This document shows positions 1 to 43,595 of a stretch of 43,595 nt of DNA, in pieces. The notes beneath the pieces were generated by a model that worked only from the letters and a program-made list of their open reading frames with translations, searched no databases and was not told the DNA's origin. Numbering within the stretch: the stretch's first letter is position 1; each line of letters starts with the position of its first letter. Source of the stretch: Candidatus Woesearchaeota archaeon (GTDB lineage: Archaea > Nanobdellota > Nanobdellia > Woesearchaeales > SKGA01); the NCBI GenBank assembly GCA_016926395.1, contig JAFGOT010000012.1, positions 1 to 43,595 of the forward strand, read 5' to 3'. The position numbers and the translations under genes are program-made.

Positions 1-172
1 AATAATACGTGGTGCTAGACAATGAAAAACAAAAAAAGTTTTTCAAGCCTTGCACAACACAGGTAAAACATAATGAATGACAAACTAATAATACGTGGTG
101 CTAGACAATGAAAAACAAAAAAAGTTTTTCAAGCCTTGCACAACACAGGTAAAACATAATGAATGACAAATT
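1..172. repeat. Two tandem copies of an 86-bp unit (1-86, 87-172) ending at the uvrA start
   Basis: aataatacgtggtgctagacaatgaaaaac...gaatgacaaa(c/t)t occurs twice; the units differ only near the last bases. Confidence 0.9.
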
Positions 173-2945
173 AATAGTGCGTGGTGCAAGAGAACACAAT
201 TTGCAAAACATAGACATCACTTTACCTAGAGATAAATTTATTGTAATTACAGGCCTTAGTGGGAGTGGAAAGTCAACACTCGCATTTGACACCATATATG
301 CAGAAGGTCAAAGAAGATATGTTGAATCATTATCAGCATACGCTCGTCAATTTCTAAACTTAATGAACAAACCAGATGTTGATAACATAGAAGGTTTAAG
401 TCCGGCAATTTCTATTGAACAAAAAACAACTAGTAAAAATCCTCGATCAACAGTTGGAACAGTAACAGAAATTTATGATTATTTAAGATTATTATTTGCG
501 CGTGTTGGAGTTCCACACTGCCCTGAACACAAAACCCCAATAAAAAGACAATCAGCATCTAGCATAAAAAATCAGATTATAAAAAAGTATAATGGAAAAG
601 AAGTTGGAATATTTGCTCCTGTAATAAGACATAAAAAAGGAACATATGAAACACTCCTAAAAGAATTTTACGACCAAGGATATCTACAAGCAGAAGTTGA
701 TGGAAAACCACACCCTACAGATGAAGAAATAAAACTTGATAGATACAAACAACACGATATTAGCATTCTAATCGACATAATAACAGTCAGCGAAGATGAA
801 AGCGATAGAATACTTGAAGCAGTAGAAGGAGCACTAAAACTTGCAAATGGCCTTGTAAAAGTTGAGAAAGATACATATAGTGAACACATGGCATGTAGTA
901 AGTGCGGTTATTCTCTTGAAGAACTTCAACCAAGAATGTTCTCATTTAACACACCATACGGTGCATGCGCTAGTTGCACTGGGCTTGGCTTTAAACAAGA
1001 AGTAGATCCAGATTTAGTAATCCCAAATAAGGGACTTAGCATTGCAGAAGGCGCGATTGCAGTCTATAGTAAAATGGACAGTTCTTGGAGAGGACAACAA
1101 CTAGAAGCAGTTGGTAAAAAGTTTGGATTTAATCTTTGGACACCAATAAAAAAAATGTCAAAGAAACAACTTGACGTTCTGCTTTATGGAACGGATGAAG
1201 AAATCAAAGCAACATGGAGCACGGGCGCTACAATGAATTTCGAAAATGGATGGGAAGGAGTAATCCCTCAAACCATGAGACTTTACATGCAAACAGAATC
1301 CGATTATAGACGAAAAGAACTTGAAAAATTTATGCAACAACTTCCTTGTCCAACATGTCATGGTAAAAGATTAAATGAAAAAATACTAGCAGTATCAATC
1401 GATAAGAAAAACATAATTGATGTTACAGATTTAAGTGTTGAAAAAGCACTAACATGGTTTAAAGGACTTGAATTCGCGGTTGATGAAAAACAAATAGCAA
1501 CACCAATACTAAAAGAAATAATTTCGCGATTAACATTTCTATCAAATGTCGGCCTTAGCTACCTAACATTATCAAGAAATGCAGGAACACTATCAGGCGG
1601 CGAAGCACAAAGAATTAGACTTGCAACACAAATAGGTGCAAACCTAACAGGAGTATTATACGTTCTTGATGAACCAAGTATAGGACTTCACCAAAGAGAT
1701 AATAACAAATTAATCAAGACACTTCACAAATTAAGAGATTTAGGAAACACATTAATAGTTGTTGAACATGATGAAGATACAATTGAATCAGCAGACCATG
1801 TTGTAGATATAGGACCTGGAGCAGGAATTCATGGCGGAAAAATAATCGCGCAAGGAACACCTCAAGATATTAAAGATTGTACTCAATCACTCACAGGACA
1901 ATACTTAAGCGGTAAGAAAAAAATAAGTTATAGACCAAAACGTCGAGAACCAAAAGGATGGTTTATGATTAAAGGCGCACAAGAAAATAACTTAAAAAAT
2001 ATTGATGTGATGTTTCCAACAGGAGTTATGACGCTCGTAACAGGAGTTAGTGGAAGTGGAAAATCAACACTGGTTCACCAAATTCTCTACAAAGGACTTG
2101 TAAAAGAAATCCACGGCACGAGAGTAAATCCGGGAAAACACAAAAGCATAGAAGGAGCTCATAGCTTTGAAAAAGTAATAATCATCGATCAATCGCCAAT
2201 TGGAAAAACCCCAAGAAGCAATCCTGCAACATACACAAAAGTATTTGATGATATAAGAACACTATTTGCGATGACAACAGAAGCAAAAGTTAGAGGATAT
2301 CAAGTTGGAAGATTCTCATTTAACGTAAAAGGCGGAAGATGCGAGAAATGTGCAGGCGAGGGAGAAATCAAGATAGAAATGAATTTCTTACCAGATGTTT
2401 TTGTAGAATGTGATGAATGTAAAGGGCACAGATATAATAAAGAAACATTAGAAGTAAAATATAAAGGAAAAAGCATCGCAGAAGTTTTAGAAACAAGCGT
2501 TGATGAAGCACTTCCATTCTTTGAAAATATTCCTTCAATAAAAAGAAAACTCCAGACATTAGTTGATGTTGGTCTTGGATATTTAAAATTAGGACAAAGC
2601 TCAAACACCCTATCAGGCGGAGAAAGTCAAAGAATTAAGCTGACAAGAGAATTGTCTAAACGAGGAAACGATAAGACACTTTACATCCTTGATGAACCAA
2701 CAACAGGACTACATTTTCATGATATAAACAACTTACTTAAAGTGCTTAACAGATTAGTTGATCAAGGAAGCACGATGATTATAATCGAACACAACCTTGA
2801 CATAATAAAAAACGCAGATTGGGTGGTGGATTTAGGACCAGAAGGAGGAGAACATGGCGGAGAAGTCATTGCATCTGGAACTCCTGAAGAAATAGCTAAG
2901 TCTAAAAAAAGCCACACAGCCAAATTCTTAAAAAAAGTTCTTTAG
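159..2945 (+). CDS. uvrA: Excinuclease ABC subunit A
   Basis: Two ABC ATPase halves (GLSGSGKSTLAFDTIYAEGQRRYVESLSAYARQF; GVSGSGKSTL), LSGGEAQRIRLA and LSGGESQRIKL signatures, CxxC zinc motifs. Confidence 0.97.
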   Translation: MNDKLIVRGAREHNLQNIDITLPRDKFIVITGLSGSGKSTLAFDTIYAEGQRRYVESLSAYARQFLNLMNKPDVDNIEGLSPAISIEQKTTSKNPRSTVGTVTEIYDYLRLLFARVGVPHCPEHKTPIKRQSASSIKNQIIKKYNGKEVGIFAPVIRHKKGTYETLLKEFYDQGYLQAEVDGKPHPTDEEIKLDRYKQHDISILIDIITVSEDESDRILEAVEGALKLANGLVKVEKDTYSEHMACSKCGYSLEELQPRMFSFNTPYGACASCTGLGFKQEVDPDLVIPNKGLSIAEGAIAVYSKMDSSWRGQQLEAVGKKFGFNLWTPIKKMSKKQLDVLLYGTDEEIKATWSTGATMNFENGWEGVIPQTMRLYMQTESDYRRKELEKFMQQLPCPTCHGKRLNEKILAVSIDKKNIIDVTDLSVEKALTWFKGLEFAVDEKQIATPILKEIISRLTFLSNVGLSYLTLSRNAGTLSGGEAQRIRLATQIGANLTGVLYVLDEPSIGLHQRDNNKLIKTLHKLRDLGNTLIVVEHDEDTIESADHVVDIGPGAGIHGGKIIAQGTPQDIKDCTQSLTGQYLSGKKKISYRPKRREPKGWFMIKGAQENNLKNIDVMFPTGVMTLVTGVSGSGKSTLVHQILYKGLVKEIHGTRVNPGKHKSIEGAHSFEKVIIIDQSPIGKTPRSNPATYTKVFDDIRTLFAMTTEAKVRGYQVGRFSFNVKGGRCEKCAGEGEIKIEMNFLPDVFVECDECKGHRYNKETLEVKYKGKSIAEVLETSVDEALPFFENIPSIKRKLQTLVDVGLGYLKLGQSSNTLSGGESQRIKLTRELSKRGNDKTLYILDEPTTGLHFHDINNLLKVLNRLVDQGSTMIIIEHNLDIIKNADWVVDLGPEGGEHGGEVIASGTPEEIAKSKKSHTAKFLKKVL

Positions 2946-2980
2946 AAAGATTTATCAAGTTTTGATTTCTGTAAAACAAC

Positions 2981-3502
2981 ATGGAAGAAGTAGAAGTAAA
3001 AATATTAGAAGTTGATAGACCTAAATGTGAAAAAATACTCCTTGATTTAGGAGCGGAGAAAATATTTGAAGGCACTATAAAGACAGTGGCTTTTGATAAT
3101 GGAAATAAAACACTAACAACAGATAAACAATTCATAAGACTTCGAAAAGAAAATGAAAAAAACGTTTTAGGCTTTAAAGGAAGAATAAAAAACAAAGAAG
3201 CCAAAGTGATGGAAGAGATAGAAACCGAAGTTGGCGATTTTGATAAAACAGTACAAATTCTTGAAAGGGTTGGGTTCACAATATGGACTCAAAATACAAA
3301 AGACAGAATTAGCTACAAACTAGAAGGAGTGAGATTCGATTTTGATAAATATAATGAAGAATACTCATACATCCCTGAATTTTTAGAGATTGAAGGAGAA
3401 AATATTGAAGTTATCAGAAAGTATGCAAAAATTCTTGGATTTGAAGATGAAGAACTTAAACCATGGGGATTTGGAAAACTCAATAATAAATATAAATCTT
3501 AG
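2981..3502 (+). CDS. CYTH-domain protein (class IV adenylate cyclase / CyaB-like)
   Basis: N-terminal EVEVKIL, LRKEN.., alternating charged residues, and FLEIEGE near the C-terminus. Confidence 0.8.
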   Translation: MEEVEVKILEVDRPKCEKILLDLGAEKIFEGTIKTVAFDNGNKTLTTDKQFIRLRKENEKNVLGFKGRIKNKEAKVMEEIETEVGDFDKTVQILERVGFTIWTQNTKDRISYKLEGVRFDFDKYNEEYSYIPEFLEIEGENIEVIRKYAKILGFEDEELKPWGFGKLNNKYKS

Positions 3503-3539
3503 AAAATATTAAATAATAATAATTTTAGAAAGGGATATT

Positions 3540-3926
3540 ATGGATAGATTAATTACTGAATTTGAACTTGAAGCTAGCAGATGTATTCACCAAGTCCTTA
3601 ATGAAAATCTTCTCGGGCAAGAAAATGGAAATTATCCTCGATTTAAAGAACAACATATGAGGGTTATGATTAGAGAGGATTTTGAACATCATTTGCTTCG
3701 GGCAATACACAACCCAAGACTAAAAGAAACCATAGAAGAACACCAACTTAACCAAAAAGATTTTGAAATGATTCTAAAACAACTAAAAGCACACCTAGGA
3801 CCTCTTTTAAAAACTAAACTAAAACGTGAAAAAGATGAATTTAATGTTGAAAACTACATCAAAGACCAAAACGCAATAATAAAGGTTCAGTTAAACAGGT
3901 ATTTAAACACAGTGAATAAAGCTTAG
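3540..3926 (+). CDS. Hypothetical protein
   Basis: Intact 128-aa ORF in the uvrA-side operon direction. Confidence 0.6.
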   Translation: MDRLITEFELEASRCIHQVLNENLLGQENGNYPRFKEQHMRVMIREDFEHHLLRAIHNPRLKETIEEHQLNQKDFEMILKQLKAHLGPLLKTKLKREKDEFNVENYIKDQNAIIKVQLNRYLNTVNKA

Positions 3927-3961
3927 AAAGGTATAAAAGTCAATAAAGCATTCTATTTTTT

Positions 3962-4333
3962 GTGCAAAACTACAACTATAACAAAGAAGAAACTTATTTT
4001 TCTATAATTAAAGATAAATTTGAAAGCCTAGAGAGGGTTAAAAAACTTCGAGCATATCAAAAACACCATCCTTGGGCAAAAGTTAGATATTTAGCAATAG
4101 GGTATGCACTTTGGTGGGGATTAAAAATTGGCGCTGTAGCATATGGACCTACAATAATTGACAACATAAAAGACAATTTAAATAAAGACGCTAGAAAAGA
4201 AAAATTAGAACAAACAATAGATAGCATGCAAATAAACAACAACGAATTCTCAGAACAATTTATGATAAAACCAGATACAACAATAGAAGAAAAAATAAAA
4301 AGATACGAGTCATTAGAAAGTCTAATTGAATAG
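3962..4333 (+). CDS. Hypothetical protein with one hydrophobic segment (GTG start)
   Basis: 123-aa ORF, YLAIGYALWWGLKIGAVAYG segment. Confidence 0.5.
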   Translation: MQNYNYNKEETYFSIIKDKFESLERVKKLRAYQKHHPWAKVRYLAIGYALWWGLKIGAVAYGPTIIDNIKDNLNKDARKEKLEQTIDSMQINNNEFSEQFMIKPDTTIEEKIKRYESLESLIE

Positions 4334-5026
4334 ACTCATTATGCTAAGAGCAGTGTGCAAGAAACCAACCTTTATCATCCTACCAAAAGAAGTTCCAACA
4401 AATTTAATATCGCCACTTCGTTTTAATTCTCTATAAGTTTCCATTGGATAATCAGAACTTGTTAATTGCTCAATAGCAGCAATCCCACTGACATGAAGTT
4501 CATATTCAGGATAATCAACAGCACCACATTCAATAGTAGTAATTTTCTTATCTTCAAGTTTTAGATATGCAACAGGAGTTCCATTAAGATAAAAATTAAA
4601 ACTATCATAAGTAAAAGGAATATAGCTAGGAAGCTCTAAACCAATTAAATCATTCTCTTCAGTTAAAAATGAACAAAGACTAGCACCAACTAAAGTGTTA
4701 AATATCGAGCTAACATTGGAGTTTTCTTCTAAAGCTGACAAATTTACATCACTAACATCAACTTCCGCCATAATATCTTCCCAAGCAGAAGGAGGAATAG
4801 CATCCAAATCACAATCAGTAGCTAAAGGAGCAATAGCAGCTAAGTTTTCATCAGTTAATTTGCCACTTTCAAGAAGCTGAGTTACCTGCATAGACTCCTC
4901 GGGAGTTAAGTTACAATGAGCAAGAACGTCTTCTCCAACGGCTAAAACGCCTGGAATGATAGCAACTAATAATAAAAACCAAATAAACAATTTTTGTGAC
5001 ATAAACAAATTACTAAGAATGAACAT
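4322..5026 (-). CDS. Hypothetical secreted protein
   Basis: N-terminal signal-peptide-like segment (LFIWFLLLVAIIPGVLAVG). Confidence 0.6.
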   Translation of the reverse strand: MFILSNLFMSQKLFIWFLLLVAIIPGVLAVGEDVLAHCNLTPEESMQVTQLLESGKLTDENLAAIAPLATDCDLDAIPPSAWEDIMAEVDVSDVNLSALEENSNVSSIFNTLVGASLCSFLTEENDLIGLELPSYIPFTYDSFNFYLNGTPVAYLKLEDKKITTIECGAVDYPEYELHVSGIAAIEQLTSSDYPMETYRELKRSGDIKFVGTSFGRMIKVGFLHTALSIMSLFN

Positions 5027-5079
5027 TTATAAATTTAACTTAGGAAAGTTTAAATGCAAACTAAAAGTTAAGAATCTAT

Positions 5080-6660
5080 ATGAAAGCACCTTTCGACTTG
5101 ACAAAGATAAGCGATAAGCCAGGATGTTATATTTACAAAGACATAACTGACACAATAATCTATGTTGGAAAGGCAAAAAATCTTAAAAAAAGAGTATCAA
5201 GTTATTTCTCTAAAAATTACTTAGATCTTAAAACAGCACAATTAGTTGAGAATATAAAAAGTGTAGAGACAATAATAACAAAGAACGAAGTTGAAGCACT
5301 TCTTTTAGAATCTAATCTTATACGACAACATAAACCAAGATACAATATTGATTTAAAATATGGGATGAGATATGCATGGATTGTTCTAACAAACGAAGAA
5401 TATCCTCGATTAATAACAGCAAGAAGTAGAAATCTAGACGGAGAATATTTTGGACCATTTGTTAGCGGAAACCTCAGACGAGTACTTCTTGATGTCCTGC
5501 GTAAAAAATTCTACATACGAACATGTCGTGTTCTTCCAAAAAAACCATGTCTTAGATATCACATCGGAGTATGTAAAGCACCGTGTGTTAAAAAACAAAC
5601 ACAAAAAGAATACGAAGAAAACGTAGAACAGGTAAGAACATATCTTCGAGGGAAGAATAAAGAACTCATAAAAGACTTGCAAAAACAGATGAAAGAAGCC
5701 GCTGCAAAAACAAACTTTGAATTGGCAAAAATACATAAAGAACAAATTGATTCACTAGAATACTTACAAAATCAAATGCTCGTTGAAAACTCCAGACTTG
5801 AAGAACAAGATGTTATTAACTACAAAAAATACACATCACAAAAAGATAACAAAGATTACGTAGAAGTAATAGTGTTTGGATTTAGACGAGGAGTCTTGTC
5901 GCAAAAACAAACATTCACAATAGCAGATGAAGAAAATGCACTTGAAGAGTTCATAAAAAGATTCTATGAAGTTGAAAAACCACCAAGTGAAATAATAATC
6001 CCTCATGAAATAGAAGATAATAGTTTAGAAAAATACTTAGAAGAAATATCAGGACACAAAGTCAGCTTAACCATCCCTCAAAGAGGGATGAAAAAAGAAC
6101 TATTAGAGTTAGTTGATAAAAACATTGATGAAGAAATAAGCTACGCAGAAAGTTTAGCCTTTGAAATAAAAGACAATCTAAATCTTGAGAAACCTGTTAG
6201 AACGATAGAATGTTTTGACATCTCACACTTAGGCGGAACAAACACCGTAGCATCAATGGTTCATTTCAAAGACGGCAAACCAGTAAAAAGCAAATACAGA
6301 AAGTTTAAGATACAAACAGTAGAGGGAATAGATGACTTTAGATCAATGAACGAAGTTATTACAAGACGATACTCCCGTTTGAAAAAAGAAAAAAGAGAAT
6401 ACCCAGATTTAATACTCATTGATGGAGGATCTCAACAAGTAGCATTTGCAAAAAAAGCACTCGATGCAATCGGTGTAAATATTCCAATGGTTGGACTTGC
6501 TAAAAAGTTTGAAGAAATATATTTTCCAGACAAAAAAGACCCAATAAGATTTGATAAAAATTCAAACATGATGAAGGTGTTCATAAATGCAAGAGATGAA
6601 ACACACAGGTTTGGAGTAACATTTCAAAGAAGTTTACGCTCAAAAGAGCTTAAAAAGTAA
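5080..6660 (+). CDS. uvrC: Excinuclease ABC subunit C, lacking a C-terminal HhH region
   Basis: GIY-YIG start (KPGCYIYKDITDTIIYVGKAKNLKKRVSSYF), UVR-like segment, RNase H-like endonuclease part (ECFDISHLGGTNTVASMVHF ... LILIDGGSQQV ... ARDETHRFGVTFQR). Confidence 0.96.
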   Translation: MKAPFDLTKISDKPGCYIYKDITDTIIYVGKAKNLKKRVSSYFSKNYLDLKTAQLVENIKSVETIITKNEVEALLLESNLIRQHKPRYNIDLKYGMRYAWIVLTNEEYPRLITARSRNLDGEYFGPFVSGNLRRVLLDVLRKKFYIRTCRVLPKKPCLRYHIGVCKAPCVKKQTQKEYEENVEQVRTYLRGKNKELIKDLQKQMKEAAAKTNFELAKIHKEQIDSLEYLQNQMLVENSRLEEQDVINYKKYTSQKDNKDYVEVIVFGFRRGVLSQKQTFTIADEENALEEFIKRFYEVEKPPSEIIIPHEIEDNSLEKYLEEISGHKVSLTIPQRGMKKELLELVDKNIDEEISYAESLAFEIKDNLNLEKPVRTIECFDISHLGGTNTVASMVHFKDGKPVKSKYRKFKIQTVEGIDDFRSMNEVITRRYSRLKKEKREYPDLILIDGGSQQVAFAKKALDAIGVNIPMVGLAKKFEEIYFPDKKDPIRFDKNSNMMKVFINARDETHRFGVTFQRSLRSKELKK

Positions 6661-6719
6661 AATAAGGCTTTTTAAGTCGTTCTAAAAGTTTAATAATTAG
6701 TTTATCTATAAGTAATAAT

Positions 6720-6983
6720 ATGAGCGGGGAAGATTTAAGACCCGCTAGTGAATGGGAACCCCCCGCAGGAATGATGATAGCGGGCACCGTACTTTTGGCT
6801 GCAGGCATATCCAACAGCACCACGGGGGTGTGCTGTATCGGATTGTTAATGATACTGATAGCTATTTTCTGGCTTCTAAAAATAAGAATGAAAAAACTAG
6901 ACCCAAATGTGAAAGAATTATCTCCAAGAAACGATTTAGAACAAAGAGATAAACACAGCCATAGCAGCAGGATTAGTGAGTAA
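6720..6983 (+). CDS. Small membrane protein, hypothetical
   Basis: Two hydrophobic helices in an 87-aa ORF. Confidence 0.45.
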   Translation: MSGEDLRPASEWEPPAGMMIAGTVLLAAGISNSTTGVCCIGLLMILIAIFWLLKIRMKKLDPNVKELSPRNDLEQRDKHSHSSRISE

Positions 6984-7106
6984 ACAAAAAACTAATTGAT
7001 AAATGAGTTAACAATCAACTTAAAAGAATCTTGAAAATTCGGCTTATCAAAAAAAGACCAAAATAAAAGGAAAAACTATAAATAATCTACTGTAAAAAAT
7101 AATAGT

Positions 7107-7580
7107 ATGGAATTAGAAATAGCTAAAAAAACAGACATAGAAGAACTAAAGCAAATTTGTAACGAGTTTAGCAAACAAGAAGAAGATGATTTGAATATAA
7201 AAGATAAAATAAAAAATCCATATAATACCAAAAAAGGAATAGAATTTATACAAACATATATCACTAAAAGAAATAGAACAGTTTTTATCATAAGAAATAA
7301 AAAGAAAAACATAGTCGCGTTTTTATTTGCAAAAATTAATCCTCCAAAATTTAATTCTAAAAAACCAATAAAAGCAGATTTGACTATGATGTATGTTAAA
7401 GCACATTATCGAAGTAAAGGTCTTGGAAAACAATTAACTGACGAATTTAAAGTTTGGGCAAATAAAAAGGGAGCGGACAAGCTCAATGTTACTCTATGGA
7501 CCCATAACAAAAAAGCAGATAAATTCTACAGACGCGAAGGGTTCAAAACCTCAACCACCACCCTTGAAATGAACAGTTAA
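7107..7580 (+). CDS. GNAT-family N-acetyltransferase
   Basis: VKAHYRSKGLGKQLTDEFKVWANKKGADKLNVTLWTHNKKADKFYRREGFK matches the GNAT A/B motifs. Confidence 0.85.
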   Translation: MELEIAKKTDIEELKQICNEFSKQEEDDLNIKDKIKNPYNTKKGIEFIQTYITKRNRTVFIIRNKKKNIVAFLFAKINPPKFNSKKPIKADLTMMYVKAHYRSKGLGKQLTDEFKVWANKKGADKLNVTLWTHNKKADKFYRREGFKTSTTTLEMNS

Positions 7581-7581
7581 G

Positions 7582-8382
7582 TTAAGCAATCATAACAGAC
7601 TGATCGCCCTTCTCATCAAGACGATCTAAACCAGAACGAAAAATAAGTCTGCTTGAATAATCATCAGGAACACAACGATACTGCGGATTATCAATAGGTT
7701 CGCTGCCCGTTGTTTCATAAGCCTTAACACAATTACAAGAATCACTAGACTTAGTGCAAACATCCCAAGAAGAAATAATTTCTTTATCGTAGCGAGGAAT
7801 ACAAAGTTTAACACCTATTTGAGTCATGTACTCATCAAAATTATTTGGACAAATATCAACGCAAATACCGCCAGTATCATTTGCAAATTTGACAGGATCA
7901 AAACCCTTAGCAGGTTCACCACTACAAACAACAAAAGAAATTTCCTCGCAAGAGCCAGAATAATAATTCATAGCACCACTAGAGCAGGCAGAACAACCAT
8001 TACCATAAGTTTTAGCATCAACACTAGGACAAGGAGCTTTAATACAACGAATACCATTATCAACTAAACCACAAACTGGAAAGTATTCCATCGTGCAAGC
8101 TTGAGCATCTTTTTCTTGCTCAGAGCAAACATGAAACTCAGGTTTTAAAACAATTTGGTCATCAGATCCAGGAAGAATGTCACCATCAGAAATATTATTT
8201 ATGTCTTCAACAAAAGTTTGTCCATCAGCAGAGCATTGACGAGGATAACTTTCCATAACAGGATTACCAGCCAAAACACAATCATCAAAGGTAGATATAA
8301 CAGGTTTCTCAACAGGAGCGCTTTGAGAACAAGCAGTGAAAACAACAGCAAAGATAGTTAAAATGATTAAAGCGAGTTTCAT
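7582..8382 (-). CDS. Lipoprotein with a Kazal-like Cys-rich domain
   Basis: Lipobox AVVFTAC; CVLAGNPVMESYPRQCSADGQTFVED; CTMEYFPVCG...TYGNGCSACSSGAMNYYSGSC resembles Kazal/follistatin spacing. Confidence 0.65.
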   Translation of the reverse strand: MKLALIILTIFAVVFTACSQSAPVEKPVISTFDDCVLAGNPVMESYPRQCSADGQTFVEDINNISDGDILPGSDDQIVLKPEFHVCSEQEKDAQACTMEYFPVCGLVDNGIRCIKAPCPSVDAKTYGNGCSACSSGAMNYYSGSCEEISFVVCSGEPAKGFDPVKFANDTGGICVDICPNNFDEYMTQIGVKLCIPRYDKEIISSWDVCTKSSDSCNCVKAYETTGSEPIDNPQYRCVPDDYSSRLIFRSGLDRLDEKGDQSVMIA

Positions 8383-8515
8383 GGAGTAAATAATATATTA
8401 AGTTATATTAAAAGGTTTTGAAGACTTCAAAGGGGAATGAAGTGAAACAAATAATGGAAAGTTATCCCATAAAACAAGAACATTTATTTATTTTAATATA
8501 TATTCTCAAAAGTCA

Positions 8516-8968
8516 ATGAAAGTAAAAACACGCAGTCAAATAATAATTGAAATTTTAAAAGATGCTTGCAACAGACCATCTAACCAACTTAAAACGGTTG
8601 AAGAATACATAACACATAAAGAGATAGACTCAGAATATTATGGATTTGGATTTGAAGAATTTAAACAATTAATAAATCAAGGATATTTAGCATATTGGGA
8701 ACCAAATGAAGAAGAAAAATCATTACCAGAACATAAAAAATCCGTTATTGCAACGCCTAAAGCAACAGAACTTATGGAATCTAGACAGAATAGACTCATC
8801 GCAGAAAAGGCAATCACAGTTACAATGTATATAGGTTTAACATCAATATTTGTAGCTGCAGTAGGGAATATGGGCGGAGGCTCAGCCGCTGCATTTGGAG
8901 CAGGATTATTCACATTCATAGGGGGATTAGGATTAATAAAAACAATAAATAACGAGAAAGAAAAATGA
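8516..8968 (+). CDS. wHTH-like N-terminus plus membrane domain, hypothetical
   Basis: 150 aa; N-terminal archaeal wHTH-like region then two hydrophobic helices. Confidence 0.5.
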   Translation: MKVKTRSQIIIEILKDACNRPSNQLKTVEEYITHKEIDSEYYGFGFEEFKQLINQGYLAYWEPNEEEKSLPEHKKSVIATPKATELMESRQNRLIAEKAITVTMYIGLTSIFVAAVGNMGGGSAAAFGAGLFTFIGGLGLIKTINNEKEK

Positions 8969-9246
8969 AATTTAATTTCAAAAAAATCAAGGAAATCGCC
9001 AAAAAAAGTATTCAGAGAAAAAGAACAACAATCAAAGATCAATCAGAACAATTTGTTTATGATATGTTCTTGATTATGGCATTCACAATACCTGCATTCA
9101 TAGCAATAGCGATAGAAGAAGGAACCTATTTATCAATAATACCAATATTCATAATCGCCAGTTTTAACTGGTATTTAATATTTGCAATTCAGCATATAGA
9201 AAAAATAGTGAAAAACGTTTTGGAATACAAATATATATCAAACTAG
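8965..9246 (+). CDS. Two-TM hypothetical protein, overlaps the upstream ORF by 4 bp
   Basis: ATGA-type overlap; hydrophobic helices. Confidence 0.5.
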   Translation: MKFNFKKIKEIAKKSIQRKRTTIKDQSEQFVYDMFLIMAFTIPAFIAIAIEEGTYLSIIPIFIIASFNWYLIFAIQHIEKIVKNVLEYKYISN

Positions 9247-9353
9247 TAGAACGCCAAAAGAAAACACTAGAGCAACAAAAAAACAAATCCAAAATACCTG
9301 TAAGAAAATTAATCTATCAGGCATTCATTCTAATAATCATAATTACGCCTTTA

Positions 9354-9893
9354 ATGATTTTACCAATAATGGTTAACGGATCAATGAATTATCAAAATAG
9401 GGGGGGAATAGCACAAATAAATCAGGGATACAATAACGACAAAATAACAACAAACGAAGAATTCATTGTAAAAATTAACGATCCATTTGATCAAGGATCC
9501 ATTCAAAGATTATTCACAATAACAGGAGTAAAATTAAATCTACCAAACTACGAAGTTTGTTTTGAACAAAAACAAGAATTAAAAAGTAAAGCCAATGCAA
9601 CCACATTTTCAAGCACAATAACAATAAACAACATCAATCACGAGTTAAATTTAACAGATACATATTGTCAAACAATAAACTCTGAAAAAGGATCATTTGA
9701 AATAAAATCAACTTACGATCTCAACAATGAAAACAACATAATTATTACTGAAAATGAACTATATTATAAACCAGATATTTTTATAGACATTAATTGGAGT
9801 AATTTTTTTACAAATGCAATAGTTTTAATATTAGCGTGGTGGGGTTCTTGGTTAATTGTTATTAACATATTCAAAGAATTAAAAATTAATTAA
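9354..9893 (+). CDS. Membrane-anchored hypothetical protein (5' end uncertain)
   Basis: C-terminal TM helix; the reading frame is open upstream of 9354 without ATG/GTG/TTG. Confidence 0.5.
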   Translation: MILPIMVNGSMNYQNRGGIAQINQGYNNDKITTNEEFIVKINDPFDQGSIQRLFTITGVKLNLPNYEVCFEQKQELKSKANATTFSSTITINNINHELNLTDTYCQTINSEKGSFEIKSTYDLNNENNIIITENELYYKPDIFIDINWSNFFTNAIVLILAWWGSWLIVINIFKELKIN

Positions 9894-10939
9894 TTGCAAA
9901 AACCAAAATAACTAACATGTAATGAATCCAAATATTCAATATTTTCATCTTTAAATACTAATCTTAAGAACTTAAAGGTCTTATCTTCTTCAGAATAAAC
10001 TTTAAAATATTGCAAATAAGATTTATCTAAGGCATCATCAAGTAAATCGATAGAAACATATTCACCATCTTGTTTCAAAATTCCATTAAATGTGAAATTC
10101 ACAGAGGAAATATTCTCAGTAAAAACAAGTGTTTTGTAAATGTTAAACAAAGAATCATCTTGAGTAAGTTCATATGAATAAGAGGTAGAACAATTAGTAG
10201 ACTCATTAAAACCAGTTCCATCAGATGCAAGAAATCCAATAATTAGAATTGCAAAAACAAATATTAAACCAATAAAAGTAATAATAAAATCTTTGATTAT
10301 TGAAGATTTTTTTTTGAATTTAAAACTTCCAAAAACAACTGAATTATATTTTAATTTGAAAGCTGAACTAAATAACAGTATAATCAACATAGTCCACAAG
10401 AAATTTTCAAAAACAGATATAAAACTCAAAGTATGAAAAATAAAATTATTCGATTGGGTGAAAAAATCTAATTTCAAAAAAAGAAATGAAAATCCATATA
10501 ATATTAAGAATAATTCAATATCAACAACATATCTATCAGAAGGGGTATAATTCATCCTTATTGAAATAAAAAATAAATAAATTAAAACCACAGATAAACC
10601 AATTATTCTCGAGATACTGTGACCTGGAAATGAAAGCATAACCTCAAAAAGATAGAAAATTAAAAAACCTGCAAAAAATAATCGAGTTAACTCAACTAAG
10701 AAAGGCAAAATTAATCTTATGAATGATTTGTTAGTTCTTTTAGAGTCTTTCCAATACGATATAAATAAAGATTTATTATGAAGATAAATCATATACCAAC
10801 CAACCATAAAAAGAACAATAAAAATAACATAAATAATTGTCAAATTATTATTATCAGAAAGATAGAATGAAAAAACAGCAACTAATAAAGATAACAAAGC
10901 AGTAATTTTCCAAAAGTCTATTTTAGTATCTAGTTGCAT
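9890..10939 (-). CDS. Polytopic membrane protein with C-terminal extracellular domain
   Basis: 349 aa with many hydrophobic helices and a hydrophilic C-terminal domain. Confidence 0.6.
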   Translation of the reverse strand: MQLDTKIDFWKITALLSLLVAVFSFYLSDNNNLTIIYVIFIVLFMVGWYMIYLHNKSLFISYWKDSKRTNKSFIRLILPFLVELTRLFFAGFLIFYLFEVMLSFPGHSISRIIGLSVVLIYLFFISIRMNYTPSDRYVVDIELFLILYGFSFLFLKLDFFTQSNNFIFHTLSFISVFENFLWTMLIILLFSSAFKLKYNSVVFGSFKFKKKSSIIKDFIITFIGLIFVFAILIIGFLASDGTGFNESTNCSTSYSYELTQDDSLFNIYKTLVFTENISSVNFTFNGILKQDGEYVSIDLLDDALDKSYLQYFKVYSEEDKTFKFLRLVFKDENIEYLDSLHVSYFGFCN

Positions 10940-11090
10940 GAATAAAAAATAAAGAGCGCTCTAAATAAATATTTCTAAAAAAAAGCATAAAACACAACAT
11001 TTATCCAATTTATATAAAAAAATATCATTATACGAGTTAAAACACCACTTTAAAAGAGTAAAAATATAAATAACTATTAATTTACGCTAA

Positions 11091-12065
11091 TTGGCAATGA
11101 ACTTAAATATAGATAGACCCATTGAAAGAGAAGAAGAAGACAAATTATATTATAATGAACTATATGCAGGAAAGCTAGAACAAATCATTTCTAAAAACAA
11201 AGATAAATGCATCAAAGTTGGACTATTTGCCAAGTTTGGATCTGGAAAAACAAGTACAATAAATATCCTGTGGCAAAGATTGAAGAACAAAAGAAAAGTA
11301 ACTTTAAAAAAGAAAAATAAACGATTCATCCATGTAAAATCATTATGGGATTATTCTCCCGAAGATATTCTAAAAAAAATTATTGTTTCAGTAGATAAAC
11401 AAGCAAATTTAAAACTCAATTTAAACAAAGAAATAAATTCTGAAACAACATATATAGATGAGAAAGAAAAACGAATCAACTTCTTAACATACATAACGAT
11501 TTCTCTTTTCGCATTAATTGGAATCTCATTAATCGGAAAAAACACTGCAACAATAAATATGAATAAACCTATTAATGATATTGCAACAGTGGCTCTGAGC
11601 CATTCAATGACAATACCAAGTGCAACACTCCAATTATTAATAGGTTTGATTACAACGGGCTTAGCAGTTATGTTTGCAGTTAACTCATTTAAGAAACAAA
11701 CTAGAAGACCTCCTTCTACAAGTTATGATTTTGAAGATTATTGGATACAAATTCTTAAAGCAGCAAATCAAAAAGGAATAAAAGAAATAACATTAGTAGT
11801 AGATGACTTAGATAGATGCAAACCAGAAATAGTAAATGGGATATTTGGAAAGCTAAATGCAATCGTTGAGCAAACGGAAGAAAGATCCAAAATAAGTATG
11901 AACTTAATAATTCCATTTTCACTAGCAGATTATTTATTAATCGATGGAGATAAAGAAATCGAACGACTAAAATTCAATTATAAAAAATTCTTTGATATAA
12001 TAATAGACATGCCAGAACTAGGACCATTAGAACTTCAGAGGTTAGATGAACATGAAAATAAGTGA
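11091..12065 (+). CDS. KAP-family P-loop NTPase, N-terminal portion with TM insertion
   Basis: Walker A GLFAKFGSGKTS, two TM helices between Walker A and B, Walker B ITLVVDDLDRC. Confidence 0.8.
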   Translation: MAMNLNIDRPIEREEEDKLYYNELYAGKLEQIISKNKDKCIKVGLFAKFGSGKTSTINILWQRLKNKRKVTLKKKNKRFIHVKSLWDYSPEDILKKIIVSVDKQANLKLNLNKEINSETTYIDEKEKRINFLTYITISLFALIGISLIGKNTATINMNKPINDIATVALSHSMTIPSATLQLLIGLITTGLAVMFAVNSFKKQTRRPPSTSYDFEDYWIQILKAANQKGIKEITLVVDDLDRCKPEIVNGIFGKLNAIVEQTEERSKISMNLIIPFSLADYLLIDGDKEIERLKFNYKKFFDIIIDMPELGPLELQRLDEHENK

Positions 12066-14079
12066 AGAAAAACTAACCCAAAGTATTTCTAAGTACGGCA
12101 CAATAATAAAAAATCCTCGAAACTGGAGAATGTATCGAAATTTTGTATCCACTCAAGCAGACATAAAAATAAAACAACATGAATTAATGAAAAAACGAAT
12201 ACCTCAAATATACAACATAACAAATCCTGAAGATAAAATTTGTTTTTGTACATATATACTATTTCAATTTCCAGAATTAGCAGAAAAAATCAGAAAATTT
12301 CCTCAATATCAAAAGCAAATAAGGGAAATAGCAGAGCATCTTAAAGATTCAAACGACAACAAATTTGACCCTAATAACAAGATAGTTACACGAAACATGA
12401 ACTCACTCTTCAAATCTATTGAAACACCATATTTTGAAAATTCAAATGAAGCAAATATTCCAGAATATTACAAGAAAAAGCCTTCTGAAGAAGAATTTCT
12501 AAGTTTTATTGAACAAACCTACATGGACGTGCCAACAGGTCTTGAATGGGATTTTTTTATGCTGAATAATATATTAACAACAACTAACATGCTTTTAATA
12601 CAACAAACATATAGCAACAACAGAGATTCAAACATTGACAAAACACTAAAAATATTAAATAACAATTGGAATCATTACTTTCAATCAGTTGATGAATATA
12701 TGAAGTACATTCTTATTTCAGGTTTTGATTTGTATAATTTTATCAAAATATTTGTAGAGTGTAATCAAGACATCGAGAATCCAGAAATAATTTCTAAATA
12801 CCAAAAAGAAGCATTAACACTACTAGTTAAATGGATTCAAAATGAGCGGTTTCTTAATATCTTTGTTGAACAAATAATGTTTAAAATGTACATGGCAACA
12901 GATTTAGGCGAATTTGCAAGATCTGATGCTAAAATCCTAGAAAAAAATCGCTGGAATATAGCAAAGGAAGAAAAATTCTACGAACTATTTAACCAAATAA
13001 TTCAAAAGAATTGGAGAATAATGCAATCCAATCAAGACGATAATAAATTATATTCATTATTAATAAGTACATGTAGATACAACAATACTTTGCTAAAATT
13101 ATTTCACATCCCCACAGCAGTTAAAGAATATATGGATGATAGAAAAATCAATAAAGCACTATGGAGTGTGGGACCCCTAGGACAATTTTCTAATGAAGAC
13201 CAAAAGAACATATCTCAATTTCCAGCACTAACAGTTGAATTAAAGTATCGACTAAGTTTAATGAAAGAAAAAGAATCCGAATATCAATTTCCAGATCAAT
13301 TAAGTAAAGTTCGAATAGAAAAAAAACTAATTCAAGTTTATGACATTATTAACACCAACAACCCACCTGTATACATAAGAAGACAAATAATTGGAGAGTT
13401 AATACGAAAAGCAGAACAAGTATTAAGAGATCAAAAAAACAAAAATTACATCAATCCAGTTCTTGAAGGTTTAGAATCGATTGCATTAATGATTATGTAC
13501 CTAGAAAACCAAGAAACACAAAGAAACTCAAAAAACGAAAATACAGACGAATTTATTTTACAAGAAATACAATTTCCAAGAATAGTAATCGAACTTATCA
13601 GAAGCCAAACAGAACCAATAAATAAAATCGAACTAAAAAATAAAATATCGCAAACAATATTTTTAGATAAAACACAAGATCAAATGATAAAAGACTTAAT
13701 TCAATACAAAGAAAAATTACGTCCAAAAGAAAAAGAAAGCAAACGCAATACGCCTAACAAAAAAGAAACCATAAAACGAGCGGTGAAATATTTATTTGAA
13801 AATGTAGACTACGATGAACAATCGAATGGACAAATAGGGACAGGTCATTTCAAAACAAACGCAACTCAACTATTCTATGAAGAAATAACAACAGAAAAAC
13901 AACTAAAAACAGCAGAAAGAAAATATAAGAAAATATTCAAACAAAACAAAGATAAAATATTAACAATGATCATTATAATTGGAAATGAGTTCGGAGAACA
14001 ATTTGTTGAAAAAACTATTTCAATGAGAGAAGCCGCGACTGAAAGAGTTGCATTTATTGATGAATCGGAATTCAGTTAA
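12046..14079 (+). CDS. Large helical protein; start resembles the continuation of a KAP/STAND NTPase
   Basis: 677 aa, overlaps the KAP ORF by 20 bp; near-N-terminal KNPRNWRMYRNFV resembles the NPR..kr..N motif that follows Walker B in KAP proteins. Confidence 0.6.
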   Translation: MNMKISEEKLTQSISKYGTIIKNPRNWRMYRNFVSTQADIKIKQHELMKKRIPQIYNITNPEDKICFCTYILFQFPELAEKIRKFPQYQKQIREIAEHLKDSNDNKFDPNNKIVTRNMNSLFKSIETPYFENSNEANIPEYYKKKPSEEEFLSFIEQTYMDVPTGLEWDFFMLNNILTTTNMLLIQQTYSNNRDSNIDKTLKILNNNWNHYFQSVDEYMKYILISGFDLYNFIKIFVECNQDIENPEIISKYQKEALTLLVKWIQNERFLNIFVEQIMFKMYMATDLGEFARSDAKILEKNRWNIAKEEKFYELFNQIIQKNWRIMQSNQDDNKLYSLLISTCRYNNTLLKLFHIPTAVKEYMDDRKINKALWSVGPLGQFSNEDQKNISQFPALTVELKYRLSLMKEKESEYQFPDQLSKVRIEKKLIQVYDIINTNNPPVYIRRQIIGELIRKAEQVLRDQKNKNYINPVLEGLESIALMIMYLENQETQRNSKNENTDEFILQEIQFPRIVIELIRSQTEPINKIELKNKISQTIFLDKTQDQMIKDLIQYKEKLRPKEKESKRNTPNKKETIKRAVKYLFENVDYDEQSNGQIGTGHFKTNATQLFYEEITTEKQLKTAERKYKKIFKQNKDKILTMIIIIGNEFGEQFVEKTISMREAATERVAFIDESEFS

Positions 14080-14234
14080 GAGTAATGTTGAACTTAAATT
14101 TAATAAATTATCAATGGACAATTTTCCAACCTTACAAGTAACAATTACTGAAAAAAACAGTCTTTTCATTCATCGTCAAACATCTATTTAATTAATAAGT
14201 ATAAGTCTAAATGAACTTTTATTTATATTTAACC

Positions 14235-14311
14235 GGCAAATCTGCCTAATTAGGAAAATTTGCCTATGTTTCTCCAAGTTGGAGAATTTTATTAAAATAT
14301 AGTCTATAGAC
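14235..14311. promoter_or_regulatory. Cluster of inverted repeats/hairpins
   Basis: GGCAAAT(14235-14241)/ATTTGCC(14258-14264) enclosing the palindrome CCTAATTAGG; TCTCCAA-g-TTGGAGA (14271-14285); GTCTATAGAC (14302-14311). Confidence 0.6.
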
Positions 14312-14399
14312 AATAATTTAGAGGGGAAATAGAGTTATAACTAAATCACAATAGAATATAAAGGTAGGTTGGATAAAAAAACAACTCGGAGATGAATAA

Positions 14400-14576
14400 A
14401 TGACTATCGAAATAATTAACAAAATATGTTATTTCTGTGACCGAACGGGACAAGAATATAACAAAGAAGAATGCGATAATACTATTAAAATAGATAACAA
14501 TGAATTAACTTTGTGCAATAAATGTTATTTAAGATATAAAGAAGGAAAATTACCTTTAACATATACAAAAATTTAA
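14400..14576 (+). CDS. 58-aa putative zinc-binding protein (absent from the ORF track because <60 aa)
   Basis: Translation by eye: MTIEIINKICYFCDRTGQEYNKEECDNTIKIDNNELTLCNKCYLRYKEGKLPLTYTKI; two CxxC knuckles. Confidence 0.6.
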   Translation: MTIEIINKICYFCDRTGQEYNKEECDNTIKIDNNELTLCNKCYLRYKEGKLPLTYTKI

Positions 14577-14602
14577 TTTATTCAAGTAGGAGATTCGAAC
14601 CT

Positions 14603-14809
14603 TTAAAGAAATGGTGACCCCAGGAGGGCCGGATTATTGACATCACGTCGAGGATGAACCTCTGAAATCCCAAAAAGAGCCACTTTCAACAGCTGATTGA
14701 TTGTCTTGGATATGTTCACACCTTGTTTTTTGAGGTTTTCGTGGGCCTCATAATCAAGATTAATATGTATCCTCACAGCTTTGTTTTTACTGTTCTTTTT
14801 TGGTCTCAT
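14603..14809 (-). CDS. Integrase N-terminal fragment (intN), RHH-like DNA-binding domain
   Basis: KAVRIHINLDYEAHENLKKQGVNISKTINQLLKVAL is RHH-like; the ORF runs into the att core as ...NPALLGSP, matching LLGSP in the intC frame. Confidence 0.8.
   Translation of the reverse strand: MRPKKNSKNKAVRIHINLDYEAHENLKKQGVNISKTINQLLKVALFGISEVHPRRDVNNPALLGSPFL
14611..14627. repeat. Distal att site (17-bp direct repeat)
   Basis: atggtgaccccaggagg, identical to 21981-21997. Confidence 0.9.
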
Positions 14810-14810
14810 T

Positions 14811-15119
14811 TTAATTATTAAGATGCTTTTCTAGTTCATCTACAAACTTATCAATGCATTTTCTAGCACCACCACCCCAAATATCATCTGAGGAAGCAGT
14901 AATATTTATGTCTGTTCCAGAATCATTAGGTCGTAAATCAATCCTAACTGGAACTCTTTGTAAACCGTATTTTGTTTTAAACTTCAAAGATTTTAAAGTT
15001 TTATTTGACTCAACATCTTTACCGATTGATTCAGCAACAGCAACAACTATATCAAAAACATTTGATAATTTTAAGTCAACAAATATACTTCGTTTAGATT
15101 CTCCAACCATAAAAAACAC
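14811..15119 (-). CDS. Hypothetical protein
   Basis: 102-aa ORF, directly upstream of intN. Confidence 0.55.
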   Translation of the reverse strand: MFFMVGESKRSIFVDLKLSNVFDIVVAVAESIGKDVESNKTLKSLKFKTKYGLQRVPVRIDLRPNDSGTDINITASSDDIWGGGARKCIDKFVDELEKHLNN

Positions 15120-15146
15120 CTAATTAGAAAAATAAAAAATAAAAAT

Positions 15147-16217
15147 CTATCTTAAAGTGATAGACGTTGAAGCAGTTGCTATAACTTTTGTTGAAACTCC
15201 TCGTTTAAGATTAACTTTCAAAGTATAACTTCCAGGAGGCAATGAATCCATACTATCATAACCAACATACGTTTCTTTGTAAACACCATCATAACCCACA
15301 GGAATTTCATCAAAGTCATAAGCATAAGTATCAATGTCTCTGCTTTTCACGGAATCCAATTTCATGATATAAAAATCAAAAGTAGGATTACTAAGAGGAA
15401 TTTCTCCAACATTCTTTATGCCAACTTTAACATAATCTAGGAAACATTCATCACTATAGCTATAACAAGTAGGATTATAATCAACAACACTCAATTCTAT
15501 TTCATGCTCCTTGTTTGCTAACTCTAATAATTCTTCCTCTTCTTTGATTTGTGATTTTAATACATCTCTTCGTTCAAAAATATCATAATCAAACAAATCA
15601 TTTATTTCGTCAAGCTGAGCATCATCAAAAGCATTTAGTCTTTCAAGTTCTGCTTTATCAAGTTCGATGATTTGGGAAAAAAGTTGTTTGTATTTGGTTT
15701 CATCAGATTCTTTATTCATCTGTTCCATCAAGTCTCCTCGATTAACATTCCATTCTCTTCGTTCATATCTATAATTTACAAATGCTTCTAGAAGAGCAGT
15801 ATCATAAGCTTCAGATAATTTAGCAACACTTCGGTTCATTTGATTAATTTTTGTTAAAATAGTATCAAAATTAATTAGGTCTCCCTCTTTGCTGTATTCC
15901 CAACTTTCTTCTTCCCAGTAACCCATAAACTTTTCAAACTCATCAGTTTCTTCAAGTTTAGCTTTAGCACAAGCATTAACTACTTTATCGCCTTGGTTTA
16001 GTTCCTTACATGAGGAGAATGCAGGACATTCAATATCCAAACAACAATTATCAGATGTTTCTCCAGTTTCAATAATTCCATTACCACATATTGCTTTTGC
16101 ACTAGATTTAGAAGACAAACCAGAATCTGTAGAATCACTCGTATCACTAATTGAACAAGCAGTGAACAAGAACATCACAGTCACTAAAATAGCCAAAATC
16201 ATCAATCTAAATTTCAT
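15147..16217 (-). CDS. Lipoprotein, hypothetical
   Basis: Lipobox MFLFTAC; CGNGIIETGETSDNCCLDIECP Cys-rich motif; coiled-coil region. Confidence 0.65.
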   Translation of the reverse strand: MKFRLMILAILVTVMFLFTACSISDTSDSTDSGLSSKSSAKAICGNGIIETGETSDNCCLDIECPAFSSCKELNQGDKVVNACAKAKLEETDEFEKFMGYWEEESWEYSKEGDLINFDTILTKINQMNRSVAKLSEAYDTALLEAFVNYRYERREWNVNRGDLMEQMNKESDETKYKQLFSQIIELDKAELERLNAFDDAQLDEINDLFDYDIFERRDVLKSQIKEEEELLELANKEHEIELSVVDYNPTCYSYSDECFLDYVKVGIKNVGEIPLSNPTFDFYIMKLDSVKSRDIDTYAYDFDEIPVGYDGVYKETYVGYDSMDSLPPGSYTLKVNLKRGVSTKVIATASTSITLR

Positions 16218-16253
16218 AATAAATCACCTATTTGGTTAATAGATTGTTAATAT

Positions 16254-16583
16254 TTGGTTATATATTTAAAAGTTACTATTTCAAGTATGAACACATATGC
16301 AGGAAGAAACATACCTCAACTAAATACTCAAATAGAGCTTATTTCATGGCTAAAACGTGGAAAGTATAGGCGGGATGTTTTTGAACAAGTTAAAGACAAA
16401 ACAACACCTGCAGAAATTGTTGCAAGATTATCCAAACAAAGAAAATCAAGTAGTGACTACGTGCAAGTTTCTAGAGCTTTGAGAGAATTAGAATTACAAG
16501 GACTAATTAAATGTTTAAACCCGAAAGAAAAAACTGGAGGACTATATGAGAAAACATCCAAAGGAACTAAAATAATTATTTGA
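16254..16583 (+). CDS. Winged-helix transcriptional regulator
   Basis: SRALRELELQGLIKCLNPKEKTGGLYEKTSKG recognition helix and wing pattern; true start likely at an internal ATG (MNTYAGR...). Confidence 0.7.
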   Translation: MVIYLKVTISSMNTYAGRNIPQLNTQIELISWLKRGKYRRDVFEQVKDKTTPAEIVARLSKQRKSSSDYVQVSRALRELELQGLIKCLNPKEKTGGLYEKTSKGTKIII

Positions 16584-16816
16584 GTTTCATAACACATCAC
16601 TTCTTTGTGAATTATGATTTCTATATAATCAAATTTTCAAAAACCGTGGAAAATAAGTTAACAAATAAAAAGAACTTTCTTCAAAAAACCGAAGGGAGGT
16701 AGTGCTTTTTCCTCACACTATTATTTGCATAAAACCGAGTAGGCTCACATTTTTGAGATTCAATTTTTTGAACGGAACAACAAAAGATTTATAATATATA
16801 TAAAATAAATTAAATC

Positions 16817-17089
16817 ATGGTTAAACAAACTATGAAATCTGAAAATTTAATCTATATTTTTAGATTACTAGGTATGTTAATCATCACAGTAATTATGAGA
16901 TGTTTGTTCAGCAAAACCAACCAAGAATTTTATGATTACATATCCTATGTGTTTTCAATAGGGATATTATTATTAATATTATTACCAAATCTTCATGAGT
17001 TTAAATTTTGGGGAATTAGTGCAAAAGGAAATAATCAACAAATAGACGACACAACTAAAATAATATTGGTGAACGAAAATGGCAAATAA
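16817..17089 (+). CDS. Small membrane protein
   Basis: Two hydrophobic helices; overlaps the next ORF. Confidence 0.5.
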   Translation: MVKQTMKSENLIYIFRLLGMLIITVIMRCLFSKTNQEFYDYISYVFSIGILLLILLPNLHEFKFWGISAKGNNQQIDDTTKIILVNENGK

Positions 17090-17405
17090 AATAAATTTTA
17101 AAGAAGGAAGTATTAATTTTTGGATTCCGGAAAACGTATTTGACTTTGACGATAACCAAACACACATACTAGTAAATCAAGGAAATTTAGAAGGCTCAAT
17201 ATTTATTGTTAAGGATGGGGATAATAAACTTAAATTCTTTCATGTATTGCTTGGCAAAGGAAGAACAGATGTTGTTATAGATGTACAAGAGTTATTAAAA
17301 AGTGAAAAACACATGATTACTGCAACGTGGAGCATAAGTAAAAAAGAAATCAATCTTTACATTGATGGTGGGAAAAAACACAACACTACCAAAATAACGT
17401 ATTAA
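17079..17405 (+). CDS. LamG/concanavalin-like domain protein
   Basis: GSINFWIPENVF...GSIFIVKDGDNKLKFF...HMITATWSISKKEINLYIDGGKKHN pattern. Confidence 0.55.
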   Translation: MANKINFKEGSINFWIPENVFDFDDNQTHILVNQGNLEGSIFIVKDGDNKLKFFHVLLGKGRTDVVIDVQELLKSEKHMITATWSISKKEINLYIDGGKKHNTTKITY

Positions 17406-18850
17406 TCACAACTGACAACCGGTTTAAAACCTAATTTTTCTTCGTATTTTTCTATCATTAAATTCATAACTTCTTCTTGATGCGAAATCCCAACCATGAC
17501 TGAATCATGAATAGGAATTGCAGGAATATTTTTTGTTACTAACTCATCTAAAATTTCCAACATTATTGATGAATCTTCAAATTGTAAATCTAAACCAACT
17601 CCGGTAAAGAAAAATTCTTCAATATTTGGATGTGCTGTTCTAAATGCAGAGATTATTTCCCTTATTCTTACGTGTGTACTAATCTCATCGCCAAATTCTT
17701 CCTTTAGTTCATGATTAGAACCAAACTCTCTTGCTATTGCTTTTATTGCAGACTCTTCATCGCCACTATTGAGCATAATATTTGTTACTGCTTTGTTTAG
17801 TTTTCTTGTTCCTTCATCTCCAAAAGAATAAAGGTCTGTTTCAGAAGGATAAATATTTTTTCTATGATAAAGCATACGCAAATGCAATGTGCTATAATCA
17901 GGTTCAACGACAGATTCATCATTAATTTTTATTTCATGACGAATAACTTTTGGCAAACCTTGAACCTCACTTCCATACAATCGACCACCTTTTGTAAAGC
18001 TTGATTGATTAAATACACGTTTGATTGATAAGTGTCTTAATGAAATCGTATGAGTAAAGGGGTAATAGTTATTTACTAGTGAATCTAATATCTCATTTCG
18101 TGTGGTAGTCTGTGAATCATATCGTATATAACGTGAATCTGTATTGAAATGAGTGTATAGATGAATCCGTGTATTAAACAATAACTGCGAGTAATCTTCG
18201 TCATTCATCTGAACCGTGACTTGTTGATTTAAAATGAATTCATTGTATCTTTGAATTTTTCTCCTCATCTCATCAAGTTCAGGAGTATTTTCATAGTCAA
18301 CTAATTTTTTATGTTCATCTTTTAACTGAATAGGTTCAACAAAACCAGAATCATCAATATCCAAAGCATCGTTAGAAGAAAACCGTGGAAGTAAATTTCT
18401 AAGTTTAGTCATAGAATCAACACGAGAGTACCTTGATTTATTTGCAAAGCTAAAACCTTTCGCAGAAAGAATAAGATAATCAGTTTCAATTAATTTTTTT
18501 ATTATTGATTCAATAACAATGTTGTAAGTAAAAAATTTAGGGACATAACGAGAACGCTTATCAGAGTAATAATTTTTATTGAACGAAACTGCAACTGGAC
18601 GTTCACAACGCCAAGCAAGAAAAAAATTAGTCAGTATACAATTAAGGGCACTACGTTTAAGTTCTTGTTGATAACCTGAAGACAAGCCAAGTTCATCAAA
18701 CAAAGTATCAACAACAGAAACAAAGTTTTCATCATCAGAATAAGAACGATAATTTAAACGACGAGCACTATCAAAATATAAAGCCTCAAAATGTTTTTGT
18801 TGCAAATCTAAAAGAGATTGCTCTTCCTCAAAATCAAATTGCCAATCCAT
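17402..18850 (-). CDS. Putative nucleic-acid polymerase with family A-like palm motifs
   Basis: Motif A-like VVEPDYSTLHLRMLYH; possible motif B RKLNKAVTNIMLN; motif C-like IPAIPIHDSVMVG. Confidence 0.65.
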   Translation of the reverse strand: MDWQFDFEEEQSLLDLQQKHFEALYFDSARRLNYRSYSDDENFVSVVDTLFDELGLSSGYQQELKRSALNCILTNFFLAWRCERPVAVSFNKNYYSDKRSRYVPKFFTYNIVIESIIKKLIETDYLILSAKGFSFANKSRYSRVDSMTKLRNLLPRFSSNDALDIDDSGFVEPIQLKDEHKKLVDYENTPELDEMRRKIQRYNEFILNQQVTVQMNDEDYSQLLFNTRIHLYTHFNTDSRYIRYDSQTTTRNEILDSLVNNYYPFTHTISLRHLSIKRVFNQSSFTKGGRLYGSEVQGLPKVIRHEIKINDESVVEPDYSTLHLRMLYHRKNIYPSETDLYSFGDEGTRKLNKAVTNIMLNSGDEESAIKAIAREFGSNHELKEEFGDEISTHVRIREIISAFRTAHPNIEEFFFTGVGLDLQFEDSSIMLEILDELVTKNIPAIPIHDSVMVGISHQEEVMNLMIEKYEEKLGFKPVVSCD

Positions 18851-20891
18851 TTTGTAATTCTTCCAACTCTTTTTTTGTTTGTTCTAATTCAGCTCTCTTG
18901 TGTGGATGTTGCTTAACATCATATTCAAGAGTTTTTAGTTTTTTTGTTAACTTTTCAATATTTTCTTTTTTAGTTATTTCTGCTTGACAATCAGCACATA
19001 ATTCGTTTCCTAATGAACAATAACTACATTTTGAACATGAATGATGGTACTTAACAAAAATCTTTAACAACATTTGTTTATCTAAGTAAATGAATTGTTT
19101 TTTTGCTCGATGACATAAACGATTACACTCAGCGCGAGTTTGTTCTAAAACTGGCTTTGGTGATGCAACAACAACAATTTCTGATTCACTATCACTAACA
19201 CACCTTGCAACTTGTCTGATAATTGTTCTTGAAAAGTCCGTATTACTTGATGAGTCCCTCATAGATTTAAGTACAAAACTTGTTAATACGCGTTTATCAT
19301 CAATGTGCAAGTATCCTTCTGCATCGGTTATTTCTGCAGGACCGTGAGGATTTGGTGTCACACCCAAAATAGAACAGATTATTTCAGTTAAATCTTGAAT
19401 ATCATCTTTGTTTGGAGCAAGATTTTTATCTTCATAATAATTATCAAGTGCACTAGAAATGTTATTAAGATGACGAATACCATATTTTGTTTCTGTTGCA
19501 TCAATATTAAATTCTTTAATTGCTTCATAATTATATGTAGGTCTAGTAATTGTCAACTCATCATTTAAAAAACTTAAAACAGGTAAATTTGTTTGACCAA
19601 ATTCTCTTGCCACAACTCGTTTATCATCACTATTAAAGAAAAATAATTGCACTTTATCAACGTCAGCAATATCGCCTTTCCAATTACAAGAATCACACAC
19701 TAAAGAGTCATCTTCTCTTGAAAGAAACGACTTACATTGAGGACACAAAAAATCTGTTTGCTTCATCAATATCCCTTTATCATACAAAATATCCAACATA
19801 TATAATATTGATTGTATCTTTTCGTTATTACTTGAAAATTGACCATCAAGTTTATCAAAGAAAATTAACTTAAGGAGAGATAATGCATTTTTATAATAAT
19901 TAGGTCTTTCATTATTGAAATCTGATAAGGACAACTCTTCAGGAAGAGGAAATTCTTTTAATTCTACATAATCTTCAAAAATGTCTTCAATAAGTTTTGT
20001 TAATACTTCAACCTCATCAAGAGCAACTTTTCTTCTGAAAAAAATTCTTCCCTCATCTCGGTTAATACCACAATTTAATTTGAAATCATCAAGAATATGT
20101 TCTGCATAAAGACTGACTTCCGCTCCAACTTCTAATGCTGAACGATAAATTGTACTCATCATAAGATTTCCTTCAAACCTTGATGTTAATCGTTCAGAAC
20201 CAACGTCATCACCATTCAAAATGTGAATGGAACAGCTAGATAATCGATTTGATTTTTCCTTCCAGAGTTTTATTTGAGTATCATGAAATCGTAAGATAAG
20301 AAAATCAATATCAAAAACAGAAGAGAATAAATCTTTAACTTCATCTGCTAAATCCATATTTTTTGTAATAGCAAAAAATAATGAAGTTCCTTCAACATGA
20401 ATAAATAAACAGGAATCTAAAAACTCAACTTCTTTATTATTTCCTTTCTTATCTTTATAGGTAAATACACCCAAGGAATCATATTCAAAAATTCTAAAAA
20501 TTCCTTTTTGATAAATTCTTCTTAAAACAGGTTCATCATCACTCAGTTCATCAGTATCGCGTAAATTAGCTAAAGCATCATCATCAAGGTCAACCATAGA
20601 AGATAAATTATTCTCAACTATTTTTTCATTAATATGCTCCACATACGAATCAACAACAGAAGTAGACCGATAAAGATAAAGCGTTATAGGCCCTTCAAAA
20701 ATACAAATTTCTTTCAACCAATCGACATCTGCATCTGAAAGAGAATTGACTAATTCAATACGTAAATCTTGTGCTTTTTTTGTTGGAGTCCGTTTAATTT
20801 CATACTTATCCAAAAATAAATCAAGTAAACGTGTGGGAACATATTCATCTAAGAACCGCTCCACTTCATCAGTGTCATAAGTCTCTACCAT
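18834..20891 (-). CDS. Large Cys-cluster protein of unknown function, possible replication or nuclease partner
   Basis: Zinc ribbon CPQCKSFLSREDDSLVCDSC; C-terminal CSKCSYCSLGNELCADC; start of the polymerase-like ORF overlaps its end by 17 bp. Confidence 0.6.
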   Translation of the reverse strand: MVETYDTDEVERFLDEYVPTRLLDLFLDKYEIKRTPTKKAQDLRIELVNSLSDADVDWLKEICIFEGPITLYLYRSTSVVDSYVEHINEKIVENNLSSMVDLDDDALANLRDTDELSDDEPVLRRIYQKGIFRIFEYDSLGVFTYKDKKGNNKEVEFLDSCLFIHVEGTSLFFAITKNMDLADEVKDLFSSVFDIDFLILRFHDTQIKLWKEKSNRLSSCSIHILNGDDVGSERLTSRFEGNLMMSTIYRSALEVGAEVSLYAEHILDDFKLNCGINRDEGRIFFRRKVALDEVEVLTKLIEDIFEDYVELKEFPLPEELSLSDFNNERPNYYKNALSLLKLIFFDKLDGQFSSNNEKIQSILYMLDILYDKGILMKQTDFLCPQCKSFLSREDDSLVCDSCNWKGDIADVDKVQLFFFNSDDKRVVAREFGQTNLPVLSFLNDELTITRPTYNYEAIKEFNIDATETKYGIRHLNNISSALDNYYEDKNLAPNKDDIQDLTEIICSILGVTPNPHGPAEITDAEGYLHIDDKRVLTSFVLKSMRDSSSNTDFSRTIIRQVARCVSDSESEIVVVASPKPVLEQTRAECNRLCHRAKKQFIYLDKQMLLKIFVKYHHSCSKCSYCSLGNELCADCQAEITKKENIEKLTKKLKTLEYDVKQHPHKRAELEQTKKELEELQNGLAI

Positions 20892-21081
20892 AGTGTTACA
20901 ATATATAGGTTGTATTTATTCATTTCGAATACTTGGCCAAAACAAGGATAAAAAACAGCAAAATTGGACAAAAAAATCAACCCTTATTAAACGAGACATA
21001 TAACATGTAATGTTAACACAGAACCATTCTAAGCAATGTGTAAACACAATACGCAACATACCAATAATAGGACTAATTCCC

Positions 21082-21996
21082 TTAACTAATACTATTTGAT
21101 GCTGTTTTCTCCTTAAGCAGTAATACCTCACTAAGTTTCTTTGCAACTTGCTTATACCAAAACTCTGCTTGTTGATTTTTAGCTAAATAATGATTTGCTC
21201 CAATACTGTTTGAAGCACGGCCTTGTATAAAATCTGCTACTCCTTCCGGTACTCCATTATACAGTAAAAAGTTATATTGCCACTTACGAAGATACTTAGC
21301 ATTAAACGTAGCTTTTTTGTTATATACATCTTGTAATCTGTTATTACTTCCAGTTATTCTTTTCAGTTTCTCATAAACAAATAATGGTAAAAAGACTGTG
21401 TTAATATTCTTAGTTTTACGATTATTAGCAACCGAGTATGACACAAAACCGTCGTTTATCTTAAACTTATTAACATCAAACGTTTTTAAGAAATCTAAAC
21501 ATTCAACAAAACGGATTCCTGATGTAGCAAGTATCAAAAATATCAGTTCTAAATCTTCGTTTTCTTTAAGAGCCGTATAACAACTTAACACATCTTCATT
21601 ACTCGGAACATAATAATCATTACCATCCCTACCTAACTTCAAAACCTTACGATAACGCACCAATACATCGTCTTCAAGCAACTCCAACTCTTCACAGAAG
21701 TTTAGATATACCCTACAAGCTTTAACCTTATTTCGTCTTCCTGACGGTTCTGATACAATATATTGACTAAGTTCGAACGGACTATCAAAGGACTTATCTC
21801 TAAAGAATCTGTTAAAATAAGAACGAATTCCTTTAACGTAACCAGTACCGAATTTAGTACTAAGCCAAGAGATAAAATCATCTCCTCTAACAAAATTTAG
21901 GCAGTTAACGTGGGCCTCTTTGTGATGCTCATTTTGAGAATTAAGAGTTTCAACAGCTCTCCGTGATGAATGAGAAATATATGGTGACCCCAGGAG
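21082..21996 (-). CDS. Tyrosine integrase C-terminal fragment (intC)
   Basis: Catalytic-type motifs ATSGIRFVECLDF, KYLRKWQ, IQGRASNSIGANHYL. By-eye extension of the track ORF (21082-21687) stays open to the att core without ATG/GTG: ...LLGSPYISHSSRRAVETLNSQNEHHKEAHVNCLNFVRGDDFISWLSTKFGTGYVKGIRSYFNRFF... Confidence 0.85.
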   Translation of the reverse strand, partial: LLGSPYISHSSRRAVETLNSQNEHHKEAHVNCLNFVRGDDFISWLSTKFGTGYVKGIRSYFNRFFRDKSFDSPFELSQYIVSEPSGRRNKVKACRVYLNFCEELELLEDDVLVRYRKVLKLGRDGNDYYVPSNEDVLSCYTALKENEDLELIFLILATSGIRFVECLDFLKTFDVNKFKINDGFVSYSVANNRKTKNINTVFLPLFVYEKLKRITGSNNRLQDVYNKKATFNAKYLRKWQYNFLLYNGVPEGVADFIQGRASNSIGANHYLAKNQQAEFWYKQVAKKLSEVLLLKEKTASNSIS

Positions 21997-21997
21997 G
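21981..21997. repeat. tRNA-proximal att site (17-bp direct repeat)
   Basis: atggtgaccccaggagg spans the tRNA-Arg 3' end. Confidence 0.9.
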
Positions 21998-22059
21998 ATT
22001 CGAACCCCCGACCTGCCGGTCCGAAGCCGGCCGCTCTATCCAAGCTAAGCCATGGGGCC
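21982..22059 (-). tRNA. tRNA-Arg (anticodon TCG), CCA encoded
   Basis: Cloverleaf by eye: GGCCCCA/TGGGGTC acceptor, GCTT/GAGC D-stem, GCCGG-CTTCGGA-CCGGC anticodon arm, GGGGG-TTCGAAT-CCTCC T-arm, CCA. Confidence 0.95.
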
Positions 22060-22159
22060 AAAGAGAAAAACTCGTTTGTTTTGAGTTTAGTAATATTTGG
22101 TCTGGCTTATAGAAATCAAGAACAATAATTCCATTTATAAAGATTGTCGTTAGAAATAA

Positions 22160-22273
22160 GTTTTAAAAAATAAAAAATAGAGGGAATTTCACCCCCTGGT
22201 TTGCGTGCTTAAACCAACCACTGCCTAGCACGCATCACTGTATGATAATAAAACGGCGAATAATTATTCGCCG
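22160..22273 (-). ncRNA. Structured 3' region / terminator downstream of 22264-22758
   Basis: 20-bp palindrome CGGCGAATAATTATTCGCCG (22254-22273), GCGTGCT/AGCACGC stem (22203-22209/22227-22233), then T-rich tract on the minus strand. Confidence 0.45.
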
Positions 22274-22758
22274 CAGTAAAAGATCTTCTCAACTTGAACA
22301 TCAATTGGAGCTGTGTTATTCCTATCGATTGCTTGTTGGGAAGGGGTTTTTTCTGTCACACCTTGTTGAGAGGAAGAAGCAACTCTATTTTGAGCTTGTT
22401 GGTTGCTTTTTATGGTTGCTACAGCGGAGTGCAGTTCTTTTAATGCTTCCATTGTAGAAGATAGATTTCGCTCAAGAGTTGCTATTCGATTTTCAGAGAA
22501 TTGTTTGTAACGCGAGAACATTTGTTGTTGTTCTGCTAGACGGAGTGCAAAATTAGAATTTTCAGTTGCAGATTCTATTTGGGTAGTGATGTTTCTTCTT
22601 GACTCATCTAAATGAGATTGAGAACCAGGTACTACGTGTTGAGAACCGTTTCGAGTTATTACTGCTGTATCTCGAATACTGCTAATCGATTCTTGAGACA
22701 AGCCGCAATTAAGCAAGTCTTGCTCGATTTGAAAACTGGTGTTTGAGTTAATCTCCAT
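22264..22758 (-). CDS. Hypothetical coiled-coil protein
   Basis: 164 aa, heptad-like central region. Confidence 0.6.
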   Translation of the reverse strand: MEINSNTSFQIEQDLLNCGLSQESISSIRDTAVITRNGSQHVVPGSQSHLDESRRNITTQIESATENSNFALRLAEQQQMFSRYKQFSENRIATLERNLSSTMEALKELHSAVATIKSNQQAQNRVASSSQQGVTEKTPSQQAIDRNNTAPIDVQVEKIFYCGE

Positions 22759-22891
22759 CTTACTTCTTTTTATGAGTGAGGTTATTTATAAACATTTCGC
22801 TATATTTATATCTCAGTATAGTAATTCCCACCCTAATTGAAGAAATCTTTTTAAACAAATAAAAGAAAAAAGAAAAACAGGTGCTAATATT

Positions 22892-23242
22892 ATGAAAAAA
22901 ATAATCCTATTAATTGCAGTTCTTAGCTTATTAACATTAAGTGCTTGTTCACTTGAAGGAGATAGCCCAACATGGGATCACTTGCAAAATCAAGACCCAT
23001 CAAAAATCCATCGAGATGTTGGAGTTGAAAATCCAGACGTTCCTACAACTGATGACCCAAGATGTCTTGGACAATACACAAGCGACGATGTAACGTATAG
23101 AGATTTAGAAATCAGAGCAAAAACAGAGAATAACATCGATTTATGTTATGAAATGCCTGATGAACCATTAGTTGTTTCATGTCCTGGACAAGTTACACTA
23201 ATATATTATAGTAAGGCGCGATGTCTTGAGATGTTAAGTTAA
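22892..23242 (+). CDS. Small lipoprotein
   Basis: Lipobox LTLSAC after a hydrophobic signal. Confidence 0.65.
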   Translation: MKKIILLIAVLSLLTLSACSLEGDSPTWDHLQNQDPSKIHRDVGVENPDVPTTDDPRCLGQYTSDDVTYRDLEIRAKTENNIDLCYEMPDEPLVVSCPGQVTLIYYSKARCLEMLS

Positions 23243-23899
23243 ATGGATCTTAAAACATTAAAGAAGGTTTTCTTAAACCTTCAAACTTTCACTTCTGATT
23301 TGCCCGTTCCTCTTGTGGAATTGACAATGATTCAAACCAATGACCCGTTTAAGGTATTGGTTGCAACAATTCTTAGTGCTAGAACAAAGGATTCTCTTAC
23401 AATAACAATCCTTCCAAAATTGTTTGAAAAAGTAAAAACAATAGATGACCTAAAAAAAATCAAACAAGAACAACTTGAAAAATTAATTTACCCAATTGGA
23501 TTTTACAAAAACAAAGCTAAGTTTCTAAAACAACTACCAAAAGCATTAGATGAAAAATTTAATGGAGTTATTCCTCAAATAGTTGAAGAAGTAGTGTTAC
23601 TTCCAGGTGTTGGAAGAAAGACAGCGAATTTAGTTGTTAGTGTTGGTTTTGACAAACCTGCAATTTGTGTTGATACTCACGTTCATAAAATAATGAATAG
23701 GTTTGGATTTCTAGAAACAAAAAACCCTCTTGAAACAGAGATGGAACTTAGAAAAAAATTACCACAAAATATGTGGCAGGAAACAAACAGAATAATTGTT
23801 GCATTTGGACAATATCAATGCGTTCCTGTAAGTCCAAAATGTTCAAGTTGTCCTGTGAAAAAATATTGTGAAAGAAAAGGAGTTATGAAAAGTCGTTAA
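23243..23899 (+). CDS. nth: Endonuclease III
   Basis: LLPGVGRKTANLVVSVGFDKPAICVDTHVHKIMNRFG; C-terminal [4Fe-4S] cluster C..C...C. Confidence 0.95.
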   Translation: MDLKTLKKVFLNLQTFTSDLPVPLVELTMIQTNDPFKVLVATILSARTKDSLTITILPKLFEKVKTIDDLKKIKQEQLEKLIYPIGFYKNKAKFLKQLPKALDEKFNGVIPQIVEEVVLLPGVGRKTANLVVSVGFDKPAICVDTHVHKIMNRFGFLETKNPLETEMELRKKLPQNMWQETNRIIVAFGQYQCVPVSPKCSSCPVKKYCERKGVMKSR

Positions 23900-24444
23900 A
23901 ATTTAACATTTCTCCAACGCATATTTTTGTAGGATTGATTAACCTTATCAGTTAAAGAATCAAACTGCAAGGAGTCATAACCTGAACTATTTGCGATGAT
24001 TGCTTTTGAATCCTCAATAAAGTCCAAAGAAAAATGATTTATCTTAGCAGTCTTGCCTGAACTAACAGGAAATTGAATATCATTAAACAAAAAATAATGA
24101 AGACCATCATAGTGAGGTCTATTCAAAACAATTATGGAATCACGAAGAGATTTTGATTCAATAAAAGAAGAAACACGTCTTAAATCATTTACTAAAGCTC
24201 TACGATTAGTGTTAAGAAGATTTTGAACATTAAATTCCAAAGAATAATTATTAAGTGGAACAGAATGAACGTTTAATTCAGAAACAGAATGAACATCTTG
24301 ACTTCCTTGAAGTCTTGCAACTTGAAAAGCAACTGCTAAAGGAATAACATGTTGGGAAGAATAAACATCTCCTTTCATATCTTCTGAGAAATCTACAGTC
24401 TCGTCTAATTTTTTATTACCATTTACTAAATATATTTTACTCAT
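23896..24444 (-). CDS. Hypothetical protein (start trimmed to MSKIYLVNGNK)
   Basis: The longer ORF overlaps the downstream prenyltransferase; the internal Met is more plausible. Confidence 0.55.
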   Translation of the reverse strand: MSKIYLVNGNKKLDETVDFSEDMKGDVYSSQHVIPLAVAFQVARLQGSQDVHSVSELNVHSVPLNNYSLEFNVQNLLNTNRRALVNDLRRVSSFIESKSLRDSIIVLNRPHYDGLHYFLFNDIQFPVSSGKTAKINHFSLDFIEDSKAIIANSSGYDSLQFDSLTDKVNQSYKNMRWRNVKF

Positions 24445-24475
24445 CGGAAAGCTAAGAAAGAAGTATTTGTTTAAA

Positions 24476-25171
24476 TTACTTTCCAAAACGCCTATCTCGA
24501 CTTTTAAAATCATCAATACAATTTAAAAAAGTCTCTTTATCAAGTTCAGGCCAAAGCTTGTCAACAAAAAACCACTCGCTATAAGCTGACTGCCACACTA
24601 AAAAATTACTGGTTCGAATATCACCACCAGTTCGAATGATTAAATCAGGTTGATCTTTAAGATACACATAATTATTAATTAAATCAATATCAATTTCCAA
24701 AGGATTTACTCTTCCTTCTTTAACATCATTTGCGATTTTATGAACGGCTTCAACAATCTCTTCTTGACCACCATACGCAATACAAAGATTCACAATAAAG
24801 TTATCATGTTTTGAAGTTTTTTCTTCTAAATCAGCAATGCCTTGAGCAATATCAGAAGGTAATAAATCTTTTCGACCAATATGATTTACTTTTAACCGCT
24901 TAGTCATAATAGTAGATTCTTCACCCCAATTTTTCAGTTCTTTTCTAAATAAATTAAGTAAGAAATCAAGTTCATGCTTTGGGCGATTCAAATTCTGAAT
25001 AGACAGAGCATAAATAGTGGCTTCTTTGATACCTGCTTCTTCGCACCAAGAAAGCATCTCTTCAAACTTTTGAGCACCATATTCATGACCTTTCCAAGGT
25101 TCTTTCATAAGGCGTTTTGCGAACCGCCGGTTACCATCCATGATGATACCAACGTGTAATCCTTCACTCAT
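24476..25171 (-). CDS. uppS: Cis-prenyltransferase (undecaprenyl/polyprenyl diphosphate synthase)
   Basis: HVGIIMDGNRRFAK, KHDNFIVNLCIAYGGQEEIVEA, DLIIRTGGDIRTSNFLVWQSAYSEWFF. Confidence 0.95.
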   Translation of the reverse strand: MSEGLHVGIIMDGNRRFAKRLMKEPWKGHEYGAQKFEEMLSWCEEAGIKEATIYALSIQNLNRPKHELDFLLNLFRKELKNWGEESTIMTKRLKVNHIGRKDLLPSDIAQGIADLEEKTSKHDNFIVNLCIAYGGQEEIVEAVHKIANDVKEGRVNPLEIDIDLINNYVYLKDQPDLIIRTGGDIRTSNFLVWQSAYSEWFFVDKLWPELDKETFLNCIDDFKSRDRRFGK

Positions 25172-25207
25172 AAAGCAAGAAAAGAAATAAATCCTTTTTA
25201 AATGTTT

Positions 25208-25417
25208 TTAAGATTTAGCCAAAGCCAAGTCAACATAATACTCAAGCTTTGAATCAGATAAATCAAGTAAAGAAATAAACTCATCTTTAATGGTTGTAAA
25301 TTCTTTTAAAATAGAAAGTAAATCTCGTCCAGGGTGAGAATTCATTAAATTCTCAAGTTTTCTTACTAAACGATTGTTATCAGTTTCTTCGTATTTTTTA
25401 ATTTCTGTAGACAACAA
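25208..25417 (-). CDS. Hypothetical protein
   Basis: 69-aa ORF. Confidence 0.45.
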   Translation of the reverse strand: MLSTEIKKYEETDNNRLVRKLENLMNSHPGRDLLSILKEFTTIKDEFISLLDLSDSKLEYYVDLALAKS

Positions 25418-25681
25418 GTATCACCTCAACTAAAACAAACAGAAACAAATTTGCTTTAAAAATAAATCTATACTAGAGAATATAAAGCCCAAAATAAGAA
25501 TTAGAGATAAAAACAAGACAAATTAGCCTTCTTTAAGTGTTAAAAAAGATAAAATACGAACCCCCATGCAAAATCAAGTGGTCAAATTCAAATAAAAAAA
25601 GCCAAATAGAAGGGAAAACTAACCGAAATTTTCCATTATATTTATAAATAAAAAGACGATTCTAGAGTATAAGTGATTACT

Positions 25682-25885
25682 ATGGGACGAATCAAAACTA
25701 AATTAATCAAAGCGTTGACAAACACTGCATATGACCAACATAAAGAGGACTTCACTGTGGACTTCAAAGACAATAAAGAAGTTATCAACAAAACTACAGG
25801 CGGAGACATTTCTAAAAAACTTAGAAACACAATTGCTGGCTATGCTACTCGAATGAAAAAACGAGATATAAAGAATCAACTTTAA
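25682..25885 (+). CDS. 30S ribosomal protein S17e
   Basis: MGRIKTKLIKALTNTAYDQHKEDFTVDFKDNKEVIN...SKKLRNTIAGYATRMKK. Confidence 0.9.
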   Translation: MGRIKTKLIKALTNTAYDQHKEDFTVDFKDNKEVINKTTGGDISKKLRNTIAGYATRMKKRDIKNQL

Positions 25886-25900
25886 TTTTGGTGAAACAAA

Positions 25901-26185
25901 ATGGAAGGAGCGGATAATTCTATTTTTGTAGGAACAAAACCATTCATGAACTACGTGACAGGCGTTGTTATTCAATTCACCACTAAAGATGCAAAAGAAG
26001 TTCTTGTTAAAGCAAGAGGAAAATTCATTTCCCGTGCTGTTGATGTTGCAGAAATCGCAGTTAAAAGATTTCTAAAAGATCAAATAAGAGTTCAAAGCAT
26101 CAATATTGATTCTGAAGAATTCGAGAATAAAGAAGGAAAAGACGTTCATGTCTCTACCATCGAAATTATTTTAGAGCGAATCTAA
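25901..26185 (+). CDS. albA: DNA/RNA-binding protein Alba
   Basis: IFVGTKPFMNYVTGVVIQF...VLVKARGKFISRAVDVAEIAVKRFL. Confidence 0.92.
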   Translation: MEGADNSIFVGTKPFMNYVTGVVIQFTTKDAKEVLVKARGKFISRAVDVAEIAVKRFLKDQIRVQSINIDSEEFENKEGKDVHVSTIEIILERI

Positions 26186-26221
26186 AATTATTTTCTTTTT
26201 TCTTTTATTATAATTCTAAAG

Positions 26222-27097
26222 TTAATTAAAAATTATTACCTTAACAGAATCTTTTTTTGAAAGACCAATTCTTAATTCGTCGGTTTCATCAAGAGTATAA
26301 ACATGATCCTTGGAGTCAAAAGAAAGAATATATCCGGATCTTAAAGGTTTTAGAATAACCTCTTCATCACCATCAATAATCCCTGAAGTAAACTCTTGGT
26401 GACGTTGTATGTGAGTATCTCTAACTATAAAACCATAAATAGGAAGATCATTAGCAAAAGAAGTTCCACCAGCATTCTTATACCACGAAGTACTTCCCAT
26501 ACCGGTTGAAAAAACAATACCTGAACAACCCTTAAAAACTTCAATCTTCTTATCCCAATAAATTTCAAAACTAGAAGTCTTATAAGCTTCTAAAGCTCCA
26601 AAATAAATATCATTAGTTGCTAGATTTGGAAGTTCTTTACCATTAATTTTAGCATACAAACGTTTCCAAGTTTCAATAATATAATCATTATTTTTCAGTC
26701 TGAGAAGAGATTCTTTAAGATTGTTTTCTGTCGCACTTGTTAAAGCACCAATACTTCCGGCAGCAGGATCCAAATCAGCATCGGAATTAATTCCAAAAAG
26801 AAGACTCTTCTTAAAATATTGAGCAGCATTTAGAAAAGTTCCATCTCCACCAAGAGTTATTATTAAATCAAAATCATCATCAGAATAATTTTCCATATTA
26901 GAATCTGAAGTATAAGTGATAGGAAAATCTAATTCTTTACTTAAATCTTTAAACTTTTTCTCAAGACGTTTTTGTTTTTGATGAGAAACCTCAAGAGCAG
27001 TCCTTCTTTTTTCGTCAAATCGTTTGAAAACATCTTTTTTAGATTCATAGTGTTCATAGCTAGTTGTTTTGATTACACATAATATTTTTTCAAACAT
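26222..27097 (-). CDS. NAD kinase
   Basis: DLIITLGGDGTFLNAAQYF ... FSTGMGSTSWY. Confidence 0.88.
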   Translation of the reverse strand: MFEKILCVIKTTSYEHYESKKDVFKRFDEKRRTALEVSHQKQKRLEKKFKDLSKELDFPITYTSDSNMENYSDDDFDLIITLGGDGTFLNAAQYFKKSLLFGINSDADLDPAAGSIGALTSATENNLKESLLRLKNNDYIIETWKRLYAKINGKELPNLATNDIYFGALEAYKTSSFEIYWDKKIEVFKGCSGIVFSTGMGSTSWYKNAGGTSFANDLPIYGFIVRDTHIQRHQEFTSGIIDGDEEVILKPLRSGYILSFDSKDHVYTLDETDELRIGLSKKDSVKVIIFN

Positions 27098-27197
27098 AAT
27101 TCCACATCAAGTTCATTTTCAATACGTTAATGGTGATAAATAAATCACTAGCCATTTATAATAGTAAGGGAAAAGTGAGTATTTAGATTAATATTAA

Positions 27198-27407
27198 TCA
27201 CGCGAGAATTCGCTTCTTTTTAGAAGATGATTTGTTTAATTCTTTTCGTATTGCTTTTACCTCAGAAATTAATTCAGCCATTTGATCATTAACTTTTGAT
27301 TGTTTCCAATTAAGATATAAAACATAAATTTGAAATGCAAATGCAACAACATAAATTATAACCATCAAAACAAAACTTCCTTGAATTAATTCTGGAGTTA
27401 GAGCCAT
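27198..27407 (-). CDS. Small membrane protein
   Basis: One TM helix, Lys-rich tail. Confidence 0.5.
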   Translation of the reverse strand: MALTPELIQGSFVLMVIIYVVAFAFQIYVLYLNWKQSKVNDQMAELISEVKAIRKELNKSSSKKKRILA

Positions 27408-28420
27408 TAGTAATCACCATATTCCTCTGCATATATTTGAATAATAAGAAGAGTGTAAGAGATAAGCAAAGGACCAATAAATAAACCTAAAAGTCCAAAA
27501 AGAGGAAGACCAATAAAAACACCAACTATAGTTACAAGAGGATGAATCTCACCAACTTTTTTCTGAATTATAGGACGCAGGAAACTATCAGAAATGTAAG
27601 AGAATACTCCCCAGATAATAAGACCAAGACCAGCACCATAACGATGATAAGAAAATATTTGAATTAAAGCAGCAGGAATCCAAATTATTGGAACACCAAG
27701 AACAGGAAGAAAAGAAACAACCAAAGCAATAAATCCCCAGAATATAGGACTATTTAGACCAAAAATCCAAAAACCAATACCAATGAAAACTCCTTGGAAT
27801 AAAGCAATCAAGCCACTTGCAACAACAGTTGCATAAGTTATATCTTTAAATTTTTTTACAAGTTTATCAGAATTCTTTTTACTAAAAGGAATGTATGGAC
27901 GAATAGATTCTTGAAAAGTTTCTTTTTGAACAAGCAAGAAAAATAATGTAAAATAAAATATTACTAAGTTTAGGAATACCTGAATAACGTTACCTGCTAA
28001 ATTAAATAACATATTACTAATCATCGAACTAGTTTTAGTAACTAATTCGTTTATTGAATTAGATAAGTCAACAGGAATAGAATACATTTGAGTAATTGAA
28101 GTTACCTTACCAACCCCATCAATAAGGGGTTGAGGATTAGAAATAATCTCTGTTACCTCCCCAACTAACAAAGATGAACCAATGAATAAAGGAATAAGAA
28201 CAACAAGAGTCGCGACGACCATAATAACACTCGCACTCATGCTTTTTGACCAACTGAATCTTTCTTGCAATTTAACATTTAAATTTTTGAATAGGAAAAA
28301 TATTAGAAAAGCACCAAAAAAAGCGTTAAAGAAAGGTTTTAGAGTCCAAAGCAAAAACACGACTAAAAATACAAGAAGAGCTGTTGCAAAATAGAATTTA
28401 AACCTATCATTTTGGGCCAT
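27407..28420 (-). CDS. AI-2E transporter family (PerM-like) membrane protein
   Basis: Polytopic; ALVVSFLPVLGVPIIWIPAAL...IQKKVGEIHPLVTIVGVFIGLPLFGLLGLFIGPLL. Confidence 0.9.
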   Translation of the reverse strand: MAQNDRFKFYFATALLVFLVVFLLWTLKPFFNAFFGAFLIFFLFKNLNVKLQERFSWSKSMSASVIMVVATLVVLIPLFIGSSLLVGEVTEIISNPQPLIDGVGKVTSITQMYSIPVDLSNSINELVTKTSSMISNMLFNLAGNVIQVFLNLVIFYFTLFFLLVQKETFQESIRPYIPFSKKNSDKLVKKFKDITYATVVASGLIALFQGVFIGIGFWIFGLNSPIFWGFIALVVSFLPVLGVPIIWIPAALIQIFSYHRYGAGLGLIIWGVFSYISDSFLRPIIQKKVGEIHPLVTIVGVFIGLPLFGLLGLFIGPLLISYTLLIIQIYAEEYGDY

Positions 28421-28452
28421 AAAACAATTTTAAGAAAAGAACTTTATAAAGA

Positions 28453-29454
28453 TTACGAAGAAGAAACATTCATTTTAGGGTAAGTTCCAGGAGGCATAAA
28501 TACTTGAGTAGATTTAACAGCAACACCTTTCTTTAATGTAATCATGTCTTTTGAAATCATCAAAGCTTCACCAACACAAATTAGTTCTCCTTTTAGAGTA
28601 AGAATTGTAACTGGTTCTCCAACTTGAATATCAGACTCAACGTGAATAATACCCGGAACTTTAAGAGTAGCCCCATGAGAAATAGTGTCAACTGCCGCAT
28701 CAGAAACCCATACCTTCGGAAGATGATTTGTTGCAACTTCAACAGGTTTTACATATTCTCTAAGTTTGGTTTCATCACCAACAGTTTTGTAGTAATGAAA
28801 TGCATCAGTTAAGTCTTGCAGAGTAACAAGAGAAGTTGATTCATTAAAAGGTCCTGCTTTCGTACGTCTTAGCTCAGCCATATGAGCACCACTGTTTAGA
28901 GCAACACCGATGTCATGACAGAGTTTTCTAATATAAGTTCCTGCTTGACAACCAACAGTAAATAATACGTCTTGACCTTTAATTTCTAAAATATCAATAT
29001 AGTAAACTTTTCTATAACGAAATTGCCGTTTAACAGCGGATTTTACAGGAGGAAGTTGTTTAATTTTACCAACAAATTGATTTAGCATAACATCTCTAAT
29101 TTTTTCTTCAGGAAATTCATCATGAACGTGCATTAAGCAAACATACTCTTTTCCAGCAGTAAGAAGAGATTGAACAACACGAGTTCCTCTACCAATTGCG
29201 ACAGGAAGAACACCAGTTACTTTAGGATCTAAAGTTCCTGAATGACCAGACTTATCTATACCAAGAATTTTCTGAACATAAGCTGAAACTTGATGACTTG
29301 TAGGGCCAGAAGGTTTGTCAATGTTTACAACGCCAAAATCTAATAACTCACTAATTGGACGTTTGAAGGGATCACAACCATACTTATCAGAAGTAGAAGC
29401 TTCTTGTTTAGTCAATTTTGTTCGCACAATTCGCTCAAAAGGTAAGTCTCCCAT
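28453..29454 (-). CDS. cbf5: rRNA/tRNA pseudouridine synthase Cbf5 (TruB family)
   Basis: GVVNIDKPSGPTSHQVSAYVQKILGIDKSGHSGTLDPKVTGVLPVAIG; C-terminal PUA-like domain. Confidence 0.95.
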   Translation of the reverse strand: MGDLPFERIVRTKLTKQEASTSDKYGCDPFKRPISELLDFGVVNIDKPSGPTSHQVSAYVQKILGIDKSGHSGTLDPKVTGVLPVAIGRGTRVVQSLLTAGKEYVCLMHVHDEFPEEKIRDVMLNQFVGKIKQLPPVKSAVKRQFRYRKVYYIDILEIKGQDVLFTVGCQAGTYIRKLCHDIGVALNSGAHMAELRRTKAGPFNESTSLVTLQDLTDAFHYYKTVGDETKLREYVKPVEVATNHLPKVWVSDAAVDTISHGATLKVPGIIHVESDIQVGEPVTILTLKGELICVGEALMISKDMITLKKGVAVKSTQVFMPPGTYPKMNVSSS

Positions 29455-29496
29455 AGAAAGTAAAAATGAACAACCCTTTTTAAATGTTTTATTTAA

Positions 29497-30204
29497 TTAA
29501 GGTTTAATTGCAATTGTGCTTGGAGCCCTCCGCCCCACGCTTGGGCCGTCTTTAACACTAAATCCAGCAGACCTTAAATTATCACGAACAATCCTAGCAC
29601 AAGAATAAGTTGAAAGAAAACCTCCAGGCATTAACACATTAAAAACAGATGAAAAAAATTCAACACTCCAAAGATGAGGATTCTTTTGAGGAGAGAAAGG
29701 ATCAAAGAAAACAACATCTAGCGTATCATCAGCCAATCTGGGCAGACAAGTTAGAACATCACCAACATAAAGAGTTATCGTTAATGTATCATTTGAAAAA
29801 ACATGGATATTAAAATCCCCATTTTCTTCAACTAAAGAATCTTTAGAAACTAATTTTGAAATTGCATCATGAGCAAAAGAGTAGGAATTATCTAGAGCTA
29901 GTTTTGGAATCTCATCTAAAATAGCATAATCATTTTCAAAAGCAAATATTTGAATGTGACAATCAGGATTTACTTTTTTTATTTCAGTTATAGCAACAAG
30001 AGAATTGTAACCAAGACCAAAACAAACATCTCCAATAACAACATCAGAAGTTTCTTTTGAGATTTCAACTATACCTGTAGGAATAACATGTTTTCTTAGA
30101 GCTTCATCAAGAGCACCTGATTTAGAGTGGTATGTTTCATCAACAGAATCATTATGAAAAGTAACCGAACCATCATCAGTAATAACTTTTGAAATTTTAG
30201 CCAT
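29497..30204 (-). CDS. MnmC-like SAM-dependent methyltransferase
   Basis: DETYHSKSGALDEALRKHVIP; CFGLGYNSLVAI; DVVFFDPFSPQKNPHLWSVEFF. Confidence 0.8.
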   Translation of the reverse strand: MAKISKVITDDGSVTFHNDSVDETYHSKSGALDEALRKHVIPTGIVEISKETSDVVIGDVCFGLGYNSLVAITEIKKVNPDCHIQIFAFENDYAILDEIPKLALDNSYSFAHDAISKLVSKDSLVEENGDFNIHVFSNDTLTITLYVGDVLTCLPRLADDTLDVVFFDPFSPQKNPHLWSVEFFSSVFNVLMPGGFLSTYSCARIVRDNLRSAGFSVKDGPSVGRRAPSTIAIKP

Positions 30205-30243
30205 AAGGATTAAAAGAAATAAGAAGAATATAAAATTAATCAT

Positions 30244-30822
30244 TTAGTTTATCAAATGCATAAAAATTTCTGAAACAATATAAGAAACGCAAGCAAGTAA
30301 TAAGAAGAAGGCATACGAAGCAAAAAGACGTGAAAGTATTTCATCATGAGTGTGGTGTCGACCTCTATGTTTATGATGAGCAACATGTAAAGAAGAATCT
30401 TTCTTAGTACTTTTCTTGGATCCTTTTTTGGTAGAAGGAATCGTATGAAGAACATAGAAAAGTGCTCCAGAAAATACTCCAAAGGCAAATAATATCAAAG
30501 TAACATAATAATGGGCCACAGCAACTAAAGAAGTTAAAGGAAACAAAACAGCAAACACAGAATAATCAAGTATGTTTACATTTTGCCTGTGCCAAAACAA
30601 TCTAAAAAAAGCAAATGTAAGAATAAGCAATGCAGAAACTATAAAGAATGGAAAATAAGAATAAAGAACAAAAAACAATAAGACCAGAGAAATCATTTGA
30701 ACTAAAGGAAAATACTTCTTAATAGTATGAACTTCTTCAGGTGCCGAATTAGCTAAATAGGATCCAACTACAACTCCTGAAAGTGCAATCAAAGCAGATA
30801 AAGTATAAGTAATAAAGTCCAT
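30244..30822 (-). CDS. Polytopic membrane protein
   Basis: 192 aa, hydrophobic. Confidence 0.55.
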   Translation of the reverse strand: MDFITYTLSALIALSGVVVGSYLANSAPEEVHTIKKYFPLVQMISLVLLFFVLYSYFPFFIVSALLILTFAFFRLFWHRQNVNILDYSVFAVLFPLTSLVAVAHYYVTLILFAFGVFSGALFYVLHTIPSTKKGSKKSTKKDSSLHVAHHKHRGRHHTHDEILSRLFASYAFFLLLACVSYIVSEIFMHLIN

Positions 30823-30831
30823 CTATTAACC

Positions 30832-31329
30832 TCAAGTAAATTGATGATTACATGCAATGTTTTCACTCAATTCGAATTCAGGACTTCCAACACCAGCGTA
30901 TTGATTACCAGTACCATCATCGAAAGGTACAATTCTTTCTACACCATTTTCATCAACTACAACCATGTAGACACAAAAATCCCCTTGTATTCCCATATCA
31001 GAACGAATAGATTCATAACTAAAGTCAGGCAATTCTTGTAATTTTTCTTCAATAATATTACCTTGTTCAATAAAACAGTAAGGACTAGATTCTGCTGCAT
31101 CACAAACTAATTTTGTACTAACAGCTTTTGCGTAGTCTTGTTGTTCTTGCGCCCCCGTATTAGTATTTCTGTTTGCAAGGAATGCATAGAAAACTGCAAC
31201 TACAACGATGAAAAGAATAACTGCAATGACCAAGTCAAAAGACCAGGTCTGACCTCTTTTTTTTAACACGAATATAACACCTAACATGTTTTTAAGCAAA
31301 GTTGTTTTTAAACATTGCGAAAATAACAC
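30832..31329 (-). CDS. Pilin/archaellin-like or N-terminally anchored secreted protein
   Basis: KKRGQTWSFDLVIAVILFIVVVAVFYAFL. Confidence 0.6.
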   Translation of the reverse strand: MLFSQCLKTTLLKNMLGVIFVLKKRGQTWSFDLVIAVILFIVVVAVFYAFLANRNTNTGAQEQQDYAKAVSTKLVCDAAESSPYCFIEQGNIIEEKLQELPDFSYESIRSDMGIQGDFCVYMVVVDENGVERIVPFDDGTGNQYAGVGSPEFELSENIACNHQFT

Positions 31330-31524
31330 GCAATAAAATCACAATAAAAAAATAAAAATAACAAACAAAAAAAGAATTTTAGAAAACTACGAAAGAATGA
31401 TTAAATCAAAAAGTCACGAATTTATTTATAATAATTTAGCAACCTTTATAAATAAAAACCCTTAAAAAAGCAAAAGTTTATAAATAAGTTCTCACCTGGT
31501 TGTTTATATATTATAGAACGCACG

Positions 31525-32484
31525 TTGGCGCGCTTCTACAAGAGGGGGGAAGAAGATATGCCATCTTTTATCAAACGTTGTCCAGAATGTGGTAGTTTGG
31601 ATCTTTCTTATAACAAAGAAAAAGGAGAAATCACTTGCCGGAATTGTGGACTTGTAATCGAAGAAAAAATGGTCGATTTCGACCAAGAATGGAGAGAATT
31701 TGATAGCGAAGCTGCTGCTCGAAAAAGACGAACAGGAGCTCCAATGACTTACACTCAATTTGATCAAGGTTTAGGTACTGACGTTGGTCGTAAGGCAGAC
31801 CTATACAAATTCGGTGGAAAAACTAAAAATAAATTCTTTAGGCTACGAAAATGGCAACAAAGAATTTCAACAGCTATTGAAAGAAACCTAAAATTAGCAC
31901 TTTCTGAATTAAAAAGAGTATCAAGTTACTTAAGACTACCAGGTTCTGTTGAAGAAGAAGCTAGTAGAATTTATACACTGGCAGTTCAAAAAGGATTGGT
32001 TCGTGGACGAAGTATGGAAAGCGTTGTTGCAGGAGCACTATATGCTGCTTGTCGACGACACGATGTTCCAAGAACACTTGACGAATTGTCTGAAGCTAGT
32101 GGAATTGAGAAAAAAGAAATTGGTCGAACATACCGTTTCATAACTCGAGAACTAGGAATCAAAATCCTACCAAGTAATCCAGCCGATTATATTGCAAGAT
32201 TTGCAAGCGCATTAAAGCTAAGTGCAGAAACACAAAGTAAAAGCGTAGAAATAATTGAGCAAGCACAATCAGTAGAGTTAACAAGTGGCCGTGGTCCAAC
32301 AGGAATCGCAGCAGCAGCACTTTACGTAGCAGCTTTGATTAATGGTGAAAAACGAACACAAAGAGAAGTAGCAGATGTTGCAGGCGTAACAGAAGTTACA
32401 ATCAGAAATCGTTACAAAGAACTTCTTGAAAAACTTGAACTTGAAAAAGAAATTAAGAAGATCAAAAAAAAGAAACGTGATTAG
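31525..32484 (+). CDS. tfb: Transcription initiation factor IIB (likely start 31558)
   Basis: CPECGSLDLSYNKEKGEITCRNCGLVIEE zinc ribbon; two cyclin-fold repeats. Confidence 0.97.
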   Translation: MARFYKRGEEDMPSFIKRCPECGSLDLSYNKEKGEITCRNCGLVIEEKMVDFDQEWREFDSEAAARKRRTGAPMTYTQFDQGLGTDVGRKADLYKFGGKTKNKFFRLRKWQQRISTAIERNLKLALSELKRVSSYLRLPGSVEEEASRIYTLAVQKGLVRGRSMESVVAGALYAACRRHDVPRTLDELSEASGIEKKEIGRTYRFITRELGIKILPSNPADYIARFASALKLSAETQSKSVEIIEQAQSVELTSGRGPTGIAAAALYVAALINGEKRTQREVADVAGVTEVTIRNRYKELLEKLELEKEIKKIKKKKRD

Positions 32485-32620
32485 TTTCTTTTAATTTTTC
32501 ATTTTGTTTTTCTAATTCTAAATAACTAACACTTCAAAATATATATTTGAACTCTCAAAAAGATTTATAATCTAAATTAAGATTCTATCAAATTACAGAA
32601 ATTTAAGCGATAGTGAAATA

Positions 32621-32953
32621 ATGTTTAATGGATATAAATCAAGAGTTAGCTATCAAGGACCGCATTACCTTGATGAACTGGTGGAAGCTGCAAACAAAGG
32701 AGATTTCCAAGGAGATGTTGATGACCTAAGAATTAGCGCCGACAGTCCATACGTAGTTAACAGCAGTGGCCTTAACACGTGTTATAGTGCAATAATTGGT
32801 GCAGTAAATCAGATCAGTGGTCAAGTAACTCTTGTCGATGAATCATACTTAACAATAACAGATATTGATGGACAACTAAAAGAAGAATATCCAGAATTAT
32901 TTCCTGATTCTCAAAAAATACAAGACAATAAATTTATAAAAAAAGAATTCTAA
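32621..32953 (+). CDS. Hypothetical protein
   Basis: 110-aa ORF. Confidence 0.5.
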   Translation: MFNGYKSRVSYQGPHYLDELVEAANKGDFQGDVDDLRISADSPYVVNSSGLNTCYSAIIGAVNQISGQVTLVDESYLTITDIDGQLKEEYPELFPDSQKIQDNKFIKKEF

Positions 32954-32963
32954 GTTTAAACCA

Positions 32964-33950
32964 ATGTCAGCGATTTTAGCTCTTGGAATAATAATCTTTT
33001 GCAGCATCATAATATGGAAAGTTGGAGATAGATTTGCAAGTGCATCATCAAACATAGGAGATTATCTAAAACTACCAAGAAGCGTAAAAGGAGCAACATT
33101 TGATGCAATAGCAAGTTCTTTTCCAGAATTAATGGTGGCTGTTTTCTCAGTAATTTCATTTCATCAATTTGAAGTTGGAATTGGAACAATAGCAGGAAGC
33201 GCTTTGTTTAATTTATTAGTAATTCCAGGAATAGCAGTACTAGTTGCACCTAAAGCGTTCAAAGTAAGTCAAGAAATATTTAATCGAGATGCATTATTTT
33301 ATCTTATTGCAGTGTTTGCATTAGTAACAGCATTAGTATCAACAAAAATGTGGGGCCTTTCAATTCCATTAATATTTATTTTAATATACATCTGGTATCT
33401 AAAGGACATAATTAAAGATACTAAAGCACACAGAAATAAAAAACAAATCAAAACAATTGAAGAAAAAATAAGCAAAGAAATCCACCTAGGTAAAAACATA
33501 ATAGTAGCAATAGTAACGATGATAATTATGGGCTTTGCAACTTATTTCTTAACCGAACAAGCAATTGTTTTTTCACAAGCAGTGGGAATCCATCCAATAA
33601 TAATATCCTTTACAATAATTGCAGCAGCAACATCCATACCCGATACAGTGGTAAGTGTTGTTAATGCAAGAAAAGGCGACATTGATGATGCAACGAGCAA
33701 CGTGTTTGGATCAAATATATTTGATATTTTAGTTGGACTTTCAATCCCGCTACTAATTGCTTATTTTTACAGCGGACCAATCAGAATTGATTTTGCACAC
33801 ATGGAAATAATTTTTGGATTATTTGGAGCAACAATAATATCACTTTATTTCTTAAGAAATTATTTACTTGAGAAAAGAGACGGAATAGTTCTTCTTTTAA
33901 TGTATTTGTTATTTATTGTTTATGTGGTCGGATTAACACTCATACCTTAA
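32964..33950 (+). CDS. Sodium/calcium exchanger family membrane protein
   Basis: GATFDAIASSFPELMVAVFSV...TIAGSALFNLLVIPG; AAATSIPDTVVSVVNARKGDIDDATSNVFGSNIFDILVG repeats. Confidence 0.93.
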   Translation: MSAILALGIIIFCSIIIWKVGDRFASASSNIGDYLKLPRSVKGATFDAIASSFPELMVAVFSVISFHQFEVGIGTIAGSALFNLLVIPGIAVLVAPKAFKVSQEIFNRDALFYLIAVFALVTALVSTKMWGLSIPLIFILIYIWYLKDIIKDTKAHRNKKQIKTIEEKISKEIHLGKNIIVAIVTMIIMGFATYFLTEQAIVFSQAVGIHPIIISFTIIAAATSIPDTVVSVVNARKGDIDDATSNVFGSNIFDILVGLSIPLLIAYFYSGPIRIDFAHMEIIFGLFGATIISLYFLRNYLLEKRDGIVLLLMYLLFIVYVVGLTLIP

Positions 33951-34588
33951 ATATACGAAATAATATCTATAACTTCTTTATTCTTAGAATAAGATTGAAT
34001 AATATTCTTGAACTTATCAACATCTAGTAAAATGTTTTTTTCTTGAAGAATTGGAAGAATATTTCCACCTGTTAAATATTGTGCAAACTGAGTGATGTTT
34101 TGAGGCTTAGGATTAAATCTAGCACGTTCAAAATCAATCATAACAGGAATTAAATCTTTTTTTACAATGATATGTTTGTAAGGATTTGTCATCTCAGACT
34201 TATTTATTCCTGCTTTGTCAAGAGAAAATAATTGATGAAACAAAACCGATAACATTCCAAGAGTTTCTTCTTTAGTTGAATTTAGCAGCCACTCATCAAT
34301 ACGCAACCCTTCGATGTATTCCATAACAACAAAATGTTCGCTAAACTCAATAATTTTTGGACCAACACCTAATTTATTAACCTCTCCAAGATATTTGGCT
34401 TCCATAAGAATTGCATTTCTAGCTTTAGATTCAGGTCGACATAATTTTATTGCAACATCCAAGTCATTTTTTTTAGCTTTAAGAACAATCCCTCGTTTCC
34501 CAAAAGAAAGAACAGAAACTTCTTGATAAGAGTCAGGCAATAACTTAGTGTAAGAATTAATATCAATACTTTCTTTGTATTCAGTCAT
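33947..34588 (-). CDS. Predicted Ser/Thr protein kinase (COG2112-like)
   Basis: DVAIKLCRPESKARNAILMEAKYLGEVNKLGVGPKIIEF; VMEYIEG; VMIDFERARF. Confidence 0.75.
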   Translation of the reverse strand: MTEYKESIDINSYTKLLPDSYQEVSVLSFGKRGIVLKAKKNDLDVAIKLCRPESKARNAILMEAKYLGEVNKLGVGPKIIEFSEHFVVMEYIEGLRIDEWLLNSTKEETLGMLSVLFHQLFSLDKAGINKSEMTNPYKHIIVKKDLIPVMIDFERARFNPKPQNITQFAQYLTGGNILPILQEKNILLDVDKFKNIIQSYSKNKEVIDIISYI

Positions 34589-35208
34589 CGTCGCACCACT
34601 CTATAAACTAGAAGTTCTTCGAAGAAAAGTTTTTTTCTACCAACAATTTTGTAATCGAGATTAAGTTTGTAAAGCTGCGCTTCAACGATATCAGGATGAG
34701 TGAGAGAACTAATAAGAAAAATAAGAGTTCCATTATCTGCTAAATAATCCAAAACATCATCAAGAAATCTTAAAGTAACTTCATAACCACTTGGGCCACC
34801 ATGCAAAGCTAAATCATGAAAATCTTCATCATCTGGAAGATAAGGCGTATTAAAGGTAATTAAATCAAATTTTTTTACAGGAACTTTTTCAAACAAATTG
34901 GACTGGATAACTAAAGCGTTTTTTTTCTTAGAAAATTTATTATTCATAAAATCAATAGCAACAGGATTAACATCGACAAAAGTGACGTTTAAACCTTTTT
35001 TAAGAGCACTTTCTCCAATAACCCCACTACCAGCACCCATATCTAAAATGTTTAATGTGGAGAGTTTAACCCTTGTTTTCTTCAAAGCTTGTATTTCAGT
35101 TTCTAAAGCCTCAACTAGCAAAAAACTATCATCATCAGGCTCATAAAGAGGGTATTCGTTAATCATAAAGAAATAAAATCCTCGAAAATTAATAAATTTA
35201 TGGGACAT
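34585..35208 (-). CDS. HemK2/Mtq2-like class I methyltransferase
   Basis: PDDDSFLLVEAL, LDMGAGSGVIGESALKKG, FNTPYLPDDE. Confidence 0.85.
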   Translation of the reverse strand: MSHKFINFRGFYFFMINEYPLYEPDDDSFLLVEALETEIQALKKTRVKLSTLNILDMGAGSGVIGESALKKGLNVTFVDVNPVAIDFMNNKFSKKKNALVIQSNLFEKVPVKKFDLITFNTPYLPDDEDFHDLALHGGPSGYEVTLRFLDDVLDYLADNGTLIFLISSLTHPDIVEAQLYKLNLDYKIVGRKKLFFEELLVYRVVRR

Positions 35209-35273
35209 TTAGGGAGTTTTAAGCAAAGTATTTGCAAAATTCCGACTAAATAAAAAGAAATGAAAATAAAAAC

Positions 35274-35801
35274 TTATCGACCGGTTGCGTTAACAGTCAC
35301 TAAATTCAAACTATCCTCGCCAGCATCCACATTCACATTAAAAGTAGAGCCATCAAGAGAGAATGAAAGGTTATCACAATGAACATTCGAATCATTAATA
35401 ACACAAGCACCTTCGAAAGTGTCTGCAACATTAACAGCACTTAATGCAACTGAAAGAGCCAGAATCAAAAATAATTGAACCATTAGAACAATACTAGAGA
35501 TGACAATAGCTCCAATGCTTAAACCTTTACCAGTTTCATAATTAGCAGAGTCTTTAATACCTAAAATCCCAAATGTTAATCCTAAAACAGCCAGAATTAA
35601 ACCAAAGAACGGAAGCCAAATAAATAAGAATGAAAGTCCGCCTAAAATTATACCTGCAAGAGCAGTCGAAGGTATTTTTTTAGTAGTCGTTTTAGTTTTT
35701 GGAATAGGATTCTCATTTAGACTAATAGAATCTTTTGGTATGGATTTCTTAGCAGTCTTTTTAGTTGTTTTTTTTGTAGTTTTTTTAACCATGATTTTCA
35801 C
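35274..35801 (-). CDS. DUF4190-like membrane protein with Lys-rich N-terminus
   Basis: KKTTKKTTKKTAKKS tail; AGIILGGLSFLFIWLPFFGLILAVLGLTFGILGI. Confidence 0.65.
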   Translation of the reverse strand: MKIMVKKTTKKTTKKTAKKSIPKDSISLNENPIPKTKTTTKKIPSTALAGIILGGLSFLFIWLPFFGLILAVLGLTFGILGIKDSANYETGKGLSIGAIVISSIVLMVQLFLILALSVALSAVNVADTFEGACVINDSNVHCDNLSFSLDGSTFNVNVDAGEDSLNLVTVNATGR

Positions 35802-35846
35802 CTAGTAATCAATATACAAAATAATATACTTTGAAGTATATAAATC

Positions 35847-36302
35847 TTATTTCATTCCAGTAGAGCCAAGCCCCCCAGATCTAGTCCCAATTGTTTTATC
35901 ATCATCAGCAAAAAGAACTTTCTGAAACCAACATTGAGCAATACGATCGCCTTTTTCAACAGCAAAATCCAAATTCCCATCATTAACTAAAACTAAAATA
36001 ATTTCGCCTTCATTACCCGAGTTATTGTAATAATCAGCATCAACCAAACCAACATTATTTGCCAAAGTTACTCGACGTTTAGCACCATTGCCACTTCGAG
36101 TAATTATATATAAACCTTCATCTGCTTGAAAATAAGATTTAATACCAGTTTGAATAGATATTTTTTCACCAGGTTTAATTATAAAACTTATAGGAGAAAA
36201 AAAATCGTACGCAGCAGCATTTTTCGTACCTCTAACAGGCAACTTATAATCAGAATTACCTTCAACCCTACTAACTAATTCAAATCCTCGTATCTTATCC
36301 AT
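35847..36302 (-). CDS. dut: dUTP diphosphatase-type protein
   Basis: AAAYDFFSP, RSGNGAKRRVTLANNVGLVDADYY, VEKGDRIAQ, RSGGLGSTG. Confidence 0.9.
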   Translation of the reverse strand: MDKIRGFELVSRVEGNSDYKLPVRGTKNAAAYDFFSPISFIIKPGEKISIQTGIKSYFQADEGLYIITRSGNGAKRRVTLANNVGLVDADYYNNSGNEGEIILVLVNDGNLDFAVEKGDRIAQCWFQKVLFADDDKTIGTRSGGLGSTGMK

Positions 36303-37032
36303 TTCTTATCACCGTTCCAATAAATTCAGTTTGTTTTAACATTTTTTCAAACTCTTCTTTTTGGCCAACATAAAGAGTGAAATTATTTATTTTTTGAGAA
36401 ATCTCAAGACCTAATTTAGCCGCAGGAGGGTCCATAGGATAATTTCCTCCAGGAATAAAAGTATCACCAACTAAATCAACAATTCCTTGCCAAGAAATAC
36501 CAGATATGTTTTCATAGGTATCAACCAAAACAGAATTAAACTCAGTCGGTTTAACATTTAACACAACAGGAAAATTAGATATTTTATAAGCAGTTTCTGC
36601 ACCAAAGTTCTGAGCTAAACGCATCATGCAAAAATCAGTCGTAACACCTGGTTTAAAACCACTAGCAATAAACACCCTATGTTTTGTGTTAGGAATTATC
36701 TCAGGATTATCAATATACTCCCCATAAACAATATCATCACCAAGATATTCAATAAGTGAAGAAATTACTTTTCTTGCATTAACTTTAGTAATTGCAATGC
36801 CCACTTCATCATTAGCAACATCAATTTCACAAGAAGAGAGATTAGCATCAACTAAAAGTGGACGAATAGAACTAGTCACTCTACGGCAAAGTTTTCCACC
36901 GCCAATTATAAGAACAAACCTCAGGTCTTGATATTCTCGCAATATATCTGAAAGTTCAGTCATCGCTCTTTGATCATAAGCATCACCAGGAATAACAATA
37001 CTCCCCCCATAAGCTACCACACACGTTTTCAT
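36295..37032 (-). CDS. pyrH: Amino-acid-kinase family, archaeal UMP kinase-like
   Basis: YGGSIVIPGD, FVLIIGGGKLCR, FKPGVTTDFCMMRLAQNFGAETAYKISNFPVV. Confidence 0.8.
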   Translation of the reverse strand: MKTCVVAYGGSIVIPGDAYDQRAMTELSDILREYQDLRFVLIIGGGKLCRRVTSSIRPLLVDANLSSCEIDVANDEVGIAITKVNARKVISSLIEYLGDDIVYGEYIDNPEIIPNTKHRVFIASGFKPGVTTDFCMMRLAQNFGAETAYKISNFPVVLNVKPTEFNSVLVDTYENISGISWQGIVDLVGDTFIPGGNYPMDPPAAKLGLEISQKINNFTLYVGQKEEFEKMLKQTEFIGTVIRNG

Positions 37033-37107
37033 AGTGAAAAGACAATCAGAATAATTTTATAAGGCTTTGGAATAAATATATAAATTAACAAACATAAAAA
37101 TAAATAT

Positions 37108-37458
37108 ATGAAAAGAATATTAACAGGAATATCTGCAATTTTATCATTATTAGTTGCAGCATTATTATGGCCTTGGCAATGGTTAGCCTTAATCGCAATG
37201 ATTGGTGTTAGCATAATTCTTCTTTACAAATCAACCAGATCTGAAAGAAAATTATTTGCTATTTGTTCAATAGCAGGTGCAGGATCTGAAGTTTTTGCAA
37301 TAATACTTGGTTCATGGACATATACAAACCCGACATTCATAATTCCTTTATGGCTAATCCCTCTTTGGGGAATAGCATCAGTTTTTATGTCGAGAACAAG
37401 AATAGAAATTGAAGAGTTTGAAAAAAATAAAAATAAGAAATCCAAATCTAAAAAATAA
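37108..37458 (+). CDS. Small membrane protein with Lys-rich tail
   Basis: Hydrophobic helices. Confidence 0.5.
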   Translation: MKRILTGISAILSLLVAALLWPWQWLALIAMIGVSIILLYKSTRSERKLFAICSIAGAGSEVFAIILGSWTYTNPTFIIPLWLIPLWGIASVFMSRTRIEIEEFEKNKNKKSKSKK

Positions 37459-37490
37459 TCATTCTTTGTTCAAATAAAATAGAAGACTTG

Positions 37491-37698
37491 AAAAAAAACG
37501 AGGATGTGCTAAAAACACAGCGCACATCCCCATCGGTATTAACCGTTGTTATTGACCCCCAACGAACAGCAAAAGTTTAAACAAACTTTTGAGCATTGCA
37601 AAAGCAATACAACAAAAATCTATAAAAACTTTTGAGTTGCGAACAAATTCGCGATAACACCAAATCTGACCGAAGTCAGAAACAAGGTGTGTAACCAG
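37491..37698 (-). ncRNA. Candidate structured RNA or structured 3' UTR with terminator
   Basis: At least six perfect hairpins, most with 4-nt loops (one cUUCGg on the minus strand), ending with GGATGTGC...GCACATCC then TCGTTTTTTTT on the minus strand. Confidence 0.6.
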
Positions 37699-37702
37699 GA
37701 TG

Positions 37703-38161
37703 TTAATGAAGGAATTCTCTATCGATGCTTTCCATGTATTCACGAGTTCTTTCAATGATTGAATGCAAATAATATCTTTCCAAAACGTTGGTGAAGATTT
37801 CTGAAAATGTTCCATTCTCAGTTATTCGGTATTGTGCTTTGACCTTTTCAATTAAGAAAAGTTCACGACATCTTAGCAATTGACGCCGTATGTTAGATGG
37901 CGCTATACCAAGCAAAGGAACGCCGTGTTCTTTACGGTTTTCTACAACCATCTCCTCGACGTCTTTACTTGACAAAGGACCTTTGTTTTTAAGCATGACA
38001 TGCAACACATCAACGACCACATCACGTGAATCTCCAGGTTGCAATAAACCAAGAGTAAGACATAACTTACGAACAAGCTCTCGCCCAGAAAAAGAACTGG
38101 GTTTCTCATATTTACGCAAAGTTATCTCAGCCAATGGTGTATCTTTTGCAATAGTCCCCAT
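37703..38161 (-). CDS. Putative wHTH-type regulator
   Basis: Helical N-terminus; SNIRRQLLRCRELFLIEKVKAQYRITENG. Confidence 0.55.
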   Translation of the reverse strand: MGTIAKDTPLAEITLRKYEKPSSFSGRELVRKLCLTLGLLQPGDSRDVVVDVLHVMLKNKGPLSSKDVEEMVVENRKEHGVPLLGIAPSNIRRQLLRCRELFLIEKVKAQYRITENGTFSEIFTNVLERYYLHSIIERTREYMESIDREFLH

Positions 38162-38334
38162 CTATGTAATCCCCCAACTTAAAAATAAACTTCTTTATCC
38201 GCGAAGTTTCTTCTTTGTAAACAAACTTTAACAATTATCATTTAAAAATGTTTGTTTTTTTGCCTACATATTTTTATCAAAAGAAAATGTAAACATAGCA
38301 AATATTAAAAGGAATAAAGAAAATTACTTAACTC

Positions 38335-39138
38335 ATGTTTGACTTTTTTATAATACCATACATAAACATATTCGGATTTAAACTATATTATTATGGAATG
38401 GTTTATGCAGTAGGATTTTTAGCAGCATATTTCTATTTTAGATATCAAGCAAAAAGTAAAAGATTGGATTTGACGCTTGACCAAGTAGATACACTGATGA
38501 TTTATGTAATCATTGGAGGAATAATTGGTGGGAGATTAGGAGAATTTATTTTTTTCCAGCCAAGTGTTTTGATACACCACCCATTACAAGTGTTTTTAAT
38601 AAGGCAAGGGGGGATGAGTATTCATGGAGGAATACTAGGATTCTTAGGAGCAATATGGTTATTTAGAAGAAAACATAAAAATATTTCAACATATGAAGTG
38701 ACAGATAACGCAGTTATGATTGCGGCATTCACATTATTTTTTGGTAGAATTGCAAATTTTGTAAATGCAGAATTATGCGGAAGACCGACAAGCGTTTCAT
38801 GGGCAGTAAATTTACACAATCCACCTCTTTGCGATGGTTATCGTCACCCATCACAATTATATGAAGCAATAAAAAATTTATTCATAGGTTCTGTTTTAAT
38901 GTTTATTGAAAGCACTGAGAGAAAAACCAACAGGTACAAAGCAGGATTTAAAACATGGGTCTTCATACTTCTGTATGGTATTCTTAGAATAATTACTAAT
39001 TTTTGGCGAGATGATGTTCTTTGGTTTTTTGGAATATTAAGTACAGGGCAAGTACTAAGTTTAGCAATGGTAATAGTTGCAAGTTTTGTTTTGATAAAAT
39101 ATTACTGGTTACCTAATAAAAAAAATAAAAAATCATAA
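38335..39138 (+). CDS. lgt: Prolipoprotein diacylglyceryl transferase
   Basis: YGMVYAVGFL, GGIIGGRLGEFIFF, GGMSIHGGILG, GRIANFVNAELCGRPTSVSWAV, HPSQLYEA. Confidence 0.95.
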   Translation: MFDFFIIPYINIFGFKLYYYGMVYAVGFLAAYFYFRYQAKSKRLDLTLDQVDTLMIYVIIGGIIGGRLGEFIFFQPSVLIHHPLQVFLIRQGGMSIHGGILGFLGAIWLFRRKHKNISTYEVTDNAVMIAAFTLFFGRIANFVNAELCGRPTSVSWAVNLHNPPLCDGYRHPSQLYEAIKNLFIGSVLMFIESTERKTNRYKAGFKTWVFILLYGILRIITNFWRDDVLWFFGILSTGQVLSLAMVIVASFVLIKYYWLPNKKNKKS

Positions 39139-39189
39139 AGAATCAATACTCTTTAAAGGATAACCATTCAAATCCAAAATCTTATTAAA
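39127..39189. repeat. 63-bp direct duplication, copy A (C-terminal scar)
   Basis: Identical to 39258-39320. Confidence 0.93.
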
Positions 39190-39257
39190 CTTCCGAGCCA
39201 TCTTTTCACACAAAAGCTGGACCAAAATCGACTAAGTAAGTGCGCCGTTGGCAGCAC

Positions 39258-39320
39258 AAAAAATCATAAAGAATCAATACTCTTTAAAGGATAACCATTC
39301 AAATCCAAAATCTTATTAAA
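39258..39320. repeat. 63-bp direct duplication, copy B (3' end of 39264-39566)
   Basis: Identical to 39127-39189. Confidence 0.93.
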
Positions 39321-39566
39321 ATTCTGGGGACCACACTTCATACAGATAAAAAAAGGTCCGTATTTACCAATCTTAATATCAACCCAATCACCACAAATAC
39401 ATTTTAAATCTAGAAGTTCTTGAGTCTTATGAACATTACAAACAGGTACGCCTTGAGAATTGTTAGTGGTTGAAGTATCTCCACAAAAAGCACAAACATT
39501 TTGACGTGACTCGCCATAAACTTTCTTTCCTCTAAAAGCCATAAATTTGACGAAGAAATTAATCAT
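39264..39566 (-). CDS. Small zinc-ribbon protein (topoisomerase-type zinc finger-like)
   Basis: CAFCGDTSTTNNSQGVPVCNVH; LKCICGDWVDIKIGKYGPFFICMKCG. Confidence 0.65.
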   Translation of the reverse strand: MINFFVKFMAFRGKKVYGESRQNVCAFCGDTSTTNNSQGVPVCNVHKTQELLDLKCICGDWVDIKIGKYGPFFICMKCGPQNFNKILDLNGYPLKSIDSL

Positions 39567-39639
39567 TTATAAAATAAAAGGTTTTATAAAAAATAAAACA
39601 AATATTTTAAACAATAAAGCGTGTTTGAGGCAAGTATAA

Positions 39640-40215
39640 ATGGATTGGTTTAACTGGGTTATAATGCCCTTAATTATTTTCTGCGCAAGAATAATAGATA
39701 TGACTCTTGGAACAATGAGAATTATCGCAGTTAATAGAGGTTTAAAAAAAATAGCTCCATTAATTGGTTTCTTTGAAGTTATGACATGGATCGTTGTTGT
39801 GCGACAAGTAATAGTTGAAATGAATAATCCACTATGGTTTATTGCATATGGACTAGGATTTGCTGCAGGAAATTACGTAGGAATAACATTGTCTGAAAAA
39901 ATGTCAATGACAAATGTTATTATTAGGATAATGACGCAACAAGATAGCACCAAATTAGTAAAGAATCTTGAAAAAGAAGGATACAATATCACCATAACAA
40001 AAACACAATACAAAAATCACGAAGGAAGTATGTTATACACCAACATTCATTCAAGTGAACTTGAAGAAACAATCAAGATAATAAAAAAACACAACCCGAA
40101 TGCAGTATATAGTGTTGAAGACGTCAGGCAAGTTAGTAACGAATTATTTCCAACACACACTGTAAAGAAAAAAACATTTTTCGGAAATGGAAAACAACTC
40201 AACAAACACAAATAA
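39640..40215 (+). CDS. UPF0316/DUF2179-family membrane protein
   Basis: ARIIDMTLGTMRIIAVNRGLKKIAPLIGFFEVMTWIVVV. Confidence 0.85.
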   Translation: MDWFNWVIMPLIIFCARIIDMTLGTMRIIAVNRGLKKIAPLIGFFEVMTWIVVVRQVIVEMNNPLWFIAYGLGFAAGNYVGITLSEKMSMTNVIIRIMTQQDSTKLVKNLEKEGYNITITKTQYKNHEGSMLYTNIHSSELEETIKIIKKHNPNAVYSVEDVRQVSNELFPTHTVKKKTFFGNGKQLNKHK

Positions 40216-40274
40216 ATGAGAATAAAATGATATGTTGAATAAATTCAACATCAATTTTTTTCGGAGGAAAAAAA

Positions 40275-40943
40275 ATGATAGAAGTCCCAACTATAATAAT
40301 TAATTTCAAAACATACAATCAAGCATCAGGAATTGATGCAGTCAAACTAACAAAAGACTGTGCTGACATATCCAAAAAAACAAAAAAAAGCATAATAGTT
40401 TGTGCTCAAGCTCCAGACATAAATGCTTGTTCAAAAAATAAATTACCAGTATTTGCGCAACACGTAGATGTTTTTGAAGCAGGCGGACATACAGGAAAAA
40501 TAAATATAAAATCGTTAAAAGAAAACGGAGCAATGGGCTGTCTTGTAAACCACAGTGAAAATAGAATTTCATTTAAACAAATAATGCAAACAGTCGCACT
40601 TCTTGCAGAAGCAGAAATGGTTAGTGTTGTTTGTGTAAAAAATGCACGAGAAGCTAAACGAGTTGCAAAACTAAATCCAGATATTATCGCAATCGAACCT
40701 CCAAAATTAATTGGAGGAGATGTTTCTGTAACGAGGGCAAACCCAAATATTGTGAAAAAAAGTGTCGAAGCAGTAAAATCTGTAAGTGACAAAATTCCAG
40801 TTCTTTGCGGAGCAGGAGTTAAGAATTCTGATGATGTAAAAAAAGCAATAGAACTTGGCGCGATGGGAGTGTTAGTTGCAAGCGGAGTTACAAAAGCCGA
40901 CAATCAAAAAAGTGCAATTCTAGAACTTACAAAAGGAATTTAG
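40275..40943 (+). CDS. tpiA: Triosephosphate isomerase, archaeal type
   Basis: IINFKTYNQASG, GCLVNHSENRISF, IAIEPPKLIGG, VLCGAGVKNSDDVKKAIELGAMGVLVASGV. Confidence 0.95.
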   Translation: MIEVPTIIINFKTYNQASGIDAVKLTKDCADISKKTKKSIIVCAQAPDINACSKNKLPVFAQHVDVFEAGGHTGKINIKSLKENGAMGCLVNHSENRISFKQIMQTVALLAEAEMVSVVCVKNAREAKRVAKLNPDIIAIEPPKLIGGDVSVTRANPNIVKKSVEAVKSVSDKIPVLCGAGVKNSDDVKKAIELGAMGVLVASGVTKADNQKSAILELTKGI

Positions 40944-41681
40944 TTATAGTTGAATTTTTCCTTGTTGCCAATCTTTTAGAATAATCTTAGCAGTAGTTAG
41001 GGTATCAGCATGACCGCCACTAATTTTTCTATTAAGTTTAAGAGCAATAAGTTCTAATAAATCCTCTTCACTTTGATTCTCATCAGTAATTCCATAATAG
41101 AAAAGAACAGGTTCTCTATGAATTACAAGAAGTTCATAAACGGCACCTTCAGGATCTTTAGTTTGTGTTGAAGAAGCAGTAATGGTTAATTTCTCAGAAA
41201 GTTTGTTATCATCACTAGCTAGAACACCAGGAGTATCAATAACCTTAATCTTGTTGTCAATTTTAATATTCTGTTTTCCCTTAGTATAACCACTTACAGG
41301 AGCAGTAGGAGCACTTCCACGACCCTTAAGAGCATTAATAACACTTGATTTCCCAGTATTAGGATAACCAACCACTCCAACAGTAACAGGCTCAACCTCT
41401 GCAAAACGAAGAATCATCCTACGAAGTAAAGTCATCCCATAAAATTTATGAGCAGAAACAAAAACACATGGAGCAAACTTTTTCTTGTAAGGCTCTAGTA
41501 AATCCTTATCTACAAGATCTGCTTTGTTAATAACAGTAATGAGAGTCTTACCGCTAGCTTTAACTTTACGTTCAATTTCAGAATTACGAGTTTGTTCGGG
41601 TAAACGTGCATCAATTACCATCAGAACAATATCTGATTGAGAAATGACAGAATCCACTATTTTCCAGAAATTAACTCCCAT
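40944..41681 (-). CDS. Circularly permuted GTPase (YlqF/Nog2-like)
   Basis: NKADL (G4) precedes GYPNTGKSSVINAL (G1); DTPG (G3). Confidence 0.9.
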   Translation of the reverse strand: MGVNFWKIVDSVISQSDIVLMVIDARLPEQTRNSEIERKVKASGKTLITVINKADLVDKDLLEPYKKKFAPCVFVSAHKFYGMTLLRRMILRFAEVEPVTVGVVGYPNTGKSSVINALKGRGSAPTAPVSGYTKGKQNIKIDNKIKVIDTPGVLASDDNKLSEKLTITASSTQTKDPEGAVYELLVIHREPVLFYYGITDENQSEEDLLELIALKLNRKISGGHADTLTTAKIILKDWQQGKIQL

Positions 41682-41714
41682 AGCAAATACAAAATGAAGA
41701 ATTCTTTATAAACC

Positions 41715-42593
41715 TTATTTAGACTTATTGCTTGCAGGGTCAATATGAACAAAAACTCGATTGATTTCAGGGTGTTCTTGAATCTTATCCCTTAATTTTG
41801 AAGCAACATCATGAGATTTCTTAACAGTCATTAAAGGATTCATCATAACAACAATTTCAAGATTAATAGAATTACCAGCATAATGAGCCCTAATATCACC
41901 AACGCCCAGAACATTTGGAAACTTTTTTGCTTCACGCTTAACATGATCTAAAAATCTTTTAGAAGGAGCTTTTCCCATAAGCATATCAACATTTTTAATT
42001 CCAAGAAAATAAGCCGAATGAAATAACATTGCACCAAGACTGATTGCAACAACACTCTCAAACCAGAAAACACCAAACTCCGTTGAAATTACAGCAGCCA
42101 AAATAATAATAGACCTAACAACATCATTTCTTGCATCAATACCTAAAGCAGTAAGAGCGGGGCTGTTTAGTTTCTTTCCTTTATTTAAGAAAACAAAATA
42201 CATAACAAGTTTAACAAGCATCGCAACAATAACAATGAATAAAACAATAAAGGTTATGTGAGTTTGAGCAGGTTTAAAGAAACGTCTAAAACCAAGGACT
42301 ACAACTTGAAAACCAATAATTGCAGTAAACATCGCAACAATAAAACCCGCCAAGGGTTCAGCCCTATGATGTCCAAAAGGATGACACTTATCAGCAGGTT
42401 TATTTCCAGTTCTAACAGCAATCAAAATACCAACAGAGGTTAAAATATCACCTAAGGATTCTAATGCATCACTGATTAAAGCAACACTATTACTTATAAG
42501 ACCAGCAAAAAGTTTTCCAGCAAATAAAATAATATTAAGAAATAAGGCTCCAAGTGAAAATTGCTCATTAGCCTTCATCAGCTTTAACCTCAA
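41715..42593 (-). CDS. Cation diffusion facilitator family transporter
   Basis: NSVALISDALESLGDILTSV; HPFGHHRAEPLAGF; C-terminal cytoplasmic domain. Confidence 0.93.
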   Translation of the reverse strand: MRLKLMKANEQFSLGALFLNIILFAGKLFAGLISNSVALISDALESLGDILTSVGILIAVRTGNKPADKCHPFGHHRAEPLAGFIVAMFTAIIGFQVVVLGFRRFFKPAQTHITFIVLFIVIVAMLVKLVMYFVFLNKGKKLNSPALTALGIDARNDVVRSIIILAAVISTEFGVFWFESVVAISLGAMLFHSAYFLGIKNVDMLMGKAPSKRFLDHVKREAKKFPNVLGVGDIRAHYAGNSINLEIVVMMNPLMTVKKSHDVASKLRDKIQEHPEINRVFVHIDPASNKSK

Positions 42594-43315
42594 ATATTAA
42601 TAACAACCTTTTGACGCGCATCATAACGAGTTTCTTCACTTATTCGACAAGATTCCGCACCATTAGTTGTGCAACCACTAGGAGTAGCTTCACATTGATT
42701 ACCCAAACAAATATCAACATTAAAAATGTATTGACCGCCAAGAACTTTTTTATCTTTAGGAATATTAACTCCAATAGGCATAAATTTTCTATCATTAGGA
42801 TCTAATTCGAATTGAACTCCAGGCGCAGCAGAATCAACATCAGTAATAGGAATAATAACCCAATCGGAAGCACATTTTTCTAAATCACCAGCATTCTCAC
42901 AAATTGAAAATTTGTTAAAGTCTCCTTTTTTCATAAAGTCAAAAGGATCAAAAGGATCACAGCCACTAGTAATCATCGGATAACAACTCTCACCAGTAGG
43001 ATACGCGCTGCTTCCACCGTAAGTTACATGAACAGTAAAATTTTTTGGCTCAGGATGAATATTTGTAATACCTAAAGAAAACTCAGCCATTTCACCACGC
43101 TTTCCTTCAATAGTTTTTTGAGGAATAACAACAATCGAACCATCATCAAGAAGGGCATTAAGTCTTGCTTGTGTTTGAGAATCAACATTAGATCTCAAGT
43201 CTTGAGTTTTATCAAAAGCATTATAGAATAAATTCATACCAACCCCAAGCATCGCAATGCCAAGAATTATTACAACCAACATATTAATAGAAAGCTCAAA
43301 ACCTTTATTATTCAT
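42590..43315 (-). CDS. Pilin-like N-terminal helix, secreted protein
   Basis: NNKGFELSINMLVVIILGIAMLGVGM class III-like signal; Cys-containing C-terminus. Confidence 0.6.
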   Translation of the reverse strand: MNNKGFELSINMLVVIILGIAMLGVGMNLFYNAFDKTQDLRSNVDSQTQARLNALLDDGSIVVIPQKTIEGKRGEMAEFSLGITNIHPEPKNFTVHVTYGGSSAYPTGESCYPMITSGCDPFDPFDFMKKGDFNKFSICENAGDLEKCASDWVIIPITDVDSAAPGVQFELDPNDRKFMPIGVNIPKDKKVLGGQYIFNVDICLGNQCEATPSGCTTNGAESCRISEETRYDARQKVVINI

Positions 43316-43457
43316 TGTTCACACCTAAGAATGCTCAAAAATGAAATACATTTTTGGCACAAATAAAGAATTATAGTCAAACAAAACATTCAAAGCACAT
43401 TTAGTTTGAATAATTCTATTAATTTGAATAAAAAAAAGATGCTAAAAAAGCATCAAA

Positions 43458-43595
43458 CTATTGTTGTAAGAAATTGAACTCTCTTACCAAGACCATAGCA
43501 AATACAATCATAATAATCGCTCCAACACCAAGAACTGCAAATCCAAATGCAAAATCTTGAACAGAAGAAACAATCATATAAAGACCCATAGCCAT
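43458..43595 (-). CDS. 45-aa small membrane protein (start at the window edge, could extend)
   Basis: By-eye translation MAMGLYMIVSSVQDFAFGFAVLGVGAIIMIVFAMVLVREFNFLQQ; GATGC/GCATC hairpin downstream. Confidence 0.55.
   Translation of the reverse strand: MAMGLYMIVSSVQDFAFGFAVLGVGAIIMIVFAMVLVREFNFLQQ

Follow-up and report, generated by a model that had tools for sequence, protein, structure and literature searches.

By analyzing a window of 43,595 nucleotides that constitutes one whole contig of a Woesearchaeal genome assembly, we found a 7.4-kb element bordered by two copies of an att-like repeat, one of them at the end of a tRNA-Arg(TCG) gene, with an integrase gene cut in two at this very repeat. 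Seven sister elements with the same organization are present in the order of the host, and two genomes of the same genus lack the element. We are highly confident in the explanation as a whole, that is a plasmid-like element integrated by a self-split integrase, probably releasable in trans and equipped with a likely replication module made of a divergent family-A-like polymerase (divPolA2) and a 685-aa protein.

Att repeats, tRNA target and integrase frame

Two exact copies of the 17-bp repeat ATGGTGACCCCAGGAGG, and no others, were found in the window, on the plus strand at 14611–14627 and 21981–21997, which gives an element of 7,370 bp from core to core. Given that only 0.01 matches are expected by chance with up to three mismatches allowed, and that the core has no further exact copy anywhere in the 1.02-Mb assembly, we could rule out a chance repeat. 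The attL-like copy (21981–21997) comprises, besides one extra base, the 3' end of an intact tRNA-Arg(TCG) (21982–22059, minus strand), the sole tRNA found by ARAGORN and the candidate integration target, while the distal, attR-like copy (14611–14627) lies within the end of the 5' half of the integrase gene, int(N). Both the coordinates and ARAGORN thus agree with the initial annotation, which had described this repeat and its position at the end of an intact tRNA gene. As for SSV-type (suicidal) archaeal integrases, the target tRNA gene stays intact, but the core is short compared to the 40–50 bp usual for them.

No further att-like copy was found in the left flank of the element. Just outside attR, the minus strand of 14586–14602 reads GGTTCGAATCTCCT, which resembles the T-arm of tRNA-Arg minus one base and is perhaps a remnant of an earlier integration. 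Also, the AT-rich stretch to the left of the element (9.0–14.3 kb, 24–29% GC) harbours an ORF (11091–12065) with a P-loop resembling QatA/PifA-type KAP ATPases (PADLOC, 3e-9; NCBIfam QatA, 1e-8), possibly an older island or a defence gene.

The ORF corresponding to int(N) (14603–14809, minus strand, 68 aa) encodes a CcdA/ribbon-helix-helix (RHH)-like N-terminal domain and ends as ...NPALLGSPFL*, in line with the translation proposed initially; up to the core, it provides residues 1–66 of the joined integrase. The other half, int(C) (21082–21997, minus strand), encodes the core-binding and catalytic part, has no ATG or GTG start at its head and remains open upstream through the other repeat copy as ...RILLGSPYISHSSRRAVE, again as first read. 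When the two halves are joined at the core, they form a single in-frame ORF without stop that starts at the ATG at 14809 and counts exactly 365 codons, the length that had been estimated.

The joined protein also turned out to have the integrase similarity that the initial annotation had put forward as a check. In Pfam it matches Phage_integr_3 (PF16795, E = 1.7e-39, 135.7 bits for a cut-off of 27), in PHROGs the integrase family phrog_5127 (3e-42, residues 35–353), and in the PDB only the catalytic domains of SSV1-type integrases (3vcf, 4dks and 3uxu), which align to residues 188–349 including the tyrosine region. Its N-terminal 45 residues resemble an RHH DNA-binding domain. The CcdA family (PF07362) scores above its cut-off in the integrases of two sister elements (G044 and G016) and in one Archaeoglobaceae integrase; the match is weak in the window (E = 0.018, sub-threshold), in a third sister (G096) and in the plasmids pT26-2 and pGE2.

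Sister elements and resemblance to pT26-2 integrases

The host is a DPANN archaeon, as had been guessed from the sequence; the genomes of its order are deposited as Candidatus Woesearchaeota, and one as Nanoarchaeota. Among the 353 genomes of the order, PF16795 is matched at E ≤ 0.001 in 29 and at the family cut-off in 18, and 14 have matches below 1e-20; outside the order, an evenly drawn sample of 371 genomes from the phylum gave nothing better than 6e-7. Eight complete elements, including that of the window, could be delimited by att repeats, all in this one order. Besides the window element (tRNA-Arg TCG, 17-bp att, 7.4 kb), they are associated with tRNA-Glu (G044; 29 bp, 11.1 kb), with tRNA-Phe twice (G096; 69 bp, 6.8 kb, and G007; 39 bp, 8.7 kb), with tRNA-Leu twice (G045; 24 + 16 bp with one mismatch between, 7.0 kb, and G159; 72 bp, 9.7 kb), with an intron-containing tRNA whose identity ARAGORN gave inconsistently (G016; 41 bp, 15.4 kb) and, in antisense, with tRNA-Thr (G274; 62 bp, 5.9 kb).

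In the window and in the seven sisters alike, the att site lies inside the integrase gene, which is divided into int(N) and int(C). All eight genes join in frame, without stop, across an att repeat of 17–72 bp overlapping a tRNA gene, and all eight joined integrases gain an RHH-like N-terminus; with random frames, eight in-frame junctions would have a probability of (1/3)^8, about 1.5e-4, the absence of stops not yet counted. The tRNA linker translated within the integrase differs in sequence between elements and therefore tolerates change, a tolerance also reported for the pT26-2 family in a 2021 review (PMC8371274). The seven sister elements show that self-splitting integration is a recurrent system in this Woesearchaeal order. 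As for cargo, the G044 element (L034, 14604–17719) carries a type I restriction-modification methylase and a specificity subunit, with an RmuC-like gene adjoining.

Then, we looked at two genomes of the same genus (G001 and G002), in which no homologue of the integrase or of the polymerase was found. Both keep tRNA-Arg(TCG), with the 17-bp core intact in G001 and carrying one mismatch in G002. The gene order around this tRNA is rearranged in both; they therefore document that the element is absent, but do not provide a cleanly syntenic empty site. The sister genomes called for by the initial annotation thus exist, with an intact tRNA-Arg and without the element, although strict synteny does not hold. 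In G001 (L043), downstream of the tRNA (18898–18975), two degenerate tandem copies of the 3' part of tRNA-Arg stand about 78 bp apart, perhaps scars left by earlier events at this gene.

In a tree of 36 integrase catalytic parts, the eight Woesearchaeal integrases form a single clade (100/100) with a long stem. This clade lies on one side of the tree with pT26-2, Archaeoglobi and Thermoplasmatota, the node joining it to them being unresolved, and is split from the fuselloviruses (SSV) with 96/96. A fuselloviral origin could be rejected on both the tree placement and the N-terminal domain, which is RHH-like with no PF07935. The SSV7 integrase does begin with PF07935, and neither this N-terminus nor a place in the fusellovirus clade, the marks of Fuselloviridae SSV integrases proper, was found here. 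Fusellovirus structural genes were not recognised in the window element either. What is shared with SSV1, SSV7 and pSSVi is the self-partitioning logic, and among solved structures the catalytic domain of SSV1 comes closest by sequence. The designation as an SSV-type partitioned integrase thus stands for the self-splitting, PF16795 and the SSV1 structure matches, whereas the N-terminus and the side of the tree are those of pT26-2 and not fuselloviral.

With the pT26-2 family (the Thermococcales plasmids pT26-2 and pGE2, Archaeoglobi, Methanosarcina), the Woesearchaeal integrases share the PF16795 catalytic domain, the RHH/CcdA-like N-terminus (weak in the window, above cut-off in two sisters), the translation of tRNA 3' sequence within the integrase and the side of the tree. 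The joined protein of the window aligns with the integrases of pT26-2 and pGE2 from residue 8 or 2 to 345–346, that is over 93–95% of the length. In these circular plasmids, the RHH-like region, the tRNA-derived linker and the catalytic domain are encoded by one continuous, unsplit ORF. However, identity is only 28–29%, the Woesearchaeal integrases make up a separate long-stemmed clade, the host belongs to DPANN and the cargo here comprises divPolA2 and the 685-aa gene. One more locus (L146, in G335 C97) encodes an unsplit 346-aa integrase that has an RHH-like N-terminus but lacks a tRNA-like linker and may be a non-suicidal relative.

Polymerase and other cargo genes

The ORF at 17402–18850 (minus strand) encodes a 482-aa divergent family-A-like polymerase that matches phrog_4756 with E = 2.4e-50. 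Similar proteins are encoded in 280 phage records, most of them Vibrio and Rheinheimera phages. An alignment of eight members revealed as invariant D318, H323, R349, K353, N361 and H448-D449-S450. We take D318 to be the motif A aspartate and H448-D449 the motif C HD of family A polymerases; H323 presumably occupies the steric-gate position, with His instead of Glu, R349 and K353 would be the O-helix Arg and Lys, and N361 would sit at the conserved O-helix Tyr position, with Asn here. A PDB search with the sequence was unsuccessful, and a structure was needed: the predicted palm/fingers part (residues about 300–482, pLDDT mostly 70–92) matched PolA structures in Foldseek with a probability of 1.0, and the top viral structural match of the model was a Rheinheimera Barba phage protein. 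Sequence and predicted fold both match the divPolA2 of barbaviruses, with motifs A, B and C conserved, and on these grounds the predicted product is the divPolA2 of Yutin et al. 2024 (PMC11348598). That study describes divPolA2 by structure prediction from tailed phages including barbaviruses, with either a DNA polymerase for repair or an RNA polymerase as its proposed role (PMC11348598). The phage proteins of phrog_4756, from barbaviruses and other tailed phages, resemble the window protein in size, palm/fingers motifs and predicted structure, and likewise have an unrelated N-terminal domain. In barbaviruses divPolA2 accompanies a regular PolB (PMC11348598), whereas in this small archaeal element no other polymerase was recognised.

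Two of the eight complete elements (window and G096) encode divPolA2, and further copies were found in three other genomes of the order (G179, G350 and G038). The remaining complete elements have other genes in its place, such as a DnaG-zinc-ribbon and AAA_25 protein in G044. At two loci (L138, 2152–3330, and L139, 1949–3133), divPolA2-like genes stand alone among chromosomal genes, with no integrase nearby and with ribosomal protein and tRNA-synthetase/methyltransferase genes as neighbours. Viral contigs were scanned with the polymerases of the window and of G096 and with the integrase alignment, and no relatives were found.

The polymerase gene is overlapped by that of a 685-aa orphan (18834–20891, minus strand) with zinc-finger-like CxxC motifs and a C-terminal coiled coil. 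No clear homologue was found in Pfam, NCBIfam, PADLOC, phage and plasmid tblastn searches or 145 relatives, the only match being a weak one to phrog_17187 (E = 5e-4), and a single-sequence structure model was unusable (pLDDT 39). On the plus strand lie ORFs for a 109-aa winged-helix-like regulator with weak matches (16254–16583), a 90-aa predicted membrane protein with hydrophobic segments visible by inspection (16817–17089) and a 108-aa protein with weak, below-cut-off LamG/concanavalin-like similarity (17079–17405). The minus strand further encodes a 356-aa lipoprotein, predicted by inspection of its signal peptide (...FLFTAC; 15147–16217), and a 102-aa ORF (orf102, 14811–15119) that ends 1 bp before the start codon of int(N). 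In the circle, orf102, the integrase, the 685-aa gene and the polymerase would all point in the same direction.

Integration model, alternatives and implications

According to the model given in the 2021 review, integration into a tRNA gene costs the element its intact integrase gene, and excision takes place when a related intact integrase is supplied, as demonstrated for SSV2 and, using the integrase of pTN3, for TKV4 (PMC8371274). As judged from its sequence, the anatomy of the window element fits each step of this model. The circular form would carry one integrase gene, with the 3' end of tRNA-Arg(TCG) contained in its 5' part as attP. The integrase, composed of the RHH-like N-terminus, a core-binding region and the PF16795 tyrosine-recombinase domain, would recombine attP with the chromosomal tRNA gene; integration would regenerate the tRNA and split the integrase, leaving int(N) at one end and int(C) beside the tRNA. 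With its integrase split, the element would be locked in, and its release would probably need an intact related integrase in trans. Finally, we infer that divPolA2 and the overlapping 685-aa gene likely form an autonomous replication module.

A reading without any split, in which int(C) would be a complete integrase starting from a TTG and ORF 14603–14809 an independent RHH regulator beside attR, draws on the stop codon with which int(N) closes after the core, on its resemblance to a small protein of the RHH/CcdA kind, and on ApPV1, where a lone RHH gene adjoins a short integrase annotation. We hold it to be very improbable, given the stop-free in-frame junctions of all eight complete elements, the single ORF that encodes all three parts in pT26-2 and pGE2, and the alignment of the joined protein to these two integrases nearly from end to end. 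A provirus, some of whose ORFs would be structural proteins of a small virus, also seems rather improbable. Related split integrases do exist in fuselloviruses, guttaviruses and Archaeoglobus pleolipoviruses, and the element has a membrane ORF and a lipoprotein, but searches of PHROGs and Pfam assigned none of its ORFs to a structural family of viruses, neither the integrase alignment nor the window polymerase found anything in viral contigs, and the polymerase, the 685-aa gene and the integrase take up most of the 7.4 kb.

The integrated plasmid-like element that we favour could also be a dead relic, once mobile and now fixed, unable to leave or to replicate. Suicidal integration indeed locks elements in, and integrated relatives of pT26-2 tend to lose their replication ability (PMC6972569). 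We nevertheless consider this unlikely: the att cores are identical, both integrase halves and all larger ORFs are open, the polymerase retains its catalytic residues, and the element is missing from close relatives and is therefore recent.

Suicidal integrases are described as an archaeal speciality in the 2021 review, which types them in Sulfolobales, Desulfurococcales, Thermococcales, Archaeoglobales and Methanosarcinales and whose main text does not mention DPANN (PMC8371274). Our literature search for suicidal integrases in DPANN found none, although its coverage was incomplete and an earlier notice is possible. Suicidal integration, known mainly from heat-loving archaea, is thus found here in a Woesearchaeal (DPANN) order. 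The eight elements in one order are natural replicates for the study of persistence, tRNA target switching and the swapping of int(N) and int(C), and they open an approach to gene transfer in archaea that are small, reduced and probably host-dependent. In addition, the presence in two of the eight of divPolA2, reported until now only from viruses of bacteria, connects this orphan family of phage polymerases with a compact archaeal element, in which its function should be easier to test. To our knowledge, family A polymerases are otherwise hardly found in archaea. Tentatively, and with some doubt, divPolA2 could, with the orphan 685-aa protein as its partner, either replicate the element itself or act as a single-subunit RNA polymerase; if true, archaea would have a minimal replication system based on family A, which would also bear on the role of divPolA2 in phages.
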